A DNA stretch of 49,584 bases, taken from positions 1 through 49,584 of IMG/VR virus record IMGVR_UViG_3300047557_001710; one strand, written 5' to 3'. The stretch's first letter is position 1, and each line of letters starts with the position of its first letter. Of the stretch, positions 1 through 49,584 are shown in pieces. A program made the translations under genes and the position numbers. The notes under the pieces are model-generated. The model was not told where the DNA came from. It made no database searches and saw only the letters and a list, made by a program, of their open reading frames with translations. The stretch is from a virus.

Positions 1-146
1 TTTTCACCAATGCGAGTACGAACTAAATTAATAACAGACTTTTTAATAGCATCTTCATTACGAATTGCAATGATATCATTAGTCACTGGATTTCTAGTAA
101 AAGATAGACTAATATCTCTAAATGTTCTAGAAATTTGAATAGCCAT
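1..146 (-). CDS. 25: T4 gp25-like baseplate wedge subunit (partial)
   Basis: The first 48 residues of a protein that runs off the left edge of the window. The N-terminus, with AIQISRTFRDISLSF followed by NEDAIKKSVINLVRTRIGE, reads like cyanophage gp25. That protein is the lysozyme-fold wedge component of the contractile-tail baseplate. A T4-type late promoter (TATAAATA, 169-176) lies 23 nt upstream of the ATG, which fits a structural gene expressed late. The C-terminus is not visible. Confidence 0.85.
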   Translation of the reverse strand, partial: MAIQISRTFRDISLSFTRNPVTNDIIAIRNEDAIKKSVINLVRTRIGE

Positions 147-168
147 TAAGCTTATAGTTTATTCCTAA

Positions 169-176
169 TATTTATA
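169..176 (-). promoter_or_regulatory. T4-like late promoter of gene 25
   Basis: TATAAATA on the minus strand, 23 nt before the gp25 start and overlapping the 3' end of the preceding gene. It matches the T4 and cyanophage late-promoter octamer. Confidence 0.6.
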
Positions 177-402
177 GGAGTTTTTGTCCTTTATTTAATT
201 TATAAGTAGGCTCTACTCCATATTCAAAATCATTTTCATCAAAATCTTCATACAATTCTTGTTTCATATGATTAGCTTTGTTTGCTGGATCATACATAAC
301 TTCTTGCAGAACATTGGGACTATCATAATCAGTAATTAGTTTGGTAGTCCCCCACATAGACTTCATATAATTTGAGTCCCTATCTGTAATTGATACTGCC
401 AT
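172..402 (-). CDS. Small conserved-type phage protein
   Basis: A 76-residue acidic protein with no membrane segment or motif I can name. It lies directly upstream of gene 25 with a 25-nt gap, so it is probably co-expressed with baseplate genes. The ATG is preceded by GGAG within GGAGCACC. A structural or assembly role is only an inference from position. Confidence 0.7.
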   Translation of the reverse strand: MAVSITDRDSNYMKSMWGTTKLITDYDSPNVLQEVMYDPANKANHMKQELYEDFDENDFEYGVEPTYKLNKGQKLL

Positions 403-412
403 TTTGGTGCTC

Positions 413-434
413 CTGTTTTAATTAATTAAAACAG
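413..434. repeat. Perfect 22-bp palindrome
   Basis: A self-complementary sequence centred on TTAATTAA, between speD and the 76-residue gene. In RNA it would form a strong hairpin, and it may terminate or stabilise the speD transcript. It has no clear U-tract. Confidence 0.5.
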
Positions 435-466
435 AACTTTTATAAGGAGGTTGCTATCTCCTGTAG

Positions 467-808
467 CTATCTAGTTAACTCTCTCATATTATAGTTTGAA
501 GATTTTAGATATTTTAATAGTTCAATAGCAATTAATTTTGGGTTATTATCTCCACAAGTATAAGCATCAAATGAAATGCAATTATGCTCTGGAAAAGTAT
601 GAAGACTTACATGACTTTCTGCTAAACAGAATAGTATCGTTAGCCCTTGTGGGGTAAATTTATAGGTGTAGATATTCAATATTGTCATGTTTACTGAATT
701 TATAGCATCTCGAACCACCTCTAATAGGGGTTCTAATTGATTCAGTAAATTAAAATCTACATTATATACCTCTAAAATGACGTGTCTTCCCATTGAATAC
801 TTTTCCAA
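467..808 (-). CDS. speD: S-adenosylmethionine decarboxylase proenzyme
   Basis: 113 residues, close to bacterial class 1B SpeD. It decarboxylates AdoMet to supply aminopropyl groups for spermidine. The key segment is visible: Glu64-Ser65 is the self-cleavage site where Ser65 becomes the pyruvoyl group, inside AESHVSLHTFPE, followed by His70 and Cys85 in AYTCGD. The N-terminal MGRHV block is also typical. The alternative start at Met6 would give the usual shorter N-terminus. speD occurs as an auxiliary metabolic gene in some cyanomyoviruses, where it may support polyamine supply for DNA packaging or host physiology. Confidence 0.93.
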   Translation of the reverse strand: MEKYSMGRHVILEVYNVDFNLLNQLEPLLEVVRDAINSVNMTILNIYTYKFTPQGLTILFCLAESHVSLHTFPEHNCISFDAYTCGDNNPKLIAIELLKYLKSSNYNMRELTR

Positions 809-835
809 TTACATAAATCTCCTAAAATAACATAC

Positions 836-1468
836 CTATTTAATCAAAAAGCCTTTTCTATTATAATCTTTATCCTTAACAAATTTAAATCCTGATAGAA
901 TTTTTATAGATTTATCCTTCCAAACAGGTATTGCTATAGTATTTCCCCAACGAAAATCTAAATTTTCTCTAAATTGAACTTCAATTAAATTATTTCCTAT
1001 AAATTCACAATTAATGACTGGATAATTACCGACTAAATTGTTTAAAATCTCTGGAAATTCAACATTTTTATTAATTTTTACCCAAGAATTCCACATATAT
1101 GATGGATTTTTTGGATTTTTAAAGCCTTTAACTACTAATTTTGAAGTTTTATTATAAAAATCAATGCTAATATGGTCTCCTGTAAAGATTTCACACCAAA
1201 ACTCACTAGGATGTAAGTGATCTGTAGATAATTCTAACCATTCTATACGAGAAAAACGTCCCATACCATTAAAATTAATGGCGGGACGCACAATATAATA
1301 GTTTGGAATGGGAACATCAACTCCACAAGGACCACAAAGATATCCTAATTTCTTAGAAAGTTGTAGTTTATTATAAACCCAAAGGTCATCTTGATGTATT
1401 TGTTCCCATTCACTGTTTGAAATATTATTTTCCTCTTTTGATTTGTCTAATTCTAGCTGATGTAACAT
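836..1468 (-). CDS. Unrecognised 210-residue protein
   Basis: A globular protein with no membrane segments. It has a central block VRPAINFNGMGRFSRIEW and a Cys pair (CGPCG) near residues 45-49. Its start overlaps the end of the HNH gene by 44 nt in another frame, so the N-terminus may have been shaped or shortened by the HNH insertion. Function unknown; it lies between the HNH gene and speD. Confidence 0.7.
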   Translation of the reverse strand: MLHQLELDKSKEENNISNSEWEQIHQDDLWVYNKLQLSKKLGYLCGPCGVDVPIPNYYIVRPAINFNGMGRFSRIEWLELSTDHLHPSEFWCEIFTGDHISIDFYNKTSKLVVKGFKNPKNPSYMWNSWVKINKNVEFPEILNNLVGNYPVINCEFIGNNLIEVQFRENLDFRWGNTIAIPVWKDKSIKILSGFKFVKDKDYNRKGFLIK

Positions 1469-1889
1469 TATACTTTAATGCTAACTCTGTTGAGTATAAC
1501 TTTGAACTTTTAATTTCATTTAAATCTTCAATTTTTATTTTTCTAAATTGATTTCTTCTATTTTTGTTTATAGAATCAATTAAGTTGTCTTTATGGGTTC
1601 CCAAAAATAAATGATGTGGATTGAAACATTTTGGATTATCGCACTTATGTAGAACTAGTAGTCCATCAGGAATTGGTTCTGCATTAAATGCTTCCCAAGC
1701 TAATCTATGGACCATCATTCTAGTAGTATCATCTAGCCTAATTCGCTTATGTCCTCCTCCGGAAGTATCTTTACCTAGATATTCCCAACAATCTTCATCA
1801 GTATTTCCAGATGAATTGATTAACAAACGCTCAAGGACATTTTTTGGGGAAATTCTACCATTTTCTAGTCTTCCATAGTGAATAGTCAC
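1425..1889 (-). CDS. HNH homing endonuclease with C-terminal HTH
   Basis: 154 residues. The HNH_3-type core is visible as MVHRLAWEAFN, LLVLHKCDNPKCFNPHHLFLGT and DNLIDSINKNRR, with His-Cys residues for metal binding. The C-terminal 40 residues (EIKSSKLYSTELALKYNV, then a RIRQIKRGK end) look like a helix-turn-helix for DNA recognition. The likely start is GTG, overlapping the TGA of the preceding small basic protein (GTGA). Free-standing HNH genes of this type spread by gene conversion among phages. Confidence 0.85.
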   Translation of the reverse strand: MTIHYGRLENGRISPKNVLERLLINSSGNTDEDCWEYLGKDTSGGGHKRIRLDDTTRMMVHRLAWEAFNAEPIPDGLLVLHKCDNPKCFNPHHLFLGTHKDNLIDSINKNRRNQFRKIKIEDLNEIKSSKLYSTELALKYNVTSARIRQIKRGK

Positions 1890-2020
1890 TTCCCCTGGCC
1901 TTTATAAACCTTCTTAGCTTTATTCCTACTGGTTGCTGCATACTTCGTGTTTCTCCCAGCTCCTTGACGAGTATTTTTAGGAGTACTTTGGATATCAATT
2001 TGCTTCTTATTCAAGGCCAT
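1886..2020 (-). CDS. Small basic protein (44 aa)
   Basis: A lysine/arginine-rich protein of 44 residues starting MALNKKQIDIQ and ending KVYKGQGK, with an internal NTRQGAGRNTKY block. It resembles short basic proteins common in cyanomyoviruses, and the charge suggests nucleic-acid binding. Its stop overlaps the GTG start of the HNH gene, implying translational coupling. Confidence 0.7.
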   Translation of the reverse strand: MALNKKQIDIQSTPKNTRQGAGRNTKYAATSRNKAKKVYKGQGK

Positions 2021-2055
2021 AATTTACTTTCTCCAAGATAATTTCTAAAAAACGA

Positions 2056-2083
2056 TAAAGACCTTATAAGATTTTATAAGGTC
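2056..2083 (-). terminator. Terminator hairpin after the glycosyltransferase gene
   Basis: Perfect stem AGACCTTATAA / TTATAAGGTCT with a short loop, followed on the minus strand by a T-rich run. It sits between the glycosyltransferase and the 44-aa gene. Confidence 0.65.
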
Positions 2084-2148
2084 TAATAAAAGTTAAGAAC
2101 GTCTTTGATTGTTCTATCAGATTATTCTACCGAATGTTTGATAGAAAG

Positions 2149-2904
2149 TCAAAGTATTCTCATTTTTTCGTGTCCTACACGACATAGTGGGTCTACCCAA
2201 ATCTCAAAACCTGCTGCAATTGCGTCCAAACAGAATCCAACGTCCTCTCCACAGAAGTCAACAATTTCTCCATCATTGAATTCTTGAAGTTTAATTGGAA
2301 ACCAAGGATACTTAATCTCAGGATGTTCAAATACTCCTTTCTTAATCATTGTCCAACCAAATCCAGTATAATCAACTGTAAATGGTTTCTTACGCTTTGT
2401 AATAGTATCAAGTTTTTCGTGATTCATTACACCACCATTATTCTTAAACTCATCTCCACTTAGCCAATGAGCACAAGAAGTGGTATTTCCATCTTCTGTA
2501 AGATACCATCCAGCAGCAATGTCTTTATCCATCACAATAAGACGATAAAACTGCTCTACACCAAATACAATATCACTATCAATCCATAGTTGATAATCAT
2601 AATTTAGTTTACCATCCCAAGGCTCTTGGTCTGGTCCTCGTAATACATTTGCTCCTAGGCACTTACATCGAGCAAAATTAACAACTGAACTATAGTCTTG
2701 TGAAATTTGAATACTAGCTCCGTGTTGAACTAATTCAAAACATAATTGAACGAAGTTCTTTAGAAATGTAAAAGAACATCCACGACCAGGCAAACAAAAT
2801 ACTATGCTTTTTCCTCTAATCATCTCTCGGGCTTTCTCTACATCAATCTGCCCTGGTTGAACTGTTTCTGGAACCTTAGCTTTTACTGTAAATCCTTTCG
2901 GCAT
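2149..2904 (-). CDS. GT-A family glycosyltransferase
   Basis: 251 residues. It has a GT-A-like Rossmann core beginning SIVFCLPGRGCSFTF, then a DxD-type metal/nucleotide-sugar motif in WIDSDIVF and an ED pair (CGEDVGFCLDA) near the C-terminus, as in GT2-like enzymes. Substrate and acceptor are unknown; phage DNA, a virion protein or host glycan are possible. The start chosen follows a GGAGG ribosome-binding site at 6 nt spacing. An in-frame ATG 12 nt upstream includes that site and is unlikely to be used. Confidence 0.8.
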   Translation of the reverse strand: MPKGFTVKAKVPETVQPGQIDVEKAREMIRGKSIVFCLPGRGCSFTFLKNFVQLCFELVQHGASIQISQDYSSVVNFARCKCLGANVLRGPDQEPWDGKLNYDYQLWIDSDIVFGVEQFYRLIVMDKDIAAGWYLTEDGNTTSCAHWLSGDEFKNNGGVMNHEKLDTITKRKKPFTVDYTGFGWTMIKKGVFEHPEIKYPWFPIKLQEFNDGEIVDFCGEDVGFCLDAIAAGFEIWVDPLCRVGHEKMRIL

Positions 2905-2977
2905 TATAACCTCCAAATAAAATTAAAAAAAAATCAAGTCATCAATTAGACCTTGAAGTATCTATTCTACCAAAAAA

Positions 2978-3139
2978 TTAAAAATTTTTCAAGTTATTTT
3001 CAGTAATTGTAATATCTTCATCTTTACCTCCATTAAGCCATACTAAAGGACGAAGAGTTTTTAATTCTTTCTCTAAACTATCAAATGATACTTCTTTTAA
3101 TACTTCTATACCATTAACTGATACATTATAGGTATTCAT
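2978..3139 (-). CDS. Small unrecognised protein (53 aa)
   Basis: Begins MNTYNVSVNGIEVLKEVSF. Short, mixed charge, no membrane helix. Its start overlaps the end of the next upstream gene by 14 nt, so the two form an operon that leads into the glycosyltransferase. Confidence 0.65.
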   Translation of the reverse strand: MNTYNVSVNGIEVLKEVSFDSLEKELKTLRPLVWLNGGKDEDITITENNLKNF

Positions 3140-3278
3140 CTTCCTCTATCTTCCTGAGTAATTCTTGAAGCTCTTCTTTTAATGATTCGGCAATAATTAA
3201 ATCTTCGTCATTCTCTAATCTAAATTCTAAGGTTTCTATAAGTAAATCTCTCTCAAATTCATCGATACTAATTTTCAT
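3126..3278 (-). CDS. Small acidic helical protein (50 aa)
   Basis: Begins MKISIDEFERDLL and is rich in Glu/Leu with heptad-like spacing, probably a short helical hairpin. It is the first minus-strand gene left of the divergent intergenic region. No family recognised. Confidence 0.65.
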   Translation of the reverse strand: MKISIDEFERDLLIETLEFRLENDEDLIIAESLKEELQELLRKIEEDEYL

Positions 3279-3600
3279 TTGTCTTATATGATACTGGTAT
3301 TTTCTTTTGTTATATAGAATTCTTATGAAAAAGGTTTTGAATTTAAAAATTTTCCCGCGAAATTTTTTTTACCGAAATGCAAATGAATGGGCGTTTAGCC
3401 ACAGCCTTTTCAAAATATGGGACTCCTAATATTATATACGCCTTTTAGAAACGCTTTAAGAACCTTTAAGAACCTTTAATAACTTAGGGGGGGGGGCAAC
3501 GGTTTCTATAAGCATCACCCCAAACATAAAATTAACTGCTATTCTTTATACTGCTAATCGTAATTCACGAAGTATATTAACACGAAGTATTCGTGTATAA

Positions 3601-3661
3601 GAATAAAACAAACCTAAACTATTCTTATACCTAACCCCCCTGGGGTATGAAATAAACGAAG
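3601..3661. repeat. Direct repeat copy A (61 bp)
   Basis: Nearly identical to 3698-3758; only about five bases differ in the centre (CTGGGGT here, TCCCCGT there). It contains an 11-bp stem TATTCTTATAC with its complement starting just before it. A shorter related block with CCCCCCTGGGGTATGA recurs near 3931-3948. Confidence 0.8.
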
Positions 3662-3697
3662 AGTTGTTTATTCTTTACACGAACTGATGACCATAAA

Positions 3698-3758
3698 GAA
3701 TAAAACAAACCTAAACTATTCTTATACCTAACCCCCTCCCCGTATGAAATAAACGAAG
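3698..3758. repeat. Direct repeat copy B (61 bp)
   Basis: Second copy, 97 bp downstream of copy A. The central swap keeps flanking palindromes intact, suggesting that structure rather than exact sequence is preserved. Confidence 0.8.
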
Positions 3759-4068
3759 GGACTGCTATTTTTTACACGAACTGTTTTCCAAGCGATATAA
3801 CGAACTGTAAGGGAGGTTTATTATACTTAAGGACATAAGCCTTAAGTATAACGAAGTGGCCTTACAGAGGCTTATACACACCGCAGAATGAATGAAACTC
3901 ATTAGCCCCAAAGTGATTCAAACACATAACCCCCCTGGGGTATGAGTAACTCACGAACTACAAGAACTCATAGACGAAATAAACGAAGTTAGTAGAATTA
4001 TATCATAAACGAAGTAGAATAGTCAAGTAACTTATTAACGAACTTAATTATTTTTACATACAGCAAAG

Positions 4069-4107
4069 CCATCATAAGTTTATAACAAAAAAGAAAACTT
4101 ATGATGG
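4069..4107 (+). terminator. 13-bp inverted repeat / hairpin
   Basis: CCATCATAAGTTT and its exact complement separated by a 13-nt A-rich loop, just before the paired-arm element of the plus-strand gene. It would form a stable hairpin in a rightward RNA. Confidence 0.5.
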
Positions 4108-4121
4108 AATAAATATAATGT

Positions 4122-4214
4122 CTTAGTTACTTCGCAAATAACAAGACATTTGGAGGGGTTAATAACCCCTCCATTTTATTAAAGAGAATAAATAATATTT
4201 GCGAAGTAACTAAG
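4122..4214 (+). promoter_or_regulatory. Paired-arm element upstream of the plus-strand gene
   Basis: Order: 19-bp arm (4122-4140), terminator-like hairpin GGAGGGGTT/AACCCCTCC (4152-4172), late-promoter-like AATAAATAAT (near 4187-4197), exactly complementary arm (4196-4214), then ATG at 4224. The same order occurs before the double-HNH and GIY-YIG genes with different arm sequences. Confidence 0.75.
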
Positions 4215-4223
4215 GATAAAGTT

Positions 4224-4667
4224 ATGTTAATTAACGTAAGAAGTATTAATGAAGCATTAAATATTTCATCAAGTGATTTTATTGAAGTAGATTACCAAGA
4301 ATATCAAAAGCCAAAAAGAATTCATAAATTTAATAATAAAGTAATAACCAGCAAACAAAATGTAGAGAACTCTGCGGTTATACTGGAAATCAAAAATGAA
4401 ACTCAGGTAAAGTATAAAAAGATTTTACCAAAGCGGAGGGAATGTATAGATTTGATTTTTAGCAATGATACAATAGATAATATTATTGATATATTAAAAA
4501 TTAAACAGCAAGAAGAATTAGAAAAACTTAGACAAGATAATATTAATAATCAACTACACAAAGAAAAACTTGCATATAAAGAAGAACAAGTTATTAGTGA
4601 ATATATTGATAAATTGCTAAAAGACCAAAAAGAATATTTAAAGATATTAGAAGAGTATAATGTATAA
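4224..4667 (+). CDS. Plus-strand protein with C-terminal coiled coil
   Basis: 147 residues and the only convincing rightward gene in the window. The N-terminal half is mixed and basic (QKPKRIHKF). From about residue 85 there is a long Lys/Glu/Gln-rich helix (IKQQEELEKLRQDN onward) with coiled-coil character. No nuclease motif is visible. It carries the same upstream paired-arm element as the homing endonuclease genes, so it may be a mobile or late-expressed gene. Function unknown. Confidence 0.7.
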   Translation: MLINVRSINEALNISSSDFIEVDYQEYQKPKRIHKFNNKVITSKQNVENSAVILEIKNETQVKYKKILPKRRECIDLIFSNDTIDNIIDILKIKQQEELEKLRQDNINNQLHKEKLAYKEEQVISEYIDKLLKDQKEYLKILEEYNV

Positions 4668-5274
4668 GAACCCCTACCCCATAATATTGGAGTTTTAAGA
4701 GATTGTTAATGACTTGGTGCAACTTAACTAACTTCCAATCATTTAAGTTCAACTAATGTAAAATTCAAGGTTTTATCACTCTATGGTGAAAGGATTTAGT
4801 GCCGACAGAGAACCCTTTAGAAACTCCCCAAGTAACTATAAAATCAAAAAAAGTTAATTAAATTATTCTACTTTATCAGTAGTCTTGAATGTTCTAATAC
4901 TCTAAACCAGAAGAGTATTAAATCCTTGAAATCCTAGTTGTAATCTACAATCTTAAGATTTATACATCTAAAATCATCAATAACATAATCGTAGTATTCA
5001 GTTGTAATTAACACTCTTAAATTCGTTTATGAATCATTTGTTACCGCTTTGTGGGGTATCAGTTTTACCTGAAATTGCCCTGCGTTCAAGAGGATTACTT
5101 CAAACTCATTTAAGTTTGTTGCATTTATTTATACAAGTTTATTGTTAAATTTTATAAAAACTTGAAGATTTCGTAAAATCGTCTCTAAGGCCATCGAAAC
5201 TTATAAATTGACTAAGGATCGAAATAAGGACCAGAAGGCTGTTCCTGGTCCTTATAAGCACCTCTCAAAGAGTT
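4668..5274. other. Non-coding region, possible structured RNA
   Basis: About 0.6 kb with no credible gene on either strand. A long-range pairing GGAGTTT (about 4688) with AAACTCC (about 4832) encloses smaller hairpins (AACTTAA/TTAAGTT, TCAC/GTGA), a multi-branched pattern typical of folded RNA. It ends with the bidirectional terminator at 5224-5255, between converging genes. Confidence 0.4.
5224..5255. terminator. Bidirectional terminator between converging genes
   Basis: Perfect 11-bp stem ATAAGGACCAG / CTGGTCCTTAT with a 10-nt loop. It lies between the plus-strand region and the minus-strand gene at 5275. Confidence 0.7.
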
Positions 5275-5490
5275 TTAGAAATCAATCACCTCATCAGTAA
5301 CAACATTTTCATCCTCAGACTCCAGATTTACAGCATTAACCCACTCAATAGGTTCGTGAGTTTCTTCTACCTGATCTTGAGTTTCATAAGAAATTAGAGC
5401 ATCAAGTACAGCCAGAAGATTATCACCAGTTCCTGCCTTACGAAGAGTAGCAATAGCGATCTCTTTAGGCATATCGAGAGTTGCAGTCAT
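5275..5490 (-). CDS. Small acidic protein, paralogue of the 15.5-kb gene
   Basis: 71 residues. The N-terminal half (KEIAIATLRKAGTGDNLLAV, then LDALIS) is clearly related to the 45-residue protein at 15494-15631 (RELMIGMLNNGKTGNQLLEI, then LNAIVS). The C-terminal half is an acidic tail. Probably a short helical pair linked by the G-[KT]-[TG]-[GN] turn. It has its own promoter module. Function unknown. Confidence 0.75.
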   Translation of the reverse strand: MTATLDMPKEIAIATLRKAGTGDNLLAVLDALISYETQDQVEETHEPIEWVNAVNLESEDENVVTDEVIDF

Positions 5491-5542
5491 TGAGTTTAAG
5501 TTAGTAAAGTGAACTGTTAGGAGGTACTCCCTCCACCCCTCT

Positions 5543-5599
5543 AATCTACCATAGTTTGGGGCTGGGAGCTGGAGTATTGTGCCAGTCTCAAAAGTGGCT
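5543..5599 (-). promoter_or_regulatory. Inverted repeat plus extended -10 module
   Basis: Extended -10 TGGTAGATT (5543-5551), 29-nt spacer, inverted repeat with arms GCCA/TGGC (5581-5599). It drives the gene at 5275. Confidence 0.65.
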
Positions 5600-5719
5600 T
5601 GGGAGTGCCTGAGACTTATTGTGAGATTGTGAGAACTTAGGTGGGGCTTGACTTTTTGGGGATTTTATGGTAGGATTGAGAGTTATATGTACTCAGGCCA
5701 GGATGACTATAAGAACTAA

Positions 5720-5832
5720 GGTTTCTAATAAGGTTTCTAACACATAAGAACTAAGGTTTCTAACAGGTTTATAAGTGGGTTTCTAACAGGTTTCTAAGTG
5801 GGTTTCTAATAAGGTTTATGATAGGTTTCTAA
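5720..5832. repeat. GGTTTCTAA iteron-like array, 11-12 bp period
   Basis: Seven exact GGTTTCTAA copies (starting 5720, 5732, 5755, 5778, 5789, 5801, 5824) and two variants GGTTTATAA/GGTTTATGA (5766, 5813). Spacing alternates 11 and 12 bp, with one doubled gap, so copies fall on about one face of the helix. It is non-coding, just downstream of the 5955-7222 operon. Confidence 0.8.
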
Positions 5833-5954
5833 CAACATTCTATGAATGATTAACCTTTATATATTTCACTTTTTAACACCTTATTTCACAACTATAAAAT
5901 ACACAACATTATATTTTTTTATACATTTTTTAATATTATCAAATCAACACATTA

Positions 5955-6170
5955 TCACTCATAAACATACTCTATTTTCTGATCTACAAATGCATTACTG
6001 AAGTCATTGTTAATCCATTCTTCAATAAATGAGTAGAAATCTTCTTTATTTGGGTTCAATTCATTTTCCTCACAATACTGAAGATAAAATTCAGGAACAT
6101 ACTCTACTGTACGAGTAATGCGAATAGAAGGAAGGTCAGTCATCAGAAACGTTTGAATTGGTTTAAACAT
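5955..6170 (-). CDS. Small acidic protein (71 aa)
   Basis: Last gene of a four-gene operon (5955-7222) read leftward. Contains PEFYLQYCEENELNP and a helical acidic C-terminus. It overlaps the preceding gene by 8 nt. No family recognised. Confidence 0.7.
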   Translation of the reverse strand: MFKPIQTFLMTDLPSIRITRTVEYVPEFYLQYCEENELNPNKEDFYSFIEEWINNDFSNAFVDQKIEYVYE

Positions 6171-6366
6171 TCAGATCATCGTACATTTGCATAAGAGTAT
6201 TCTCATTCCAATTTTGTTGAATTGGTTGGTTATCTTCATCATAAAGTTGTGATAACCAATAATCTTGAATCATTTGATTCTGTTGATAAAGAGTATCAAG
6301 ACATTGAAGAATTTCTTCATCAATAAACTCTTGAGTAAAGTTTTTAGATTGAATGATGTAAGTCAT
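6163..6366 (-). CDS. Small Gln/Asn-rich protein (67 aa)
   Basis: A helical, acidic protein rich in Gln, Asn and Asp. Overlaps both neighbours (4 nt with 6363-6656), indicating translational coupling. No family recognised. Confidence 0.7.
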   Translation of the reverse strand: MTYIIQSKNFTQEFIDEEILQCLDTLYQQNQMIQDYWLSQLYDEDNQPIQQNWNENTLMQMYDDLNV

Positions 6367-6656
6367 TTTGAAATAAATCCTTCAAGATAATCAATGATTT
6401 GCATAAGATATCTTTCTTGAGATATCATTTGATTTGGTGTAAACATCAAATGAGTATTATACTGATTGAGCCAGTGGGACATCAACTCTTTATCATCTCC
6501 ATGAGTTGTACTTAAGTTTTGATAAAATCTCAAGAAAAGAACTTGATAATTAGTTGATTGTTTTGGTAATTTAAGATTTAATTGATTAAGAGCATTTGTG
6601 TATGCTTTAGTGATGAGTTCTTTATCCTCAGGACTCATTGGAGTTTCTTCGCACAA
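6363..6656 (-). CDS. Unrecognised helical protein (97 aa)
   Basis: Mostly alpha-helical by composition, with no zinc or nuclease motif. It overlaps the DUF6011-like gene by 22 nt upstream and the next gene by 4 nt downstream. Confidence 0.7.
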   Translation of the reverse strand: MCEETPMSPEDKELITKAYTNALNQLNLKLPKQSTNYQVLFLRFYQNLSTTHGDDKELMSHWLNQYNTHLMFTPNQMISQERYLMQIIDYLEGFISK

Positions 6657-7222
6657 ATAGGACCGATTCCAGTTTGGATAGAAATTGGGTCTGAGAGAGT
6701 TCTACCACACACAGCACAATTTCCAGTTTCATGTCCATAAAGTTGTGCTAGTTTTAGCAGATTTTCATTAGCATCAAGAAGAAGATTTTTTACATCTTCA
6801 GTTGCTTTAGTTGATTGAAGAATTCCTTCAGGTGTGATTTTACCAATATAAATGCCTTCGTAGAACACATAAAGTGATCCGGTGTTTGGTCCACGATTTA
6901 CAGTGGAGATTGAAACATCTGCTGGTAAGTGAAGATGAAACTTGCGGGACTTTTCGTTAAGTTTCGCATACATCTTTTCGATGAGTGGTTTATATTCTCC
7001 TTCTTGAGTTTCCTTATTAAGTTCTTGTTGTAGGTGTTCAGTTGCAAGATAATGAACCCAAGCAATTTGCCTTTCGCTTAGATTTTTCTTGCTAGTGAGA
7101 TCTTGTGCAAAAGTATTATACGAAAGGTGCTCTTGTAGATAATACTTTGCCACCTCAAGTTCACTAAAAGCAGAATCAAACTCAATCTCTTGTCCTTTTT
7201 TAGTGATGGTGAATTGAGTCAT
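6635..7222 (-). CDS. DUF6011-like zinc-ribbon protein
   Basis: 195 residues. The C-terminal segment CAVCGRTLSDPISIQTGIGP followed by ICAKKL matches the short CxxCxR-L-DP-S--GIGP-C module of DUF6011, found in phage proteins and predicted to bind zinc. The N-terminal 140 residues have a region with FHLPADV and YVFYEGIYIGKI that looks beta-rich. First gene of the operon, behind the promoter module at 7278-7334. Biochemical role unknown. Confidence 0.75.
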   Translation of the reverse strand: MTQFTITKKGQEIEFDSAFSELEVAKYYLQEHLSYNTFAQDLTSKKNLSERQIAWVHYLATEHLQQELNKETQEGEYKPLIEKMYAKLNEKSRKFHLHLPADVSISTVNRGPNTGSLYVFYEGIYIGKITPEGILQSTKATEDVKNLLLDANENLLKLAQLYGHETGNCAVCGRTLSDPISIQTGIGPICAKKLQ

Positions 7223-7277
7223 TTTGAATGAATGTAGTGAATGAAACTGTTGTGAGAGCTACCAGCTCCACCCTTCT

Positions 7278-7334
7278 ACAATAGCAGATTTTGGGGGGTG
7301 TGCTCTTTTATTGTGCCACTAGGATTACTGGCAC
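7278..7334 (-). promoter_or_regulatory. Inverted repeat plus extended -10 module
   Basis: Extended -10 TGCTATTGT (7278-7286), 26-nt spacer, inverted repeat GTGCCA/TGGCAC (7313-7334). It drives the operon starting at 7222. Confidence 0.7.
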
Positions 7335-7352
7335 ATCAGGTAAAGAACTCAA

Positions 7353-7505
7353 TCAAACATAAAAAACTTGACCTTCATCATCAATCATTTCCCAATAATT
7401 TCTATCTTGGTGATTGATGTTCTCATTTACCCAATCATAAAGTTCATCACTATCATCAAAGTAATAAACTTCTTGATCTTTAATGTTACGAAGGATACAA
7501 GTCAC
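7353..7505 (-). CDS. Small acidic protein (50 aa), GTG start
   Basis: A GTG start overlaps the TGA of the preceding gene (GTGA). The product contains VYYFDDSDELYDWVNE and a final DDEGQVFYV, and is acidic and aromatic-rich. No family recognised. Too short for most gene finders but has consistent coding features. Confidence 0.55.
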   Translation of the reverse strand: MTCILRNIKDQEVYYFDDSDELYDWVNENINHQDRNYWEMIDDEGQVFYV

Positions 7506-7669
7506 TTTTGTACTTTTGTAATTGCTTGAACTACAGAAGTTGTAATACTCTTGGGATTGTTTTGGTTATCCTTAATCACATAAACAATTTGATTAGGCTC
7601 AAGAGTTTGATTGAGAACTTGCTTGTAGTTGCTGGGAAGATTTTTGAAAGTGAAGAGTTCAGCAATCAT
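7502..7669 (-). CDS. Small unrecognised protein (55 aa)
   Basis: Begins MIAELFTFKNLPSNYKQVL. First gene after the module at 7723-7779. Coupled by stop-start overlap to the next gene. No family recognised. Confidence 0.6.
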   Translation of the reverse strand: MIAELFTFKNLPSNYKQVLNQTLEPNQIVYVIKDNQNNPKSITTSVVQAITKVQK

Positions 7670-7722
7670 TTTGAGTTTAGTTAATTGAATTTGGTGTTAA
7701 GGCACAGCCTCTCCACCCATCT

Positions 7723-7779
7723 AATCTACCATAGATCGGGATCTGTGCTCTTTTATTGTGCCAGAAGGATTACTGGCAC
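7723..7779 (-). promoter_or_regulatory. Inverted repeat plus extended -10 module
   Basis: Extended -10 TGGTAGATT (7723-7731), 26-nt spacer, inverted repeat GTGCCAG/CTGGCAC (7758-7779). It drives the genes at 7669 and 7505. Confidence 0.7.
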
Positions 7780-7807
7780 ATGGTATAAGAGACTTGAGTT
7801 GAGACAA

Positions 7808-7969
7808 CTACATCTCATTAACCAAAAAATCAATTTGATGTTGATAGTAATTGATATCCTCAGTAATGGATTCAATCACTTGAACTTGATGTTCTGGAGT
7901 AGTATCTCGTTCCTTGTGTAGTTTCTTGATTTGACTCATTAATTCTTGAATTTGATGTTCTTTATTCAT
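7808..7969 (-). CDS. Small coiled-coil protein (53 aa)
   Basis: Begins MNKEHQIQELMSQIKKLHKE. Strong heptad pattern over nearly its whole length. ATGA overlap with the upstream gene. Probably a helical homodimer or a small adaptor; function unknown. Confidence 0.65.
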   Translation of the reverse strand: MNKEHQIQELMSQIKKLHKERDTTPEHQVQVIESITEDINYYQHQIDFLVNEM

Positions 7970-8226
7970 AGTTGAGATAGAACCCACATCATAGCAGATA
8001 CTTCTTTAGGATCATTCCATCCAGAAACATCATCAGTCATAGTACCATTAGGGCGAAAAATTGCAACTTCATAAGTATCCTTATCTACATTACCATACAG
8101 ACCACAACCAGCAGGACCAGAAACTACACTAATCATCCAACCATTATCAAATGTATGTTTTGCTTGAATCGCATCAGGAATATGATGAGACTCAAACTTA
8201 AGTTGTTGGAATTGATTGTACATCAT
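7966..8226 (-). CDS. Unrecognised 86-residue protein
   Basis: Contains MISVVSGPAGCGLYGNVDKD and a conserved-looking FDNGW block; likely a beta-rich domain. The first usable ATG is at 8226, overlapping the TGA of the membrane-protein gene. Middle gene of the 8790-7808 operon. Confidence 0.65.
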   Translation of the reverse strand: MMYNQFQQLKFESHHIPDAIQAKHTFDNGWMISVVSGPAGCGLYGNVDKDTYEVAIFRPNGTMTDDVSGWNDPKEVSAMMWVLSQL

Positions 8227-8570
8227 CAAAGAGTAATGAACAAAGGAGAATTGATAACTTCGTAAATCTCCCGAGTCTTTACACCAGCTTGATATACGCT
8301 AGATGCAAATTTCTTAGTATTTGGAACAGCTACAGTTTTCAGCCATTCATAAGTGTTGATTGCTACAAGTTGCAGACGCTCAGTACAATAATACTCATTC
8401 CACTTTTGTGAAATTACAGTTGCAATAGCAGCAATAAAAGCACATGCAATCGTAACTCCATTCATAAAATCATGATAGAGTTTGCGATAGTCAATTGAAA
8501 CAATAAAATTAGTCATTTTCTCAGCAGGTGGAAATCCAGAAGTGAAAGAAAGAACTTGTGATTGAGTCAT
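8226..8570 (-). CDS. Small membrane protein (114 aa)
   Basis: One predicted transmembrane helix (GVTIACAFIAAIATVIS, about residues 40-56) followed by a helical cytoplasmic or periplasmic tail. An internal Met at residue 19 is an alternative start. No family recognised. Confidence 0.65.
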   Translation of the reverse strand: MTQSQVLSFTSGFPPAEKMTNFIVSIDYRKLYHDFMNGVTIACAFIAAIATVISQKWNEYYCTERLQLVAINTYEWLKTVAVPNTKKFASSVYQAGVKTREIYEVINSPLFITL

Positions 8571-8604
8571 CGAAAAAAAAAGAATTTAGTAAATGAAATA
8601 AAGT

Positions 8605-8790
8605 TTAATCAACTAGACAAACTTTTACAGAATCTGTGATTCCATTCTTATCTTTGATCTCTTTGATATAAACAATTCCCATTTCAATGAGAGGTTGAAT
8701 TGCCCTCATTCTTTGAGTGTAATTATAAACTTCCCCACCATTTCCAAGAGTTTGAATAATTTCATTTTGAGCTTTGGTGAATTTAATCAT
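8605..8790 (-). CDS. Possible small winged-helix protein (61 aa)
   Basis: The order TKAQNEIIQTLGNGGEVY, then QPLIEMGIVYIKEI and a beta strand, looks like a minimal winged helix, possibly DNA-binding. This is a weak, shape-based guess. First gene behind the module at 8843-8899. Confidence 0.6.
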   Translation of the reverse strand: MIKFTKAQNEIIQTLGNGGEVYNYTQRMRAIQPLIEMGIVYIKEIKDKNGITDSVKVCLVD

Positions 8791-8842
8791 TTGTTTGATT
8801 AATTAATGAAACTGTTGTGAGAGCTACCAGCTCCACCCTTCT

Positions 8843-8899
8843 AATCTACCACACTTTAGCCTCTGTGCTCTTTTATTGTGCCAGTGCTACAACTGGTCC
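8843..8899 (-). promoter_or_regulatory. Inverted repeat plus extended -10 module
   Basis: Extended -10 TGGTAGATT (8843-8851), 26-nt spacer, inverted repeat with arms CCAGT/ACTGG (8878-8899). It drives the operon starting at 8790. Confidence 0.7.
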
Positions 8900-8948
8900 A
8901 AGGGCTATAAGACCCAGAATGAGAAAGGGTCTCAAACTCAACAACACC

Positions 8949-9896
8949 CTATACAATATAATTGCACTCATTGATTGCATCAGTCACCAACTCAATTGAT
9001 TGTGGATTAATATCACAAGTCACACAATTTCTACCTAATAGTTTAGCAGCAATTGCGGTTGTTCCAGAACCTGCGAATGGGTCAAATACCCAACCACCCT
9101 CAGGACAAGATGATTTAATAATTCTCTCCAGTAACTTAAGTGGTTTCTGTGTTGGATACTTACGTTTGTTTGTTTCACTCCTAGAAATGAAATAAACATC
9201 ATCCCATAGATTTTGAACTGGAACACCTTTATTATCTTCAAGATAAATTTTCTTGTAAATTGTGTTTTTTCCAAAATGAAGTAGATTGTGATTATCTAAC
9301 TCAATCAACATATCCTCACTAATTCTCCAACCATAAGTTGGTGTATAACCTTTATATGAAAACATTCTACCTGGACGACTTTTCTCACCAGTGGTTTTTG
9401 CTAGAGCATAAAATCCTTTATCGTCTTGATTTTTGAAACTATTCTTCTCGTATTTTGGATCTAAATCTGTGTATTCAACTTGGAAGTATGGATTACCCTT
9501 ACGCAGAACCATAATGCTATCTACAATATTTCCCCATCCATTCTTGATGTTATTTTTAGGGCCAGAGCGTTTCCAAGAAATATTTGTGTAAAATGAATTC
9601 TTGATTACTTCATCAACTTTAGATAAAACTAAAGCATTACCAATAAAATTATTATGAAGATACATCCAAGAGTTCTTATTCAGCTTTCCCCAGGCTTTAT
9701 TGATAATTTCTGCATACCAATCAATATAATCATCGAATGATGTCCAAGTATCAGTAAATCCCTTCTCCTCTCCATTTGATTCTAACATCTTAAAATCTCT
9801 CTGCAATCCAAAAGGGGGATCCATATAAATCAAATCAAAAGTTTGATCTATATTATCCATCTCCTCGGCAGGTTGTTGTAATATTTCAATACTCAT
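8949..9896 (-). CDS. DNA N6-adenine/N4-cytosine methyltransferase
   Basis: 315 residues with the motif order of beta-class amino-methyltransferases. Catalytic motif IV DPPF is at residues 26-29. The AdoMet-binding motif I FDPFAGSGTTAIAAKLLGRN lies near the C-terminus, preceded by the TQKPLKLLERII segment. The target sequence cannot be read from the protein. It overlaps by 11 nt the upstream gene for a candidate PD-(D/E)XK-like protein, which suggests a restriction-modification-like pair, or a solo methylase protecting phage DNA. Confidence 0.92.
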   Translation of the reverse strand: MSIEILQQPAEEMDNIDQTFDLIYMDPPFGLQRDFKMLESNGEEKGFTDTWTSFDDYIDWYAEIINKAWGKLNKNSWMYLHNNFIGNALVLSKVDEVIKNSFYTNISWKRSGPKNNIKNGWGNIVDSIMVLRKGNPYFQVEYTDLDPKYEKNSFKNQDDKGFYALAKTTGEKSRPGRMFSYKGYTPTYGWRISEDMLIELDNHNLLHFGKNTIYKKIYLEDNKGVPVQNLWDDVYFISRSETNKRKYPTQKPLKLLERIIKSSCPEGGWVFDPFAGSGTTAIAAKLLGRNCVTCDINPQSIELVTDAINECNYIV

Positions 9897-10632
9897 AGGT
9901 TTTATGTTCAGTTTGTGCTAATAGTTTGTGGATACTATCTTGTTGAAGTTTGATTACTACTTGTGATGATTTATTTGCCTTACTCAATCCTAAAAATGCA
10001 TTAATTCCATTGTTTGAAGTGACTCTTATTCTTAAGCCACAATCATAATTATTTTGACCGTCACTAAAGATAATCTTCCTAGAAGATTTACCAGTTCCCT
10101 CTAGAGAAATACTCATTCCACTACTAAGATATTGCACTACAGGATGATTTTCAAAAGGAAATATCATCAAGCGATGAGTTTCAATATCATTGATTACAAC
10201 ATCAAAATTATTATTTGTATCACACAATCCTTGCTGGATAATATTGCGTATTTGACTATCGGTAAGATTATCTAAACAAGTCTCACAAAGTTGATTGAAT
10301 TGATTTCTCACCGTTGAGATAAACTCAATATCATTAAGAATTGATTTGGGAAAAGTTCTAAATTGTTTAACTGATTCAAGGAAAGAATCAAAGATATTTC
10401 CTAAAGATTCATTATACTTACTTGTGTTGAACCAGTCAAATGAGCCATTAGAAATTCCTTTCTTTCTCTTGATACTAATTAGTTTATCAGCAGTTGTAGC
10501 ATCAGCTTTTTGTGTAGTTCCACCAAGTTTTTCCACAACACAATTATAGATATTCAGTTCATTAAGAATCTGGATTGTATCAGCTTCATTTTGAACTCCA
10601 CCATAATGAACTGAGCCATCGGTCCTAAACAT
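9886..10632 (-). CDS. Candidate restriction-type nuclease
   Basis: 248 residues. The N-terminal part reads NEADTIQILNEL, then GGTTQKADATT followed by KLISIKRKKG. This is the spacing of a PD-(D/E)XK core, with Asp in KAD and Lys in SIK, but Ser where Glu/Gln is usual. The position directly upstream of and overlapping the methyltransferase supports a restriction-type role. The rest of the protein is unrecognised. It could instead be an inactive or accessory DNA-binding partner. Confidence 0.6.
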   Translation of the reverse strand: MFRTDGSVHYGGVQNEADTIQILNELNIYNCVVEKLGGTTQKADATTADKLISIKRKKGISNGSFDWFNTSKYNESLGNIFDSFLESVKQFRTFPKSILNDIEFISTVRNQFNQLCETCLDNLTDSQIRNIIQQGLCDTNNNFDVVINDIETHRLMIFPFENHPVVQYLSSGMSISLEGTGKSSRKIIFSDGQNNYDCGLRIRVTSNNGINAFLGLSKANKSSQVVIKLQQDSIHKLLAQTEHKTYEY

Positions 10633-10637
10633 TGTGA

Positions 10638-10868
10638 TTAGTACTTTTGTAGGATTTTGTTAATTTTATCAATTTTGACCCTTTCTTTAGCGTCAAGGAA
10701 TTTGAAACTACATCCTAGAAGTTGTTTCTTTGGTGTGAAAGTAGCCCAACAGGGTTTTGGTTTTTGATTAACTTCCTCATAAACCCAAACACCAGGGACG
10801 AGGTAATACTTATTATACTCTACAAGTTTCTCCTTAGCATTTTTTAGTGGATGAAATCCTGGTTTCAT
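10638..10868 (-). CDS. Unrecognised protein (76 aa)
   Basis: A basic protein with an aromatic-rich segment (YYLVPGVWVYEEV) and CWATFTPKKQLL. It lies 5 nt before the candidate nuclease gene, so it belongs to the methyltransferase operon. Could be a small DNA-binding or controller-type protein, but no HTH is evident. Confidence 0.65.
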   Translation of the reverse strand: MKPGFHPLKNAKEKLVEYNKYYLVPGVWVYEEVNQKPKPCWATFTPKKQLLGCSFKFLDAKERVKIDKINKILQKY

Positions 10869-10872
10869 TTAC

Positions 10873-11130
10873 TTAACCTCCACAGATAATTTTTACCATT
10901 TCAGGACTCATAGTCATAATTCCTGGCTGGTAAGGATAAACTTCCCAGTCCACATAACCTTTTACTTCAGTCTGTGGTTGGTTGGAATAAACACCAGAAA
11001 TTGAGTAAGTATCCTGAAAGACTTTTTCAATTCTACTAGCAGCTTCTTTAGTAGTTCTAAACAGTTGATTACAAACTGATTGATTACCTCCAAAGAAAGT
11101 AAGATTTACAACAGCGTGATGGACTTGCAT
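10873..11130 (-). CDS. Unrecognised protein (85 aa)
   Basis: Start taken at the ATG 23 nt downstream of the -10 box, because the promoter TATAAT at 11153-11158 lies inside the longer reading frame that would start at 11163. Contains TKEAASRIEKVFQDTY and a terminal MSPEMVKIICGG. It leads the methyltransferase operon. No family recognised. Confidence 0.6.
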   Translation of the reverse strand: MQVHHAVVNLTFFGGNQSVCNQLFRTTKEAASRIEKVFQDTYSISGVYSNQPQTEVKGYVDWEVYPYQPGIMTMSPEMVKIICGG

Positions 11131-11152
11131 TAGGTGAGCTGAACTGTTGTTA

Positions 11153-11210
11153 TTATAGAGCATCAAGTGCTCTAATGGATTTGATACTGTAACGGTTTGA
11201 TTAGTGTCCT
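11153..11210 (-). promoter_or_regulatory. Promoter with degenerate inverted repeat
   Basis: TATAAT (11153-11158) preceded at about 31 nt by an imperfect ACACTAATCAAACCGT-type repeat. A looser version of the module found elsewhere. It drives the 10873 to 8949 operon. Confidence 0.5.
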
Positions 11211-11211
11211 A

Positions 11212-11361
11212 TCAGTCTAAACAAACGTATTCAATCTCGTTGATGTCTTCACCACCATTCAAATCAAGACATTCACAAATAGCATCAGGAACAAACTTTC
11301 TAGGATGGGAGTTCTCATCAAGTTCAATTTCAAGTTTGATAACCCAGGTTTTAGTAGCCAT
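11212..11361 (-). CDS. Small acidic protein (49 aa)
   Basis: Begins MATKTWVIKLEIELDE and ends EIEYVCLD, an alternating pattern suggesting a small beta sheet. No family recognised. Confidence 0.6.
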   Translation of the reverse strand: MATKTWVIKLEIELDENSHPRKFVPDAICECLDLNGGEDINEIEYVCLD

Positions 11362-11392
11362 AATGTTAATGTGTAACAGATAAATGAATGAT

Positions 11393-11704
11393 TTAAGCTA
11401 CTTGAAGTTCCTTCAAAATCTCATCAGCAGCACTCGCAAGACGGTCAATTTTCATATTTTTTGCGAGTTTCGTATTTGCCTCTTTAGGGGCTTTAATTTT
11501 AGGCTGATTATCTACCACACAGTTTTTAGGTTTGGAATGAGTTACAAGACCGGCCAGAATTGTCTCAGCGCGTTCCTCAAGTTGGGTTTGATACTTAAGT
11601 GCAGCCTTTTGTTGTTTCCGCATATTTTCAGTCATCACACGACCCTCTGCGATGAGTTGTTTAACACGGGCACGGCGGGCGTTGATTTTGTCTTGAGAAG
11701 TCAT
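11393..11704 (-). CDS. Basic helical protein (103 aa)
   Basis: Strongly Lys/Arg/Ala-rich helices (NARRARVKQLIAEGR; KQQKAALKYQTQLEERAE). Likely nucleic-acid binding or a coiled coil. No family recognised. Confidence 0.65.
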   Translation of the reverse strand: MTSQDKINARRARVKQLIAEGRVMTENMRKQQKAALKYQTQLEERAETILAGLVTHSKPKNCVVDNQPKIKAPKEANTKLAKNMKIDRLASAADEILKELQVA

Positions 11705-11739
11705 AAAAATGATGAGTGAATGTGTAACAGTTTAAGAGT

Positions 11740-11901
11740 TTATGCTGCTAAAGCACCATCAAGAATATCTACCCAACCATTAGGATACAGCTCACTAAAC
11801 TTATCTACAGCTCGATCGGCAGCTTTGTAATTATCATACACACCCAAAACTTTAGTGGAACCATCTTCGAGGAACAAAACAACAGGAATTGATTGAGTCA
11901 T
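11740..11901 (-). CDS. Small unrecognised protein (53 aa)
   Basis: Begins MTQSIPVVLFLEDGSTKVLG, followed by YDNYKAADRAVDKFSELYP and an Ala-rich end. A beta-alpha arrangement resembling a short sensor-like fold. It lies just downstream of tRNA-Phe. Confidence 0.6.
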   Translation of the reverse strand: MTQSIPVVLFLEDGSTKVLGVYDNYKAADRAVDKFSELYPNGWVDILDGALAA

Positions 11902-11945
11902 ATTAAAGAATGATTGAGAAGTTTTGAGAATGTTTAATTCTCAAA

Positions 11946-12018
11946 TGGGAACTGGCAGAATTGAACTGCCGACACAAGGATTTTCAGTCCTTTGCTCTAC
12001 CAACTGAGCTAAGCCCCC
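11946..12018 (-). tRNA. tRNA-Phe (GAA)
   Basis: 73 nt cloverleaf. Acceptor GGGGGCT/AGTTCCC, D-arm GCTCAGTTGGTAGAGC, anticodon loop CTGAAAA, T-arm GGCAG-TTCAATT-CTGCC. No CCA encoded. Confidence 0.93.
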
Positions 12019-12083
12019 AAGGTGGAGAACTTTATCGACCAGACATTTCCAGTCCATAGGCAACTACCATTCCTTGAATTAAA

Positions 12084-12221
12084 TCAAATACTCACAGAGT
12101 ATTCAATTTCAATTTCATCTTCATCATAAAGACCAAGTTGAAGATTTACATAATCATCATAATCTACACCCAGATAATTAGCAAAGTTTTCGTAATCATC
12201 GTGAAGATTAAGGTCAGTCAT
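12084..12221 (-). CDS. Small acidic protein (45 aa), paralogue of the 31.7-kb gene
   Basis: Shares LHDDYE-FA-YLGVDY-D and a terminal -EYSVSI with the 53-residue protein at 31725-31886 (LHDDYETFATRYLGVDYEDF, ending VPLSI). Both are very acidic and both lie directly next to tRNA genes. Function unknown. Confidence 0.7.
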   Translation of the reverse strand: MTDLNLHDDYENFANYLGVDYDDYVNLQLGLYDEDEIEIEYSVSI

Positions 12222-12269
12222 TTTAATAATGAAGTTGAACTTTGTGTTGGGCGGTCCCTCCACCCTTTA

Positions 12270-12326
12270 ATAATACCACACTTTAGGGTCTGTACTCTTT
12301 TATTGTGACGGTTCTACGACCGTCAC
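12270..12326 (-). promoter_or_regulatory. Inverted repeat plus extended -10 module
   Basis: Extended -10 TGGTATTAT (12270-12278), 26-nt spacer, perfect 8-bp inverted repeat GTGACGGT/ACCGTCAC (12305-12326). It drives the acidic gene and probably tRNA-Phe. Confidence 0.75.
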
Positions 12327-12341
12327 ATCTCACAACTGGTC

Positions 12342-12668
12342 TCAAGCAAATTGCTGAGACAGACCAAACTTTACAATAAGCTCTCGATTATAGATATAAT
12401 CTTTCACAAGAGAGAACATATTATCAAGGAGTTCAGGGTCATCAACTCCATTTTCACTCTTAAGAAGAACTCGCAGAAGTTCTTTTACCTGACTAGAATC
12501 AGTATAAAGGTTATACCTATTCTCGTCAAGTTGAATAAAAGTATCAATACCCTCTTGTGAGATATTATACGGAGGGGCTGCTAGGAAGCCAAGAGTAGAT
12601 AGACGCTCAAGAACACCGATGAGATACATTACTTGAAACTCGGCAATCATATCAGCAGAAGAAGTCAT
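12342..12668 (-). CDS. Unrecognised helical protein (108 aa)
   Basis: Mostly helical, acidic (MIAEFQVMYLIGVLERLS; DDPELLDNMFSLVKDYIYNR). It precedes the module of the 12.2-kb gene. No motif recognised. Confidence 0.65.
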   Translation of the reverse strand: MTSSADMIAEFQVMYLIGVLERLSTLGFLAAPPYNISQEGIDTFIQLDENRYNLYTDSSQVKELLRVLLKSENGVDDPELLDNMFSLVKDYIYNRELIVKFGLSQQFA

Positions 12669-12704
12669 TTTAGTTTAGAGTAAAGAATTGAAAAGAGTGG
12701 GAAA

Positions 12705-13379
12705 TTAAACCCCACAGAGTTGTTTTGCAGAAGCACCAGAAGTTTGGCGACGGAGAGAAACCGAATTACCAACTTCATTTCCTACATCAGCACCAGCACC
12801 ATTAGCACCAGCAAATTTGCGTGTTTTACCAAATCGCATAGTAGAGAGTTTTTCACTCACAGCATTAGCATCTTCGTGAACTCGATTTTCTTCCTTCTTC
12901 ATTTCATACAACCTTTCGCTTACTTTATTAGCAAACGCTTTACGGAAGTTAATCTTGAAACTACGAGAAACAGGCTTACCAGTTACATCAGCAAGAACTT
13001 TTTCTGCTTTATGTGCAGTTTCACACTCACGCTCCATAACTTCCAGAAGATACTCATAATAGAGTTTAGTCTGGATTTGTTGAGCTTCAGTACCAATAAT
13101 TTGAAGTTGCTTTATATCACCATTCTTCACATATGCTTTAGCATCATAGAAGGTAGCAACAGCATTAAGAATAAGTGCTTTTGCACTATTGATACGCTTA
13201 AAGCTCTCAAATGTTTCATCCAATACCTGAGTTTTGGTTGCATCATCGAGGCTTACATTATACTGCTTACAGAGCTTATCAATAATTGCTGCGGCAGTCT
13301 GTGACTCTGCTTCAAAGTTGGTACCTTTCTGGAGTTTAAGAATTGCTTGGATTTTAGCAATAACTTGTTGGCGGTCCAT
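12705..13379 (-). CDS. DUF2786-domain protein
   Basis: 224 residues. The N-terminal 45 residues (VIAKIQAILKL, then EAESQTAAAIIDKLCKQYNV) match DUF2786, a helical domain of phage and bacterial proteins of unknown function. The middle part is helical, and the C-terminus is basic and low-complexity (TRKFAGANGAGAD). The start used is the ATG before DRQQV, because the -10 CTATAAT (13404-13412) falls inside the longer frame. It has its own promoter module. Confidence 0.75.
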   Translation of the reverse strand: MDRQQVIAKIQAILKLQKGTNFEAESQTAAAIIDKLCKQYNVSLDDATKTQVLDETFESFKRINSAKALILNAVATFYDAKAYVKNGDIKQLQIIGTEAQQIQTKLYYEYLLEVMERECETAHKAEKVLADVTGKPVSRSFKINFRKAFANKVSERLYEMKKEENRVHEDANAVSEKLSTMRFGKTRKFAGANGAGADVGNEVGNSVSLRRQTSGASAKQLCGV

Positions 13380-13403
13380 AGTGTCCGTTGCTTGTGTCCC
13401 CAT

Positions 13404-13460
13404 ATTATAGCGCCTCAAACAGGCGACCGCGAGCTATAATGGACGGTCCTTTAACCGTCC
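13404..13460 (-). promoter_or_regulatory. Inverted repeat plus -10 module
   Basis: -10 CTATAAT with CG instead of TG upstream (13404-13412), 28-nt spacer, 7-bp inverted repeat GGACGGT/ACCGTCC (13441-13460). It drives the DUF2786 gene. Confidence 0.7.
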
Positions 13461-13479
13461 CATCTCATAGCTGGTCTCA

Positions 13480-13869
13480 CTAAAGTTGCTCTTCAATAAG
13501 AGCAGCAATCTGATGGAAATTCATACCATCATCATTCAGTTCTGCAACTGTATTAGTATAATTAAGTTCCTCGTCATCCTCAAGGTCACAGTATACAATT
13601 TCAGGACATTCGTTAGCCAGTCCAGCCCAATCCATTACTTTAGCAGGTAAAAACTTATTCTCTCCACCAAAGCACCAATAATCTTGTGGTTGAAGATTAG
13701 TTTCTTCAATTCCCCGAAACTCCCACTTTTGATTGTGTTCTTTTGCGTAAAGGTCACAAAGAACACCAAGACAACAATAACCACTAACACTACGAAGATT
13801 ACCAGTTCCTTGCTGATAATCACCAGAGCGGAGAGCACTTATCCACTTTTCTTTGACTTGAGGATTCAT
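13480..13869 (-). CDS. Phage hypothetical with SGYCCLGVLCDLY motif
   Basis: 129 residues. The block KWISALRSGDYQQGTG, then SVSGYCCLGVLCDLY, resembles a widespread family of small phage and bacterial hypothetical proteins with this Cys-containing signature. The C-terminal half ends NDDGMNFHQIAALIEEQL. Role unknown. Downstream of the 13907 gene in the same operon. Confidence 0.7.
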   Translation of the reverse strand: MNPQVKEKWISALRSGDYQQGTGNLRSVSGYCCLGVLCDLYAKEHNQKWEFRGIEETNLQPQDYWCFGGENKFLPAKVMDWAGLANECPEIVYCDLEDDEELNYTNTVAELNDDGMNFHQIAALIEEQL

Positions 13870-13906
13870 AGTTAAAAGTTAGATTGAAAAATAATTCCAA
13901 ACAGAC

Positions 13907-14089
13907 TTATTCAACTTCTTCACCAAGAAGTTCTGGATAGTACTCAAGAACTTCATTTACAAGTTCTTCATCAGTATAAGATGCAAAACTTTCTTCCATT
14001 TGTTCTCCTACGATTCGCATTAGGTCTGTTGTAGACATATTATCAAGAATAGTATCAATGTAATCTTGAATGAGTTGTTCGCGGTCCAT
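13907..14089 (-). CDS. Small acidic helical protein (60 aa)
   Basis: Start taken at the ATG of MDREQLIQDYIDTILD; the longer frame would start within the promoter region. Strongly acidic C-terminus (YYPELLGEEVE). No family recognised. Confidence 0.65.
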   Translation of the reverse strand: MDREQLIQDYIDTILDNMSTTDLMRIVGEQMEESFASYTDEELVNEVLEYYPELLGEEVE

Positions 14090-14141
14090 AGTAAAGAATA
14101 ATGAAGTTGAAGTTTGTGGTGGGTGGTCCAACCACCCTCTC

Positions 14142-14197
14142 AATCTACCAGAAAAAAGTTCTGGTGCTCGTTTATTGTGACGGTTTTACAACCGTCC
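14142..14197 (-). promoter_or_regulatory. Inverted repeat plus extended -10 module
   Basis: Extended -10 TGGTAGATT (14142-14150), 26-nt spacer, inverted repeat GACGGTT/AACCGTC (14177-14197). It drives the genes at 14089 and 13869. Confidence 0.7.
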
Positions 14198-14203
14198 ATC
14201 AGG

Positions 14204-14431
14204 CTAACGATTACTCATAATATAAGAGTAATAATAATCTCGACCTGAGATGTTCCAAGGGTCTCGTTCATCATAAGTATCAAGCCATCCAAGATTTAAC
14301 TCATTCCAAAATGCCTCCATATCATTATCTTGGAGACATTCTAGAGCAATTACAGAACTACCAAAACCATAAGTAATAAGACTAAAAGTCTTTTGTACTT
14401 TAGTAAGAATAGAACGAACTGACGTATTCAT
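14204..14431 (-). CDS. Unrecognised protein (75 aa)
   Basis: Start chosen at MNTSVRSILTKV, overlapping the upstream gene by 32 nt. Aromatic and acidic C-terminal half (WLDTYDERDPW; DYYYSYIM). Last gene of the 15219-14204 operon. Confidence 0.6.
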   Translation of the reverse strand: MNTSVRSILTKVQKTFSLITYGFGSSVIALECLQDNDMEAFWNELNLGWLDTYDERDPWNISGRDYYYSYIMSNR

Positions 14432-14711
14432 CGTAAGCATTTTCAGCATAGCAATCGTTAATTTCTTTAAGAATAGTATTATAGTCTGGAAGTTCTTTCT
14501 CTACATCATTCCAGTAGATTAGAATAGTTTGAATAGAGATATCTTCATCAAGTTCCCAAAGATAATCACAACTTGGATAAATTGGGTCTTGGTAGTTTTG
14601 TTTTGCTAGTTGCTCTTTAACTTCTTGTAAACTATCAAGATAATCTAAAAACTCTTTTGGAAGATTATCCCAACTATCTGGAGTTTCCGGATAGTTGATA
14701 ATTTGTCTCAT
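14400..14711 (-). CDS. Acidic, Tyr-rich protein (103 aa)
   Basis: Unrecognised. Contains PSCDYLWELDEDISIQTIL and ends EYVSSFYSY. Coupled to its neighbours by short overlaps. Confidence 0.65.
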   Translation of the reverse strand: MRQIINYPETPDSWDNLPKEFLDYLDSLQEVKEQLAKQNYQDPIYPSCDYLWELDEDISIQTILIYWNDVEKELPDYNTILKEINDCYAENAYDEYVSSFYSY

Positions 14712-14968
14712 TCTACAATTACTCCTCGCTCTTGAAGTTCAAAATCAATATGACTAAAGATTTCTTCATAAATCCCATCACTATCTTCTATTGCTTCTAG
14801 CACTAGACTTACAAGGTCAATAGGTTGATATTGGGGTTCACCATCTTCATCCATAACAAACACATCTTCGTTTGTGAAGATAAACGCCGCAACAGGTGCA
14901 TCTTCACCTTGATTTTTGATAAGATTTTCAACTCGTTCTTTGAGTTGTTTAAGAGTAGTAGCAGCCAT
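14708..14968 (-). CDS. Acidic protein (86 aa)
   Basis: Begins with a basic helix (TLKQLKERVENLIKNQGED), then hydrophobic strands (VAAFIFTNEDVFVMDEDG) and an acidic helix. No family recognised. Confidence 0.65.
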   Translation of the reverse strand: MAATTLKQLKERVENLIKNQGEDAPVAAFIFTNEDVFVMDEDGEPQYQPIDLVSLVLEAIEDSDGIYEEIFSHIDFELQERGVIVE

Positions 14969-15219
14969 CAGGAGAGAATGTAACGAAAGTCAATAGAGTT
15001 AATACACCAACCAGAAGCAGCAGAAACTTTTTCGCAAAGCTCGTTTGCTACTTCATCATCTGTAGGATTATTTTCCAGTTCAAGTTCAAAGATTTGACCC
15101 ACATAATTTTCTTGAAGTTTTTCTTGTAGAAGTTCTACATCGTCAAGTTCCCAAGCATCTTCTTCATCAAGTGTAAGATCAAAGTTGATATCAGTAACTT
15201 GAACTGTACGAATAACCAT
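14968..15219 (-). CDS. Acidic protein (83 aa)
   Basis: Very acidic, with strands at both ends (MVIRTVQVTDINFDLT; INSIDFRYILS). First gene of this operon. No family recognised. Confidence 0.65.
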   Translation of the reverse strand: MVIRTVQVTDINFDLTLDEEDAWELDDVELLQEKLQENYVGQIFELELENNPTDDEVANELCEKVSAASGWCINSIDFRYILS

Positions 15220-15242
15220 AATGAGTAACGATGTAGTGGAGA

Positions 15243-15416
15243 TTACTTAAGAATGATGAATGGATGGTTTTCGTCTAGAACATCAGTTTCATTCGTAATC
15301 CCAAATCCAACAGTAGGATAGTATTCATCTACTGTTGGGTCATAAATGGAAACATCCATTTGCATTTGTTCTCGGTCAAGAGTTTTAAGATATTCAAACA
15401 GTTGTTTGTAAGTCAT
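15243..15416 (-). CDS. Small acidic protein (57 aa)
   Basis: Begins MTYKQLFEYLKTLDREQM, then DVSIYDPTVDEYYPT and HPFIILK. This resembles small phage proteins that pair a helical start with a short beta sheet. Role unknown. Confidence 0.6.
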   Translation of the reverse strand: MTYKQLFEYLKTLDREQMQMDVSIYDPTVDEYYPTVGFGITNETDVLDENHPFIILK

Positions 15417-15493
15417 AAAAAAATAAGCTAATGGGTGTCTTATTAATTATTAGATTGGGTAAGACTAATTAAAGTCTATCCACAAAACTTTCA

Positions 15494-15631
15494 TCAAACA
15501 GCCACTTCTTGTTCCTGAACCTCGACTACATCAGTACTAGAAACAATAGCATTAAGGATTTCAAGGAGTTGATTACCAGTCTTACCGTTGTTGAGCATAC
15601 CAATCATCAGTTCACGAGAAAGATTTTCCAT
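15494..15631 (-). CDS. Small protein (45 aa), paralogue of the 5.3-kb gene
   Basis: Shares the two-helix core with 5275-5490 (see there). The longer upstream frame would cross the promoter module, so the start is at MENLSREL. The tail is Glu/Val-rich. Confidence 0.7.
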   Translation of the reverse strand: MENLSRELMIGMLNNGKTGNQLLEILNAIVSSTDVVEVQEQEVAV

Positions 15632-15682
15632 AATTAAAAGTTCAGTAAGTAAGTTAGTGTGGTCTTTCCCGACCACCCAAGT

Positions 15683-15739
15683 AGAATAGCACACTTCGGG
15701 GGTCGAGGGGAGTATAGTGGACGGTTCAACAAGTGGCCC
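15683..15739 (-). promoter_or_regulatory. Inverted repeat plus extended -10 module
   Basis: Extended -10 TGCTATTCT (15683-15691), 27-nt spacer, inverted repeat (15719-15739) that overlaps the stop codon of the upstream gene. It drives the 45-aa gene. Confidence 0.7.
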
Positions 15740-15884
15740 AAGGACTACCTTCACAGGAGTAGTCGATAATTTCTGTAGATGTAACTTGGTTGTGGATAAA
15801 GTTGTAATCACAGTTTTGCATTACATCATCTACATCCGCATCATCATTAACGCGAACTGCAACTTTAACAAAAATGGTCTTCAT
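15726..15884 (-). CDS. Small protein (52 aa)
   Basis: Begins MKTIFVKVAVRVNDDADVDD, followed by a Cys-containing middle and the end EGSPWATC. A beta-alpha-beta pattern is likely. Its stop codon lies inside the next inverted repeat. Confidence 0.65.
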   Translation of the reverse strand: MKTIFVKVAVRVNDDADVDDVMQNCDYNFIHNQVTSTEIIDYSCEGSPWATC

Positions 15885-15920
15885 CAGTTAATAATTAGAT
15901 TGATTGGAATGTTAAAATTA

Positions 15921-16256
15921 CTAATCTCTTCTTCGCCAGGTATTATTACTATCACCATCTAAATCATCACGTTTGAAGAAATCCACGATTTCATCAACAG
16001 TATTAAATTGTGACTTATGATTTTGTGGGTCTGGATCTCCCAAATCAAGAGCGTTTAGAAATCCATCTAAACTATCTTGTTCCATAGTATTATTCATAGA
16101 ACTTCTGCGAGCTTGCCTTAACATTCTAGCAACTACAGAATTAGTTTTAGATAACTTTTCAACCCAGATTATTTCGCTAAGTTCTACAGTTTCACCATTT
16201 GAGATTTTATCACAAATGGCTTCTACTCGTAATCTATAGGCTGTTGATAAAAACAT
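15921..16256 (-). CDS. Unrecognised protein (111 aa)
   Basis: Helical N-terminal half with basic patches (MLRQARRSS), acidic middle and a basic C-terminal tail (WRRRD). No motif recognised. Confidence 0.65.
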   Translation of the reverse strand: MFLSTAYRLRVEAICDKISNGETVELSEIIWVEKLSKTNSVVARMLRQARRSSMNNTMEQDSLDGFLNALDLGDPDPQNHKSQFNTVDEIVDFFKRDDLDGDSNNTWRRRD

Positions 16257-16279
16257 AAAATCCCCTAGAGACAGACTAT

Positions 16280-16456
16280 TTAGAACTCTTCATCAAATGA
16301 GAAATACTCATAAATTTGCTCCATAATACAATCATGAATTGCATCTTTGATAAGTCCTTCACTAGGATCATCAAGATGTTTATGAGCTTTATTCCACCCT
16401 AGATTGATGCCTGAATTAAGGCAATCTTCAATCACTCGCTCAACTTTTACTTTCAT
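16280..16456 (-). CDS. Small protein (58 aa)
   Basis: Begins MKVKVERVIEDCLNSGINLG, continues with KAHKHLDDPSE and ends YEYFSFDEEF. Helical and acidic. No family recognised. Confidence 0.6.
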   Translation of the reverse strand: MKVKVERVIEDCLNSGINLGWNKAHKHLDDPSEGLIKDAIHDCIMEQIYEYFSFDEEF

Positions 16457-16465
16457 TTATAACAG

Positions 16466-16642
16466 TTACGATGTGAATTGACTATTGGGGCCATACTCAT
16501 TCACATAATTAGGAAAAGCATCAATCAGTTTCTGGCGATTAGTAGGGTCTGCAACCTTAAATGCTTCTGCAAGTGCTTTTACAAAAGATCCACCATATTT
16601 TTCCATACGAAAAATCATTTGATAAACTTCATCGTAAGTCAT
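16466..16642 (-). CDS. Small helical protein (58 aa)
   Basis: Start taken at MTYDEVYQMIF, which has a GAGG site. Earlier in-frame Met codons overlap the -10 box. Mostly helical. No family recognised. Confidence 0.6.
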   Translation of the reverse strand: MTYDEVYQMIFRMEKYGGSFVKALAEAFKVADPTNRQKLIDAFPNYVNEYGPNSQFTS

Positions 16643-16666
16643 AAGAGCCTCGTTGCTTACCATAGT

Positions 16667-16723
16667 AGTATAACACATAAATTGGGAAGGATGGGCAAGT
16701 AGAGGACAGAGTAAAAAGTGTCC
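16667..16723 (-). promoter_or_regulatory. Inverted repeat plus extended -10 module
   Basis: Extended -10 TGTTATACT (16667-16675), 28-nt spacer, inverted repeat GGACA/TGTCC (16704-16723). It drives 16642 and the following small genes. Confidence 0.7.
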
Positions 16724-16729
16724 TTTGAG

Positions 16730-16906
16730 TCAAACTCCCACAACTTTAAGTGGTACTTTAATTGCTGCTAGCCAAGTGTTTATATTTTCAGCAACTTCTT
16801 CTACAGAAGGATTATCAAAATTGAACGAGATATCTCGAAATGTATCCCGGGTATCTTCATCCCGAGAGCTATAGGAAAGGGAATAGCTAATTTCTAGATT
16901 TTTCAT
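16730..16906 (-). CDS. Small protein (58 aa)
   Basis: Start at MKNLEISYSLSYSSRDED. A beta strand followed by a helix and strand. It is the last gene of the 17800-16730 run, 5 nt after the preceding stop. Confidence 0.6.
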   Translation of the reverse strand: MKNLEISYSLSYSSRDEDTRDTFRDISFNFDNPSVEEVAENINTWLAAIKVPLKVVGV

Positions 16907-16911
16907 AAGTT

Positions 16912-17175
16912 TTACCAAGTGTTAGTTTGAATTTTAATTTTACGAATTTGTTCGTAAAGAAACTGTTTGAGTTTCTTATCATCAGTTTTGTGATAGGCTT
17001 CAATAAGCCTATTGAGATATTTGTCTTGAGTAGTAATATTAACTACTTCAGCATTAGTTACACCAATATCTTTAAGAGATGACCCAGCTTTACGTCTAGG
17101 TTGTGAGATTGCACCAGATGTTCTAAATTTAGTTTTTATCTTACTTAAATTAGAAGTCGCAAATTCAGTAGTCAT
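16912..17175 (-). CDS. Basic protein (87 aa)
   Basis: Basic and Ser/Thr-rich N-terminus (NLSKIKTKFRTSGAIS; PRRKAG) followed by helices (DKKLKQFLYEQIRKIK). Possibly nucleic-acid binding. No family recognised. Confidence 0.65.
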   Translation of the reverse strand: MTTEFATSNLSKIKTKFRTSGAISQPRRKAGSSLKDIGVTNAEVVNITTQDKYLNRLIEAYHKTDDKKLKQFLYEQIRKIKIQTNTW

Positions 17176-17176
17176 T

Positions 17177-17356
17177 TTACCAAGGACCGATGTTTTTACA
17201 AAACTCAGGAAATCTGGACTTCATCATTTTAAGTAGGACAACATTTAGATTTCGTTGATGTTGTTCTTTTGATTTGGGATAAGTCCAGAGTGATGCTTCT
17301 TTTATTGATTGATAAACTGATTGATATTCACTTTCAGTAAGTTCAAGAGTAATCAT
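17177..17356 (-). CDS. Small protein (59 aa)
   Basis: Begins MITLELTESEYQSVYQSI, similar in its first 20 residues to the protein at 21723-21896 (MIKLELTEEELNTVLHGL). Both are single strand-helix starts of a small family. TAATG overlap with the upstream gene. Confidence 0.65.
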   Translation of the reverse strand: MITLELTESEYQSVYQSIKEASLWTYPKSKEQHQRNLNVVLLKMMKSRFPEFCKNIGPW

Positions 17357-17562
17357 TATAGCCTTTCCACATCATAATCAATCCACATAGAACTACAATA
17401 ATCGTAAGTCATTATGGCTTCCCTTGAAGGGATAATTTTATTTGATTGTTCCACTCCATTAAGCCAAGACCTTACTAGATAAGTGTCATTATTCCAAGGA
17501 AGATATTCATATTTTATATCTTGATTGGAAACTCTAAATGCAAACCTGAGGTCAGTATTCAT
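17356..17562 (-). CDS. Small aromatic-rich protein (68 aa)
   Basis: Contains YEYLPWNNDTYLVRSW and a terminal MWIDYDVERL. Beta-rich. Overlaps the upstream gene by 11 nt. No family recognised. Confidence 0.65.
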   Translation of the reverse strand: MNTDLRFAFRVSNQDIKYEYLPWNNDTYLVRSWLNGVEQSNKIIPSREAIMTYDYCSSMWIDYDVERL

Positions 17563-17800
17563 AATCGTGGCTCAATAGATTACAAATTGTGATGTCGGTA
17601 GAAATATTAAAACATCTAAATCCCAGTCCAAATAAAGAATTAGAAAATAGTGTAATGGAAAGTTCTAAGTTGGGTCTCCAATCAAAGAAACTAGAATGTG
17701 AAAAATGAAAATCTACAAGAGAAAAGTTCTTGATATTGATGAGTTTAAGGTAGAACTCCCAACCAAAATCATAGAACAGACGATACCTAATAAGTTTCAT
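17552..17800 (-). CDS. Aromatic-rich protein (82 aa)
   Basis: Start at MKLIRYRLFYDFGWEFYL, only 6 nt after the -10 box, so the transcript may be leaderless. Unusually rich in Phe/Leu/Ser; could be membrane-associated. No family recognised. Confidence 0.55.
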   Translation of the reverse strand: MKLIRYRLFYDFGWEFYLKLINIKNFSLVDFHFSHSSFFDWRPNLELSITLFSNSLFGLGFRCFNISTDITICNLLSHDYEY

Positions 17801-17806
17801 AGGTCT

Positions 17807-17865
17807 ATTGTAACACATTTACAGAATTATTTGTTTTGTATGGGGGCAGTAGTAGAACTGTCCCC
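17807..17865 (-). promoter_or_regulatory. Inverted repeat plus extended -10 module
   Basis: Extended -10 TGTTACAAT (17807-17815), 26-nt spacer, long inverted repeat with arms GGGGaCAGT/ACTGcCCCC (17842-17865). Confidence 0.7.
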
Positions 17866-17873
17866 ATAATAAC

Positions 17874-18323
17874 TCAAAGAGCCAGGGCTTCTTCTTCAGT
17901 CAGGAAGTGACTGAAAGGAACATCATCACCAAGATCAATAATATCACTAAGGTCCATACTATCTACATCAATATCATCAGCAGTCAGGTCAATCACATTA
18001 TTCTTATTAAGCATTTCGCGCATCAGCTCCTTAACATCGGGAGTAGAATTATTGCGAACGCTATTGAGGAGATTATCGAGTTCAGGGCTATCTTCAGTCA
18101 CTTGAGGAGCATCATTACTCTCAAAATAACGCTCACAAAATGCTTTACTCTCTTTAAGAGTTTTAGCGACGTGTTGTGGCTTACCCTTAATAGCAGGGTT
18201 AGTGCAGAAATATACAATCCACTTGGAAGAGGATTTTTTTTCAATATAGGCTACATATTTTCCACCTTCAAGAACATTATAGGCACCAGCTTGTTCACGA
18301 GCAAACTTGAGAGCAGAAGCCAT
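17874..18323 (-). CDS. Cyanophage-type hypothetical (149 aa)
   Basis: The N-terminal 60 residues form a short beta domain (GGKYVAYIEKKSSSKWIVYF). A linker and a very acidic C-terminal tail (DDIDVDSMDLSDIIDLGDD) follow. The layout resembles that of the 25125-25508 protein, with a KYVAYI/LVGYVA-type strand and an acidic tail. The acidic tail suggests a DNA mimic or a protein-binding region. Function unknown. Confidence 0.7.
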   Translation of the reverse strand: MASALKFAREQAGAYNVLEGGKYVAYIEKKSSSKWIVYFCTNPAIKGKPQHVAKTLKESKAFCERYFESNDAPQVTEDSPELDNLLNSVRNNSTPDVKELMREMLNKNNVIDLTADDIDVDSMDLSDIIDLGDDVPFSHFLTEEEALAL

Positions 18324-18346
18324 AACGATTGATTGATTACTCCGTA

Positions 18347-18402
18347 ATTGTAGCAGATTTTAGGGGCTCGTGGGGACTTTAGGGACGGTTCAAAAAGTGT
18401 CC
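18347..18402 (-). promoter_or_regulatory. Inverted repeat plus extended -10 module
   Basis: Extended -10 TGCTACAAT (18347-18355), 27-nt spacer, inverted repeat (18383-18402). Confidence 0.7.
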
Positions 18403-18408
18403 ATAGTA

Positions 18409-18657
18409 TCAATCTTCATCTTCAATCCCATATTCTTTTTTGACTTTATCTCTTATAGATTTAACATAATTATCGTGTTCCTCTTGGTCTTTTATTTTTT
18501 GAATTGCTTTATGAGTTGGATGATTAAATATATTTGCTTTTTTACGATTTAGATTGGAAATTTGTTTGTCTCTCAATTTAGAGACTTTATTAGCATAGAT
18601 ATCACTAAATGTTATTTTCTTCTTTGCTTCTGTTATAAAGTCTCTAAATGTTTTCAT
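18409..18657 (-). CDS. Candidate internal head protein with capsid-targeting leader
   Basis: 82 residues. The start MKTFRDFITEAKK matches the T4 internal-protein capsid-targeting sequence (MKTYQEFIAE followed by A). The T4 prohead protease gp21 removes that leader after the Glu. The mature part is Lys-rich and helical (NKVSKLRDKQISNLNRKK), as expected of a DNA-associated protein packaged in the head and injected. The function after injection is unknown. See also 26897-28162. Confidence 0.6.
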   Translation of the reverse strand: MKTFRDFITEAKKKITFSDIYANKVSKLRDKQISNLNRKKANIFNHPTHKAIQKIKDQEEHDNYVKSIRDKVKKEYGIEDED

Positions 18658-18703
18658 CTCAATTAGAATTTTAAGTATTTATTCTTCTGGTGTTCTATTA
18701 GAT

Positions 18704-19786
18704 TTATTCATTATACTGTTTAACCGAAATAATATCTTTATGTTTCTTTATACGATTTCTATAAACATTAGTAACATTAGTAGGATTGTATCCATTTTCT
18801 TTACACCAAGATGATAGATTACATATATCAACTGTTTCTCCATTTTCAAAAATTATTTTCCATTTTTTGGATGAACTTTTGTTAATGTAACCTTTATAAA
18901 ATCCTTCAGGACACTCAAAAGACATTACATTTTGACTTCCATTAGTGAACCAAGTTTTTCCGTAATTTCCATTTGAAGGACCTTTATTTTTTCCAATTAG
19001 AGTTTGGCTTATTTTTTTCTTATGTTCCTCATCTAACGGAATTCCCCTCAACTTTTCTCCGCGCTCTCTTGCATATTTTCGTCTTTCTTCTTCAGTTAGG
19101 GCAAAAATCCCAAGTTTAAGTTCAAAACACTTTTTCCCACTTATACTTCCACCTTTCTTACCATCTTCGCTCATCTTTTCTTTGCTTCTCCCACAAACTC
19201 CAGTTTTATTTTCTGCATTCAAATTTCCTGCTATTTTACCACCTTTAAATCCATTATTACTTAATTCTTCTTTAGATAAAGCAAATATACCAGTTTTATT
19301 TTTTCTATTAGTTTCTGCTCCCCTTTTACCATACTGGGCTTTTTCTTCACTTGTAAGCCCATGTATTCCAACACCCATTTTCCAAATTTTCTTTCCTATT
19401 TTAATTTTATCTTCAACAGTTAGTGAAAAAATTCCAACTCCCAATTCATGTGCTTTCAATCCACCTTTAATTGCGTTCTTTTTTAATATTTGAAGTGAAA
19501 CATTTCCACTACAATTCTCGTTAAGACACCAAACATCAGTTTGATAAAATGGTTTAATCAATCTTGTTTCAATTTTTTGTGCTTCAATCCAACCTTCATC
19601 AGTATAATCAAAGAGTTCTAGTATCTGCTTTTTTGGAGTATAAAGTTCCCAACACCATTTATGAGTTACAGGAGACCCCCAATACTCTTCATTATATTTC
19701 TTTTCCTTATGAACTCCATAATAGTAATATGGAACTTCTTCAAAGGTAATTTTGTATGTGTAAATTCTTGGACTATGAGTAGTCAT
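18704..19786 (-). CDS. GIY-YIG homing endonuclease with repeat array
   Basis: 360 residues. The N-terminal nuclease domain shows the divergent GIY-YIG signature RIYTYKITF then PYYYYGVHKEK, with the catalytic-helix segment AQKIETRLI and the Asn of WCLNENC. It is followed by about five 24-29-residue repeats with the core G[VI]G[IV]-[FH]-[AS]LT-EE, a NUMOD3-like EEHKKKISQTLIG, and a C-terminal domain not shared with the other three paralogues. Behind a paired-arm element (19794-19888). Confidence 0.85.
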   Translation of the reverse strand: MTTHSPRIYTYKITFEEVPYYYYGVHKEKKYNEEYWGSPVTHKWCWELYTPKKQILELFDYTDEGWIEAQKIETRLIKPFYQTDVWCLNENCSGNVSLQILKKNAIKGGLKAHELGVGIFSLTVEDKIKIGKKIWKMGVGIHGLTSEEKAQYGKRGAETNRKNKTGIFALSKEELSNNGFKGGKIAGNLNAENKTGVCGRSKEKMSEDGKKGGSISGKKCFELKLGIFALTEEERRKYARERGEKLRGIPLDEEHKKKISQTLIGKNKGPSNGNYGKTWFTNGSQNVMSFECPEGFYKGYINKSSSKKWKIIFENGETVDICNLSSWCKENGYNPTNVTNVYRNRIKKHKDIISVKQYNE

Positions 19787-19793
19787 CGTTATC

Positions 19794-19888
19794 CTTTAGA
19801 TACTGCATTATTATTTATAAAAGTTAATAATAGAAAAGGTGCCCCAAAGAGCACCTAATCTTGTCTGTAGAGATTGCAGTATCTAAAG
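19794..19888 (-). promoter_or_regulatory. Paired-arm element upstream of a GIY-YIG gene
   Basis: Arms CTTTAGATACTGCA (19794-19807) and the exact complement (19875-19888) enclose the hairpin AGGTGC/GCACCT (19837-19856) and TATAAATAA on the minus strand (19811-19819). A second ATAAATAG lies just outside (near 19895). Confidence 0.75.
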
Positions 19889-19898
19889 ACACTTCTAT

Positions 19899-20378
19899 TT
19901 ATGAATATAGATATAGTCCCCACTCCGGCTCACGACACTTTAGTAAAATAAAATCTAGTCTAGTTTTAGGTTCTGTAGGTTTTCTTAATAACTTCATATT
20001 AGTTTCTTCTAGAAGCTTATTCCCCTTTTTGGTGTTACAATAATTACATGCAGAAACTAAATTAGAATATGTATCCCCACCTCCTCTAGATTTCGGTATT
20101 ATGTGGTCAATTGTTAAGTTCCTTGTACTGTGACAATAAACACACTTATTACCATCACGCATATGAATAGATTTACGTGATGGTTTAGTATTTCTAATTC
20201 TGGAGACTGGTAGATAAATGTATTGAATTAGGCGAATAACTTTTTCACTAATGAACTCAGCTTTTCTCTTAATTAAGAGTTTAATTGCTTTTTTTGCATT
20301 TGCAATATTGATAGGATTAAAATCTTGATTAAGAACTAGAACTGAACTGTTGAGTTTAATCTTCCTGAATGGTTCCAT
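19899..20378 (-). CDS. HNH endonuclease
   Basis: 159 residues. Classic zinc-bound HNH: KCVYCHSTRNLTIDHIIPKS, then RGGGD, NLVSACNYCNTKKGN. Both CxxC pairs, the catalytic His of DH and the Asn are present. The N-terminal part (VLNQDFNPINIANAKKAIKLL) is the domain commonly found in front of this HNH type in bacteria and cyanophages. It may act in homing or near packaging. Overlaps the upstream gene by 23 nt. Confidence 0.88.
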   Translation of the reverse strand: MEPFRKIKLNSSVLVLNQDFNPINIANAKKAIKLLIKRKAEFISEKVIRLIQYIYLPVSRIRNTKPSRKSIHMRDGNKCVYCHSTRNLTIDHIIPKSRGGGDTYSNLVSACNYCNTKKGNKLLEETNMKLLRKPTEPKTRLDFILLKCREPEWGLYLYS

Positions 20379-20676
20379 TAGTTTCTGTGCCTACCAAATT
20401 ATCTAGATTTTCATTTGTTTTGAGTTTTCGTACAGTTTCTCCAGTTTTATCTCTATAAGTGAGAGATAAAATTTTAATTAGTTCTTCTACGTGAACTGGT
20501 GCAACGGGGCAGGAATAAGTACCTTGTTTGATTGTGTAAAATGGAGCTACTCCTCCATTATAATCAATTGTTACTGAGAAATTCTTACAATTATTATTTT
20601 CAAGCTCGTAAGTTGAAGACCAATGAACTTCATTTTCTCTAGAAGGAATTTCTCCATAATAAGTTTGCTTAAACAT
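20356..20676 (-). CDS. Unrecognised protein (106 aa)
   Basis: Start at MFKQTYYGEI, directly after the stop of the upstream gene. Contains an aromatic strand-rich middle (VHWSSTYELENNNCKNF; VTIDYNGGVAPFY) and a polar tail. No family recognised. Confidence 0.65.
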   Translation of the reverse strand: MFKQTYYGEIPSRENEVHWSSTYELENNNCKNFSVTIDYNGGVAPFYTIKQGTYSCPVAPVHVEELIKILSLTYRDKTGETVRKLKTNENLDNLVGTETNGTIQED

Positions 20677-20678
20677 TT

Positions 20679-20900
20679 TCAATCCCAATAATGTTTCCAA
20701 GAGTAATCTTCATAATATCCACTTCGCACAATATCATTATAAACCGTTGGAAGATTTACAATTTTGGCTTTATCTCGGTTTCTTAGTTCCACTTCATCAT
20801 CAAACTTAAAGCCTTCTAGCTGTTTTCTTTCATTAAAGGTTTTTGGTCTACGATAGGCACGATAATTGACTTTCTCTGCATTGCGATAAGTTCTAGACAT
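20679..20900 (-). CDS. Basic protein (73 aa)
   Basis: Basic, Tyr/Arg-rich N-terminus (MSRTYRNAEKVNYRAYRRPK). TAATG overlap with the Toprim gene, suggesting co-translation and possibly a role in nucleic-acid metabolism. No family recognised. Confidence 0.65.
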   Translation of the reverse strand: MSRTYRNAEKVNYRAYRRPKTFNERKQLEGFKFDDEVELRNRDKAKIVNLPTVYNDIVRSGYYEDYSWKHYWD

Positions 20901-21436
20901 TAGACATACCTCTCTATTAGAAAGTTGATGTAGTCATCGGGAGCAGCACCTAAATCTTTAAATTCTTTAGGAACCACAATATAGTTATCACCAAACTTGG
21001 CTAACTTAATTCCTTCCCCATCACCATCACATACTACCACAATTTTTCTTGGAAGGCAAGTAAAAAAGTTTCTGTAGTCTCTTGGTGGGTTGTTACACAA
21101 CGTTGCTACGCAACTAATGCCTCTTGAAGTAAGTCTTGCAGCATCAAATACTCCTTCTACTACGAAAAGAATGTTTGGAGTAAAATGATAACTCTCTAAT
21201 CCAAATAATGCAACTGTTGAATGCTGTCGGTTTCTATAAGTAAAATACTTACCAGTCTTTGGATTTTGATAATTATACTTTTCTCCTAAAGGTCTATATT
21301 GCTGATAACCAACAATTTGACCTGAAAGATTGTATAGAAAGACTGTGGCTACTTGTTCTTCTTCATCAATCAAAGTCCTATGGATATTAGTGTCCAGGAA
21401 CCTAGAGGAAAGATGAGAATGAATGTTGAAAGTCAT
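20900..21436 (-). CDS. Toprim-domain protein (primase-like)
   Basis: 178 residues. Contains a Toprim core: strand then Glu in LFVVEGVFDAARLTSRGI, and the DxD-type KIVVVCDGDGEGIKLAKF. The N-terminal 80 residues (YQQYRPLGEKYNYQ) resemble the region before Toprim in DnaG-like/phage primase proteins, but zinc-binding and RNA-polymerase domains are not obvious. It may be a partial primase or a standalone Toprim nuclease/regulator. Confidence 0.75.
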   Translation of the reverse strand: MTFNIHSHLSSRFLDTNIHRTLIDEEEQVATVFLYNLSGQIVGYQQYRPLGEKYNYQNPKTGKYFTYRNRQHSTVALFGLESYHFTPNILFVVEGVFDAARLTSRGISCVATLCNNPPRDYRNFFTCLPRKIVVVCDGDGEGIKLAKFGDNYIVVPKEFKDLGAAPDDYINFLIERYV

Positions 21437-21722
21437 TTACACATCTTTGCTAGTCTTTGTATTTTAACACATCCTAGGACCTCCTGGAGCTATAAGCAGC
21501 CAGAACACTTATCGTCCTTGAGTATGTTAAGAAATATTACAATATACTAAAACAGTACTTGACAGAATTGAATAAATCTGTAACAATATTTCTGTTAGAC
21601 GATGAAGGTTAATTAATATTTAATAAGACTAAAGAATACTTAAGATTTAAATAAATCTATAGACTGTCCAAAGGACAATCCCGAAGGGATTTAACTAAGT
21701 ATTCTTTAGGTCTTAAGGATTA
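21437..21722. other. Non-coding stretch with a gene-less paired-arm element
   Basis: Contains a -10-like TGTTAAAAT (21461-21469) before the Toprim gene and the solo paired-arm element at 21624-21715. No credible gene. Confidence 0.6.
21624..21715. repeat. Solo paired-arm element without an endonuclease gene
   Basis: Arms of 19 and 20 nt (21624-21642, 21696-21715), complementary except for one bulged base, enclose two hairpins TGTCC-AAA-GGACA (21665-21677) and ATCCC-GAA-GGGAT (21678-21690) and an AAATAAAT motif. Same overall architecture as elements beside endonuclease genes. Confidence 0.7.
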
Positions 21723-21896
21723 TTAAATATCACAAATAACTTCTTTGGTTATAGAATGTTCTTTGTCTAGTCTATTAAGTTTGTTAATAAGTTTATTAGT
21801 CATATTTTTACCAATAAACCAGGATTGGTCTTCTAGAAGATATAATCCATGTAGAACAGTATTTAACTCTTCTTCTGTGAGTTCAAGTTTAATCAT
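21723..21896 (-). CDS. Small protein (57 aa)
   Basis: Begins MIKLELTEEELNTVLHGLYL, related at the N-terminus to the protein at 17177-17356. ATGA overlap with the exonuclease gene upstream. No family recognised. Confidence 0.65.
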   Translation of the reverse strand: MIKLELTEEELNTVLHGLYLLEDQSWFIGKNMTNKLINKLNRLDKEHSITKEVICDI

Positions 21897-22492
21897 AGTT
21901 CTTTAAGTTGTGAAAGAATTGATTTGGTTTTATTTTCGGTATTTAGGAAATGGAAGAAAAATCGTAGAGTATTTAGAGCATCGTATTCTGCATTATGGGG
22001 AGTTCCTTCAAACTTAAGTTTATATGAATTCATAGACTTACGAAGTCCTCCTACAGGAGATTTACCAGCTACAATTTGTTTGTAGACAAAAATAGTTTTT
22101 ACATCTATAATACGACGACCAAAGAAAGGAAACTTAATATCTAAATCATTAAACTCATCTTTTAGCTCTGTAGCATCATTTCCATATCCACTACCTCCCC
22201 ATACAACTGGATTAACAAAGCAATCATAGACTCTAATAAGTTCTCCAAGCTCTTGTGCTAGAGTTCTGTGAGTAACGGCTTTTTCTATGATAATCTCATC
22301 ATTAATGCCTGTGAGTTTAGTAATGAATGGAGTAATATTTTCTCCTGGGTCAAGATACCAACTAAAAGTTTTAATATCTTCAGAGTTTGTGGGAGAGCCT
22401 ATAGCACACCCAACTTGAATTATTCGTGGTACTGAGCCATCATTTTTATTATTAAGTTCTAAATCAATTGCTAGGTAATTTTGGTTTCTCAT
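21893..22492 (-). CDS. DnaQ-like 3'-5' exonuclease
   Basis: 199 residues of the DEDD superfamily. Motif ExoI-type Asp-x-Glu in LAIDLELNN, central Asp in SGYGNDATELKDEF, and ExoIII-type HNAEYDALNTLRFF (His and Asp) near the C-terminus. DEDDh members trim DNA or RNA 3' ends (RNase T, DnaQ, ExoX). A role in phage DNA replication/repair or RNA turnover is possible. Coupled to genes on both sides. Confidence 0.85.
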   Translation of the reverse strand: MRNQNYLAIDLELNNKNDGSVPRIIQVGCAIGSPTNSEDIKTFSWYLDPGENITPFITKLTGINDEIIIEKAVTHRTLAQELGELIRVYDCFVNPVVWGGSGYGNDATELKDEFNDLDIKFPFFGRRIIDVKTIFVYKQIVAGKSPVGGLRKSMNSYKLKFEGTPHNAEYDALNTLRFFFHFLNTENKTKSILSQLKEL

Positions 22493-22626
22493 TACGAATA
22501 CTTTGATTTAAAATTCTTCAGGCGTTTTCTCGCATTTTTTACTGCAACTGGTTTATGTTTACCTTTGTTGTTTCTATTTGGTTTGTTTGGGTCTTCGTGT
22601 TTTTTGTAATGATTGGAGGATTGCAT
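22492..22626 (-). CDS. Very basic small protein (44 aa)
   Basis: Begins MQSSNHYKKHEDPNKPN and ends with Arg/Lys-rich KNARKRLKNFKSKYS, so a nucleic-acid binder is likely. CAGGAG site upstream, TAATG overlap with the exonuclease. Confidence 0.65.
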   Translation of the reverse strand: MQSSNHYKKHEDPNKPNRNNKGKHKPVAVKNARKRLKNFKSKYS

Positions 22627-22649
22627 TATAGTTCTCCTGGTATGCTTTT

Positions 22650-22706
22650 ATGATAGCACAAAAGACCCTCTTTGTGGGAGGGTCGTGGACAGTTTAATAA
22701 GTGTCT
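22650..22706 (-). promoter_or_regulatory. Inverted repeat plus extended -10 module with internal terminator
   Basis: Extended -10 TGCTATCAT (22650-22658), 28-nt spacer, inverted repeat GGACAgTT/AAgTGTCT (22687-22706). The spacer itself contains a terminator hairpin GACCCTC/GAGGGTC (22664-22684). It drives 22626 to 21723. Confidence 0.75.
22664..22684 (-). terminator. Terminator inside the promoter-module spacer
   Basis: Stem GACCCTC/GAGGGTC followed on the minus strand by TTTTG. It ends the transcript of the 56-aa gene. Confidence 0.7.
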
Positions 22707-22712
22707 TTTATA

Positions 22713-22883
22713 CTATTTAAGATTGTTGATATATTTTGTTAATAACCTAGTTCCCATTTCATTATCAAACCTATCATCAATAGTCTTCATTAATTCTAGG
22801 ATTAAGTCTTTATAAACAATAGGAACTCGTATGACTGTAGTTTTATTACTTCCTGGTCGTTTAAGTTTAGGTTGAAATACCAT
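22713..22883 (-). CDS. Small basic protein (56 aa)
   Basis: Begins MVFQPKLKRPGSNKTTVIRV, then helical VYKDLILELMKTIDD. It resembles small ribbon-helix-helix-type regulators (strand with TTVIRV, then two helices), a tentative call. Downstream of the helicase. Confidence 0.6.
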   Translation of the reverse strand: MVFQPKLKRPGSNKTTVIRVPIVYKDLILELMKTIDDRFDNEMGTRLLTKYINNLK

Positions 22884-22905
22884 TAATATAATGTGTTACA
22901 ATATA

Positions 22906-24108
22906 TTATGTAGAAGCGACAAGCATTTTACCTTCAACAAAGAGAGTATCTACAACAGCCTGGAGTTTATGAAGGATTTTATCTCCACGCCCATCGCTAA
23001 TAGGAACAGCAATCACACCACAGGATTTCCTGTAACTATCGAAGTCTCCAGATACAAGTTCACCCCGTTGAATGCGTTGGATATCTTCTTTGTGAAGACG
23101 CAACACCCTACCAATAGTCTGTACCATCTCAATAATATTGAGATTGCGAAGCATCAAAACATTAGTGATCCCTGGAACGGAAATGCCTTCAGATAGAATC
23201 GCTACATGTAGAATAATTACCTTTGCGCTCTCATCATTACAAAGTTTATTCATCGTCTCAAAGAAAACTGGACGAGGAACTTTACGATTATTGATAACTG
23301 CACCAAACTTACTGGTGATATGCATAACTTGATATCCACGCTCCTCTAGTTCATTAAGCAGCTCTGTTTCTGTGAACATATCTGCTAGTGATTGAGTAGA
23401 ATGTGAAGCTACAAGGACTTTAGGATTACCTTCTAGGCTATCCAGATAGTTAATAATATTTGCACTATCATCTGTAGATGCTTCATAGCTCTCAAGTTTA
23501 GGTGGAAGAATATATCCACCATTAACTAGTTCTTTAGGAGCTAGAGAATAGATTGTCCCACCATATACATCACTATTCAGCATAGACTTTACGTCTTTTG
23601 TATCTTTTGGCGTAGCCGTAAAAAAGAAAGATTTACCAGCAGTAGCAGAAGTCTGTGCTACACCCACGAAATTTGATGCTGTAGTGGAGTGATGTGCTTC
23701 ATCAAAAATAGCTACATCAATCTTGATACCAGCATCGTGGATTTTCATTAGAGATTTATATGTGGTAAACATAATTTGATGCTTACCAATTGTTTGATAT
23801 AGCTTACTACAAACTTTTAGATTTTCTGGATTGGTGATACCATCTTCTCCAGAATGAACTAGAATAGTAAAATAATCTGCCTGACCTTTGAGTGTCTCTT
23901 CAAACTCTTGGGCTAGCTGATTACAAAGAAGAATTTTTGGAGCAACTACAACAATTACAAGAGGGCTCGTAGAACTATTCATCCTCTGCTTCACATCTTC
24001 AATAAAGATGGTAGTTTTCCCTGCTGAAGTCGGCAGCACACATACACCTTTATTGTGCTTTTGAAGTTCTTCTACAGCTTGAACTTGGTAAGGGCGCAGT
24101 TGCTTCAT
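22906..24108 (-). CDS. SF2 DEAD/DEAH-box helicase
   Basis: 400 residues. Q-like start RPYQVQAVEEL, Walker A PTSAGKTT (residues 26-33), motif II DEAHH, motif III FFTATP, and the C-terminal motif VI-like ... QTIGRVLRLHKED. This is the compact layout of phage UvsW-like and type III restriction-like helicases. Probably acts in recombination-dependent replication or branched-DNA processing. The protein is shorter than T4 UvsW and lacks its extra N-terminal domain. Confidence 0.88.
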   Translation of the reverse strand: MKQLRPYQVQAVEELQKHNKGVCVLPTSAGKTTIFIEDVKQRMNSSTSPLVIVVVAPKILLCNQLAQEFEETLKGQADYFTILVHSGEDGITNPENLKVCSKLYQTIGKHQIMFTTYKSLMKIHDAGIKIDVAIFDEAHHSTTASNFVGVAQTSATAGKSFFFTATPKDTKDVKSMLNSDVYGGTIYSLAPKELVNGGYILPPKLESYEASTDDSANIINYLDSLEGNPKVLVASHSTQSLADMFTETELLNELEERGYQVMHITSKFGAVINNRKVPRPVFFETMNKLCNDESAKVIILHVAILSEGISVPGITNVLMLRNLNIIEMVQTIGRVLRLHKEDIQRIQRGELVSGDFDSYRKSCGVIAVPISDGRGDKILHKLQAVVDTLFVEGKMLVAST

Positions 24109-24111
24109 TAG

Positions 24112-24501
24112 TTAGAAAAGTTGGTCTTTAATAGCGCGAATGAGAAAATGTATAAATGCAATACCCATTAGCATAAATCCACCATACCAAAATCCTGGTA
24201 GAAATAAACAGATTGGAATGAGTAAAGCACCAATAAAGAAAGTGATTGCTTCAAAAAGATTAAAGTCTGGACCAGAATTAGAACCAATATAAGTTTGTGG
24301 TTGACTATTATTCATATACACCGGCTGACTTGGTGTATATGTTGCTTCCTTTACTGGAATATGTTGAACTGAAATATAATCCACGGCATCCGTTTGAGCC
24401 ATAGCAGCATCTACGGCGTCCATAGGATAGCAGTAATCATACACCACCACATCTTTAATGTAGCCACTACGAGTTTTGACCTTAACAGTCCAGTCCGTCA
24501 T
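24112..24501 (-). CDS. Membrane protein with soluble N-terminal domain (129 aa)
   Basis: An N-terminal domain with WTVKVKTRSGYIKDVVVYDY is followed by two C-terminal hydrophobic helices (LFEAITFFIGALLIPICLF and GGFMLMGIAFIHFLIRAI). Two-pass inner-membrane protein. No family recognised. Confidence 0.7.
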   Translation of the reverse strand: MTDWTVKVKTRSGYIKDVVVYDYCYPMDAVDAAMAQTDAVDYISVQHIPVKEATYTPSQPVYMNNSQPQTYIGSNSGPDFNLFEAITFFIGALLIPICLFLPGFWYGGFMLMGIAFIHFLIRAIKDQLF

Positions 24502-24947
24502 TTGATGTTAAAACGATGTTCTAATTGAGCTTTGGCTTCTCCCACTACCATATAATCTTCATTATCTCCTTTGGATACATACTCCTCTAAGATTTCTTTT
24601 GGAGTATACTCGTTCCCTGCGACATAGTATTTTACTTTCCAATGTGGAAATTTGGAATATACCTCATAAACTTCTTTTGGAAATTCTTCTTTCGCATTTA
24701 TTTCAAAGATGTTGATAAGCCTATTGACTACAGAAATATGGTAATCAATAAGATTTAATACCTTATGATTATAGTCGTGAACACTTTCTTCATTTTCGAA
24801 AAGTGGTTTATGATACTGGAGTAGATTTAGAAATTTAACACAAGTATTAATATCATAAACTTTATCGTGATATCTCATCTCTTTGTTTAGACGAGAAAGT
24901 TCTTTGGTATTCTCGTAAATTTCAAATAGATTTTCTACTTCAGTCAT
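24498..24947 (-). CDS. Unrecognised helical protein (149 aa)
   Basis: Helical, acidic, with an aromatic strand segment (FPHWKVKYYVAGNEYTP). ATGA-type overlaps with both neighbours. No motif recognised. Confidence 0.65.
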   Translation of the reverse strand: MTEVENLFEIYENTKELSRLNKEMRYHDKVYDINTCVKFLNLLQYHKPLFENEESVHDYNHKVLNLIDYHISVVNRLINIFEINAKEEFPKEVYEVYSKFPHWKVKYYVAGNEYTPKEILEEYVSKGDNEDYMVVGEAKAQLEHRFNIK

Positions 24948-25060
24948 ACGAACTCCATCAAATAATACTCAAGAGACACTCCCAATTCTTCTGCTAGCTG
25001 AGAATAAATTTCCTCATCAGTTTGTTCGTCAAGATAGATGTAAGGATTGTCTTCGTTCAT
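24944..25060 (-). CDS. Small acidic protein (38 aa)
   Basis: Start at MNEDNPYIYLDEQTDEEIYS; the longer frame runs back through the terminator at 25084-25114. Very acidic. No family recognised. Confidence 0.55.
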   Translation of the reverse strand: MNEDNPYIYLDEQTDEEIYSQLAEELGVSLEYYLMEFV

Positions 25061-25083
25061 TTTAGTAAATTTATTAAAGAAAG

Positions 25084-25114
25084 AAAGTCCTGAAGAATAA
25101 ATCTCCAGGACTTT
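25084..25114 (-). terminator. Terminator of the 25125 gene
   Basis: Stem AAAGTCCTG/CAGGACTTT with a 13-nt loop, directly after the coding end. Confidence 0.7.
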
Positions 25115-25124
25115 GATTAGAAAC

Positions 25125-25508
25125 TCAAAAAACACCAGCTAGTTCAGCTTCAGCTTCTTCGTACTCGTTGAGTTCATCAAAGAAGTCGGGAGTTTCATCT
25201 TCACTCCAATCGGGAACTTGCAGCTCTACAGTTTCAACTTCTTGCTCTTGCTCTTGAGGCTCTGGACGATTGAGGAAATAAACTTTAGCGTTCTCTTTAG
25301 CTTCACGGAACAGCTCAGTCTCTTCTACAATCGCAGAAGTTGGGAGAGTTTCCAGAGTCAGGTCAGGTTCGTTAGTGTTGTAGATGGTCCAAGTAACTTC
25401 TTTACCATCTACTTTTTTAGCAACATAGCCAACCAGCTCACCCTCAAGAGTGATAGTGTAGAAACCGGCAGAAATCCGGGGAAATTTCACAATTGGTGCT
25501 TTAGCCAT
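25125..25508 (-). CDS. Acidic-tailed protein (127 aa)
   Basis: A short beta domain (GFYTITLEGELVGYVAKKVD; EVTWTIYN) followed by an extremely acidic tail (QEQEQEVETVELQ; EDETPDFFDELNEYEEAEAE). Layout parallels the protein at 17874-18323. An acidic tail of this kind can mimic DNA or bind host proteins; function unproven. Confidence 0.7.
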   Translation of the reverse strand: MAKAPIVKFPRISAGFYTITLEGELVGYVAKKVDGKEVTWTIYNTNEPDLTLETLPTSAIVEETELFREAKENAKVYFLNRPEPQEQEQEVETVELQVPDWSEDETPDFFDELNEYEEAEAELAGVF

Positions 25509-25577
25509 AATAAAAAACTCAAAAATTGTAAGGTTTATTTTGGGCGAGAGCAGGCTTCCCTGACCCCCGATGAGACT

Positions 25578-25635
25578 AGAATACCAGGTTTTGGCTCCCT
25601 GGAAAGGGCTTTAGGGACGGTCCAGAAACCGACCC
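25578..25635 (-). promoter_or_regulatory. Inverted repeat plus extended -10 module
   Basis: Extended -10 TGGTATTCT (25578-25586), 27-nt spacer, inverted repeat GGGaCGGT/ACCGaCCC (25614-25635) touching the stop of the phosphoesterase. Confidence 0.7.
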
Positions 25636-26408
25636 TAGGTTAGCTCAAGAGTGAGATTTGGATTAAATCCAGTATCTTGACCTGGATAACCTCCAGGATT
25701 ACAAACTACTCTACACTCACCAATTTTATAGTCAAATGGTGTATGAACATGACCGTGAGCCCAATATTTAATTTGTGGGTGATTATAAATTAAATCATCC
25801 AAATCACTTACATAAGCTCCATTAGCACAATTTTTATACTCTTCAGCTATCGATTGATAACTAGGAGCATGGTGGCTAATTACAAATACATTTTCAGTTA
25901 AAGTTTGTAATTGGTCGAGAAGGTATTTTTTACTTTCTTTATGAAAGTTAAGCGTGTCTGTAGCTCTTAGTTTACGATAATTTTTACCAATACGAATAAC
26001 CTTATAATCATTCATATTACATTCGGCTTCCATCATTTCTAGGGTATTTTCATTACGAAAATCTGTCCACAGAGTAACTCCGACAAAATTCCAATTGCCA
26101 ATAGTTATAGTATCATTATCTAGAATGTAGAAGTTATGAGGTAAATGTTCTTTTAGTTTTCTTTTTGTCCCTTCGTAATTGTATCCATAAAACTCATGGT
26201 TTCCGAGAACATAAAGAACTTTATCAAAGTTCTTACTACAATCTTTTAGAAATCTATCGTAAACTTTATGTAAATACCCGTCAGTCTTAAAGTGCTTAGC
26301 ACATAGAATATCCCCAGCGAGAATTAGAACATCACCCTCACCTACATTAAATGTCTGACAGGCAACGAAATGCTCTAAGTGCAAATCACTAAACAATTTT
26401 ACTTTCAT
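25635..26408 (-). CDS. Calcineurin-like metallophosphoesterase
   Basis: 257 residues with the full set of metal-binding motifs in order: FSDLHLEH, LAGDIL, LGNHEFYG, ISHHAPS, HGHVHTP. Hydrolyses phosphomono- or diesters using two metal ions. Sequence alone does not show the substrate; nucleotides, cyclic nucleotides or nucleic-acid ends are all possible. ATGA overlap with 26405-26815. Confidence 0.9.
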   Translation of the reverse strand: MKVKLFSDLHLEHFVACQTFNVGEGDVLILAGDILCAKHFKTDGYLHKVYDRFLKDCSKNFDKVLYVLGNHEFYGYNYEGTKRKLKEHLPHNFYILDNDTITIGNWNFVGVTLWTDFRNENTLEMMEAECNMNDYKVIRIGKNYRKLRATDTLNFHKESKKYLLDQLQTLTENVFVISHHAPSYQSIAEEYKNCANGAYVSDLDDLIYNHPQIKYWAHGHVHTPFDYKIGECRVVCNPGGYPGQDTGFNPNLTLELT

Positions 26409-26815
26409 TTCCTATCAAGCAGTTTTTTCATTCCTGTAGCTTTTACAAAGTTCTTGAGACCTTTATTTACTACGTCAACTTGAACGTAAAGGTTATCTGG
26501 AATTTCTCCAAAATATCCTTGTAACCAAGGACATAGCCATAGGTGGGAACATAGAACCTCATCCATATAAGTAGAGCCTTCTTTATCAGCCTCCATAAAG
26601 GTTAGCTTTGTATCCCAATCATCTGGTTCTTCAGTAGTCAAATAGATTTGAATTTCATCTCCAGGTTTTGGTTCTCGCGCAGTTAGAAAGTAATAATGTG
26701 TATCAATTACATCTTCAGTCCCATTACATAGAAGTTCTTCAACTGTATCATTATGTGGATGGTTGAAATGGTATAGCCCATCCTCACGCTTTACAGCCAG
26801 CACGGTAAGTTCCAT
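26405..26815 (-). CDS. Unrecognised protein (136 aa)
   Basis: Beta-rich, with YYFLTAREPKPGDEIQIYLT, LWLCPWLQGYFGEIPDNLYV (WLQxYF core) and a basic C-terminus (KATGMKKLLDRK). It resembles a phage hypothetical family, but I cannot name it reliably. Co-transcribed with the phosphoesterase. Confidence 0.65.
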   Translation of the reverse strand: MELTVLAVKREDGLYHFNHPHNDTVEELLCNGTEDVIDTHYYFLTAREPKPGDEIQIYLTTEEPDDWDTKLTFMEADKEGSTYMDEVLCSHLWLCPWLQGYFGEIPDNLYVQVDVVNKGLKNFVKATGMKKLLDRK

Positions 26816-26838
26816 AATAGTTCTTGTAGTGTTTGTAT

Positions 26839-26894
26839 ATTATAGCATAAAAAAGACCCCGCAAGGGGTCTAGTGGACGGTTGAAAAATTGACC
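26839..26894 (-). promoter_or_regulatory. Inverted repeat plus extended -10 module with internal terminator
   Basis: Perfect extended -10 TGCTATAAT (26839-26847), 27-nt spacer holding the terminator AGACCCC-GC-GGGGTCT region (26854-26871), inverted repeat GGaCGGTT/AAttGaCC (26875-26894). Confidence 0.75.
26854..26871 (-). terminator. Terminator inside the promoter-module spacer
   Basis: Stem AGACCCC/GGGGTCT with a short loop, followed by a T-run on the minus strand. It ends transcription of the internal-protein gene. Confidence 0.8.
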
Positions 26895-26896
26895 TT

Positions 26897-28162
26897 TTAA
26901 TCCACAGCTCCTGTCATAAGCCCAGTTTTGCTGCTCTTTTTACTACTCCTCTTGCCAAATACTTTTTTATAAAGTTTTGCTCTCTTTGCCTCACCAGTTT
27001 GTTTATCTTCACCACCCATAACAGCAGTTGGTTTTCCAATTACAGTATCACCCTTCTTTGCTCCTGCTGCTTTCAAGTGCTTTGGAGTATCTTTTACTGC
27101 TTTAATAAAGTTTCTACCTCTTTCCATCTGTTGGTGAGTATCCCCCTTACCAACTCCACTATCACGATGCATAATGTCTACAGTATGGATTGCACCTCTC
27201 TTATTTGCACCTGCTTTAGTCATTTGCTTTTTCAAATCTTTAACTTTTCTTACACTTTCACTTGAAGGTGTAGTTTTAAATCTTGAAGTTCCAGATGCAT
27301 TTTTTCTTCTAGAAGGAGTCATCTTTGAAATTAGTCTTTCACCTTTTGCTGCTCTTCTTGCGGAAGAATGAGTGCGGATATAATGGTCCTGCTCGGTGCT
27401 ACCAATATCATCCATATCATCTTCACTATCGTAAGTTGTATAGTCTTTTGGTTTAGACCTCAAATCTTTAGTGGAATACTTACCAGTTCCCTTAAGTCCT
27501 GCTTTCTTTGAGATTGCAGCAGTAGTTCTCTCTTGCCTATCCATATCGGCACCTCTGCCCCTAGCTAGATTGAGTTTTCCTCTAGTTCTTCTTCCACTTC
27601 TTTCACCAGATGAACTCTCTTCAAGTTCATAATCATACAAATCAAATTCAAACTCTTCCTTTGGTTCCTTCAAATCATTTTGATGATAAACTTTTTGTCT
27701 TTCATCATTTTTATAAAGTTTTGAGTTAAGTTTTGTCTTTATATTTTTATGGTCTTTCTGCTGTCTTCTTATTTCACCCTTTGGGGCAACACTTGTTAGA
27801 GAACCAACTTTAAACAGACCAAATTCGTGTCTCTTTCCTTTAGGTGTTTTCTTGCCCTTTTCATCATCGTGAGCCATCTTCAACTTTCCATATCTTTCAT
27901 AATCCTTATCACTTAAGTCCCAAGATTTTCCACCAAATGAATTTTTATTTGGATTTTCTACACCAAGAGAAATCCTTTTTGCTCTATTTTTCTCTCTAGG
28001 AGTTAAACCTGATTGTAGTGGTCTCTTTGGATTATCCCATTCTACTTTTCCTTCTTTCACACAACGATTATAAGTCTTTCCAAAGAGTTTCTGTGTGCCT
28101 TTCTTCTTATATCCAGGCCAGCACTTCTTTGCTTCTGATACAAACTCTTGATAGGTCTTCAT
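26897..28162 (-). CDS. Large candidate internal head protein with capsid-targeting leader
   Basis: 421 residues, very basic (Lys/Arg/Gly/Ser-rich) and mostly disordered. The start MKTYQEFVSEAKK is nearly identical to the T4 IPI/IPII/IPIII capsid-targeting sequence (MKTYQEFIAE followed by A), implying packaging into the prohead and cleavage after Glu10. A second module follows at residues 14-36 (CWPGYKKKGTQKLFG, then NRCVKEG), which recurs in cyanophage proteins. The C-terminal half has MHRDSGVGKGDTHQQM. By analogy with T4 IPs, it would be injected with the DNA and may act early against host functions. Confidence 0.65.
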   Translation of the reverse strand: MKTYQEFVSEAKKCWPGYKKKGTQKLFGKTYNRCVKEGKVEWDNPKRPLQSGLTPREKNRAKRISLGVENPNKNSFGGKSWDLSDKDYERYGKLKMAHDDEKGKKTPKGKRHEFGLFKVGSLTSVAPKGEIRRQQKDHKNIKTKLNSKLYKNDERQKVYHQNDLKEPKEEFEFDLYDYELEESSSGERSGRRTRGKLNLARGRGADMDRQERTTAAISKKAGLKGTGKYSTKDLRSKPKDYTTYDSEDDMDDIGSTEQDHYIRTHSSARRAAKGERLISKMTPSRRKNASGTSRFKTTPSSESVRKVKDLKKQMTKAGANKRGAIHTVDIMHRDSGVGKGDTHQQMERGRNFIKAVKDTPKHLKAAGAKKGDTVIGKPTAVMGGEDKQTGEAKRAKLYKKVFGKRSSKKSSKTGLMTGAVD

Positions 28163-28204
28163 TTATCTTTGTGACTTTTAGAGTTATTTATTTGTTAGTT
28201 GCTT

Positions 28205-28759
28205 TTAATTAGACGTTAATAATCCTCTAGTTCGTAATCTTTTTTTAATAGAATTACCATTTACACCAAAAACTCTACCAGTATGAGAATATCCGTAATT
28301 TTTAACCATTTCTAAAAGTTCTTCATCACTTGGATAATTTGCCTTTTCTCTAACTTTTTTGGCACATTTATCGGAACAATATTTTTGTCTAGTAGATATT
28401 TCAGAATTACACACTGGACAAGGAATCATTTTTTTAGAAAACTCACTTTTCCAAATAGTATATTCTTCATCAAATTTTATCACATCATCTGGAATGCTAG
28501 TAATATTATTATGAACTTCTCTATGACAGTTGGCACAAAGACAAACACATTTTTTAAGTTCTTCGGAAACCTTACTCCAAGCGCGAGTAATACCTTTTGA
28601 AGATAATCCAAAATCTTTTTCATCAGGATTTAAATGATGAAATTCTAATGCACCAATACATTTATTATATCCACATATACCACATTTCTCTTTGAATGCT
28701 TTTAGAGCATATTCTTTTGCTCTTCTCCTATAATCAGATACTGCTTTATTGTTAGACAT
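28205..28759 (-). CDS. HNH endonuclease with zinc ribbon and HTH
   Basis: 184 residues in three parts: a zinc-HNH (CGICGYNKCIGALEFHHLNP, then CLCANCHREVHN), a zinc ribbon (CPVCNSEISTRQKYCSDKC), and a C-terminal helix-turn-helix (SHTGRVFGVNGNSIKKRLRT). Typical of free-standing homing endonucleases with sequence-specific DNA-binding tails. It sits at the start of the tRNA cluster. Confidence 0.88.
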   Translation of the reverse strand: MSNNKAVSDYRRRAKEYALKAFKEKCGICGYNKCIGALEFHHLNPDEKDFGLSSKGITRAWSKVSEELKKCVCLCANCHREVHNNITSIPDDVIKFDEEYTIWKSEFSKKMIPCPVCNSEISTRQKYCSDKCAKKVREKANYPSDEELLEMVKNYGYSHTGRVFGVNGNSIKKRLRTRGLLTSN

Positions 28760-28788
28760 ATCTGCTATAATATATTTAAAATATAGAA

Positions 28789-28860
28789 CTCCAAGTGTCA
28801 GAATCGAACTGACCTATAACAAGTTAACAGCTTGCTCCCGCACCTTGCGGGCTACTTGGA
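28789..28860 (-). tRNA. tRNA-Asn (GTT)
   Basis: 72 nt. Acceptor TCCAAGT/ACTTGGA, anticodon stem-loop GCAAG-CTGTTAA-CTTGT, T-arm GTCAG-TTCGATT-CTGAC. Confidence 0.92.
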
Positions 28861-28879
28861 ATAAAAACCCGAAGGTTCA

Positions 28880-28950
28880 AGCGTTCAGGGGTAGTCGAAA
28901 CCCCGACTTCTGGGTGGAAACCAGAGATTTTGCCGCTAAACTATGAACGC
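28880..28950 (-). tRNA. tRNA-Gly (TCC)
   Basis: 71 nt. Acceptor GCGTTCA/TGAACGC, anticodon arm TCTGG-TTTCCAC-CCAGA, T-arm GGGGT-TTCGACT-ACCCC. Confidence 0.9.
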
Positions 28951-29041
28951 ATAAGATGGACCAAGTGTGTAGATGTCTCATTAGGACATATCAGGGACTT
29001 GGACTCTATCAATTTATATATGGAGATTATCTTATCCCCAA

Positions 29042-29113
29042 CAGGCTCACCTGGAATCGAACCAGGGACATTCGCTTAGAAGGCGAAGGTTATATCCGCT
29101 TAACTATGAGCCC
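29042..29113 (-). tRNA. tRNA-Arg (TCT)
   Basis: 72 nt. Acceptor GGGCTCA/TGAGCCT (first pair G-U), anticodon arm TTCGC-CTTCTAA-GCGAA, T-arm CCTGG-TTCGATT-CCAGG. Confidence 0.92.
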
Positions 29114-29163
29114 AAAAATTTTGTTGATAACATTATAACCTAAAACTCAAAAGAAGTCAAGTG

Positions 29164-29364
29164 TTAAAGAGTACCGTCTCCATATTTTTCATAAATTAAA
29201 TTTGCGACACACTCACTAATGTAGTTAGGCTTAAGATCATCACCAATACCTTTTAGAGTAAGTATTTTGTCTGCCAGGTCAGTAAGCTCACCTACAGTCA
29301 TAACTTTTTTCAAATCATCTATTAGCTCTCTTGCTAAGATAATTTGTTGTTCTGTGGAAATCAT
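29164..29364 (-). CDS. Small helical protein (66 aa)
   Basis: Start at MISTEQQIILARELIDDLKK; the longer frame overlaps the -10 box. Helical, acidic; contains ADKILTLKGIGDDLKPN. It lies between tRNA genes. No family recognised. Confidence 0.6.
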   Translation of the reverse strand: MISTEQQIILARELIDDLKKVMTVGELTDLADKILTLKGIGDDLKPNYISECVANLIYEKYGDGTL

Positions 29365-29386
29365 TTTCTTTTCTTTTGACCTTATT

Positions 29387-29442
29387 ATCATAACAGATCA
29401 TCAGGGGATTTGCAAATTTCTTGTGACAGTTGACTAATTGTC
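29387..29442 (-). promoter_or_regulatory. Inverted repeat plus extended -10 module
   Basis: Extended -10 TGTTATGAT (29387-29395), 29-nt spacer, inverted repeat GACA/TGTC (29425-29442). It drives the 66-aa gene and the tRNAs downstream of it. Confidence 0.65.
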
Positions 29443-29754
29443 TTTGTTCACATATTTAACGATTACCCAAATAATTAGGGCAATTGCTACGATTAAAAGT
29501 ATATATCTCCAGGCTAAGATCAATAAGAATATTGACCCAAAGACTAAAGCTACACCTGCATCACCATCTACTGAACTAGAAGATCCTGATGAACTTTGTT
29601 CTCTACTTTCACATAAGTTCCAAATATCACCATCTTGAACGTGATAAATTGTTTTGATTTGTTCTCTAGCACCATTCCAGGTATTAGAGTTAACATAAAC
29701 TCTTTGTCTTCCACTTGCAGAACCTAACCAAACATCAGCTTGATAACGAGCCAT
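29434..29754 (-). CDS. Two-helix membrane protein (106 aa)
   Basis: Start at MARYQADVWLGSASGRQRVY, because the longer frame runs through tRNA-Pro. The N-terminal soluble domain (VNSNTWNGAREQIKTIYHV) is followed by a Ser-rich linker and two adjacent hydrophobic helices (VALVFGSIFLLILAW; ILLIVAIALIIWVIV). Function unknown. Confidence 0.7.
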   Translation of the reverse strand: MARYQADVWLGSASGRQRVYVNSNTWNGAREQIKTIYHVQDGDIWNLCESREQSSSGSSSSVDGDAGVALVFGSIFLLILAWRYILLIVAIALIIWVIVKYVNKDN

Positions 29755-29783
29755 AATAAATGTGTGTAAGAGTGTTTGTGTAA

Positions 29784-29855
29784 TCCAGAAGATTGGGATC
29801 GAACCAATGTCCTCATCGCCCCAAACGATGCCGTCTACCGCTGACTTACTCCTGG
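29784..29855 (-). tRNA. tRNA-Pro (TGG)
   Basis: 72 nt. Acceptor CCAGGAG/CTTCTGG, anticodon arm CATCG-TTTGGGG-CGATG, T-arm ATTGG-TTCGATC-CCAAT. Confidence 0.9.
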
Positions 29856-29862
29856 TTGTGTT

Positions 29863-29976
29863 TCCCGATATAAGGATTCGAACCTTAAGTTTTGATACAC
29901 CTACCTCAGGAATTGCTTCCCTTCTGGAACTGCGTAGAACCACTACTGCTTTGCCGTTACCAACGGCGTCATCGGG
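29863..29976 (-). tRNA. Oversized tRNA-like gene (identity uncertain)
   Basis: 114 nt with a good acceptor (CCCGATG/TATCGGG), D-arm (GCCG-TTGGTAA-CGGC) and T-arm (TAAGG-TTCGAAT-CCTTA). About 65 nt lie between the D- and T-arms, far more than usual. A hairpin GC-A-GTA-GTGGTTC-TACGC could serve as anticodon arm (GGT, Thr) but has a bulge. Either a tRNA with a roughly 40-nt insertion or a degraded copy. Confidence 0.45.
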
Positions 29977-29985
29977 AATAAATGA

Positions 29986-30040
29986 ATTATATCATTTATT
30001 TATCTATAAGTCAAGGTGTTATGGACGGTTGTAGGAGTGG
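29986..30040 (-). promoter_or_regulatory. Inverted repeat plus extended -10 module of a tRNA group
   Basis: Extended -10 TGATATAAT (29986-29994), 28-nt spacer, imperfect inverted repeat starting GGACGGTTG (from 30023). It drives the oversized tRNA-like gene and tRNA-Pro. Confidence 0.65.
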
Positions 30041-31018
30041 TTGTTTGGTTACTTTGTAGCCTTTGTGGTGTGTTTGTTTATTGTGAATTTCCCTATGACA
30101 ATTGCTACAAACTATTATGCAGTTTTCAAGTTCTTCTTTTTGCCTTTCAAAAGCCCAAACTTTAAATCTTTTATTATAATCTTTAGATTTCTTAAGTGGG
30201 TCTAGATGATGAAATTCTAATGCTCTTATGCATTTATCATAACCACATATAGAACATTTTCCTCCCATATATTCTACGGATTTCTTTTTACCATCTTTTT
30301 CTCTTTTTATAGTTCTTTTACTATTACAAGATTTACATATTGGGTAATGTTTTTTGCTGGCTATATTTTTATCATCTAAGATAACATCACAAATTTTACA
30401 AGAAGGAAGATTTGTATTTTTTCCAGTTAAAATTGAATTGCTAAAATTATCTAATTGAAATGGTTTAAAATTATTTTGCAATTCAATTGTATCATCTATT
30501 CTTTGATGCTCTTCTTTATGACAATTAGAGCATAAAAGAACACACTTATCAATTTCTTCTTTTAATATTTCCCATTCCCTATTAGTTAATTTTGATGGTG
30601 CAATTTCTTTTTCTAGTGGATTTTTATGATGAAATTCTAATGCTGCAATATTTTTATTATACCCACAATTATTACAACATCCACCCCTATATTCTATTGC
30701 CCGTTCTTTATTATCTTTTCTTTTATCTTTTGTTGATAATGATATACATTTTTTACACTCTGGATAGTATATACCTCTATCTTTTCTAAAATATCCATTA
30801 ACAGAGTTTAATTGTATATTACAAGAAGAGCAAAATTGATTGTTTATATCTACTTTATTTTTAGTAAAATATCCATTTTTGAATGATTTATTTTTTGTTT
30901 TTAAGTTGTATTTATTTAACCAATATCTTATTGTAGATGGAGCTTTATTTTCTATAGTTGCAATTTTATATGTAGATAATCCAGCTTCAGTATAAGAAGC
31001 CAACACATCCTTATCCAT
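30011..31018 (-). CDS. Double-HNH endonuclease
   Basis: 335 residues. An N-terminal HTH (YKIATIENKAPSTIRYWLNK) is followed by two copies of a zinc-ribbon plus HNH unit. Unit 1: CSSCNIQL...CKKC, then CCNNCGYNKNIAALEFHHKN and LLCSNCHKEEHQ. Unit 2: CKICDVIL...CKSC, then CSICGYDKCIRALEFHHLDP and IVCSNCHREIHN. Both active sites look intact, so one chain could cut both strands or bind two sites. Behind a paired-arm element (31032-31108). Confidence 0.88.
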   Translation of the reverse strand: MDKDVLASYTEAGLSTYKIATIENKAPSTIRYWLNKYNLKTKNKSFKNGYFTKNKVDINNQFCSSCNIQLNSVNGYFRKDRGIYYPECKKCISLSTKDKRKDNKERAIEYRGGCCNNCGYNKNIAALEFHHKNPLEKEIAPSKLTNREWEILKEEIDKCVLLCSNCHKEEHQRIDDTIELQNNFKPFQLDNFSNSILTGKNTNLPSCKICDVILDDKNIASKKHYPICKSCNSKRTIKREKDGKKKSVEYMGGKCSICGYDKCIRALEFHHLDPLKKSKDYNKRFKVWAFERQKEELENCIIVCSNCHREIHNKQTHHKGYKVTKQPLLQPSITP

Positions 31019-31031
31019 ACTTTATTCTCCG

Positions 31032-31108
31032 TAACTAATTCGCAGTTCTATTTATACTAAAATAGGGAAGATTTCTCTTCCCTTACCTTAAAGAGTGCGA
31101 ATTAGTTA
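31032..31108 (-). promoter_or_regulatory. Paired-arm element upstream of the double-HNH gene
   Basis: 13-bp arms TAACTAATTCGCA (31032-31044) and the exact complement (31096-31108) enclose the hairpin GGGAAG/CTTCCC (31065-31082) and a minus-strand TATAAATAGAA (31046-31056). Same order as the GIY-YIG elements, with different arm sequence. Confidence 0.75.
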
Positions 31109-31127
31109 AGGCACTTTTATTTAGCAA

Positions 31128-31202
31128 TCCGGATGGTGGAATTCGAATCCACACTGTCAAAATTTTAAGTTTTGTGCCTACTACCGATTGGGCTACATCC
31201 GG
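31128..31202 (-). tRNA. tRNA-Leu (TAA) with short variable loop
   Basis: 75 nt. Acceptor CCGGATG/CATCCGG, anticodon arm CAAAA-CTTAAAA-TTTTG, T-arm GTGGA-TTCGAAT-TCCAC. The variable loop is only about 5 nt, although bacterial leucine tRNAs normally carry a long variable arm. Confidence 0.8.
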
Positions 31203-31245
31203 GTTTATAAGAATCATAAGAACTTATAGAACTTTTATGATTCAA

Positions 31246-31367
31246 TTGGAGTAACGAGATTTGAACTCGTGACCTATCGCTTATTCGGTATAAGAGGTAA
31301 TGCTCCTCTTTAAACAAACTTTTGATACCGTAAGGCGACCGCTCTTACCTGACTGAGCTATACTCCA
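31246..31367 (-). tRNA. tRNA with about 47-nt insertion in the anticodon arm (possibly Val, TAC)
   Basis: 122 nt. Acceptor TGGAGTA/TACTCCA, D-arm GCTC/GAGC, T-arm ACGAG-TTCAAAT-CTCGT are normal. The anticodon stem GTCGC/GCGAT encloses about 54 nt. If CTTACGG is the loop, the anticodon is TAC (Val) and the insertion follows it. The insert folds as CGGTAT/ATACCG around a hairpin AGAGG/CCTCT. Confidence 0.6.
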
Positions 31368-31409
31368 TCAATAAAGACAATTATAGGGCATAAACCCTAA
31401 ATTGTCAAG

Positions 31410-31491
31410 TCCTCGTTTTCAGACTTGAACTGAAACCCATTTCTGGAACGGTTTTTGAGACCGTCGCGGCTACCGATTACGCCAAACGAGG
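31410..31491 (-). tRNA. tRNA-Leu (CAA)
   Basis: 82 nt. Acceptor CCTCGTT/AACGAGG, anticodon arm ACGGT-CTCAAAA-ACCGT, variable arm CCA-GAAA-TGG, T-arm with TTCAAGT. Confidence 0.88.
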
Positions 31492-31494
31492 AGG

Positions 31495-31581
31495 CGGAGA
31501 GTGAGTGAGTCGAACACTCAAGGGCTTTAACACCTCAACTGTTTTCAAGACAGGTTCCGTCGCCAATCGGATTGACTCTCC
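31495..31581 (-). tRNA. tRNA-Ser (TGA)
   Basis: 87 nt class II tRNA. Acceptor GGAGAGT/ACTCTCC, anticodon arm CCTGT-CTTGAAA-ACAGT, long variable arm, T-arm GAGTG-TTCGACT-CACTC. Confidence 0.92.
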
Positions 31582-31619
31582 AGTTAAGACAATCATAAGG
31601 CATGAACCTTAGATTGTCA

Positions 31620-31691
31620 AGCCTGCGACTGGACTTGAACCAGCAACCTTTTCATTACAAGTGAAATGCACTACCATTGTGCTACGCAGGC
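31620..31691 (-). tRNA. tRNA-Thr (TGT)
   Basis: 72 nt. Acceptor GCCTGCG/CGCAGGC, anticodon arm TTTCA-CTTGTAA-TGAAA, T-arm CTGG-TTCAAGT-CCAG. Confidence 0.92.
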
Positions 31692-31724
31692 AATAAAAGG
31701 TGAGAACCATCTCACCATATTTTT

Positions 31725-31886
31725 TCAAATACTCAAAGGGACTTCATATTCAACTTCATCCAATTCAAGTTCGTAGAGAGTTTCATCAAATCCCATTTCC
31801 ATATTTATGAAATCTTCGTAATCAACACCTAGATATCGAGTTGCGAAAGTTTCGTAATCGTCGTGAAGAACATAAGTACGGGGCAT
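31725..31886 (-). CDS. Small acidic protein (53 aa), paralogue of the 12.1-kb gene
   Basis: Contains LHDDYETFATRYLGVDYEDF and a very acidic C-terminal half, and is clearly related to 12084-12221. Strong AAGGAGG site 8 nt before the ATG. Directly upstream of the tRNA cluster, in the same transcription unit. Confidence 0.72.
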   Translation of the reverse strand: MPRTYVLHDDYETFATRYLGVDYEDFINMEMGFDETLYELELDEVEYEVPLSI

Positions 31887-31913
31887 TTGTGAACCTCCTT
31901 TGAACTTGAAACT

Positions 31914-31970
31914 ACTATAACAGGATTTACTTAAAAAGTCAAGATAGTTGGACCAGTTGAAGAAGTGTCC
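31914..31970 (-). promoter_or_regulatory. Inverted repeat plus extended -10 module
   Basis: Extended -10 TGTTATAGT (31914-31922), 27-nt spacer, imperfect inverted repeat GGAC/GTCC (31950-31970). It drives the acidic gene and the tRNA cluster. Confidence 0.7.
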
Positions 31971-31988
31971 TTTGAGTTTATTTAGAAC

Positions 31989-32153
31989 TTAAATATCAAA
32001 TACTTTTTCTGATTTAATTTGATTTTCATAAACTTGAATTTCCCACTCTTCGCGGTATGGAAAATTAATTAGACTGTTGAAATGAGTAATCCACATATTA
32101 CTCACAGTTTCAAGAGCATACTTGTTATCTAGAGAAGAATAATTAAAGTTCAT
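31989..32153 (-). CDS. Small protein (54 aa)
   Basis: Begins MNFNYSSLDNKYALETVSNM, then aromatic WITHFNSLINFPYREEW. ATGA overlap with the upstream gene. No family recognised. Confidence 0.6.
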   Translation of the reverse strand: MNFNYSSLDNKYALETVSNMWITHFNSLINFPYREEWEIQVYENQIKSEKVFDI

Positions 32154-32365
32154 TTTGAAGTGGGGAATAGAATTTGAAAATCTTGTGAATACTCGTCTTT
32201 AAGAAAAGTGAGGATGTTTGAATGAAGTTCATCCTCACCATTTACGTAAAGTAAATTTAAAATCTTAATGAGTTGTTTTGGTTCTAACGGGATAGAATAA
32301 AAACTTTCATTAAGTTCGGGATACAAATCCTGTGGCTCTGCTAAAAGAATATCTGGATAAATCAT
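32150..32365 (-). CDS. Small acidic protein (71 aa)
   Basis: Pro/Leu-rich start (MIYPDILLAEPQDLYPELN) then a helix (PKQLIKILNLLYVNGEDEL). Coupled on both sides. No family recognised. Confidence 0.65.
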   Translation of the reverse strand: MIYPDILLAEPQDLYPELNESFYSIPLEPKQLIKILNLLYVNGEDELHSNILTFLKDEYSQDFQILFPTSK

Positions 32366-32598
32366 GACTGTGATAGAAGCTCTTGCATTTCACGCTCCTT
32401 ACGCTTCTTATTCCTCTCTTCTTGGATAATCATCGTAAGTTCCTGAATATCATCATAAAGAATTTCCATTTGACTATAGAGATCATCATACTCATAGTCA
32501 CTCCGAGCTTTATTCAGTTTTTTTGAAAGTTTTTCGTATTGCTTTTTCGCAGTCTTGAGTTCTTTTTCGTAATCTTTCAGAGTTTTAACGAGTTCCAT
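32362..32598 (-). CDS. Coiled-coil protein (78 aa)
   Basis: Almost entirely charged coiled coil (LKDYEKELKTAKKQYEKLSK; IIQEERNKKRKEREMQELL). Probably a dimer; partner unknown. Confidence 0.68.
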   Translation of the reverse strand: MELVKTLKDYEKELKTAKKQYEKLSKKLNKARSDYEYDDLYSQMEILYDDIQELTMIIQEERNKKRKEREMQELLSQS

Positions 32599-32632
32599 AA
32601 AGAATGATAATGGTTGATTTATTTATTGATAA

Positions 32633-32764
32633 TCACTTCCGGTAAGGGCTATTCCAATAGCTACGGAATACCCAATAGAAAATTACTGGAGTTGTGAATA
32701 GTGCAACAGCACCCAAATAAGTATTGAAGTTTCCAGTAAATGTGTAAGTAGAAATTTCGTTCAT
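32633..32764 (-). CDS. Small membrane protein (43 aa)
   Basis: Begins MNEISTYTFTGNFNTYLG, then a single hydrophobic helix (AVALFTTPVIFYWVF) and a basic end. First gene of the operon behind the module at 32786-32841. Confidence 0.6.
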   Translation of the reverse strand: MNEISTYTFTGNFNTYLGAVALFTTPVIFYWVFRSYWNSPYRK

Positions 32765-32785
32765 TTGATTGATTTGAACCTTGTT

Positions 32786-32841
32786 ATTGTAGCAGAGATT
32801 TGAGAGATTTGGGAAGCTAATGGACGGTTGATTAGCCGTCC
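32786..32841 (-). promoter_or_regulatory. Inverted repeat plus extended -10 module
   Basis: Extended -10 TGCTACAAT (32786-32794), 27-nt spacer, inverted repeat GGACGG/CCGTCC (32822-32841). Confidence 0.7.
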
Positions 32842-33161
32842 ACAGAATTAGTACTAACTCCAGCAGCTTCTAGGGCACGATTTACACGATTATTGATAAA
32901 AGCCTCAATATCAGCATCAATACGCTCCATCACATAAAATGCAACTTCACGGGTCAGTCCCTGACCATAGTTATGGCGAATATAATACAGAATTTCGTCT
33001 CGGAACCAACTGGTCTGCATTTCAGTTTTCACTTCCTCAAGAATATTTTGTTTCTCAAGAAGTTGATTGCGGCGAGTCTGGAGTTCTTCCAGAAGATAAT
33101 TTGCTGCTGTGATGACGTTATCTAGTTGAACCAGAGCATCATTTACAGTCGTGGTAGTCAT
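32832..33161 (-). CDS. Helical protein (109 aa)
   Basis: Coiled-coil-like N-terminal half (LVQLDNVITAANYLLEELQT; LLEKQNILEEVKTEM), then YYIRHNYGQGLTREVAFYVM. Its 3' end overlaps the inverted repeat of the next module. No family recognised. Confidence 0.68.
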   Translation of the reverse strand: MTTTTVNDALVQLDNVITAANYLLEELQTRRNQLLEKQNILEEVKTEMQTSWFRDEILYYIRHNYGQGLTREVAFYVMERIDADIEAFINNRVNRALEAAGVSTNSVDG

Positions 33162-33184
33162 AGCTTGATTTGGTTTACTGATGT

Positions 33185-33242
33185 ATTATAGCAGAGTTTT
33201 ATTGAGACTGGAGCTATAGTAGTCCAGTCTCATAAGTGGCTA
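33185..33242 (-). promoter_or_regulatory. Inverted repeat plus extended -10 module
   Basis: Perfect extended -10 TGCTATAAT (33185-33193), spacer about 26 nt, inverted repeat TAG-CCA/TGG-CTA (33220-33242). Confidence 0.72.
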
Positions 33243-33258
33243 CTAGGTAAAAGTTAGT

Positions 33259-34257
33259 TCAAAAATTGTTATCAGCAGATAACCTAATTCGTTTTGACCT
33301 ATCTATACCTCTTGCTTTTTGGTATGAATTTAAACCTCCAGGATTAGAAATGTATCCAGTCTCTAGACACATCCACTTTTGAGAATTTACTTTTTTAATA
33401 TTTTCTCTCAATTGTTCTTTACTCACAGTAGCAATTCCTAATCCAAGTTCATAAAGTTTTTTTCCGTGTTCCACCATCTGCTCCTTAGTTCTTGCGTGAA
33501 CTCCTACTCCAAGTTCATATGCAGTTTTTCCTCCAAGTTTGCAAATTTCTACTCTTTCTTCTGGGGTTTGTGCGTGAATTCCAACACCAAGTAGATATGT
33601 ATTAGTACCATTTATCCTACCCTGCTCTTGCATATCTTCTTTAGTTCTTGCATGAACTCCTACACCAAGTTCATAAGCTCTTTTTCCGGCTTTACTACTA
33701 TCCAATTTAATTTGCTCTTTAGTTCTTCCATGAACTCCTACACCAAGTTCATAAGATTTTTTACCACCCAGGCTAGAATTTTCTATTCTTTCTTCTGGGG
33801 TTTGTGCGTGAATTCCAATTTTGAGTTCATAGGTTTTTTGTCCTATTTCACTCCCAAGCTTTCTTCTTTCTTCTAAAGACATTCCACATATTCCAGTTTT
33901 ATTTTCTTTATTTTTATTTCCTTGTATTATTCCACTTCTTTTACCAGCTTCTCTACAACTTTTTAATGAAAAATTTCCAGCACAATTTTCGTTGAGACAC
34001 CATTTATCAGTATTATAGAATGGTCTAATCAATCTTTTTTCAACTTCTTGTGCTTCTAGATATCCTTTATCACTAAACTCAAAAAACTGAAGTATTTGTT
34101 TCTTTGGAGTATAGAAGTCCCAGGCCCACTTGTGAGTTACTGGTGTTCCCATATAGTACTCATCAAACTTCTTTTCTTTATGAACTCCGTAATAATAATA
34201 CCTTACTTCTTCAAAGGTAATTTTGTATATGTAAATTCTTGGACTATTTTTAGTCAT
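33259..34257 (-). CDS. GIY-YIG homing endonuclease with seven repeats
   Basis: 332 residues. N-terminal GIY-YIG domain (RIYIYKITF, then RYYYYGVHKEK; AQEVEKRLIRPFYNTDKW). Then seven repeats of about 24 residues with consensus YELGVGVHARTKEQ, the highest number among the four paralogues. C-terminal CLETGYISNPGGLNSYQKAR module, NUMOD1-like, shared with two paralogues. It lies immediately downstream of the E1/ThiF gene. Confidence 0.87.
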   Translation of the reverse strand: MTKNSPRIYIYKITFEEVRYYYYGVHKEKKFDEYYMGTPVTHKWAWDFYTPKKQILQFFEFSDKGYLEAQEVEKRLIRPFYNTDKWCLNENCAGNFSLKSCREAGKRSGIIQGNKNKENKTGICGMSLEERRKLGSEIGQKTYELKIGIHAQTPEERIENSSLGGKKSYELGVGVHGRTKEQIKLDSSKAGKRAYELGVGVHARTKEDMQEQGRINGTNTYLLGVGIHAQTPEERVEICKLGGKTAYELGVGVHARTKEQMVEHGKKLYELGLGIATVSKEQLRENIKKVNSQKWMCLETGYISNPGGLNSYQKARGIDRSKRIRLSADNNF

Positions 34258-34269
34258 ACTTTTATCTTA

Positions 34270-34359
34270 TTTGGACTGCGTTAGTATTTATAAAAGTTCA
34301 TAAAAGAAAAGGTGCCCCCGAAGAGCACCTAATCTTGTCCGTAGAGATTGCAGTCCAAA
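34270..34359 (-). promoter_or_regulatory. Paired-arm element upstream of a GIY-YIG gene
   Basis: Arms TTTGGACTGC (34270-34279) and its complement (34350-34359) enclose the terminator AGGTGC/GCACCT (34310-34330) and minus-strand TATAAATA (34285-34292). Compared with 19794-19888, the arm sequence differs on both sides together. Confidence 0.75.
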
Positions 34360-34375
34360 CAGACACTTTTATTTA

Positions 34376-35089
34376 TTAAGATACTGTAGTTTTCATATTA
34401 CGAAGGTTGAAAAACATAGCACTTTGTTTAGGATTTAGTTCTCCATCTAGAAGATTTTGAATAAATGCTAAAGTAGCAGCGGCACAGAAAAAGTTTATCG
34501 AAATTAATTGAGGGTGAGATGGTGCAGCAAGAGCACAACTACCCTTCTGGGGAATGCTATCTTGGGGACGTTCGATATTAGGATAAACCTCTGCTGGATT
34601 GATACCTACATTCTCTCCACCCACTCGACCCCAATACAGAGTTTGACCCTTTACAGTTTCTGTCCCATCGCTATTACCAGGGCTAATGAAGAAAAAGTCT
34701 CCTTCACAAGTATTTTGAATAGATTTGATGATAGCAAGACGAGTTGCATCATTATCCACACAACAAACAATCATCGGGGATGTAGCCCGACGAAGCATAG
34801 GCGTAAAAGTGGAAAGAGAAATAAAGTCCTCTTTACATTCAATATTATTGATTAGACCCTGATACGCGCAGAAATCCACCATAGCGCGAGCTTTGTTCAT
34901 TCCAATTTGGGATTCTCCTACAAGTTGACGAGTTGCATTTTTTTCTTCAAACTCATCACCATCAATAAAAATAGTCTTTGCTCCTTGAGTATTAGGATGA
35001 TATGCAACAAGTCGTGCTAGAGGTGCAGCTAGATGACCTCCAGTACCACCAACACCAATTACAAAAACAAAGTCAGGATTGAAAGTCAT
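34376..35089 (-). CDS. E1-like/ThiF adenylating enzyme (PRTRC-type)
   Basis: 237 residues. Rossmann fold with GVGGTG (residues 12-17), ATP site D43-G-D45-E...N51-A-T-R54-Q55, K66 in NKARAM, D112 in CVDND, and a candidate catalytic Cys185 in GSCALAAPSHPQ. The short length and GSCA-type block resemble ThiF proteins of the PRTRC cassette. It would adenylate the C-terminus of a ubiquitin-like protein, probably the product of 38431-38697. Next to the PRTRC-B-like and JAMM genes. Confidence 0.85.
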   Translation of the reverse strand: MTFNPDFVFVIGVGGTGGHLAAPLARLVAYHPNTQGAKTIFIDGDEFEEKNATRQLVGESQIGMNKARAMVDFCAYQGLINNIECKEDFISLSTFTPMLRRATSPMIVCCVDNDATRLAIIKSIQNTCEGDFFFISPGNSDGTETVKGQTLYWGRVGGENVGINPAEVYPNIERPQDSIPQKGSCALAAPSHPQLISINFFCAAATLAFIQNLLDGELNPKQSAMFFNLRNMKTTVS

Positions 35090-35110
35090 AGTTTGGTTTT
35101 AACTTCAGTA

Positions 35111-35170
35111 ATTATAGGACAATAATGAGAAAATTGGGAAAGTCGTAGGGCAGTATCAAAGCTGTCCTAC
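35111..35170 (-). promoter_or_regulatory. Inverted repeat plus -10 module
   Basis: -10 TCCTATAAT (35111-35119), 25-nt spacer, long inverted repeat GTAGGgCAG/CTGtCCTAC (35145-35170). It drives the ThiF gene. Confidence 0.65.
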
Positions 35171-36118
35171 GAGTAGTCCAGTATCTTCACCATTTGGTGA
35201 AATAAACCAAGATTTATCTACTGCATCTGGAATGGTATTGTATCCACGATAGAGTTTTTCATTACGCTCAAATTCACAATCAACGAGTGGAATTAGCATA
35301 ACGTGAGGAGCTTTTGGTAGAGGTTTGAACCCAGCCATTAGCATCGTATAAAATGCCTGGATATTTTCTTCTGCATCTAGAACCATCAAAGCATCTGCAC
35401 TTTTACATAGATACATCTCCTCATCACCAACTTCACACTCACTATATGAGCTATTACGAATTTCATAACAGTTTTCCTCAAATGTTTCTAGAGAAACTAG
35501 ATCATTATTGAATGGAGTAGAGAAATAGTTAGTTACCATTTCCCTAAGATTTTTGGGTTTAGGATTGTATCCCCAACAAATGCCTTCTGGATAACTTGAA
35601 TCTCCAAATACGTTTGAAGCCATTTCAATATGAGTTGCTTTTAGTAGATTACCGTCTTCTACTTCAATTCCTTGAAGATATGCACTATCTTTTACATATT
35701 CAAATCTTGGAATTTTTCCAAGATGAGTTAGATGAATCTCAAATACCATATTAGATACATCAAATGAAATATAGTTGTCTTCCTTTTCAAACCCTCTAGG
35801 GCAATATTGACCGTGGTATCCATCATCATATACACTACAATGTCCTTCTAGGTCTGGATGGTCCCAGTCTACTTCCCCATTCTCTTCGTCGTAATACGCA
35901 TCTAGAAATGAATGGCAATTCCTATCACAATATTCACAATGTTGATTATAAAAATCATCATCAGTCATTTTGGTAGTTTGATGGATGTGTTGAAACCCAT
36001 CAGACATCCAAGCAGAAATTACCAGAGTATCTGTAACTCGGTAAGTAATTGCATCAGTATTTTTTGGGAGTAGATGAATTTTTACTTTTGCTGGCTCTGT
36101 TGGAAAAATTACGGACAT
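35156..36118 (-). CDS. PRTRC protein B-like (candidate E2-like component)
   Basis: 320 residues. The C-terminal half contains SNVFGDSSYPEGICWGYNP, then MVTNYFSTPFNNDLVSLETF, which resembles the signature of PRTRC protein B (a conserved SPFN-DL block). Published genome-context work has proposed an E2-like role for that family. The N-terminal half holds a Cys/His-rich insertion (CEYCDRNCHSF; GHCSVYDDGYHGQYCPRGF) that probably binds zinc and is not usual for PRTRC-B. Between the JAMM and E1 genes. Confidence 0.6.
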   Translation of the reverse strand: MSVIFPTEPAKVKIHLLPKNTDAITYRVTDTLVISAWMSDGFQHIHQTTKMTDDDFYNQHCEYCDRNCHSFLDAYYDEENGEVDWDHPDLEGHCSVYDDGYHGQYCPRGFEKEDNYISFDVSNMVFEIHLTHLGKIPRFEYVKDSAYLQGIEVEDGNLLKATHIEMASNVFGDSSYPEGICWGYNPKPKNLREMVTNYFSTPFNNDLVSLETFEENCYEIRNSSYSECEVGDEEMYLCKSADALMVLDAEENIQAFYTMLMAGFKPLPKAPHVMLIPLVDCEFERNEKLYRGYNTIPDAVDKSWFISPNGEDTGLLVGQL

Positions 36119-36141
36119 GAGATTTCGATTGGTATGGCGTC

Positions 36142-36203
36142 AGTCTAGCACAAAAAAAGTCAATACTGAGAAAGCCCAGACACCTGCAAAAGTGTCTGGG
36201 CTT
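36142..36203 (-). promoter_or_regulatory. Promoter module with strong terminator-type inverted repeat
   Basis: Extended -10 TGCTAGACT (36142-36150). The inverted repeat is lengthened into an 11-bp terminator stem AGCCCAGACAC/GTGTCTGGGCT (36174-36203). It terminates the JAMM transcript and precedes the PRTRC-B-like gene. Confidence 0.7.
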
Positions 36204-36206
36204 TTA

Positions 36207-37223
36207 TCACATTTCTTGGAATTCTGGCTCTAGCAATACTTCAAGGTCTTGAAGAAAATCATAAAGTTCATCTCGCATTTCTTTGAGTGCCGTTGGATTA
36301 TTGTTATTCTCAACAACAAAGTCCTTAAGCGTATCTGCGATATTCCAAGGTTGAATCGTAGAAGATGAATTATATGTATTACTCCAATAGAATGGGTCTG
36401 AAAAGTCGTCTTCCCAACCCCAATTCTTGAGGTCATTATAATCCCTCTTAGGGCTAGTTTTAGTTTCTTTCTTATTCCAGGTAGAAGGATATTTGGTAAA
36501 TCCACCCTTGACCGAATATGTCGATACAGGAGTGCTGTAATCTACATAATCGAGAACTTTTGGATGAAACTCTTGACCTGGGATGGGAGTTGCATCAATA
36601 AGCTTATCGTATTCCACCATAAACCTGCGACCACTACCTACTACAGAGGCGGCAATAGTATATTTCATATCTTTTGGATTGATTGAACCTACAACGATAT
36701 GAATTCCTGGATCTCCAAGCTCATACTTATCATCAGTTCCTGAGAAGAAGGCTTGCATGGTATTGTGACTGTGGGAGCTACCAACAGGAACCCAACCCTC
36801 TGGTGGATAAGAAGTAATCTCTTCTCCAGTATCAATATCAATAGCCTCGTCAAAACTATCTACGCGAACAGAGGCACCAGATACCTTCTGTTTAGGTACT
36901 AGAAACCGATACACACTAGGGTCTTCTTCACTACGAAGAATACGCATAGAAACTTCTACACAAGCTTGTACTTTATCGACATAGTAGAAGCACAGTTTAA
37001 TCCACTTCGCCCAAAGTTCTGCTGGGATACGATTAATGTCTTCCTTCAGCTCAAAATGCTTCAGATGTTCGTCAGTAATTTCAGCATTTGCTTCTGGGTC
37101 AAATGTTGGGCGAATATACTTCCCCCAAGGACCATCATAAATTTCCCAACAACCATCCTTTGCCGTGCGAAGAATGGTAGGAGTTTCTTGAATAGTTTCT
37201 TGAATAGTTTCTTGGGTAGTCAT
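36207..37223 (-). CDS. JAMM/MPN+ (JAB) metallopeptidase
   Basis: 338 residues. Perfect JAMM motif H151-S-H153-x7-S161-x2-D164 in the segment starting SHSHNTMQAFFSG. An upstream Glu90 (CVEVS) can complete the zinc site. JAMM enzymes in ubiquitin-like cassettes process the Ub-like C-terminus or remove it from targets (compare PRTRC protein A). The N-terminus has repeats of TIQE, and the C-terminal 100 residues are an aromatic-rich region plus an acidic helix. It has its own promoter module. Confidence 0.85.
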   Translation of the reverse strand: MTTQETIQETIQETPTILRTAKDGCWEIYDGPWGKYIRPTFDPEANAEITDEHLKHFELKEDINRIPAELWAKWIKLCFYYVDKVQACVEVSMRILRSEEDPSVYRFLVPKQKVSGASVRVDSFDEAIDIDTGEEITSYPPEGWVPVGSSHSHNTMQAFFSGTDDKYELGDPGIHIVVGSINPKDMKYTIAASVVGSGRRFMVEYDKLIDATPIPGQEFHPKVLDYVDYSTPVSTYSVKGGFTKYPSTWNKKETKTSPKRDYNDLKNWGWEDDFSDPFYWSNTYNSSSTIQPWNIADTLKDFVVENNNNPTALKEMRDELYDFLQDLEVLLEPEFQEM

Positions 37224-37245
37224 AGTTTTAGCTGATTACCTCCTT

Positions 37246-37302
37246 ATGGTAGCAGATGATGGGAGTGATTTGCGGTGCCTTGTGGCGGTTCAAAATGTGG
37301 TC
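37246..37302 (-). promoter_or_regulatory. Inverted repeat plus extended -10 module
   Basis: Extended -10 TGCTACCAT (37246-37254), 29-nt spacer, imperfect inverted repeat starting GGCGGTTC (37284-37302). It drives the JAMM gene. Confidence 0.65.
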
Positions 37303-37313
37303 TAATATAAGAA

Positions 37314-37336
37314 AAGGCTCCCAGTTTGAGAGCCTT
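37314..37336 (-). terminator. Terminator after the GIY-YIG gene
   Basis: Stem AAGGCTC/GAGCCTT with a 9-nt loop. Confidence 0.65.
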
Positions 37337-37357
37337 GAGAAATTCTAATTATTTTAA

Positions 37358-38245
37358 TTATTCTAATCGTTCTCGTAGTGAGGTATCTATGCCTCTGGCT
37401 TTTTGATAACTAGAAAGGCCAGCAGGATTTGAAATGTATCCAGTTTCAAGGCATTTCCACTTTTGAGAATTTGTTTTTGATGCTATACGTCTCCGTTCAT
37501 CAGGAGATATCTTATGACAACCCACTTTAAGTTCTGCACTTCTCTTACCTCCAAGCTTTCCAGCTATACTTTTTTCTTTTTTACTTAATCCACAAATACC
37601 AGTTTTATTCTCTTTATGTTTGTTTCCAGATTTTTTTCCATTTTCACTTCTCTCTTCTGGTAGGAGACTAAAAATGCCTATTCCAAGTTCTTTGCACATA
37701 GTTCCTACAATTTTTCCACCCACTTTTCCACCCATAATAGCAATTTCTTTTCTTTGTTCAGGAGTTAAACCACAAATACCTTTCTTGTTTTCTTTATTTT
37801 TTTGTCCGTTTCTTTTTCCAAGCTCACTTTTTTCATCATTAGTCATAGCAAATATACCTTTCTTTTCCTCTTTCATTCTTTTACCAACTATTGAGCCATT
37901 AATTTTTCCATATTTACTACCAAGTAACTTTCCAACTTTCCTAGATATTTGTACTGATACCATACCACCACAACTTTCATTTAAACACCACTTATCAGTA
38001 TTATAGAATGGTCTAATCAATCTTTTCTCAACTTCTTGTGCTTCTAAATATCCTTCATCACTAAGCTCAAAAAATTGAAGTATTTGTTTTTTTGGAGTAT
38101 AGAAGTCCCAGGCCCACTTGTGAGTTACTGGTGTTCCCATATAGTACTCATCAAACTTCTTTTCTTTATGAACTCCATAGTAATAATAAGGAACTTCTTC
38201 AAAAGTAATCTTATATATGTAAATTCTTGGACTGTTTTTAGTCAT
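37358..38245 (-). CDS. GIY-YIG homing endonuclease inside the ubiquitin-like cassette
   Basis: 295 residues. Same N-terminal nuclease domain as 33259-34257 (nearly identical over the first 90 residues), about five repeats (KKGIFAMTNDEK; KKGICGLTPEQR; GIGIFSLLPEER; KTGICGLSKKEK; KVGCHKISPDER) and the CLETGYISNPAGLSSYQKAR tail. It is inserted between the beta-grasp gene and the JAMM gene, with its own paired-arm element. Confidence 0.87.
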   Translation of the reverse strand: MTKNSPRIYIYKITFEEVPYYYYGVHKEKKFDEYYMGTPVTHKWAWDFYTPKKQILQFFELSDEGYLEAQEVEKRLIRPFYNTDKWCLNESCGGMVSVQISRKVGKLLGSKYGKINGSIVGKRMKEEKKGIFAMTNDEKSELGKRNGQKNKENKKGICGLTPEQRKEIAIMGGKVGGKIVGTMCKELGIGIFSLLPEERSENGKKSGNKHKENKTGICGLSKKEKSIAGKLGGKRSAELKVGCHKISPDERRRIASKTNSQKWKCLETGYISNPAGLSSYQKARGIDTSLRERLE

Positions 38246-38257
38246 AGTTCTATTCTA

Positions 38258-38347
38258 TTAAGACCGCATCTTTATTTATATTAGCTCCTAAAAGATTAGG
38301 TGCCCCAAAGAGCACCTAATCTTATCTGTAGAGAATTGCGGTCTTAA
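38258..38347 (-). promoter_or_regulatory. Paired-arm element upstream of a GIY-YIG gene
   Basis: Arms TTAAGACCGCA (38258-38268) and its complement (38337-38347) enclose an 11-bp terminator stem AGATTAGGTGC/GCACCTAATCT (38294-38321 region) and a minus-strand TATAAATAAA (near 38271-38280). Confidence 0.75.
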
Positions 38348-38384
38348 CAGACTTTATTATTTATAAGGTTTTATGGATACAAAA

Positions 38385-38403
38385 AAAGCCCTAGAAGGGC
38401 TTT
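38385..38403 (-). terminator. Terminator of the beta-grasp gene
   Basis: Stem AAAGCCC/GGGCTTT with a 5-nt loop, flanked on the minus strand by a T-run. It isolates the beta-grasp gene from the downstream endonuclease. Confidence 0.75.
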
Positions 38404-38430
38404 AATCTCATATTGAGGCTTGGATAATAC

Positions 38431-38697
38431 TCAATATACACCCTTACTCTCACTAGAAATTGCTACCCTCAGAATTTCAGATGGGCGGATAACCGTATCA
38501 CCAGAAACAGCAGTACCGTTGATGATGTAACGATTTACACGAGAAGCATCAACTAGACCACCAGCGTATTCAGCTACGAGCTGGGAAACAGTCTTACCAC
38601 GATATTGAGCTTCCGTAAGAGTGATACTCTCCTCATTTACCAGAATTTGCACGGTGGCTGAATAATCTTGTTCGCGGATGCTATCAAAGAAGGACAT
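38431..38697 (-). CDS. Ubiquitin-like beta-grasp protein (ThiS/MoaD/PRTRC-C type)
   Basis: 88 residues. Predicted order strand-strand-helix-strand-strand: ATVQILVNEESITLT, then KTVSQLVAEYAG, RYIINGTAVSGDTVIRPSEI, LRVAISS. The NG--V--DTVIRP-E pattern is characteristic of ThiS/MoaD/Ub folds. The C-terminus is SSESKGVY, lacking a terminal Gly-Gly, so processing by the JAMM enzyme after the Gly or a non-canonical attachment would be needed. Start at MSFFDSIREQ; the longer frame crosses the -10. Confidence 0.75.
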   Translation of the reverse strand: MSFFDSIREQDYSATVQILVNEESITLTEAQYRGKTVSQLVAEYAGGLVDASRVNRYIINGTAVSGDTVIRPSEILRVAISSESKGVY

Positions 38698-38758
38698 AGT
38701 AAATCTCAAAAATAAAGGACAAAGTTGAAGTGAAGGTGTTTCCCTCACCGACCCAATC

Positions 38759-38817
38759 AATATAGCAGAGAAGCGATTGATTTGGAGTCAGTAGTGGACG
38801 GTTCCAAAAGTGGAACC
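38759..38817 (-). promoter_or_regulatory. Inverted repeat plus extended -10 module
   Basis: Extended -10 TGCTATATT (38759-38767), 28-nt spacer, inverted repeat with perfect GGTTCC/GGAACC core (38796-38817). It drives the beta-grasp gene. Confidence 0.7.
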
Positions 38818-38864
38818 GAGGGATTATTTAAGATGCGAAGAACCTCATCGCTTTCGACCCCAAT

Positions 38865-38920
38865 AATATATCAGGTATTCGTGAAAATGTCTGGGAGTAA
38901 TGGACGGTCCAAAAACCGTC
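38865..38920 (-). promoter_or_regulatory. Second, tandem promoter module with no gene of its own
   Basis: Extended -10 TGATATATT (38865-38873), 28-nt spacer, inverted repeat GACGGT/ACCGTC (38902-38920). Between this promoter and the next module lies only about 50 nt, with a possible 6-codon frame (MRFFAS). Confidence 0.65.
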
Positions 38921-39122
38921 AGCTTTCGAACTCCCAACAATCATCACCAGATTTATCCAACCAAAAAGTTTCCATAGATTTAATTGGTTTCAGTAGATAC
39001 ATTTTCTCATTAGTTTCCAATACTTCACAAGATTGAAGACCAAGCATCACACGATCATAGTAATCATATGATTTTTCATTTTTAGGCTTGAGGTATACGA
39101 ATTTTTTGCGAGCTGTAGTCAT
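38919..39122 (-). CDS. Small protein (67 aa)
   Basis: Basic N-terminus (MTTARKKFVYLKPKNEKSY), ends DCWEFES. Immediately after the phosphatase gene in the RNA-repair-like cluster. No family recognised. Confidence 0.65.
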   Translation of the reverse strand: MTTARKKFVYLKPKNEKSYDYYDRVMLGLQSCEVLETNEKMYLLKPIKSMETFWLDKSGDDCWEFES

Positions 39123-39123
39123 A

Positions 39124-39819
39124 TCAAAAAGAAAAGGATTGTTGAGAGTTTACGTCGTAAATGTATAGCTTTCCATCGTCACTACCACAGGAACCATCTA
39201 AAACAATTGACTTTGTATTATTCAAGTCAATATGAATTTTATGATAATGTCCCGCTACACGAACCCAAGAATGGGGACTTTCAATATTCCACCATTCAAA
39301 TCTTTTGTTTTCGTGTATTACTCCATATAAACACTTGGATTTTGTCTGCTTACTAACTACATCAACACGATATTCATCTAGATAATCTTCTGGAATGAAG
39401 AGCTTTGATGAGAAATATGCATGAGAGCAACGATATTCTAGATTATTTTTATCTTTAAATGCTATTCCATATGGAAATGTATTAAGCCAATTTAATAATT
39501 CTTCTTGAGAAACACTTGAAGATTTGAATTCTTCGACTGTTCTATCTAATCCATTGTTTAAATAAACTTGATTTCCTTTTAGATAACGAATGAGTTTATC
39601 TTGGTGATTAGATTGTAAAGTAGTAGATTTATTTTGAGTTTGGAGTTCTCTTACTAATTCGTAAACTCCAATACTATTAGAATAGTCAGTTCTACTATCA
39701 AATAAATCTCCTAGAAAAATAATATGATAGTTATCAATATTTTTTTGAATATAATTGATAGCACTTTGAAGTTGGAGATATTGCGAATGAATATCTCCAA
39801 TCAAAACATAATTTTTCAT
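39124..39819 (-). CDS. PPP-type metallophosphatase
   Basis: 231 residues. PPP/calcineurin motifs: GDIHSQ (residues 8-13), FLGDLFDSR, SNHQDKLIRYL, CSHAYFS, GHYHKI. Similar enzymes act as protein Ser/Thr or polynucleotide 2',3'-phosphatases. Next to kinase and RNA ligase genes, an RNA-end phosphatase role is attractive. Its promoter module is embedded in the 3' end of the kinase gene. Confidence 0.87.
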   Translation of the reverse strand: MKNYVLIGDIHSQYLQLQSAINYIQKNIDNYHIIFLGDLFDSRTDYSNSIGVYELVRELQTQNKSTTLQSNHQDKLIRYLKGNQVYLNNGLDRTVEEFKSSSVSQEELLNWLNTFPYGIAFKDKNNLEYRCSHAYFSSKLFIPEDYLDEYRVDVVSKQTKSKCLYGVIHENKRFEWWNIESPHSWVRVAGHYHKIHIDLNNTKSIVLDGSCGSDDGKLYIYDVNSQQSFSF

Positions 39820-39831
39820 TTTGTGGAGCCA

Positions 39832-40359
39832 TTAGATATCTAATAGTATATCATACAAAAGTTGGTTTTGGGAGTTTGATGGGACAGTTGACTCTTTGGT
39901 CCCATCAATAATCAAATCAAACCCCTCTTCTTCTGTTGGTCTTTGATAGGTATTAACCATACTTTCAATTACAAATTTAGGTATAACTTTCCCAGGTCTT
40001 TTAGTATTTCTTATTAAGAGTTCTTCTATAGGAACTTCAAAATATACTGCTACTTTGTAATAACCTTTACATAAATTTAGTTTCTTTTTTCTAGATTTAG
40101 GATTAATATTTGTTTGATCTACAATAAAACTAGATTTATTTTTAGTATGATTAATTAAATCTTCTCCTAATTTTATGACGGATTCACGAATACTATCTTC
40201 CCATACAGCACTATAAGTTGCATTTAGCTCTTTAGCTTTGTTTTCTATAAAAATATCAGTAGATAATACTGGAAGATTATCTACATTATTATTCTCTATC
40301 CAAGTTGATTTGCCACTACACGGAGGTCCGCATAGTAGAATAATTTTTGGTTTATCCAT
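39832..40359 (-). CDS. P-loop polynucleotide/nucleoside kinase
   Basis: 175 residues. Walker A GPPCSGKST (11-19), then LSTDIFIENKA and VDQTNINPKSRKKKLNLCK with lid-type Arg residues (RNTKRPGKVIPK), as in the kinase domain of T4 Pnkp and bacterial Pnkp. It probably phosphorylates 5'-OH RNA/DNA ends. Overlaps the ligase gene by 8 nt, which points to joint action in end repair. Confidence 0.82.
   Translation of the reverse strand: MDKPKIILLCGPPCSGKSTWIENNNVDNLPVLSTDIFIENKAKELNATYSAVWEDSIRESVIKLGEDLINHTKNKSSFIVDQTNINPKSRKKKLNLCKGYYKVAVYFEVPIEELLIRNTKRPGKVIPKFVIESMVNTYQRPTEEEGFDLIIDGTKESTVPSNSQNQLLYDILLDI
39845..39903 (-). promoter_or_regulatory. Promoter module inside the kinase coding region
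   Basis: Extended -10 TGATATACT (39845-39853), 27-nt spacer, inverted repeat GGGA/TCCC (39881-39903), all within the last codons of the kinase gene. It drives the phosphatase. Confidence 0.65.
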
Positions 40360-41509
40360 TCCAGTTTAAGTTCCCGAATAGCCAGCGATTTTCTTCAACT
40401 TTTGTTTGTGAAGTTAGAGATTTTTTAATCTGTTCTAGTACTAGTTCTTTTATAGGATACCTTTTACGCAATTTAAACATAAATGGTCTATATTTTGGAA
40501 TGAGTGATGGAACTGCTAGTGTTGCAAAATCTTTCTGCGATTGCCCTCTATCAATTTGCTTATACAAATCATAAATCTCACTACAAACATCTTCTACCGA
40601 AAGCCAAAATGCTTTCTCAAAGTCTTGTAGCCTTTTAGAATCAGTTTCTGGAAGTAGTGGAACTACATCATCTACACTATCATTTAGAATGATAGAAATG
40701 ATATTCTTTTCCTGTGAGATTTGGTCCTTTGTTTTATGACGAAGGACATAATCATCGGCTTTAATTTTGATACGATGACCAGAATTAAAAGTTAGAACAA
40801 TACCCTCATTATCAGTTAATTGACGGACTTGATTTACAAGTAAGTGTATATCTTGTTTTGCTAAATTAGATACACTTTTGACTACTGGAATTTCAAAATA
40901 ATTTGCAAGTTCTACAATATTATCATAAAGTAGATAAGTTCCAGAAGTATTATTACGAATTGCAGTAAGAATAAGACTATCTTCTGGATAATCAATAACA
41001 ATTCTATTTTTACGGCTACACCATTCAAAACAAGCAGTTAGACCATTATTAATGGTATCTTGAATCAAATTATAATAATTTAGTTTATCCTTTAAAAACT
41101 CATCAACTTGTTGGGAGATTTCAGTCAGTCCAGCTTTTGTAGCTGCATAAATGTTATCACCAAATTTTAAGAAGCGAATTAAACTTCCGTCCAGCTTTTG
41201 TGTGATGTGATGGGGCTCATATAGATTAATTTTATCTATTTGAGTTTCTTCTTTTTCTCCTGCGTTGAAAAATTTCGCATAAGGTCTGGAAATTAGCTTA
41301 CCATCTGTATTGAAAATGAGCCCTCTACACTCACGGCGAATAGAAGAACCTAATGGGTCTTCATTATCCCACTTGAAGGTTTCTTCAAATGCAACTGCGT
41401 AAGTGATGACCGTATATTCCCCTTTATCCATCACAAGGAATTCTTTTCTTCCTTCTATGTGAGGAAGAACGTCGTTGATGGTTTTAATAACAGGAAAATC
41501 GTAATGCAT
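40352..41509 (-). CDS. RNA ligase, T4 Rnl1 type
   Basis: 385 residues, close to T4 Rnl1 (374). Nucleotidyltransferase motif I K105-L-D-G-S in HITQKLDGSLIRF. Also RRECRGLIFN before it, FEWCSRKNRIVIDYP (motif IIIa-like), NEGIVLTF (motif IV EGxV) and RIKIKADDY (motif V). It joins 5'-phosphate and 3'-OH RNA ends, classically repairing tRNAs cut in the anticodon loop by host defence nucleases. The ATG at 41509 was chosen over an upstream TTG. Confidence 0.92.
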   Translation of the reverse strand: MHYDFPVIKTINDVLPHIEGRKEFLVMDKGEYTVITYAVAFEETFKWDNEDPLGSSIRRECRGLIFNTDGKLISRPYAKFFNAGEKEETQIDKINLYEPHHITQKLDGSLIRFLKFGDNIYAATKAGLTEISQQVDEFLKDKLNYYNLIQDTINNGLTACFEWCSRKNRIVIDYPEDSLILTAIRNNTSGTYLLYDNIVELANYFEIPVVKSVSNLAKQDIHLLVNQVRQLTDNEGIVLTFNSGHRIKIKADDYVLRHKTKDQISQEKNIISIILNDSVDDVVPLLPETDSKRLQDFEKAFWLSVEDVCSEIYDLYKQIDRGQSQKDFATLAVPSLIPKYRPFMFKLRKRYPIKELVLEQIKKSLTSQTKVEENRWLFGNLNWNG

Positions 41510-41514
41510 TTTAA

Positions 41515-41937
41515 TCAACCCCAATACTCATACAAAAATCCGTGGTCTGTAGAATAATGTATATGAGTCACTCCATATTCTCTTAGAGCCATAGAACAAA
41601 TGGGACAAGGTTTAGCCATACGCAATTCTTTACCTCCCCTACCACCAACCCTAGCAACTACAATAGTATTACCTTTACCTTTACTCTTAATCAAACAATT
41701 TACTTCACTATGGAGGTATTGCTTCATACGCAGACCTTCATTATTATGAATACAACTCGCTCTTTCTCCATAAGCAGCCTGGATTGGATGAGTCTTATTC
41801 TCAAGATTAACAGCAGATGCTACTAGTTTCCCTTTCTTAAGAATGATGGAACCTACTTTTTTCTTTGATTGGGAGGACATAGCTACTGCTACTGCTTGAT
41901 TGAGAACTTCTGGTTTAAGTGGGGAACGAGTAGCCAT
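41515..41937 (-). CDS. Cytidine-deaminase-fold protein
   Basis: 140 residues. Zinc motifs H-x-E in LHSEVNCLI and PCPIC (Cys-x-x-Cys), with a strand-helix core. Substrate (free (d)CMP, or a base in nucleic acid) cannot be determined; the shorter core argues for a nucleotide or unknown substrate. It is the first gene of the RNA ligase operon. Confidence 0.85.
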   Translation of the reverse strand: MATRSPLKPEVLNQAVAVAMSSQSKKKVGSIILKKGKLVASAVNLENKTHPIQAAYGERASCIHNNEGLRMKQYLHSEVNCLIKSKGKGNTIVVARVGGRGGKELRMAKPCPICSMALREYGVTHIHYSTDHGFLYEYWG

Positions 41938-41957
41938 AGTGAGATTTCAATAGACCT

Positions 41958-42014
41958 ATCATACACCAAAACCCTTGGATTTCCAAGGGTTTATGGACGG
42001 TTCAAAAAGTGGTC
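41958..42014 (-). promoter_or_regulatory. Inverted repeat plus -10 module (variant)
   Basis: -10 TATGAT directly preceded by TG (41958-41965), spacer 29 nt, inverted repeat starting GGACGGTTC (41995-42014) next to the stop of the SPFH-like gene. It drives the deaminase/ligase operon. Confidence 0.6.
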
Positions 42015-42434
42015 TTATTTTTTAGGTAATGGAACTTGTTGAATATCAAAGGTTGGAACTGGAGCACCACCATTGCTAGGAACCATATATACTGTTCTAT
42101 TAGTATTCTCTTCACCTTGAGTAATCCAGAGATACTGTAGATATGCAGGATTTCCTTTCAGGCTATCACCGATAATTTGATTTGCTTTGGCAACACCTTG
42201 AGCACGGATAATTTCTGCTTCAGCAAGTTGAGAGGCAGAATCTTTCTTTGCTTGTGCTTCAAGAACTGCGACCTGGCGCGTGTATTCTGCCTTCTGTAGT
42301 TCTGCTTTACCAGCAAGAGATTGTTGCCACACATTATATTGTGGACCACCAATAAACAGCAAAGCAGCAAATCCACCCACACAAAGAAGACCAACAGCAA
42401 TAGCAGGGTCAATAAAACCATTTTGTTGTTTCAC
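42015..42434 (-). CDS. SPFH/stomatin-tail-like membrane protein
   Basis: 139 residues. N-terminal membrane helix (AIAVGLLCVGGFAALLFIG), then a long coiled coil (VAVLEAQAKKDSASQLAEAE) ending RAQGVAKANQIIGDSLKGNP and YLQYLWI. This resembles the end of phage/bacterial band-7 (prohibitin-like) proteins, but the SPFH domain is absent. Probably an oligomeric inner-membrane protein. Confidence 0.7.
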   Translation of the reverse strand: MKQQNGFIDPAIAVGLLCVGGFAALLFIGGPQYNVWQQSLAGKAELQKAEYTRQVAVLEAQAKKDSASQLAEAEIIRAQGVAKANQIIGDSLKGNPAYLQYLWITQGEENTNRTVYMVPSNGGAPVPTFDIQQVPLPKK

Positions 42435-42613
42435 TTAGAAGAACCTCCAGTAGGTTTGAAAATAGCATTAGCAAGTAAAATAATAAGTAAATTTTGCCAG
42501 AAAGTTAATGATACATTGAACCAGGACAAAATAATGCCAAGAATATACGTTTCTAAAGATAGTCCTGCAACAGCAAGAACAATTACAAAGAAAGCAACAC
42601 TAAGATTTTTCAT
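42431..42613 (-). CDS. Small membrane protein (60 aa)
   Basis: Two hydrophobic helices (AFFVIVLAVAGLSLETYILG and FWQNLLIILLANAIF). ATGA overlap with the SPFH-like gene, so the two probably act together. Confidence 0.7.
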   Translation of the reverse strand: MKNLSVAFFVIVLAVAGLSLETYILGIILSWFNVSLTFWQNLLIILLANAIFKPTGGSSK

Positions 42614-42616
42614 AGT

Positions 42617-42910
42617 TCAAAAACTAATTACATCATCACCAATTCCACCTTTAATATGACTTCCAGTATAACTTCCTGGAATATTCATATTAACATAATC
42701 ATAATTTATAATGTTATCTTCCTTCAGGAATTGTGGATTAGAATTTTCTATAACTCTTTCAGCAAATAAAGTATTATCAATTTCTATAAGAGCATCTACA
42801 ATATTTTTTAGTTTATATACTTCAATATTTTCACTATAAGATAGTGCTTTGCGTAGTGCAGATTCTGCAATTTCCAATTCACTTTTTACACGATAATCTA
42901 ATTTTTTCAT
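42617..42910 (-). CDS. Helical protein (97 aa), related to the 44.6-kb gene
   Basis: Shares AESALRKALSYSE with ESALRNSLSFAA of the protein at 44589-44810, followed by an INDTLF/IDNL-type helix. Glycine-rich tail (GSYTGSHIKGGIGDD). Function unknown. Confidence 0.68.
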   Translation of the reverse strand: MKKLDYRVKSELEIAESALRKALSYSENIEVYKLKNIVDALIEIDNTLFAERVIENSNPQFLKEDNIINYDYVNMNIPGSYTGSHIKGGIGDDVISF

Positions 42911-42975
42911 AATTAATTTTTTAAGATGTTAAAATCCAACAACACATGAATATTACCAGAAATATGAAGAAAAAG

Positions 42976-43161
42976 TTAATTATCGGCTTTAGGTACTTCA
43001 CTATTCTCCAACAAATATTCTACAGTATTAGCTATATCTTGCATAGCTTGATGTAAATCTGGTCTTTGACCACTCTCTTGTTTAAGAATGGGTCTGGAAT
43101 TCTGTGTTAATGTCCAGCGCCATTGGTGCATATCTTCACACCACCACAAATTTATTTTCAT
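42976..43161 (-). CDS. Small protein (61 aa)
   Basis: Trp/His-rich N-terminus (MKINLWWCEDMHQWRWTLTQ). Helical C-terminus. TAATG overlap with the upstream gene. No family recognised. Confidence 0.62.
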   Translation of the reverse strand: MKINLWWCEDMHQWRWTLTQNSRPILKQESGQRPDLHQAMQDIANTVEYLLENSEVPKADN

Positions 43162-43433
43162 TAATCTGTAGGCAAGAGTTCAGGATTTTCTAATTTCATT
43201 TCAAATAATAATGGATGTGCTTCTTCTTCAATAAGATAATAGGAAGCCCAATAAACCTCGTCTTCAGTATATACGTGATTTGCCGTAGCTTCAAGAATAA
43301 TTTCTAAATTTTCTTCATCTTCTTTATTTAAGTTATCATAAGTATAAGGTATTTCATTGACGAAATAAATTAAAATGATTGATTTTCCTCTTGGGGTGTG
43401 ATACCACCTATAACCTTTAGATAACTTAAACAT
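43161..43433 (-). CDS. Acidic protein (90 aa)
   Basis: Begins MFKLSKGYRWYHTPRGKSII, then strand-rich and an acidic helix with TANHVYTEDEVYWASYYLIE. No family recognised. Confidence 0.65.
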   Translation of the reverse strand: MFKLSKGYRWYHTPRGKSIILIYFVNEIPYTYDNLNKEDEENLEIILEATANHVYTEDEVYWASYYLIEEEAHPLLFEMKLENPELLPTD

Positions 43434-43468
43434 CTTACCATATGATGCTTTTGTTATTTATTTTAGAT

Positions 43469-43648
43469 CTAGTAGGTTGGTGGATGATACTTTAAAAATT
43501 CACGAAAGGTCATTTTCATTTCTTTATTTGTCATCCCACAATGAACCGCTGCCTGTGGTAGATTCATTTTAGAATAAAATAAAGCTTCGTTAGCTTCCTT
43601 TACATTTTCTGGTGTAGTCTTTACTTTGTGAAACTTCTCAACATCCAT
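43469..43648 (-). CDS. Small helical protein (59 aa)
   Basis: Contains VKEANEALFYSKMNLPQAAV, then HCGMTNKEMKMTFREF and HPPTY. This is the two-helix layout of a small HTH-like transcription factor, though not conclusive. Overlaps the Dps gene by 28 nt. Confidence 0.6.
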   Translation of the reverse strand: MDVEKFHKVKTTPENVKEANEALFYSKMNLPQAAVHCGMTNKEMKMTFREFLKYHPPTY

Positions 43649-44058
43649 ACCCTTTTTCCTGCACTTTCAGCTAAATCATCTAATACATTACAAGTTGCTC
43701 TTTGATTCTGTTTATCTGCTTCATCAGCAGCCTCACGATATAAATTAATTAAAGTTTGATTATCTTTCATTAGATCTTCAACCATTCCCATATCATCTAA
43801 ATTACTATTAGCTTCTAGAATATGAGATACTTCTGTTAACCTTTTTAGGGTGCTTACTGGTTTAATATTGAGAAATCTCATATGCTCTGTAATTCTATCA
43901 ATCTCTTCAAACATTTCTTCATATTGGTCTCCAAAGGTATTATGTAATTGGTGAAAATCTTGACCAACTACATTCCAATGATAAACCCAAGTTTTTTGAA
44001 ATAAATTAAAGAGTGTTGCTTGAGAGTCAGATAATTTCTTATAGAGCTTTTCCATCAT
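43621..44058 (-). CDS. dps: Dps ferritin-like protein
   Basis: 145 residues. His27, His39, Asp54 and Glu58 match the spacing of the E. coli Dps ferroxidase ligands (His51, His63, Asp78, Glu82). The HWNVVGQDFHQLHNTFGDQY block is typical of Dps. Dps shells oxidise and store iron with H2O2 and protect DNA from oxidative damage. The phage copy lacks a long basic N-terminus, so DNA binding may be weak. Confidence 0.9.
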   Translation of the reverse strand: MMEKLYKKLSDSQATLFNLFQKTWVYHWNVVGQDFHQLHNTFGDQYEEMFEEIDRITEHMRFLNIKPVSTLKRLTEVSHILEANSNLDDMGMVEDLMKDNQTLINLYREAADEADKQNQRATCNVLDDLAESAGKRVWMLRSFTK

Positions 44059-44067
44059 AGCTAGTTT

Positions 44068-44292
44068 TTAGCTATTTAGCTGCGAGAAGGTTCCATCTTT
44101 ACGAAACAGATTAACAAGTTTCCCTACGCTATCTGTAGATTTGATTTGGGACTTTACATCTTCAATTTCATCACACACAAATAGATATTCCTTGCCTGGA
44201 TTGTAAGTAAAAGAAATTCCAACTAAATTTTCTTCATCATTAAAACTAATTTTAGAAATTGCAGAAGAATTTTTAATTTCAAGAACTTCCAT
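44068..44292 (-). CDS. KTSC-domain protein
   Basis: 74 residues. The pattern SSAISKISFNDEENLVGISF, then GKEYLFVCDEI and STDSVGKLVNLF, is that of the KTSC domain, a small fold seen in phages and bacteria next to RNA- or DNA-handling proteins. Exact role unknown. Confidence 0.75.
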   Translation of the reverse strand: MEVLEIKNSSAISKISFNDEENLVGISFTYNPGKEYLFVCDEIEDVKSQIKSTDSVGKLVNLFRKDGTFSQLNS

Positions 44293-44315
44293 AGTAAATC
44301 TCCAATTCTCTTATC

Positions 44316-44371
44316 AGTATAACACAAAGAAAAGATAATTGGAGATATAACAGGCCAGTTTAAAAATTGGC
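44316..44371 (-). promoter_or_regulatory. Inverted repeat plus extended -10 module
   Basis: Extended -10 TGTTATACT (44316-44324), 28-nt spacer, inverted repeat GCCAgTTT/AAAtTGGC (44353-44371). It drives KTSC, Dps and following genes. Confidence 0.7.
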
Positions 44372-44372
44372 T

Positions 44373-44552
44373 TCAATAGTTAGTAGGTTCTGTTGATATT
44401 GAGTTTTCACCTTTACCAATCAAAGATTTTACTAGTAATTCTGTAAATCTTTCTTGTTTGTCTGGATGAACTGATGCTGGATGGTCGCTAATAGCTTCTT
44501 TTAAGTAATTTAGTTCATACCATTCTTCTACTGTTAAATAATCTTGAACCAT
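44373..44552 (-). CDS. Small acidic protein (59 aa)
   Basis: Begins MVQDYLTVEEWYELNYLKEA. Helical. Stop codon adjacent to the module. No family recognised. Confidence 0.6.
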   Translation of the reverse strand: MVQDYLTVEEWYELNYLKEAISDHPASVHPDKQERFTELLVKSLIGKGENSISTEPTNY

Positions 44553-44588
44553 TTGTTAGGAATTCAACATATTTCAAACGTATTTAGA

Positions 44589-44810
44589 TTAAAAGAAGCC
44601 TCCAAACATACCATTATCACTATTCTTCATCTTTTCTTCAAGTTTATCTGAAAATTTATCTATTTGGATAAGATTATCAATATCTGAAATCATTTTGGAA
44701 ATCATTACAGATACATACGGCTTTTCTTGCCTTGCTGCAAATGATAATGAATTTCTTAGTGCAGATTCCGCCTCCTTTAATGAGGCTTCAACACTTCCAC
44801 TTAACGCCAT
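44589..44810 (-). CDS. Helical protein (73 aa), related to the 42.6-kb gene
   Basis: Start at MALSGSVEASLKEAESALRN behind AAAGGAGG. An upstream in-frame ATG contains that site. Shares the ESALRxxLS segment with 42617-42910. Phe/Gly-rich C-terminus (GMFGGFF). Confidence 0.68.
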   Translation of the reverse strand: MALSGSVEASLKEAESALRNSLSFAARQEKPYVSVMISKMISDIDNLIQIDKFSDKLEEKMKNSDNGMFGGFF

Positions 44811-45003
44811 TTGATCCTCCTTTAACATTACGTTCTTTGTAATCTTCCAATAGAATATCCACTAAACTTTTAATTTCTTCCATATCATCATATGTCAATC
44901 CTTCAAAAGTTAGTAGATGATTGTTATTAGGACAAATAGAAATTGAAAAATAATTTTCCTCTGGATCGTAAGTTCCAGTTGTTTGAACGGTTTTAGTTTC
45001 CAT
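44788..45003 (-). CDS. Small acidic protein (71 aa)
   Basis: Begins METKTVQTTGTYDPEENYFS, then strands and a helix, ending in a basic tail (YKERNVKGGSNGVKWKC). ATGA overlap with the upstream gene. The order resembles a small KTSC-like beta domain. No firm family. Confidence 0.62.
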   Translation of the reverse strand: METKTVQTTGTYDPEENYFSISICPNNNHLLTFEGLTYDDMEEIKSLVDILLEDYKERNVKGGSNGVKWKC

Positions 45004-45254
45004 CAAAACCAAGAGCCCTTAAGAGATTTGTGAGATTGCTTCATAGCTTTATAGAGTTTCTTGATTTCTTTATATGCATCTTCAGCAGTCATTTTACCAC
45101 CAATAGCAAGATTAGAAAGATATGAAACGTGCTGTGAAAAGTTATTCAAATTGTTAATTGTAGCAATATCTAGAAAGTTTAGATTTTCACTATTTTGAAT
45201 ATTTGGAGTTGGGAATAAAAATTCTTCCTCTTGTGATTTTCTTGAAGTAGTCAT
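45003..45254 (-). CDS. Small protein (83 aa)
   Basis: Polar N-terminus (TTSRKSQEEEFLFPTPN) then helices (MTAEDAYKEIKKLYKAMKQS). No family recognised. Confidence 0.65.
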   Translation of the reverse strand: MTTSRKSQEEEFLFPTPNIQNSENLNFLDIATINNLNNFSQHVSYLSNLAIGGKMTAEDAYKEIKKLYKAMKQSHKSLKGSWF

Positions 45255-45433
45255 TCTATAATTCCAATTGTTTTCAAATAATTGCGGTATCCAAAATACC
45301 TACGAAGACTTGGTGTTTGATTTAAACTCTTACAACATTCAATGTAAGAGTTAAATTCACCCCAAGGAGTGTTAAAGTCTATAGCAGGATACTTTGGATC
45401 ATAGTATCCCATGTACTTACGAAAGTCAAGCAT
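45251..45433 (-). CDS. Small protein (60 aa)
   Basis: Tyr/Phe-rich (MLDFRKYMGYYDPKYPAIDF) with a Cys residue and basic end. ATGA overlap downstream. No family recognised. Confidence 0.62.
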   Translation of the reverse strand: MLDFRKYMGYYDPKYPAIDFNTPWGEFNSYIECCKSLNQTPSLRRYFGYRNYLKTIGIIE

Positions 45434-45719
45434 CTGGAATCTTGATAGTTTGAAATGGAATATTTAGTGTGTCTGCATATGCTACTGGACAACCTTCAGT
45501 AGTTTTATATTGCTGTACCCATTCACGAATTAATTTCATAGCAGAGTTTCTACGAAAAGAAAATGCTTCTGTACGTTTTGAAAAATACTCTTGAGATTTT
45601 TTTGGGAAGCTTTCTGCTTCTTCTAAAAGTTGGTATTCAATTTTATTAACCTCTTTCAAATAAAGATTTTTATTATCTTCAGTTGGGTTTTTGATTAGGT
45701 TCTGGATTAAGATTTCCAT
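45426..45719 (-). CDS. Helical protein (97 aa)
   Basis: Basic, helical (EAFSFRRNSAMKLIREWVQQ). Its start overlaps the end of the next upstream gene by 41 nt in another frame. No family recognised. Confidence 0.65.
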   Translation of the reverse strand: MEILIQNLIKNPTEDNKNLYLKEVNKIEYQLLEEAESFPKKSQEYFSKRTEAFSFRRNSAMKLIREWVQQYKTTEGCPVAYADTLNIPFQTIKIPDA

Positions 45720-45858
45720 TAAGTAAATTTAGTTCTTTTTGAATAGCATCAATAAAATCTTTTTCTGTAAAATAATTAAGCAATTTTTCTTTGGGATCGT
45801 TCTTATCCCAGGAAATTTGGAACTCATAATCCCCCAAATCTTTTACTTCTATAGTCAT
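45679..45858 (-). CDS. Small protein (59 aa)
   Basis: Begins MTIEVKDLGDYEFQISWDKN, then a helix (YFTEKDFIDAIQKELNLL) and an Asn/Pro-rich end. No family recognised. Confidence 0.6.
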   Translation of the reverse strand: MTIEVKDLGDYEFQISWDKNDPKEKLLNYFTEKDFIDAIQKELNLLNGNLNPEPNQKPN

Positions 45859-45859
45859 T

Positions 45860-46171
45860 TTAATCCCAAAGTGTGGTTTTATTTAGAACTTTAGCAATCT
45901 TTTCATCATATCCACCAGAATTCTCTATTTTATCCACAAGACTATCGAAATCTTTTTCACTAAGATAGATTTTTTGTGGATTTAGGGATATCCATTCCCA
46001 ATAATCTTGTTCTGTTGGATTTTCTCCATATCTATGAGTAAATTCCATATCTAACCAACCACTATTGATAGCATTAAAAAAATCCCAACTATCATTAGTT
46101 ATAAAAGAATACCAAGCCCAAGATATTGAATTAAAACCATCTATGATTTTTTTAATTTTAAGGTGTTTCAT
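45860..46171 (-). CDS. Trp-rich protein (103 aa)
   Basis: Start at MKHLKIKKIIDGFNSISWAW, overlapping the upstream gene by 14 nt. Aromatic middle (YSFITNDSWDFFNAINSGWL). Similar composition to the neighbours 46158 and 46333. No family recognised. Confidence 0.62.
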   Translation of the reverse strand: MKHLKIKKIIDGFNSISWAWYSFITNDSWDFFNAINSGWLDMEFTHRYGENPTEQDYWEWISLNPQKIYLSEKDFDSLVDKIENSGGYDEKIAKVLNKTTLWD

Positions 46172-46340
46172 CACTATAATTAACCCGAAGATTATTTCCA
46201 CTAATATTTAAGTGAAATATTTTTCCATCATTTAAATAAATTCCAGCCCATATAGACTTATTTGGTTCCATAACTTCGTAGTGAAACATTTTTACATCTT
46301 CTAGCACAAACTCATCAGGATTTTTAATTCTTTCATTCAT
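46158..46340 (-). CDS. Small beta protein (60 aa)
   Basis: Strand-rich (MFHYEVMEPNKSIWAGIYLN, GKIFHLNISGNNLRV). No family recognised. Confidence 0.62.
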   Translation of the reverse strand: MNERIKNPDEFVLEDVKMFHYEVMEPNKSIWAGIYLNDGKIFHLNISGNNLRVNYSDETP

Positions 46341-46494
46341 AATAAAACTCTTCTACATAACGACAATAATCTGTATTGATATGGCAGAAGAAATCCCATC
46401 CATCATCTTCAGGAGTGGTCATACAATAATGCCAAGATTTAATACATTCAACAAACCAATACCAAGAAGAGGATAGTTTCTCAAATATACTCAT
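46333..46494 (-). CDS. Small aromatic protein (53 aa)
   Basis: Begins MSIFEKLSSSWYWFVECIKS, Cys-rich middle (SWHYCMTTPEDDGWDFFCHI). Weakly similar in its WDFF block to 45860-46171. No family recognised. Confidence 0.6.
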   Translation of the reverse strand: MSIFEKLSSSWYWFVECIKSWHYCMTTPEDDGWDFFCHINTDYCRYVEEFYYE

Positions 46495-46709
46495 TTTGCC
46501 TCCCAGTATCTACCTTCAGGTGTACATGAATAATCTAGATCTTTCCATCGATTTGATCTCAACATATCACAAAACCTCTTTTCGTGTCCAGTTACAAGAT
46601 TTTGAGTTGTATTTGGTGAAGCACACATATCATGTCGGTCTCCCATACCTAAAAGATGAGATAGATGATCCCTACGATAGTGCTTACAATCTTTACAGAG
46701 TTTAATCAT
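46491..46709 (-). CDS. Small Cys-containing protein (72 aa)
   Basis: Has CKDCKHYRR, then MCASPN, FCDMLR and YSCTPEGRYWE: several Cys and His residues that could bind zinc. Resembles small phage zinc-binding proteins. No family recognised. Confidence 0.68.
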   Translation of the reverse strand: MIKLCKDCKHYRRDHLSHLLGMGDRHDMCASPNTTQNLVTGHEKRFCDMLRSNRWKDLDYSCTPEGRYWEAK

Positions 46710-47103
46710 CTCTTAAACTATTTAATACATCAATAATAAATTTCACAGAATTCCCAAACTCCTCACCATCTTGTCCTCCCCAGAGAATATACCTCATTTC
46801 ATTAATAGCAAGGTCAATCCTTTCATTCTTTTCAAGTTCTTGTAGTGTAGGACGATACCATTCACCATTTTCGTTTTGTTTGAACCCTGCGTTAAGTTTT
46901 TCCCTTTGTTCTGCAAGCTCTTGTTTCTTTTCTTCAGTAAGTTCAATATTCAATATGTCTTCAATTTCATCGTCTTCTGGGATTTGGTTCATTTTTTCTC
47001 TAATTTTCTGTTTTCCGTAAGAAGACAATTGCTTTTTTTGGTCTTTCAGTTGATTGAGTTCTTCGTCAATCAGTCCAAGAACCCAAGGTAAATTTTCACT
47101 CAT
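46702..47103 (-). CDS. Helical protein (133 aa)
   Basis: Long charged helices (LNQLKDQKKQLSSYGKQKIR; NIELTEEKKQELAEQREKLN) with NGEWYRPTLQEL in the middle. Coiled-coil-like. No family recognised. Confidence 0.68.
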   Translation of the reverse strand: MSENLPWVLGLIDEELNQLKDQKKQLSSYGKQKIREKMNQIPEDDEIEDILNIELTEEKKQELAEQREKLNAGFKQNENGEWYRPTLQELEKNERIDLAINEMRYILWGGQDGEEFGNSVKFIIDVLNSLRDD

Positions 47104-47336
47104 TAGTTCTTACCGCAGTAAAGTGTATAATGATATTCTGCAAGGTTATTAAAATTTAACCTGACTATTTCGCACTCTTTGTATTTTCCAATCACTTCTA
47201 TAGAAGGTGATGTATTTACATCTGTGGTTTTATTGGAAAGAAGAACTAACAGAAGAATAAATGCAATAACAATTGCAAAGACTAACGCAGAACCAGATAC
47301 AAATTCTTTTACTGCTTCTTTATCTTCGGTATTCAT
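47103..47336 (-). CDS. Single-pass membrane protein (77 aa)
   Basis: One transmembrane helix (ALVFAIVIAFILLLVLL, about residues 17-33), then a small beta domain with two Cys (KECEIVRLNFNNLAEYHYTL, YC). Could form an extracytoplasmic disulphide. No family recognised. Confidence 0.7.
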   Translation of the reverse strand: MNTEDKEAVKEFVSGSALVFAIVIAFILLLVLLSNKTTDVNTSPSIEVIGKYKECEIVRLNFNNLAEYHYTLYCGKN

Positions 47337-47563
47337 TCTAATTTATCTCTCATAAGTTTTAGACATCTATTCCAATCGTATGAATTTGTTTTATGTTCTT
47401 TAGGTATCCATTTCTTAACTGCGTCAATTATTTCATAACACATATCGACAGAATATCCAAGTTTTCTTATTTCTTCAAAAAGTGTTGGTGGTTTATTTTC
47501 CTCACCATATTGTTTGATAAGGTCTAGTGCATTTGAAAACTCTTCGTCAGTCATACTGCCCAC
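47333..47563 (-). CDS. Small helical protein (76 aa)
   Basis: Contains FSNALDLIKQYGEENKPPTL and YEIIDAVKKWIPKEH. No family recognised. ATGA overlap downstream. Confidence 0.65.
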   Translation of the reverse strand: MGSMTDEEFSNALDLIKQYGEENKPPTLFEEIRKLGYSVDMCYEIIDAVKKWIPKEHKTNSYDWNRCLKLMRDKLE

Positions 47564-47993
47564 CTTTTACATCATTGAACCAAAGTCCTTCAAGTAGTCG
47601 TTCAGTTTCTTTATCGGTAATCATAGACAACTGTGAAGTATCCTCTTGCCTACTTCTTCTCCACCACACGGTATAATGAAACTCATCACCATATTCAATA
47701 CGATAATAAGGTTTCTTATCATAAAAAACAACAGAAACCTTACCAGTTCGTTCAAGTTCCATTCGTGGAGGTTCTTTTACCTTTTGATATTTCTCACCAC
47801 GATAATACAAGAAATCATCACACTTGATAATGTGCGAAGGTTCAATTTCTTCTTTATTTTCAAGTGCAGATTTAGCACGATTAGCAATCATAGTCAAACT
47901 AATGCGAGGGTCAGTATAAGAAGTAGGCGTCCAAGTCTCACACCAAGAATTCAAATCGTAAATAATTCGTTCAAGTGCTTCTTTTTCAGTCAT
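47547..47993 (-). CDS. Unrecognised protein (148 aa)
   Basis: N-terminal helix region with SWCETWTPTSYTDPRISLTM, then a beta-rich C-terminal half (RTGKVSVVFYDKKPYYRIEY, FHYTVWWRRSRQE). No motif recognised. Confidence 0.65.
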   Translation of the reverse strand: MTEKEALERIIYDLNSWCETWTPTSYTDPRISLTMIANRAKSALENKEEIEPSHIIKCDDFLYYRGEKYQKVKEPPRMELERTGKVSVVFYDKKPYYRIEYGDEFHYTVWWRRSRQEDTSQLSMITDKETERLLEGLWFNDVKGGQYD

Positions 47994-48219
47994 AAGTTTT
48001 CACCACAACATCTTTTACATTCTGTTTCATAGCAATATGCTCAATATATTTCTCAACTAACTCTTGAGAATAAGATGGAGTTTCTGCACCTCTTGGATAA
48101 CCTTCACCACCACTACAAGAGTGCATCGACAAATCCTTCCAAAACAAGTTCCAAACTTTCTTTTGTGCGAAGTAACAATATCGTTCTCCTGCACGATAAA
48201 CAATACGATACTTGGTCAT
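47986..48219 (-). CDS. Small protein (77 aa)
   Basis: Begins MTKYRIVYRAGERYCYFAQK, then KVWNLFWKDLSMHSCSGGEG. Basic and aromatic. Overlaps both neighbours. No family recognised. Confidence 0.62.
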   Translation of the reverse strand: MTKYRIVYRAGERYCYFAQKKVWNLFWKDLSMHSCSGGEGYPRGAETPSYSQELVEKYIEHIAMKQNVKDVVVKTYD

Positions 48220-48524
48220 TTTTCTAGATACTCATCAACTTCTTTTAGTAGTTCGTTGGTTTCTTCTATGTGCTCTTCTATTTTATCATAAGTCTTATCA
48301 AGTTTAGCATACATAGCACACTCATAACCAGAATTATACGCTGAATTCAACCATTTGATAAGAATGTCCCGTCTCTGGTTGTAATCTTCAATCTTTATAT
48401 CTTCAAGAAAGTGTTCAATCCTATAAGAAAACCTTCCGTATAAATCCTCCATAAACCACTTATTGAACCCAAGTGCTGCGGCATCATCTTCGGGTTGATA
48501 TTCATTTGCAGGATGTTTAGTCAT
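48216..48524 (-). CDS. Helical protein (102 aa)
   Basis: Start at the ATG of MTKHPANEYQPEDDAAALGF. Helical with YNQRRDILIKWLNSAYNSGY and a coiled coil at the C-terminus (TYDKIEEHIEETNELLKEVD). No family recognised. Confidence 0.65.
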   Translation of the reverse strand: MTKHPANEYQPEDDAAALGFNKWFMEDLYGRFSYRIEHFLEDIKIEDYNQRRDILIKWLNSAYNSGYECAMYAKLDKTYDKIEEHIEETNELLKEVDEYLEK

Positions 48525-48753
48525 CACCCATCCACTCCCGTAAATCTACAATCTCATACCAATCATACTCCATATCCCTTATAGACCACTTTCTGACCAT
48601 TTCATCTCCAAATTTCTTATTGCGATATTTTGGAACTACAACTTCTATCACTTCTTCTTCCGCATCTTCTTTGGTTGAGAAACACCCAATCCAGTCCCCA
48701 GTCCCTGATAGTGGATAACAAAAATCACCTGCCGTTAGTAAAAATGGTTTCAT
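48517..48753 (-). CDS. Small protein (78 aa)
   Basis: Strand-rich start (MKPFLLTAGDFCYPLSGTGD, WIGCFSTKEDAEEEVIEV) followed by IRDMEYDWYEIVDLREWMGD. The pattern resembles small nucleotide-binding-like beta-alpha proteins but is not assigned. Confidence 0.62.
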   Translation of the reverse strand: MKPFLLTAGDFCYPLSGTGDWIGCFSTKEDAEEEVIEVVVPKYRNKKFGDEMVRKWSIRDMEYDWYEIVDLREWMGDD

Positions 48754-48776
48754 TTTGAAGTTTGTTTCATAAAATA

Positions 48777-48834
48777 ATTATACAAGAAAAGGCACTTGAA
48801 ATCAAGTGCCCCTGTTCCAGTTTATGAAGTGTCC
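48777..48834 (-). promoter_or_regulatory. Promoter module with terminator in the spacer
   Basis: TGTATAAT (48777-48784), 29-nt spacer containing the terminator stem GGCACTTGA/TCAAGTGCC (48791-48810), imperfect inverted repeat from 48814. It drives the 48753 to 45860 gene series. Confidence 0.65.
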
Positions 48835-49547
48835 TATGTTATTCTGCGTCTGTTACTTTTAGATGTATCTATTCCCTTTCCTTTTTGATAAGAAACTACA
48901 CCAGCAGCAGTTGATACATATCCAGTTATACAGCATTCCCATTTTTGTGCGTTTATTATTTCTGCACCCTTTCTACCATCTTCAATAATTTTTTCTTTAC
49001 TTCTTGCATGAACTCCCAATTTAAGTTCTGATGATATTTTTCCACCTAATTTTCCACCATTTTTAGCATTTTCAAGTATTTTTTCTTTACTTAAAGAATG
49101 AATACCAAGTTTCATTTCGTATGTTTTTTTCCCTCCTATAGTTCCACTTTTTTTACTATCTTTAGTTATTTTTTCTGTTGTTCTTCCAAACAACCCATTT
49201 TTAAGTTCATATAATTTTTTTCCAACTTTTTGTCCGGTTTTTCTTCTAATATTGAGAGATATTAATCCACCAACATTTTCATTCAAGCACCACTTATCAT
49301 TATTGAATACAGGTTTTATCAATCTTTTTTCAACTTCTTGTGCTTCAAGATACCCTTCATCTGTGTAATCAAAAACTTGAAGTATTTGTTTCTCTGGTGT
49401 ATAAAAATTCCAACACCATTTATGAGTTACAGGAGTTCCCATATAGTACTCATTATACTTTCGTTCCTTATGAACTCCGTAGTAATAATAAGGAACTTCT
49501 TCAAAAGTAATTTTATACAAGTATATTCTTGGACTTTGTGAAGTCAT
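48834..49547 (-). CDS. GIY-YIG homing endonuclease (short paralogue)
   Basis: 237 residues. Same N-terminal domain (RIYLYKITF, then PYYYYGVHKERKY), three repeats (ELKNGLFGRTTEK; EMKLGIHSLSKEK; ELKLGVHARSKEK) and the CCITGYVSTAAGVVSYQKGK tail. Left half of a paired-arm element (49561-49571) precedes it; the other half lies beyond the window. Confidence 0.85.
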   Translation of the reverse strand: MTSQSPRIYLYKITFEEVPYYYYGVHKERKYNEYYMGTPVTHKWCWNFYTPEKQILQVFDYTDEGYLEAQEVEKRLIKPVFNNDKWCLNENVGGLISLNIRRKTGQKVGKKLYELKNGLFGRTTEKITKDSKKSGTIGGKKTYEMKLGIHSLSKEKILENAKNGGKLGGKISSELKLGVHARSKEKIIEDGRKGAEIINAQKWECCITGYVSTAAGVVSYQKGKGIDTSKSNRRRIT

Positions 49548-49560
49548 AGTTCTTTTCTGT

Positions 49561-49584
49561 TATAGTTCGCAATACTATTTATAC
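49561..49584 (-). promoter_or_regulatory. Partial paired-arm element
   Basis: Arm TATAGTTCGCA (49561-49571) followed by a minus-strand TATAAATAG up to the window edge. Same position relative to the gene as the complete elements. Confidence 0.5.

Follow-up and report, generated by a model that had tools for sequence, protein, structure and literature searches.

The window, a stretch of 49,584 nucleotides of phage DNA from the IMG/VR record IMGVR_UViG_3300047557_001710, carries on its minus strand genes for a ubiquitin-like protein (UBL), a JAMM peptidase, a protein related to PRTRC-B/"Prok-E2_D" and an E1/ThiF enzyme (Table 1). All four ORFs of the original prediction are located where they had been placed and are intact. 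The genes had also been described as lying together, and they do form one cluster, but they are not contiguous because a homing-endonuclease gene separates those for the UBL and the JAMM peptidase and another adjoins the E1 gene; the first of these (phrog_314) has relatives located elsewhere in other phages. The neighbours of the cassette, among the window ORFs searched, are genes for an RNA ligase, a kinase, a phosphatase and nucleases. Beyond the four genes, two further conserved elements are present, a gene for a 109-aa protein and a leader 5' of the UBL gene.

Table 1. Features of the cassette and its surroundings, in window coordinates
Feature	Position	Strand	Details
UBL, 88-aa predicted ubiquitin-like beta-grasp protein	38431..38697	-	Ends SSESKG followed by VY; KG is the predicted mature end
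Conserved leader 5' of UBL	38698..38760	-	GGTCGGTGAGGG at 38742-38753, then TGTCCTTTA
Free-standing homing endonuclease, phrog_314, between UBL and JAMM	37358..38245	-	E 1e-8; outside the cassette proper
JAMM/JAB metallopeptidase, PRTRC-A-related	36207..37223	-	Prok-JAB 3.1e-6; TIGR03735 8.2e-6; catalytic residues (see text)
E2-like protein, 320 aa, PRTRC-B/Prok-E2_D-related	35156..36118	-	hhalign 96.5%; C181 candidate active site; C61-C64-C94-C106 insertion
E1/ThiF-like adenylating enzyme	34376..35089	-	ThiF 1.9e-8; TIGR03736 PRTRC_ThiF 3.6e-17; candidate catalytic Cys185
Second phrog_314 homing endonuclease, between E1 and 109-aa gene	33259..34257	-	E 1.2e-6
109-aa protein, fifth conserved gene, 3' of E1	32832..33161	-	Kept in 12/17 G1 phages

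The leader (GGTCGGTGAGGG with TGTCCTTTA) has its sole perfect match in the window 5' of the UBL gene. When IMG/VR was scanned, every match within G1 contigs lay directly upstream of a UBL gene, and the other five matches were chance-like. T4 late promoters (TATAAATA), sought upstream of the cassette genes, were not consistently present. The 109-aa protein gave no significant Pfam or PHROG match and did not match the E2, UBL, JAMM or E1 profiles; it is possibly a substrate, an adaptor or an E3-like factor.

The same cassette is present, in the same order, in about 16 other uncultured phages. The recurrence of the gene order in 14 other distinct contigs with enough flanking sequence, together with dN/dS values for the cassette genes of mostly 0.1-0.3, indicative of purifying selection, excludes a chance arrangement. 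A T4-type Gp23 capsid protein is encoded in all four of the large contigs tested. A scan of GTDB genomes with the window-type JAMM profile returned one distant locus only, so that among sampled bacteria neither a source nor a host is known for this type of cassette.

The catalytic features ascribed to the E1/ThiF enzyme and the JAMM peptidase are borne out by their relatives. In the E1, the GxGGTG motif, D43/D45, R54, K66 and D112 are conserved in essentially all relatives, and C185 in 15/15 window-type phages. The enzyme matches TIGR03736 (PRTRC_ThiF) over nearly its full length (residues 8-234; E 3.6e-17), at 62.5 bits against a curated cut-off of 144.75 bits. The JAMM protein has the intact HxHx7SxxD motif that had been reported for it, and nearly all of some 61 relatives conserve the motif and a distal Glu (E90, H151, H153, S161, D164). 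Its match to TIGR03735 (PRTRC-A; 25.5 bits, cut-off 101.8) is confined to the C-terminal JAB part, and a profile search for a DUF2016/JAB-N domain gave no match. The catalytic set is also kept in phages whose UBL requires no trimming, for which reason the JAMM protein likely deconjugates as well; from its sequence, roles in both UBL maturation and deconjugation are predicted.

The relationship of the 320-aa protein to PRTRC-B, as originally predicted, was recovered by profile-profile comparison (hhalign) of its family with a phage/plasmid PRTRC-B set (96.5%, E 7.9e-10), although the protein does not match the PRTRC-B HMMs (TIGR03737/PF14460) directly. C181 is invariant in 32 sequences. The insertion proposed to bind zinc retains its four cysteines (C61, C64, C94 and C106) in 14/15 window-type phages. 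Foldseek searches of the PDB with the high-confidence model (pLDDT 92) did not recover a UBC fold, and a viral structure library was uninformative. The E2-like role that had been suggested therefore rests on the profile homology and the invariant cysteine. In bacterial 6d E2s a downstream His has been reported (PMC1779556); its position appears to be occupied by Asn in the window protein (FNNDL). Searching the sequences of solved structures with UBL, E2 and JAMM profiles brought up no relatives of use.

The beta-grasp fold proposed for the 88-aa protein is supported by structure prediction. The AlphaFold2 model (pLDDT 73.5) has a beta-beta-alpha-beta-beta arrangement, and Foldseek placed it among SUMO, NEDD8, ubiquitin and TGS domains (mostly prob 0.99-1.00, TM about 0.5-0.66, E 0.004-0.016). 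The window UBL did not match the PRTRC-C/Prok_Ub HMMs and gave a weak profile-profile comparison with them (15%), and its G1 relatives have weak Pfam matches to ThiS (0.0062) and Ub-Mut7C (0.0038), not to Prok_Ub. Sequence and model thus assign the UBL to a ThiS/ubiquitin-type beta-grasp family, rather than to PRTRC-C.

The C-terminus had been read as SKGVY rather than Gly-Gly, with a possible need for trimming. It is indeed not Gly-Gly, but the real end appears to be KG with a two-residue VY tail. All G1 UBLs but one end in KG followed by tails of 0-2 residues (none, S, F, VY, LG, RH, AA), and because KG is conserved whereas the tail's length, zero to two residues, depends on the phage, trimming of the tag is predicted. 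The exception, in contig L034, ends SKQA, and the E1, the E2 Cys and the JAMM protein are nevertheless kept. Tandem poly-UBLs, in which each unit ends in KG, are encoded by Bacillus phage KLEB27-3 (four units), Vibrio phage D69 (three), the IMG/VR contig L044 (five) and others (two), and by analogy are like polyubiquitin.

In profile comparisons with PRTRC/G2 counterparts, the E1 (99.9%, 6e-33), JAMM (99.6%, 4e-24) and E2-like (96.5%, 8e-10) families stand apart from mismatched family pairs, which gave 1.5% or less. On sequence grounds the E1 and JAMM proteins clearly belong with the PRTRC type (operon 6d of Iyer 2006), as does the E2-like protein by profile comparison. As in the broad class of bacterial E1-E2-JAB-UBL operons, E1-like, E2-like, JAB and UBL genes occur in one cluster and the UBL has a C-terminal Gly, free or after processing (here KG, with L034 excepted among G1). 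The PRTRC plasmid cassettes (TIGR03735-03738, Prok-E2_D, Prok_Ub) likewise encode homologous E1, JAMM and E2-like proteins and a small KG-ending UBL (RRAAGTKG in Aromatoleum), but their order is C-F-B-A-ThiF, whereas that of the window is UBL-JAMM-E2-E1. The window cassette also differs in its ThiS/ubiquitin-type UBL, the four-Cys insertion of the E2-like protein, the 109-aa partner and the conserved leader, and in that ParB was not found and no F or E component was seen. ParB_N was absent from the window, four related large contigs and four phage genomes, with controls detected, although the window and contigs may be fragments; PRTRC-F (alpha-hel2) gave no match here and likewise none in the control set. 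The prediction that a T4-like phage carries a ubiquitin-type cassette resembling PRTRC therefore stands as to the homologous E1, JAMM and E2-like proteins and the Gp23 of related contigs, but the cassette is not PRTRC sensu stricto, because ParB was not found, its PRTRC scores do not reach the curated cut-offs and its UBL is predicted to be of ThiS/ubiquitin type.

Homologous E1, JAMM and E2-like genes are also present in Salmonella phage Arash, Vibrio phages D69/D148/D181, Bacillus phage KLEB27-3 and Acinetobacter phage ME3, of which only ME3 and KLEB27-3 have PRTRC_A or ThiF labels in their records. The UBLs of these phages end in KG like that of the window, except for the candidate UBL of ME3, which ends DGNKAA. 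Unlike the window-type contigs, they have no detected T4 Gp23 and often carry tandem poly-UBLs, and their E1s fall in separate branches. Their gene order is PRTRC-like, unlike that of the window, ME3 having been only partly checked in this respect.

Taken together, the cassette quite probably equips a large T4-like phage with a self-contained and reversible pathway for ubiquitin-like conjugation; from the sequences we infer the reactions, their order, the zinc and the target. The JAMM peptidase would cleave the UBL precursor behind Lys-Gly, so that VY is lost here and the tandem UBLs of related phages are separated. The E1 would then adenylate the terminal Gly of the UBL and carry it as a thioester on Cys185, from which it would be transferred to Cys181 of the PRTRC-B/E2-like protein and linked to one or more lysines of a host or phage protein. 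The four-Cys, probably zinc-binding, insertion and the 109-aa partner perhaps help the E2-like protein in place of an E3; neither an E3 nor a substrate was identified in the cassette analysis. The JAMM peptidase would also take the tag off.

It is improbable that the genes instead serve a sulfur-carrier or small-molecule pathway, in which the E1 would make a UBL thiocarboxylate (as for ThiS, MoaD and CysO) and the JAMM protein would free the product (as Mec does on CysO), with no protein tagging. Sulfur pathways also pair E1-like with JAB proteins (PMC1779556), and the Pfam matches of the G1 UBLs point the same way. However, every cassette includes an E2-like protein whose Cys is invariant, the E1 has its conserved Cys185, tandem precursors with KG between units suit a tag, and no rhodanese or sulfur-transfer gene was found among the window ORFs searched, which covered only part of the small ORFs. 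A still smaller likelihood attaches to a tail-assembly pair like lambda TapI/TapK (UBL with JAB/NlpC), confined to a UBL protease step in virion assembly. Lambda-like tail clusters do contain UBL and JAB genes, but have no E1 or E2, fuse the JAB to NlpC/P60 and lie among tail genes (PMC1779556). The window has genes for an E1 and an E2-like protein, an NlpC/P60 domain was not detected in its JAMM protein, and the cassette is not surrounded by tail genes; both the gene content and the context led to rejection of this reading.

Phages have strong reason to block ubiquitin-like defences, and the JAMM protein and UBL/E1/E2 homologues might mainly disturb host CBASS Cap2/Cap3 or Bil, as decoys or by stripping host conjugates. 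Bil (BilABCD) and CBASS Cap2/Cap3 likewise combine E1, E2 and JAB functions in handling a protein that is attached covalently, and the window E1 can be aligned to E1-E2 defence models (5e-10) and, weakly, to BilD. These cellular defence systems, however, consist of other families to which the window E1 is only distantly similar, and BilA is a two-domain UBL (PMC11354881), unlike that of the window. A decoy would not need a complete cassette with its own tag, the cassette is nearer PRTRC than CBASS or Bil, and all four parts are kept in unrelated phages. Disturbance of host defences as the main role is accordingly judged unlikely; it could be the purpose of a working tag, and so overlaps with a conjugation pathway.

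In phage Arash, the particle proteome lists all of Gp246-Gp249 (PMC10585845); whichever of the two possible numberings applies, the E1, JAMM and E2 relatives are among these. A more far-reaching and rather doubtful proposal is that several unrelated large-phage lineages carry, and partly package in the virion, a complete reversible Lys-Gly-tag pathway, whose tag, often made as a poly-UBL precursor, would be put on host proteins as infection begins, the E2-like enzyme responsible having an integral zinc module of E3-like kind. K-GG proteomics would miss a KG-ended tag, because trypsin would leave one Gly on the targets; if such a pathway exists, it would have escaped notice because this single Gly is isobaric with carbamidomethyl.

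Bacterial ubiquitin-like conjugation has so far been known mainly as a cellular anti-phage defence, and we know of no described function for the plasmid PRTRC cassettes. A search of open papers, and hence one in which absence weighs little, found no literature linking PRTRC, ubiquitin and phages. Complete phage cassettes with intact catalytic residues, some in cultured phages, offer tractable systems in which the function of PRTRC-type tagging may be studied. They suggest viral use of tagging chemistry, offensively or for virion maturation, and some phages probably supply the infected cell with machinery of their own for tagging proteins.

Gene anatomy and homology lend good support to a predicted cassette for ubiquitin-like conjugation, complete in its parts, in a T4-like phage, and bear out the original prediction of a PRTRC-like, ubiquitin-type system in this 49.6 kb virus record. 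The cassette encodes an 88-residue ubiquitin-like protein (UBL), a JAMM metallopeptidase, a 320-residue PRTRC-B-related E2-like protein and a ThiF-like E1.

Genes of the cassette and its surroundings, in transcription order
Feature	Coordinates	Strand	Position
UBL	38697-38431	minus	first in transcription order
phrog_314 homing endonuclease	38245-37358	minus	between UBL and JAMM
JAMM	37223-36207	minus	after first homing endonuclease
E2-like protein	36118-35156	minus	between JAMM and E1
E1	35089-34376	minus	after E2-like gene
Second homing endonuclease	34257-33259	minus	between E1 and 109-residue gene
109-residue protein	33161-32832	minus	last in transcription order

Window E1 matches PRTRC_ThiF over its residues 8-234 (3.6e-17) as well as ThiF (1.9e-8), and JAMM matches Prok-JAB (3.1e-6) and PRTRC_A (8.2e-6); direct family searches with the window UBL and E2-like protein gave no significant match. 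In profile-profile comparison of window-type proteins with those of plasmids and of a second, PRTRC-ordered phage type, E1 scored 99.9% (6e-33), JAMM 99.6% (4e-24), the E2-like protein 96.5% (8e-10) and UBL 15%, against at most 1.5% for mismatched pairs. The window cassette would work like PRTRC, but falls outside PRTRC sensu stricto.

The window-type cassette was found in approximately 16 further distinct contigs in IMG/VR scans, with the order UBL-JAMM-E2-E1 kept wherever the flank was long enough (the L032 UBL was located by eye), and the 109-residue gene follows E1 in 12 of 17 window-type phages. All four large contigs tested (161-284 kb) encode a T4-type Gp23 capsid protein (E < 1e-143), and the window itself carries T4-like RNA ligase 1, kinase and metallophosphoesterase genes. 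The core genes are maintained, since dN/dS is mostly 0.1-0.3. A conserved leader, GGTCGGTGAGG...TGTC[C/G]TTTA, immediately precedes UBL in nine contigs (five further IMG/VR matches look like chance) and is compatible with dedicated control through a promoter or leader. Many IMG/VR phages carry the second type, as do the cultured phages Arash, D69/D148/D181 and KLEB27-3, and phage ME3 has a related cassette. In the E1 tree, whose deep joins are unsure because some rows are long-branched, the window type is a single clade (100/100) on a long stem, Arash and D69 lie in a separate clade and KLEB27-3 adjoins a Cytobacillus plasmid.

Several side observations concern gene structure. Related homing-endonuclease genes number four in the window, two inside or beside the cassette and two at 18704-19786 and 48834-49547. 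In several phages a group I intron splits the active-site coding region of JAMM: the insertion lies after ..SSHSH in three window-type phages (L036 8402-8642, L106 5741-5981, L113 5804-6040), at VDIH|SHN in L082 (7649-7924, below the gathering score) and after MDIH in ME3 (L019 4862-5198). The annotated start of D69 E1 (VPHD69_0301; L012 8872-9819) removes the nucleotide-binding GxGGTG motif. L053, L063, L065, L069, L074, L076 and L080 show a third arrangement, in which an E1-like protein of approximately 196 residues adjoins JAMM; neither a catalytic-Cys motif in it nor UBL and E2 beside the pair were found. The window also encodes a ferritin-like (Dps-type) protein (43621-44058, 6.6e-23), and a 122-nt Rfam tRNA match within a tRNA cluster (31246-31367), where ARAGORN made no call, may carry an insertion.

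The proposed beta-grasp fold of the UBL is upheld by a beta-beta-alpha-beta-beta model of moderate confidence (pLDDT 73.5), which in the PDB matches best, for the most part, to TGS, SUMO, NEDD8 and ubiquitin; some relatives weakly match ThiS and Ub-Mut7C. Seven of the first-collected window-type UBLs end exactly in KG and the others add one or two unrelated residues (VY, LG, S, F, RH), while later loci contributed one more exact KG and one AA tail. Plasmid PRTRC-C shares the KG end, which also closes each unit of second-type tandem arrays (five units in L044, four in KLEB27-3, three in D69, two in several phages). Ubiquitin and SUMO precursors show the same pattern, which would explain the SKGVY terminus, for which a need for trimming was originally raised as a possibility. 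ME3 and L034 are exceptions to the KG end; the L034 cassette (7532-9799) has a UBL ending in SKQA and lacks three of the four E2-like insertion Cys, with E1, the E2 Cys and JAMM retained.

The E2-like reading stands in part. The alignment places C181 opposite the Cys of PRTRC-B. This residue is invariant across 32 sequences, of which 14 match Prok-E2_D (best 2.6e-24). A relationship to E2 was argued by Iyer et al. 2006, who reported the bacterial operon type 6d (PMC1779556). The window model is confident (pLDDT 92, pTM 0.85) but had no UBC match in the fold test, so the putative assignment rests on homology and the Cys. A four-Cys insertion (C61, C64, C94, C106), present in 14 of 15 window-type phages, may bind zinc and have an E3-like role.

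Tandem MS of purified Arash particles listed Gp246, Gp247, Gp248 and Gp249 (PMC10585845). The table numbering is possibly shifted by one relative to GenBank; E1 (gp246), JAMM (gp247) and E2 (gp248) are included under either numbering. Packaging is possible, but abundant intracellular enzymes may co-purify, as the authors state (PMC10585845). The GenBank annotation of the Arash UBL (L013 107-304) uses a wrong reading frame (gp251c), so this protein may have been absent from the searched protein list.

The JAMM active site is retained in phages whose UBL requires no trimming, pointing to a possible further role in deconjugation. The cassette is most likely a reversible tagging pathway, which would act on a host or phage protein.
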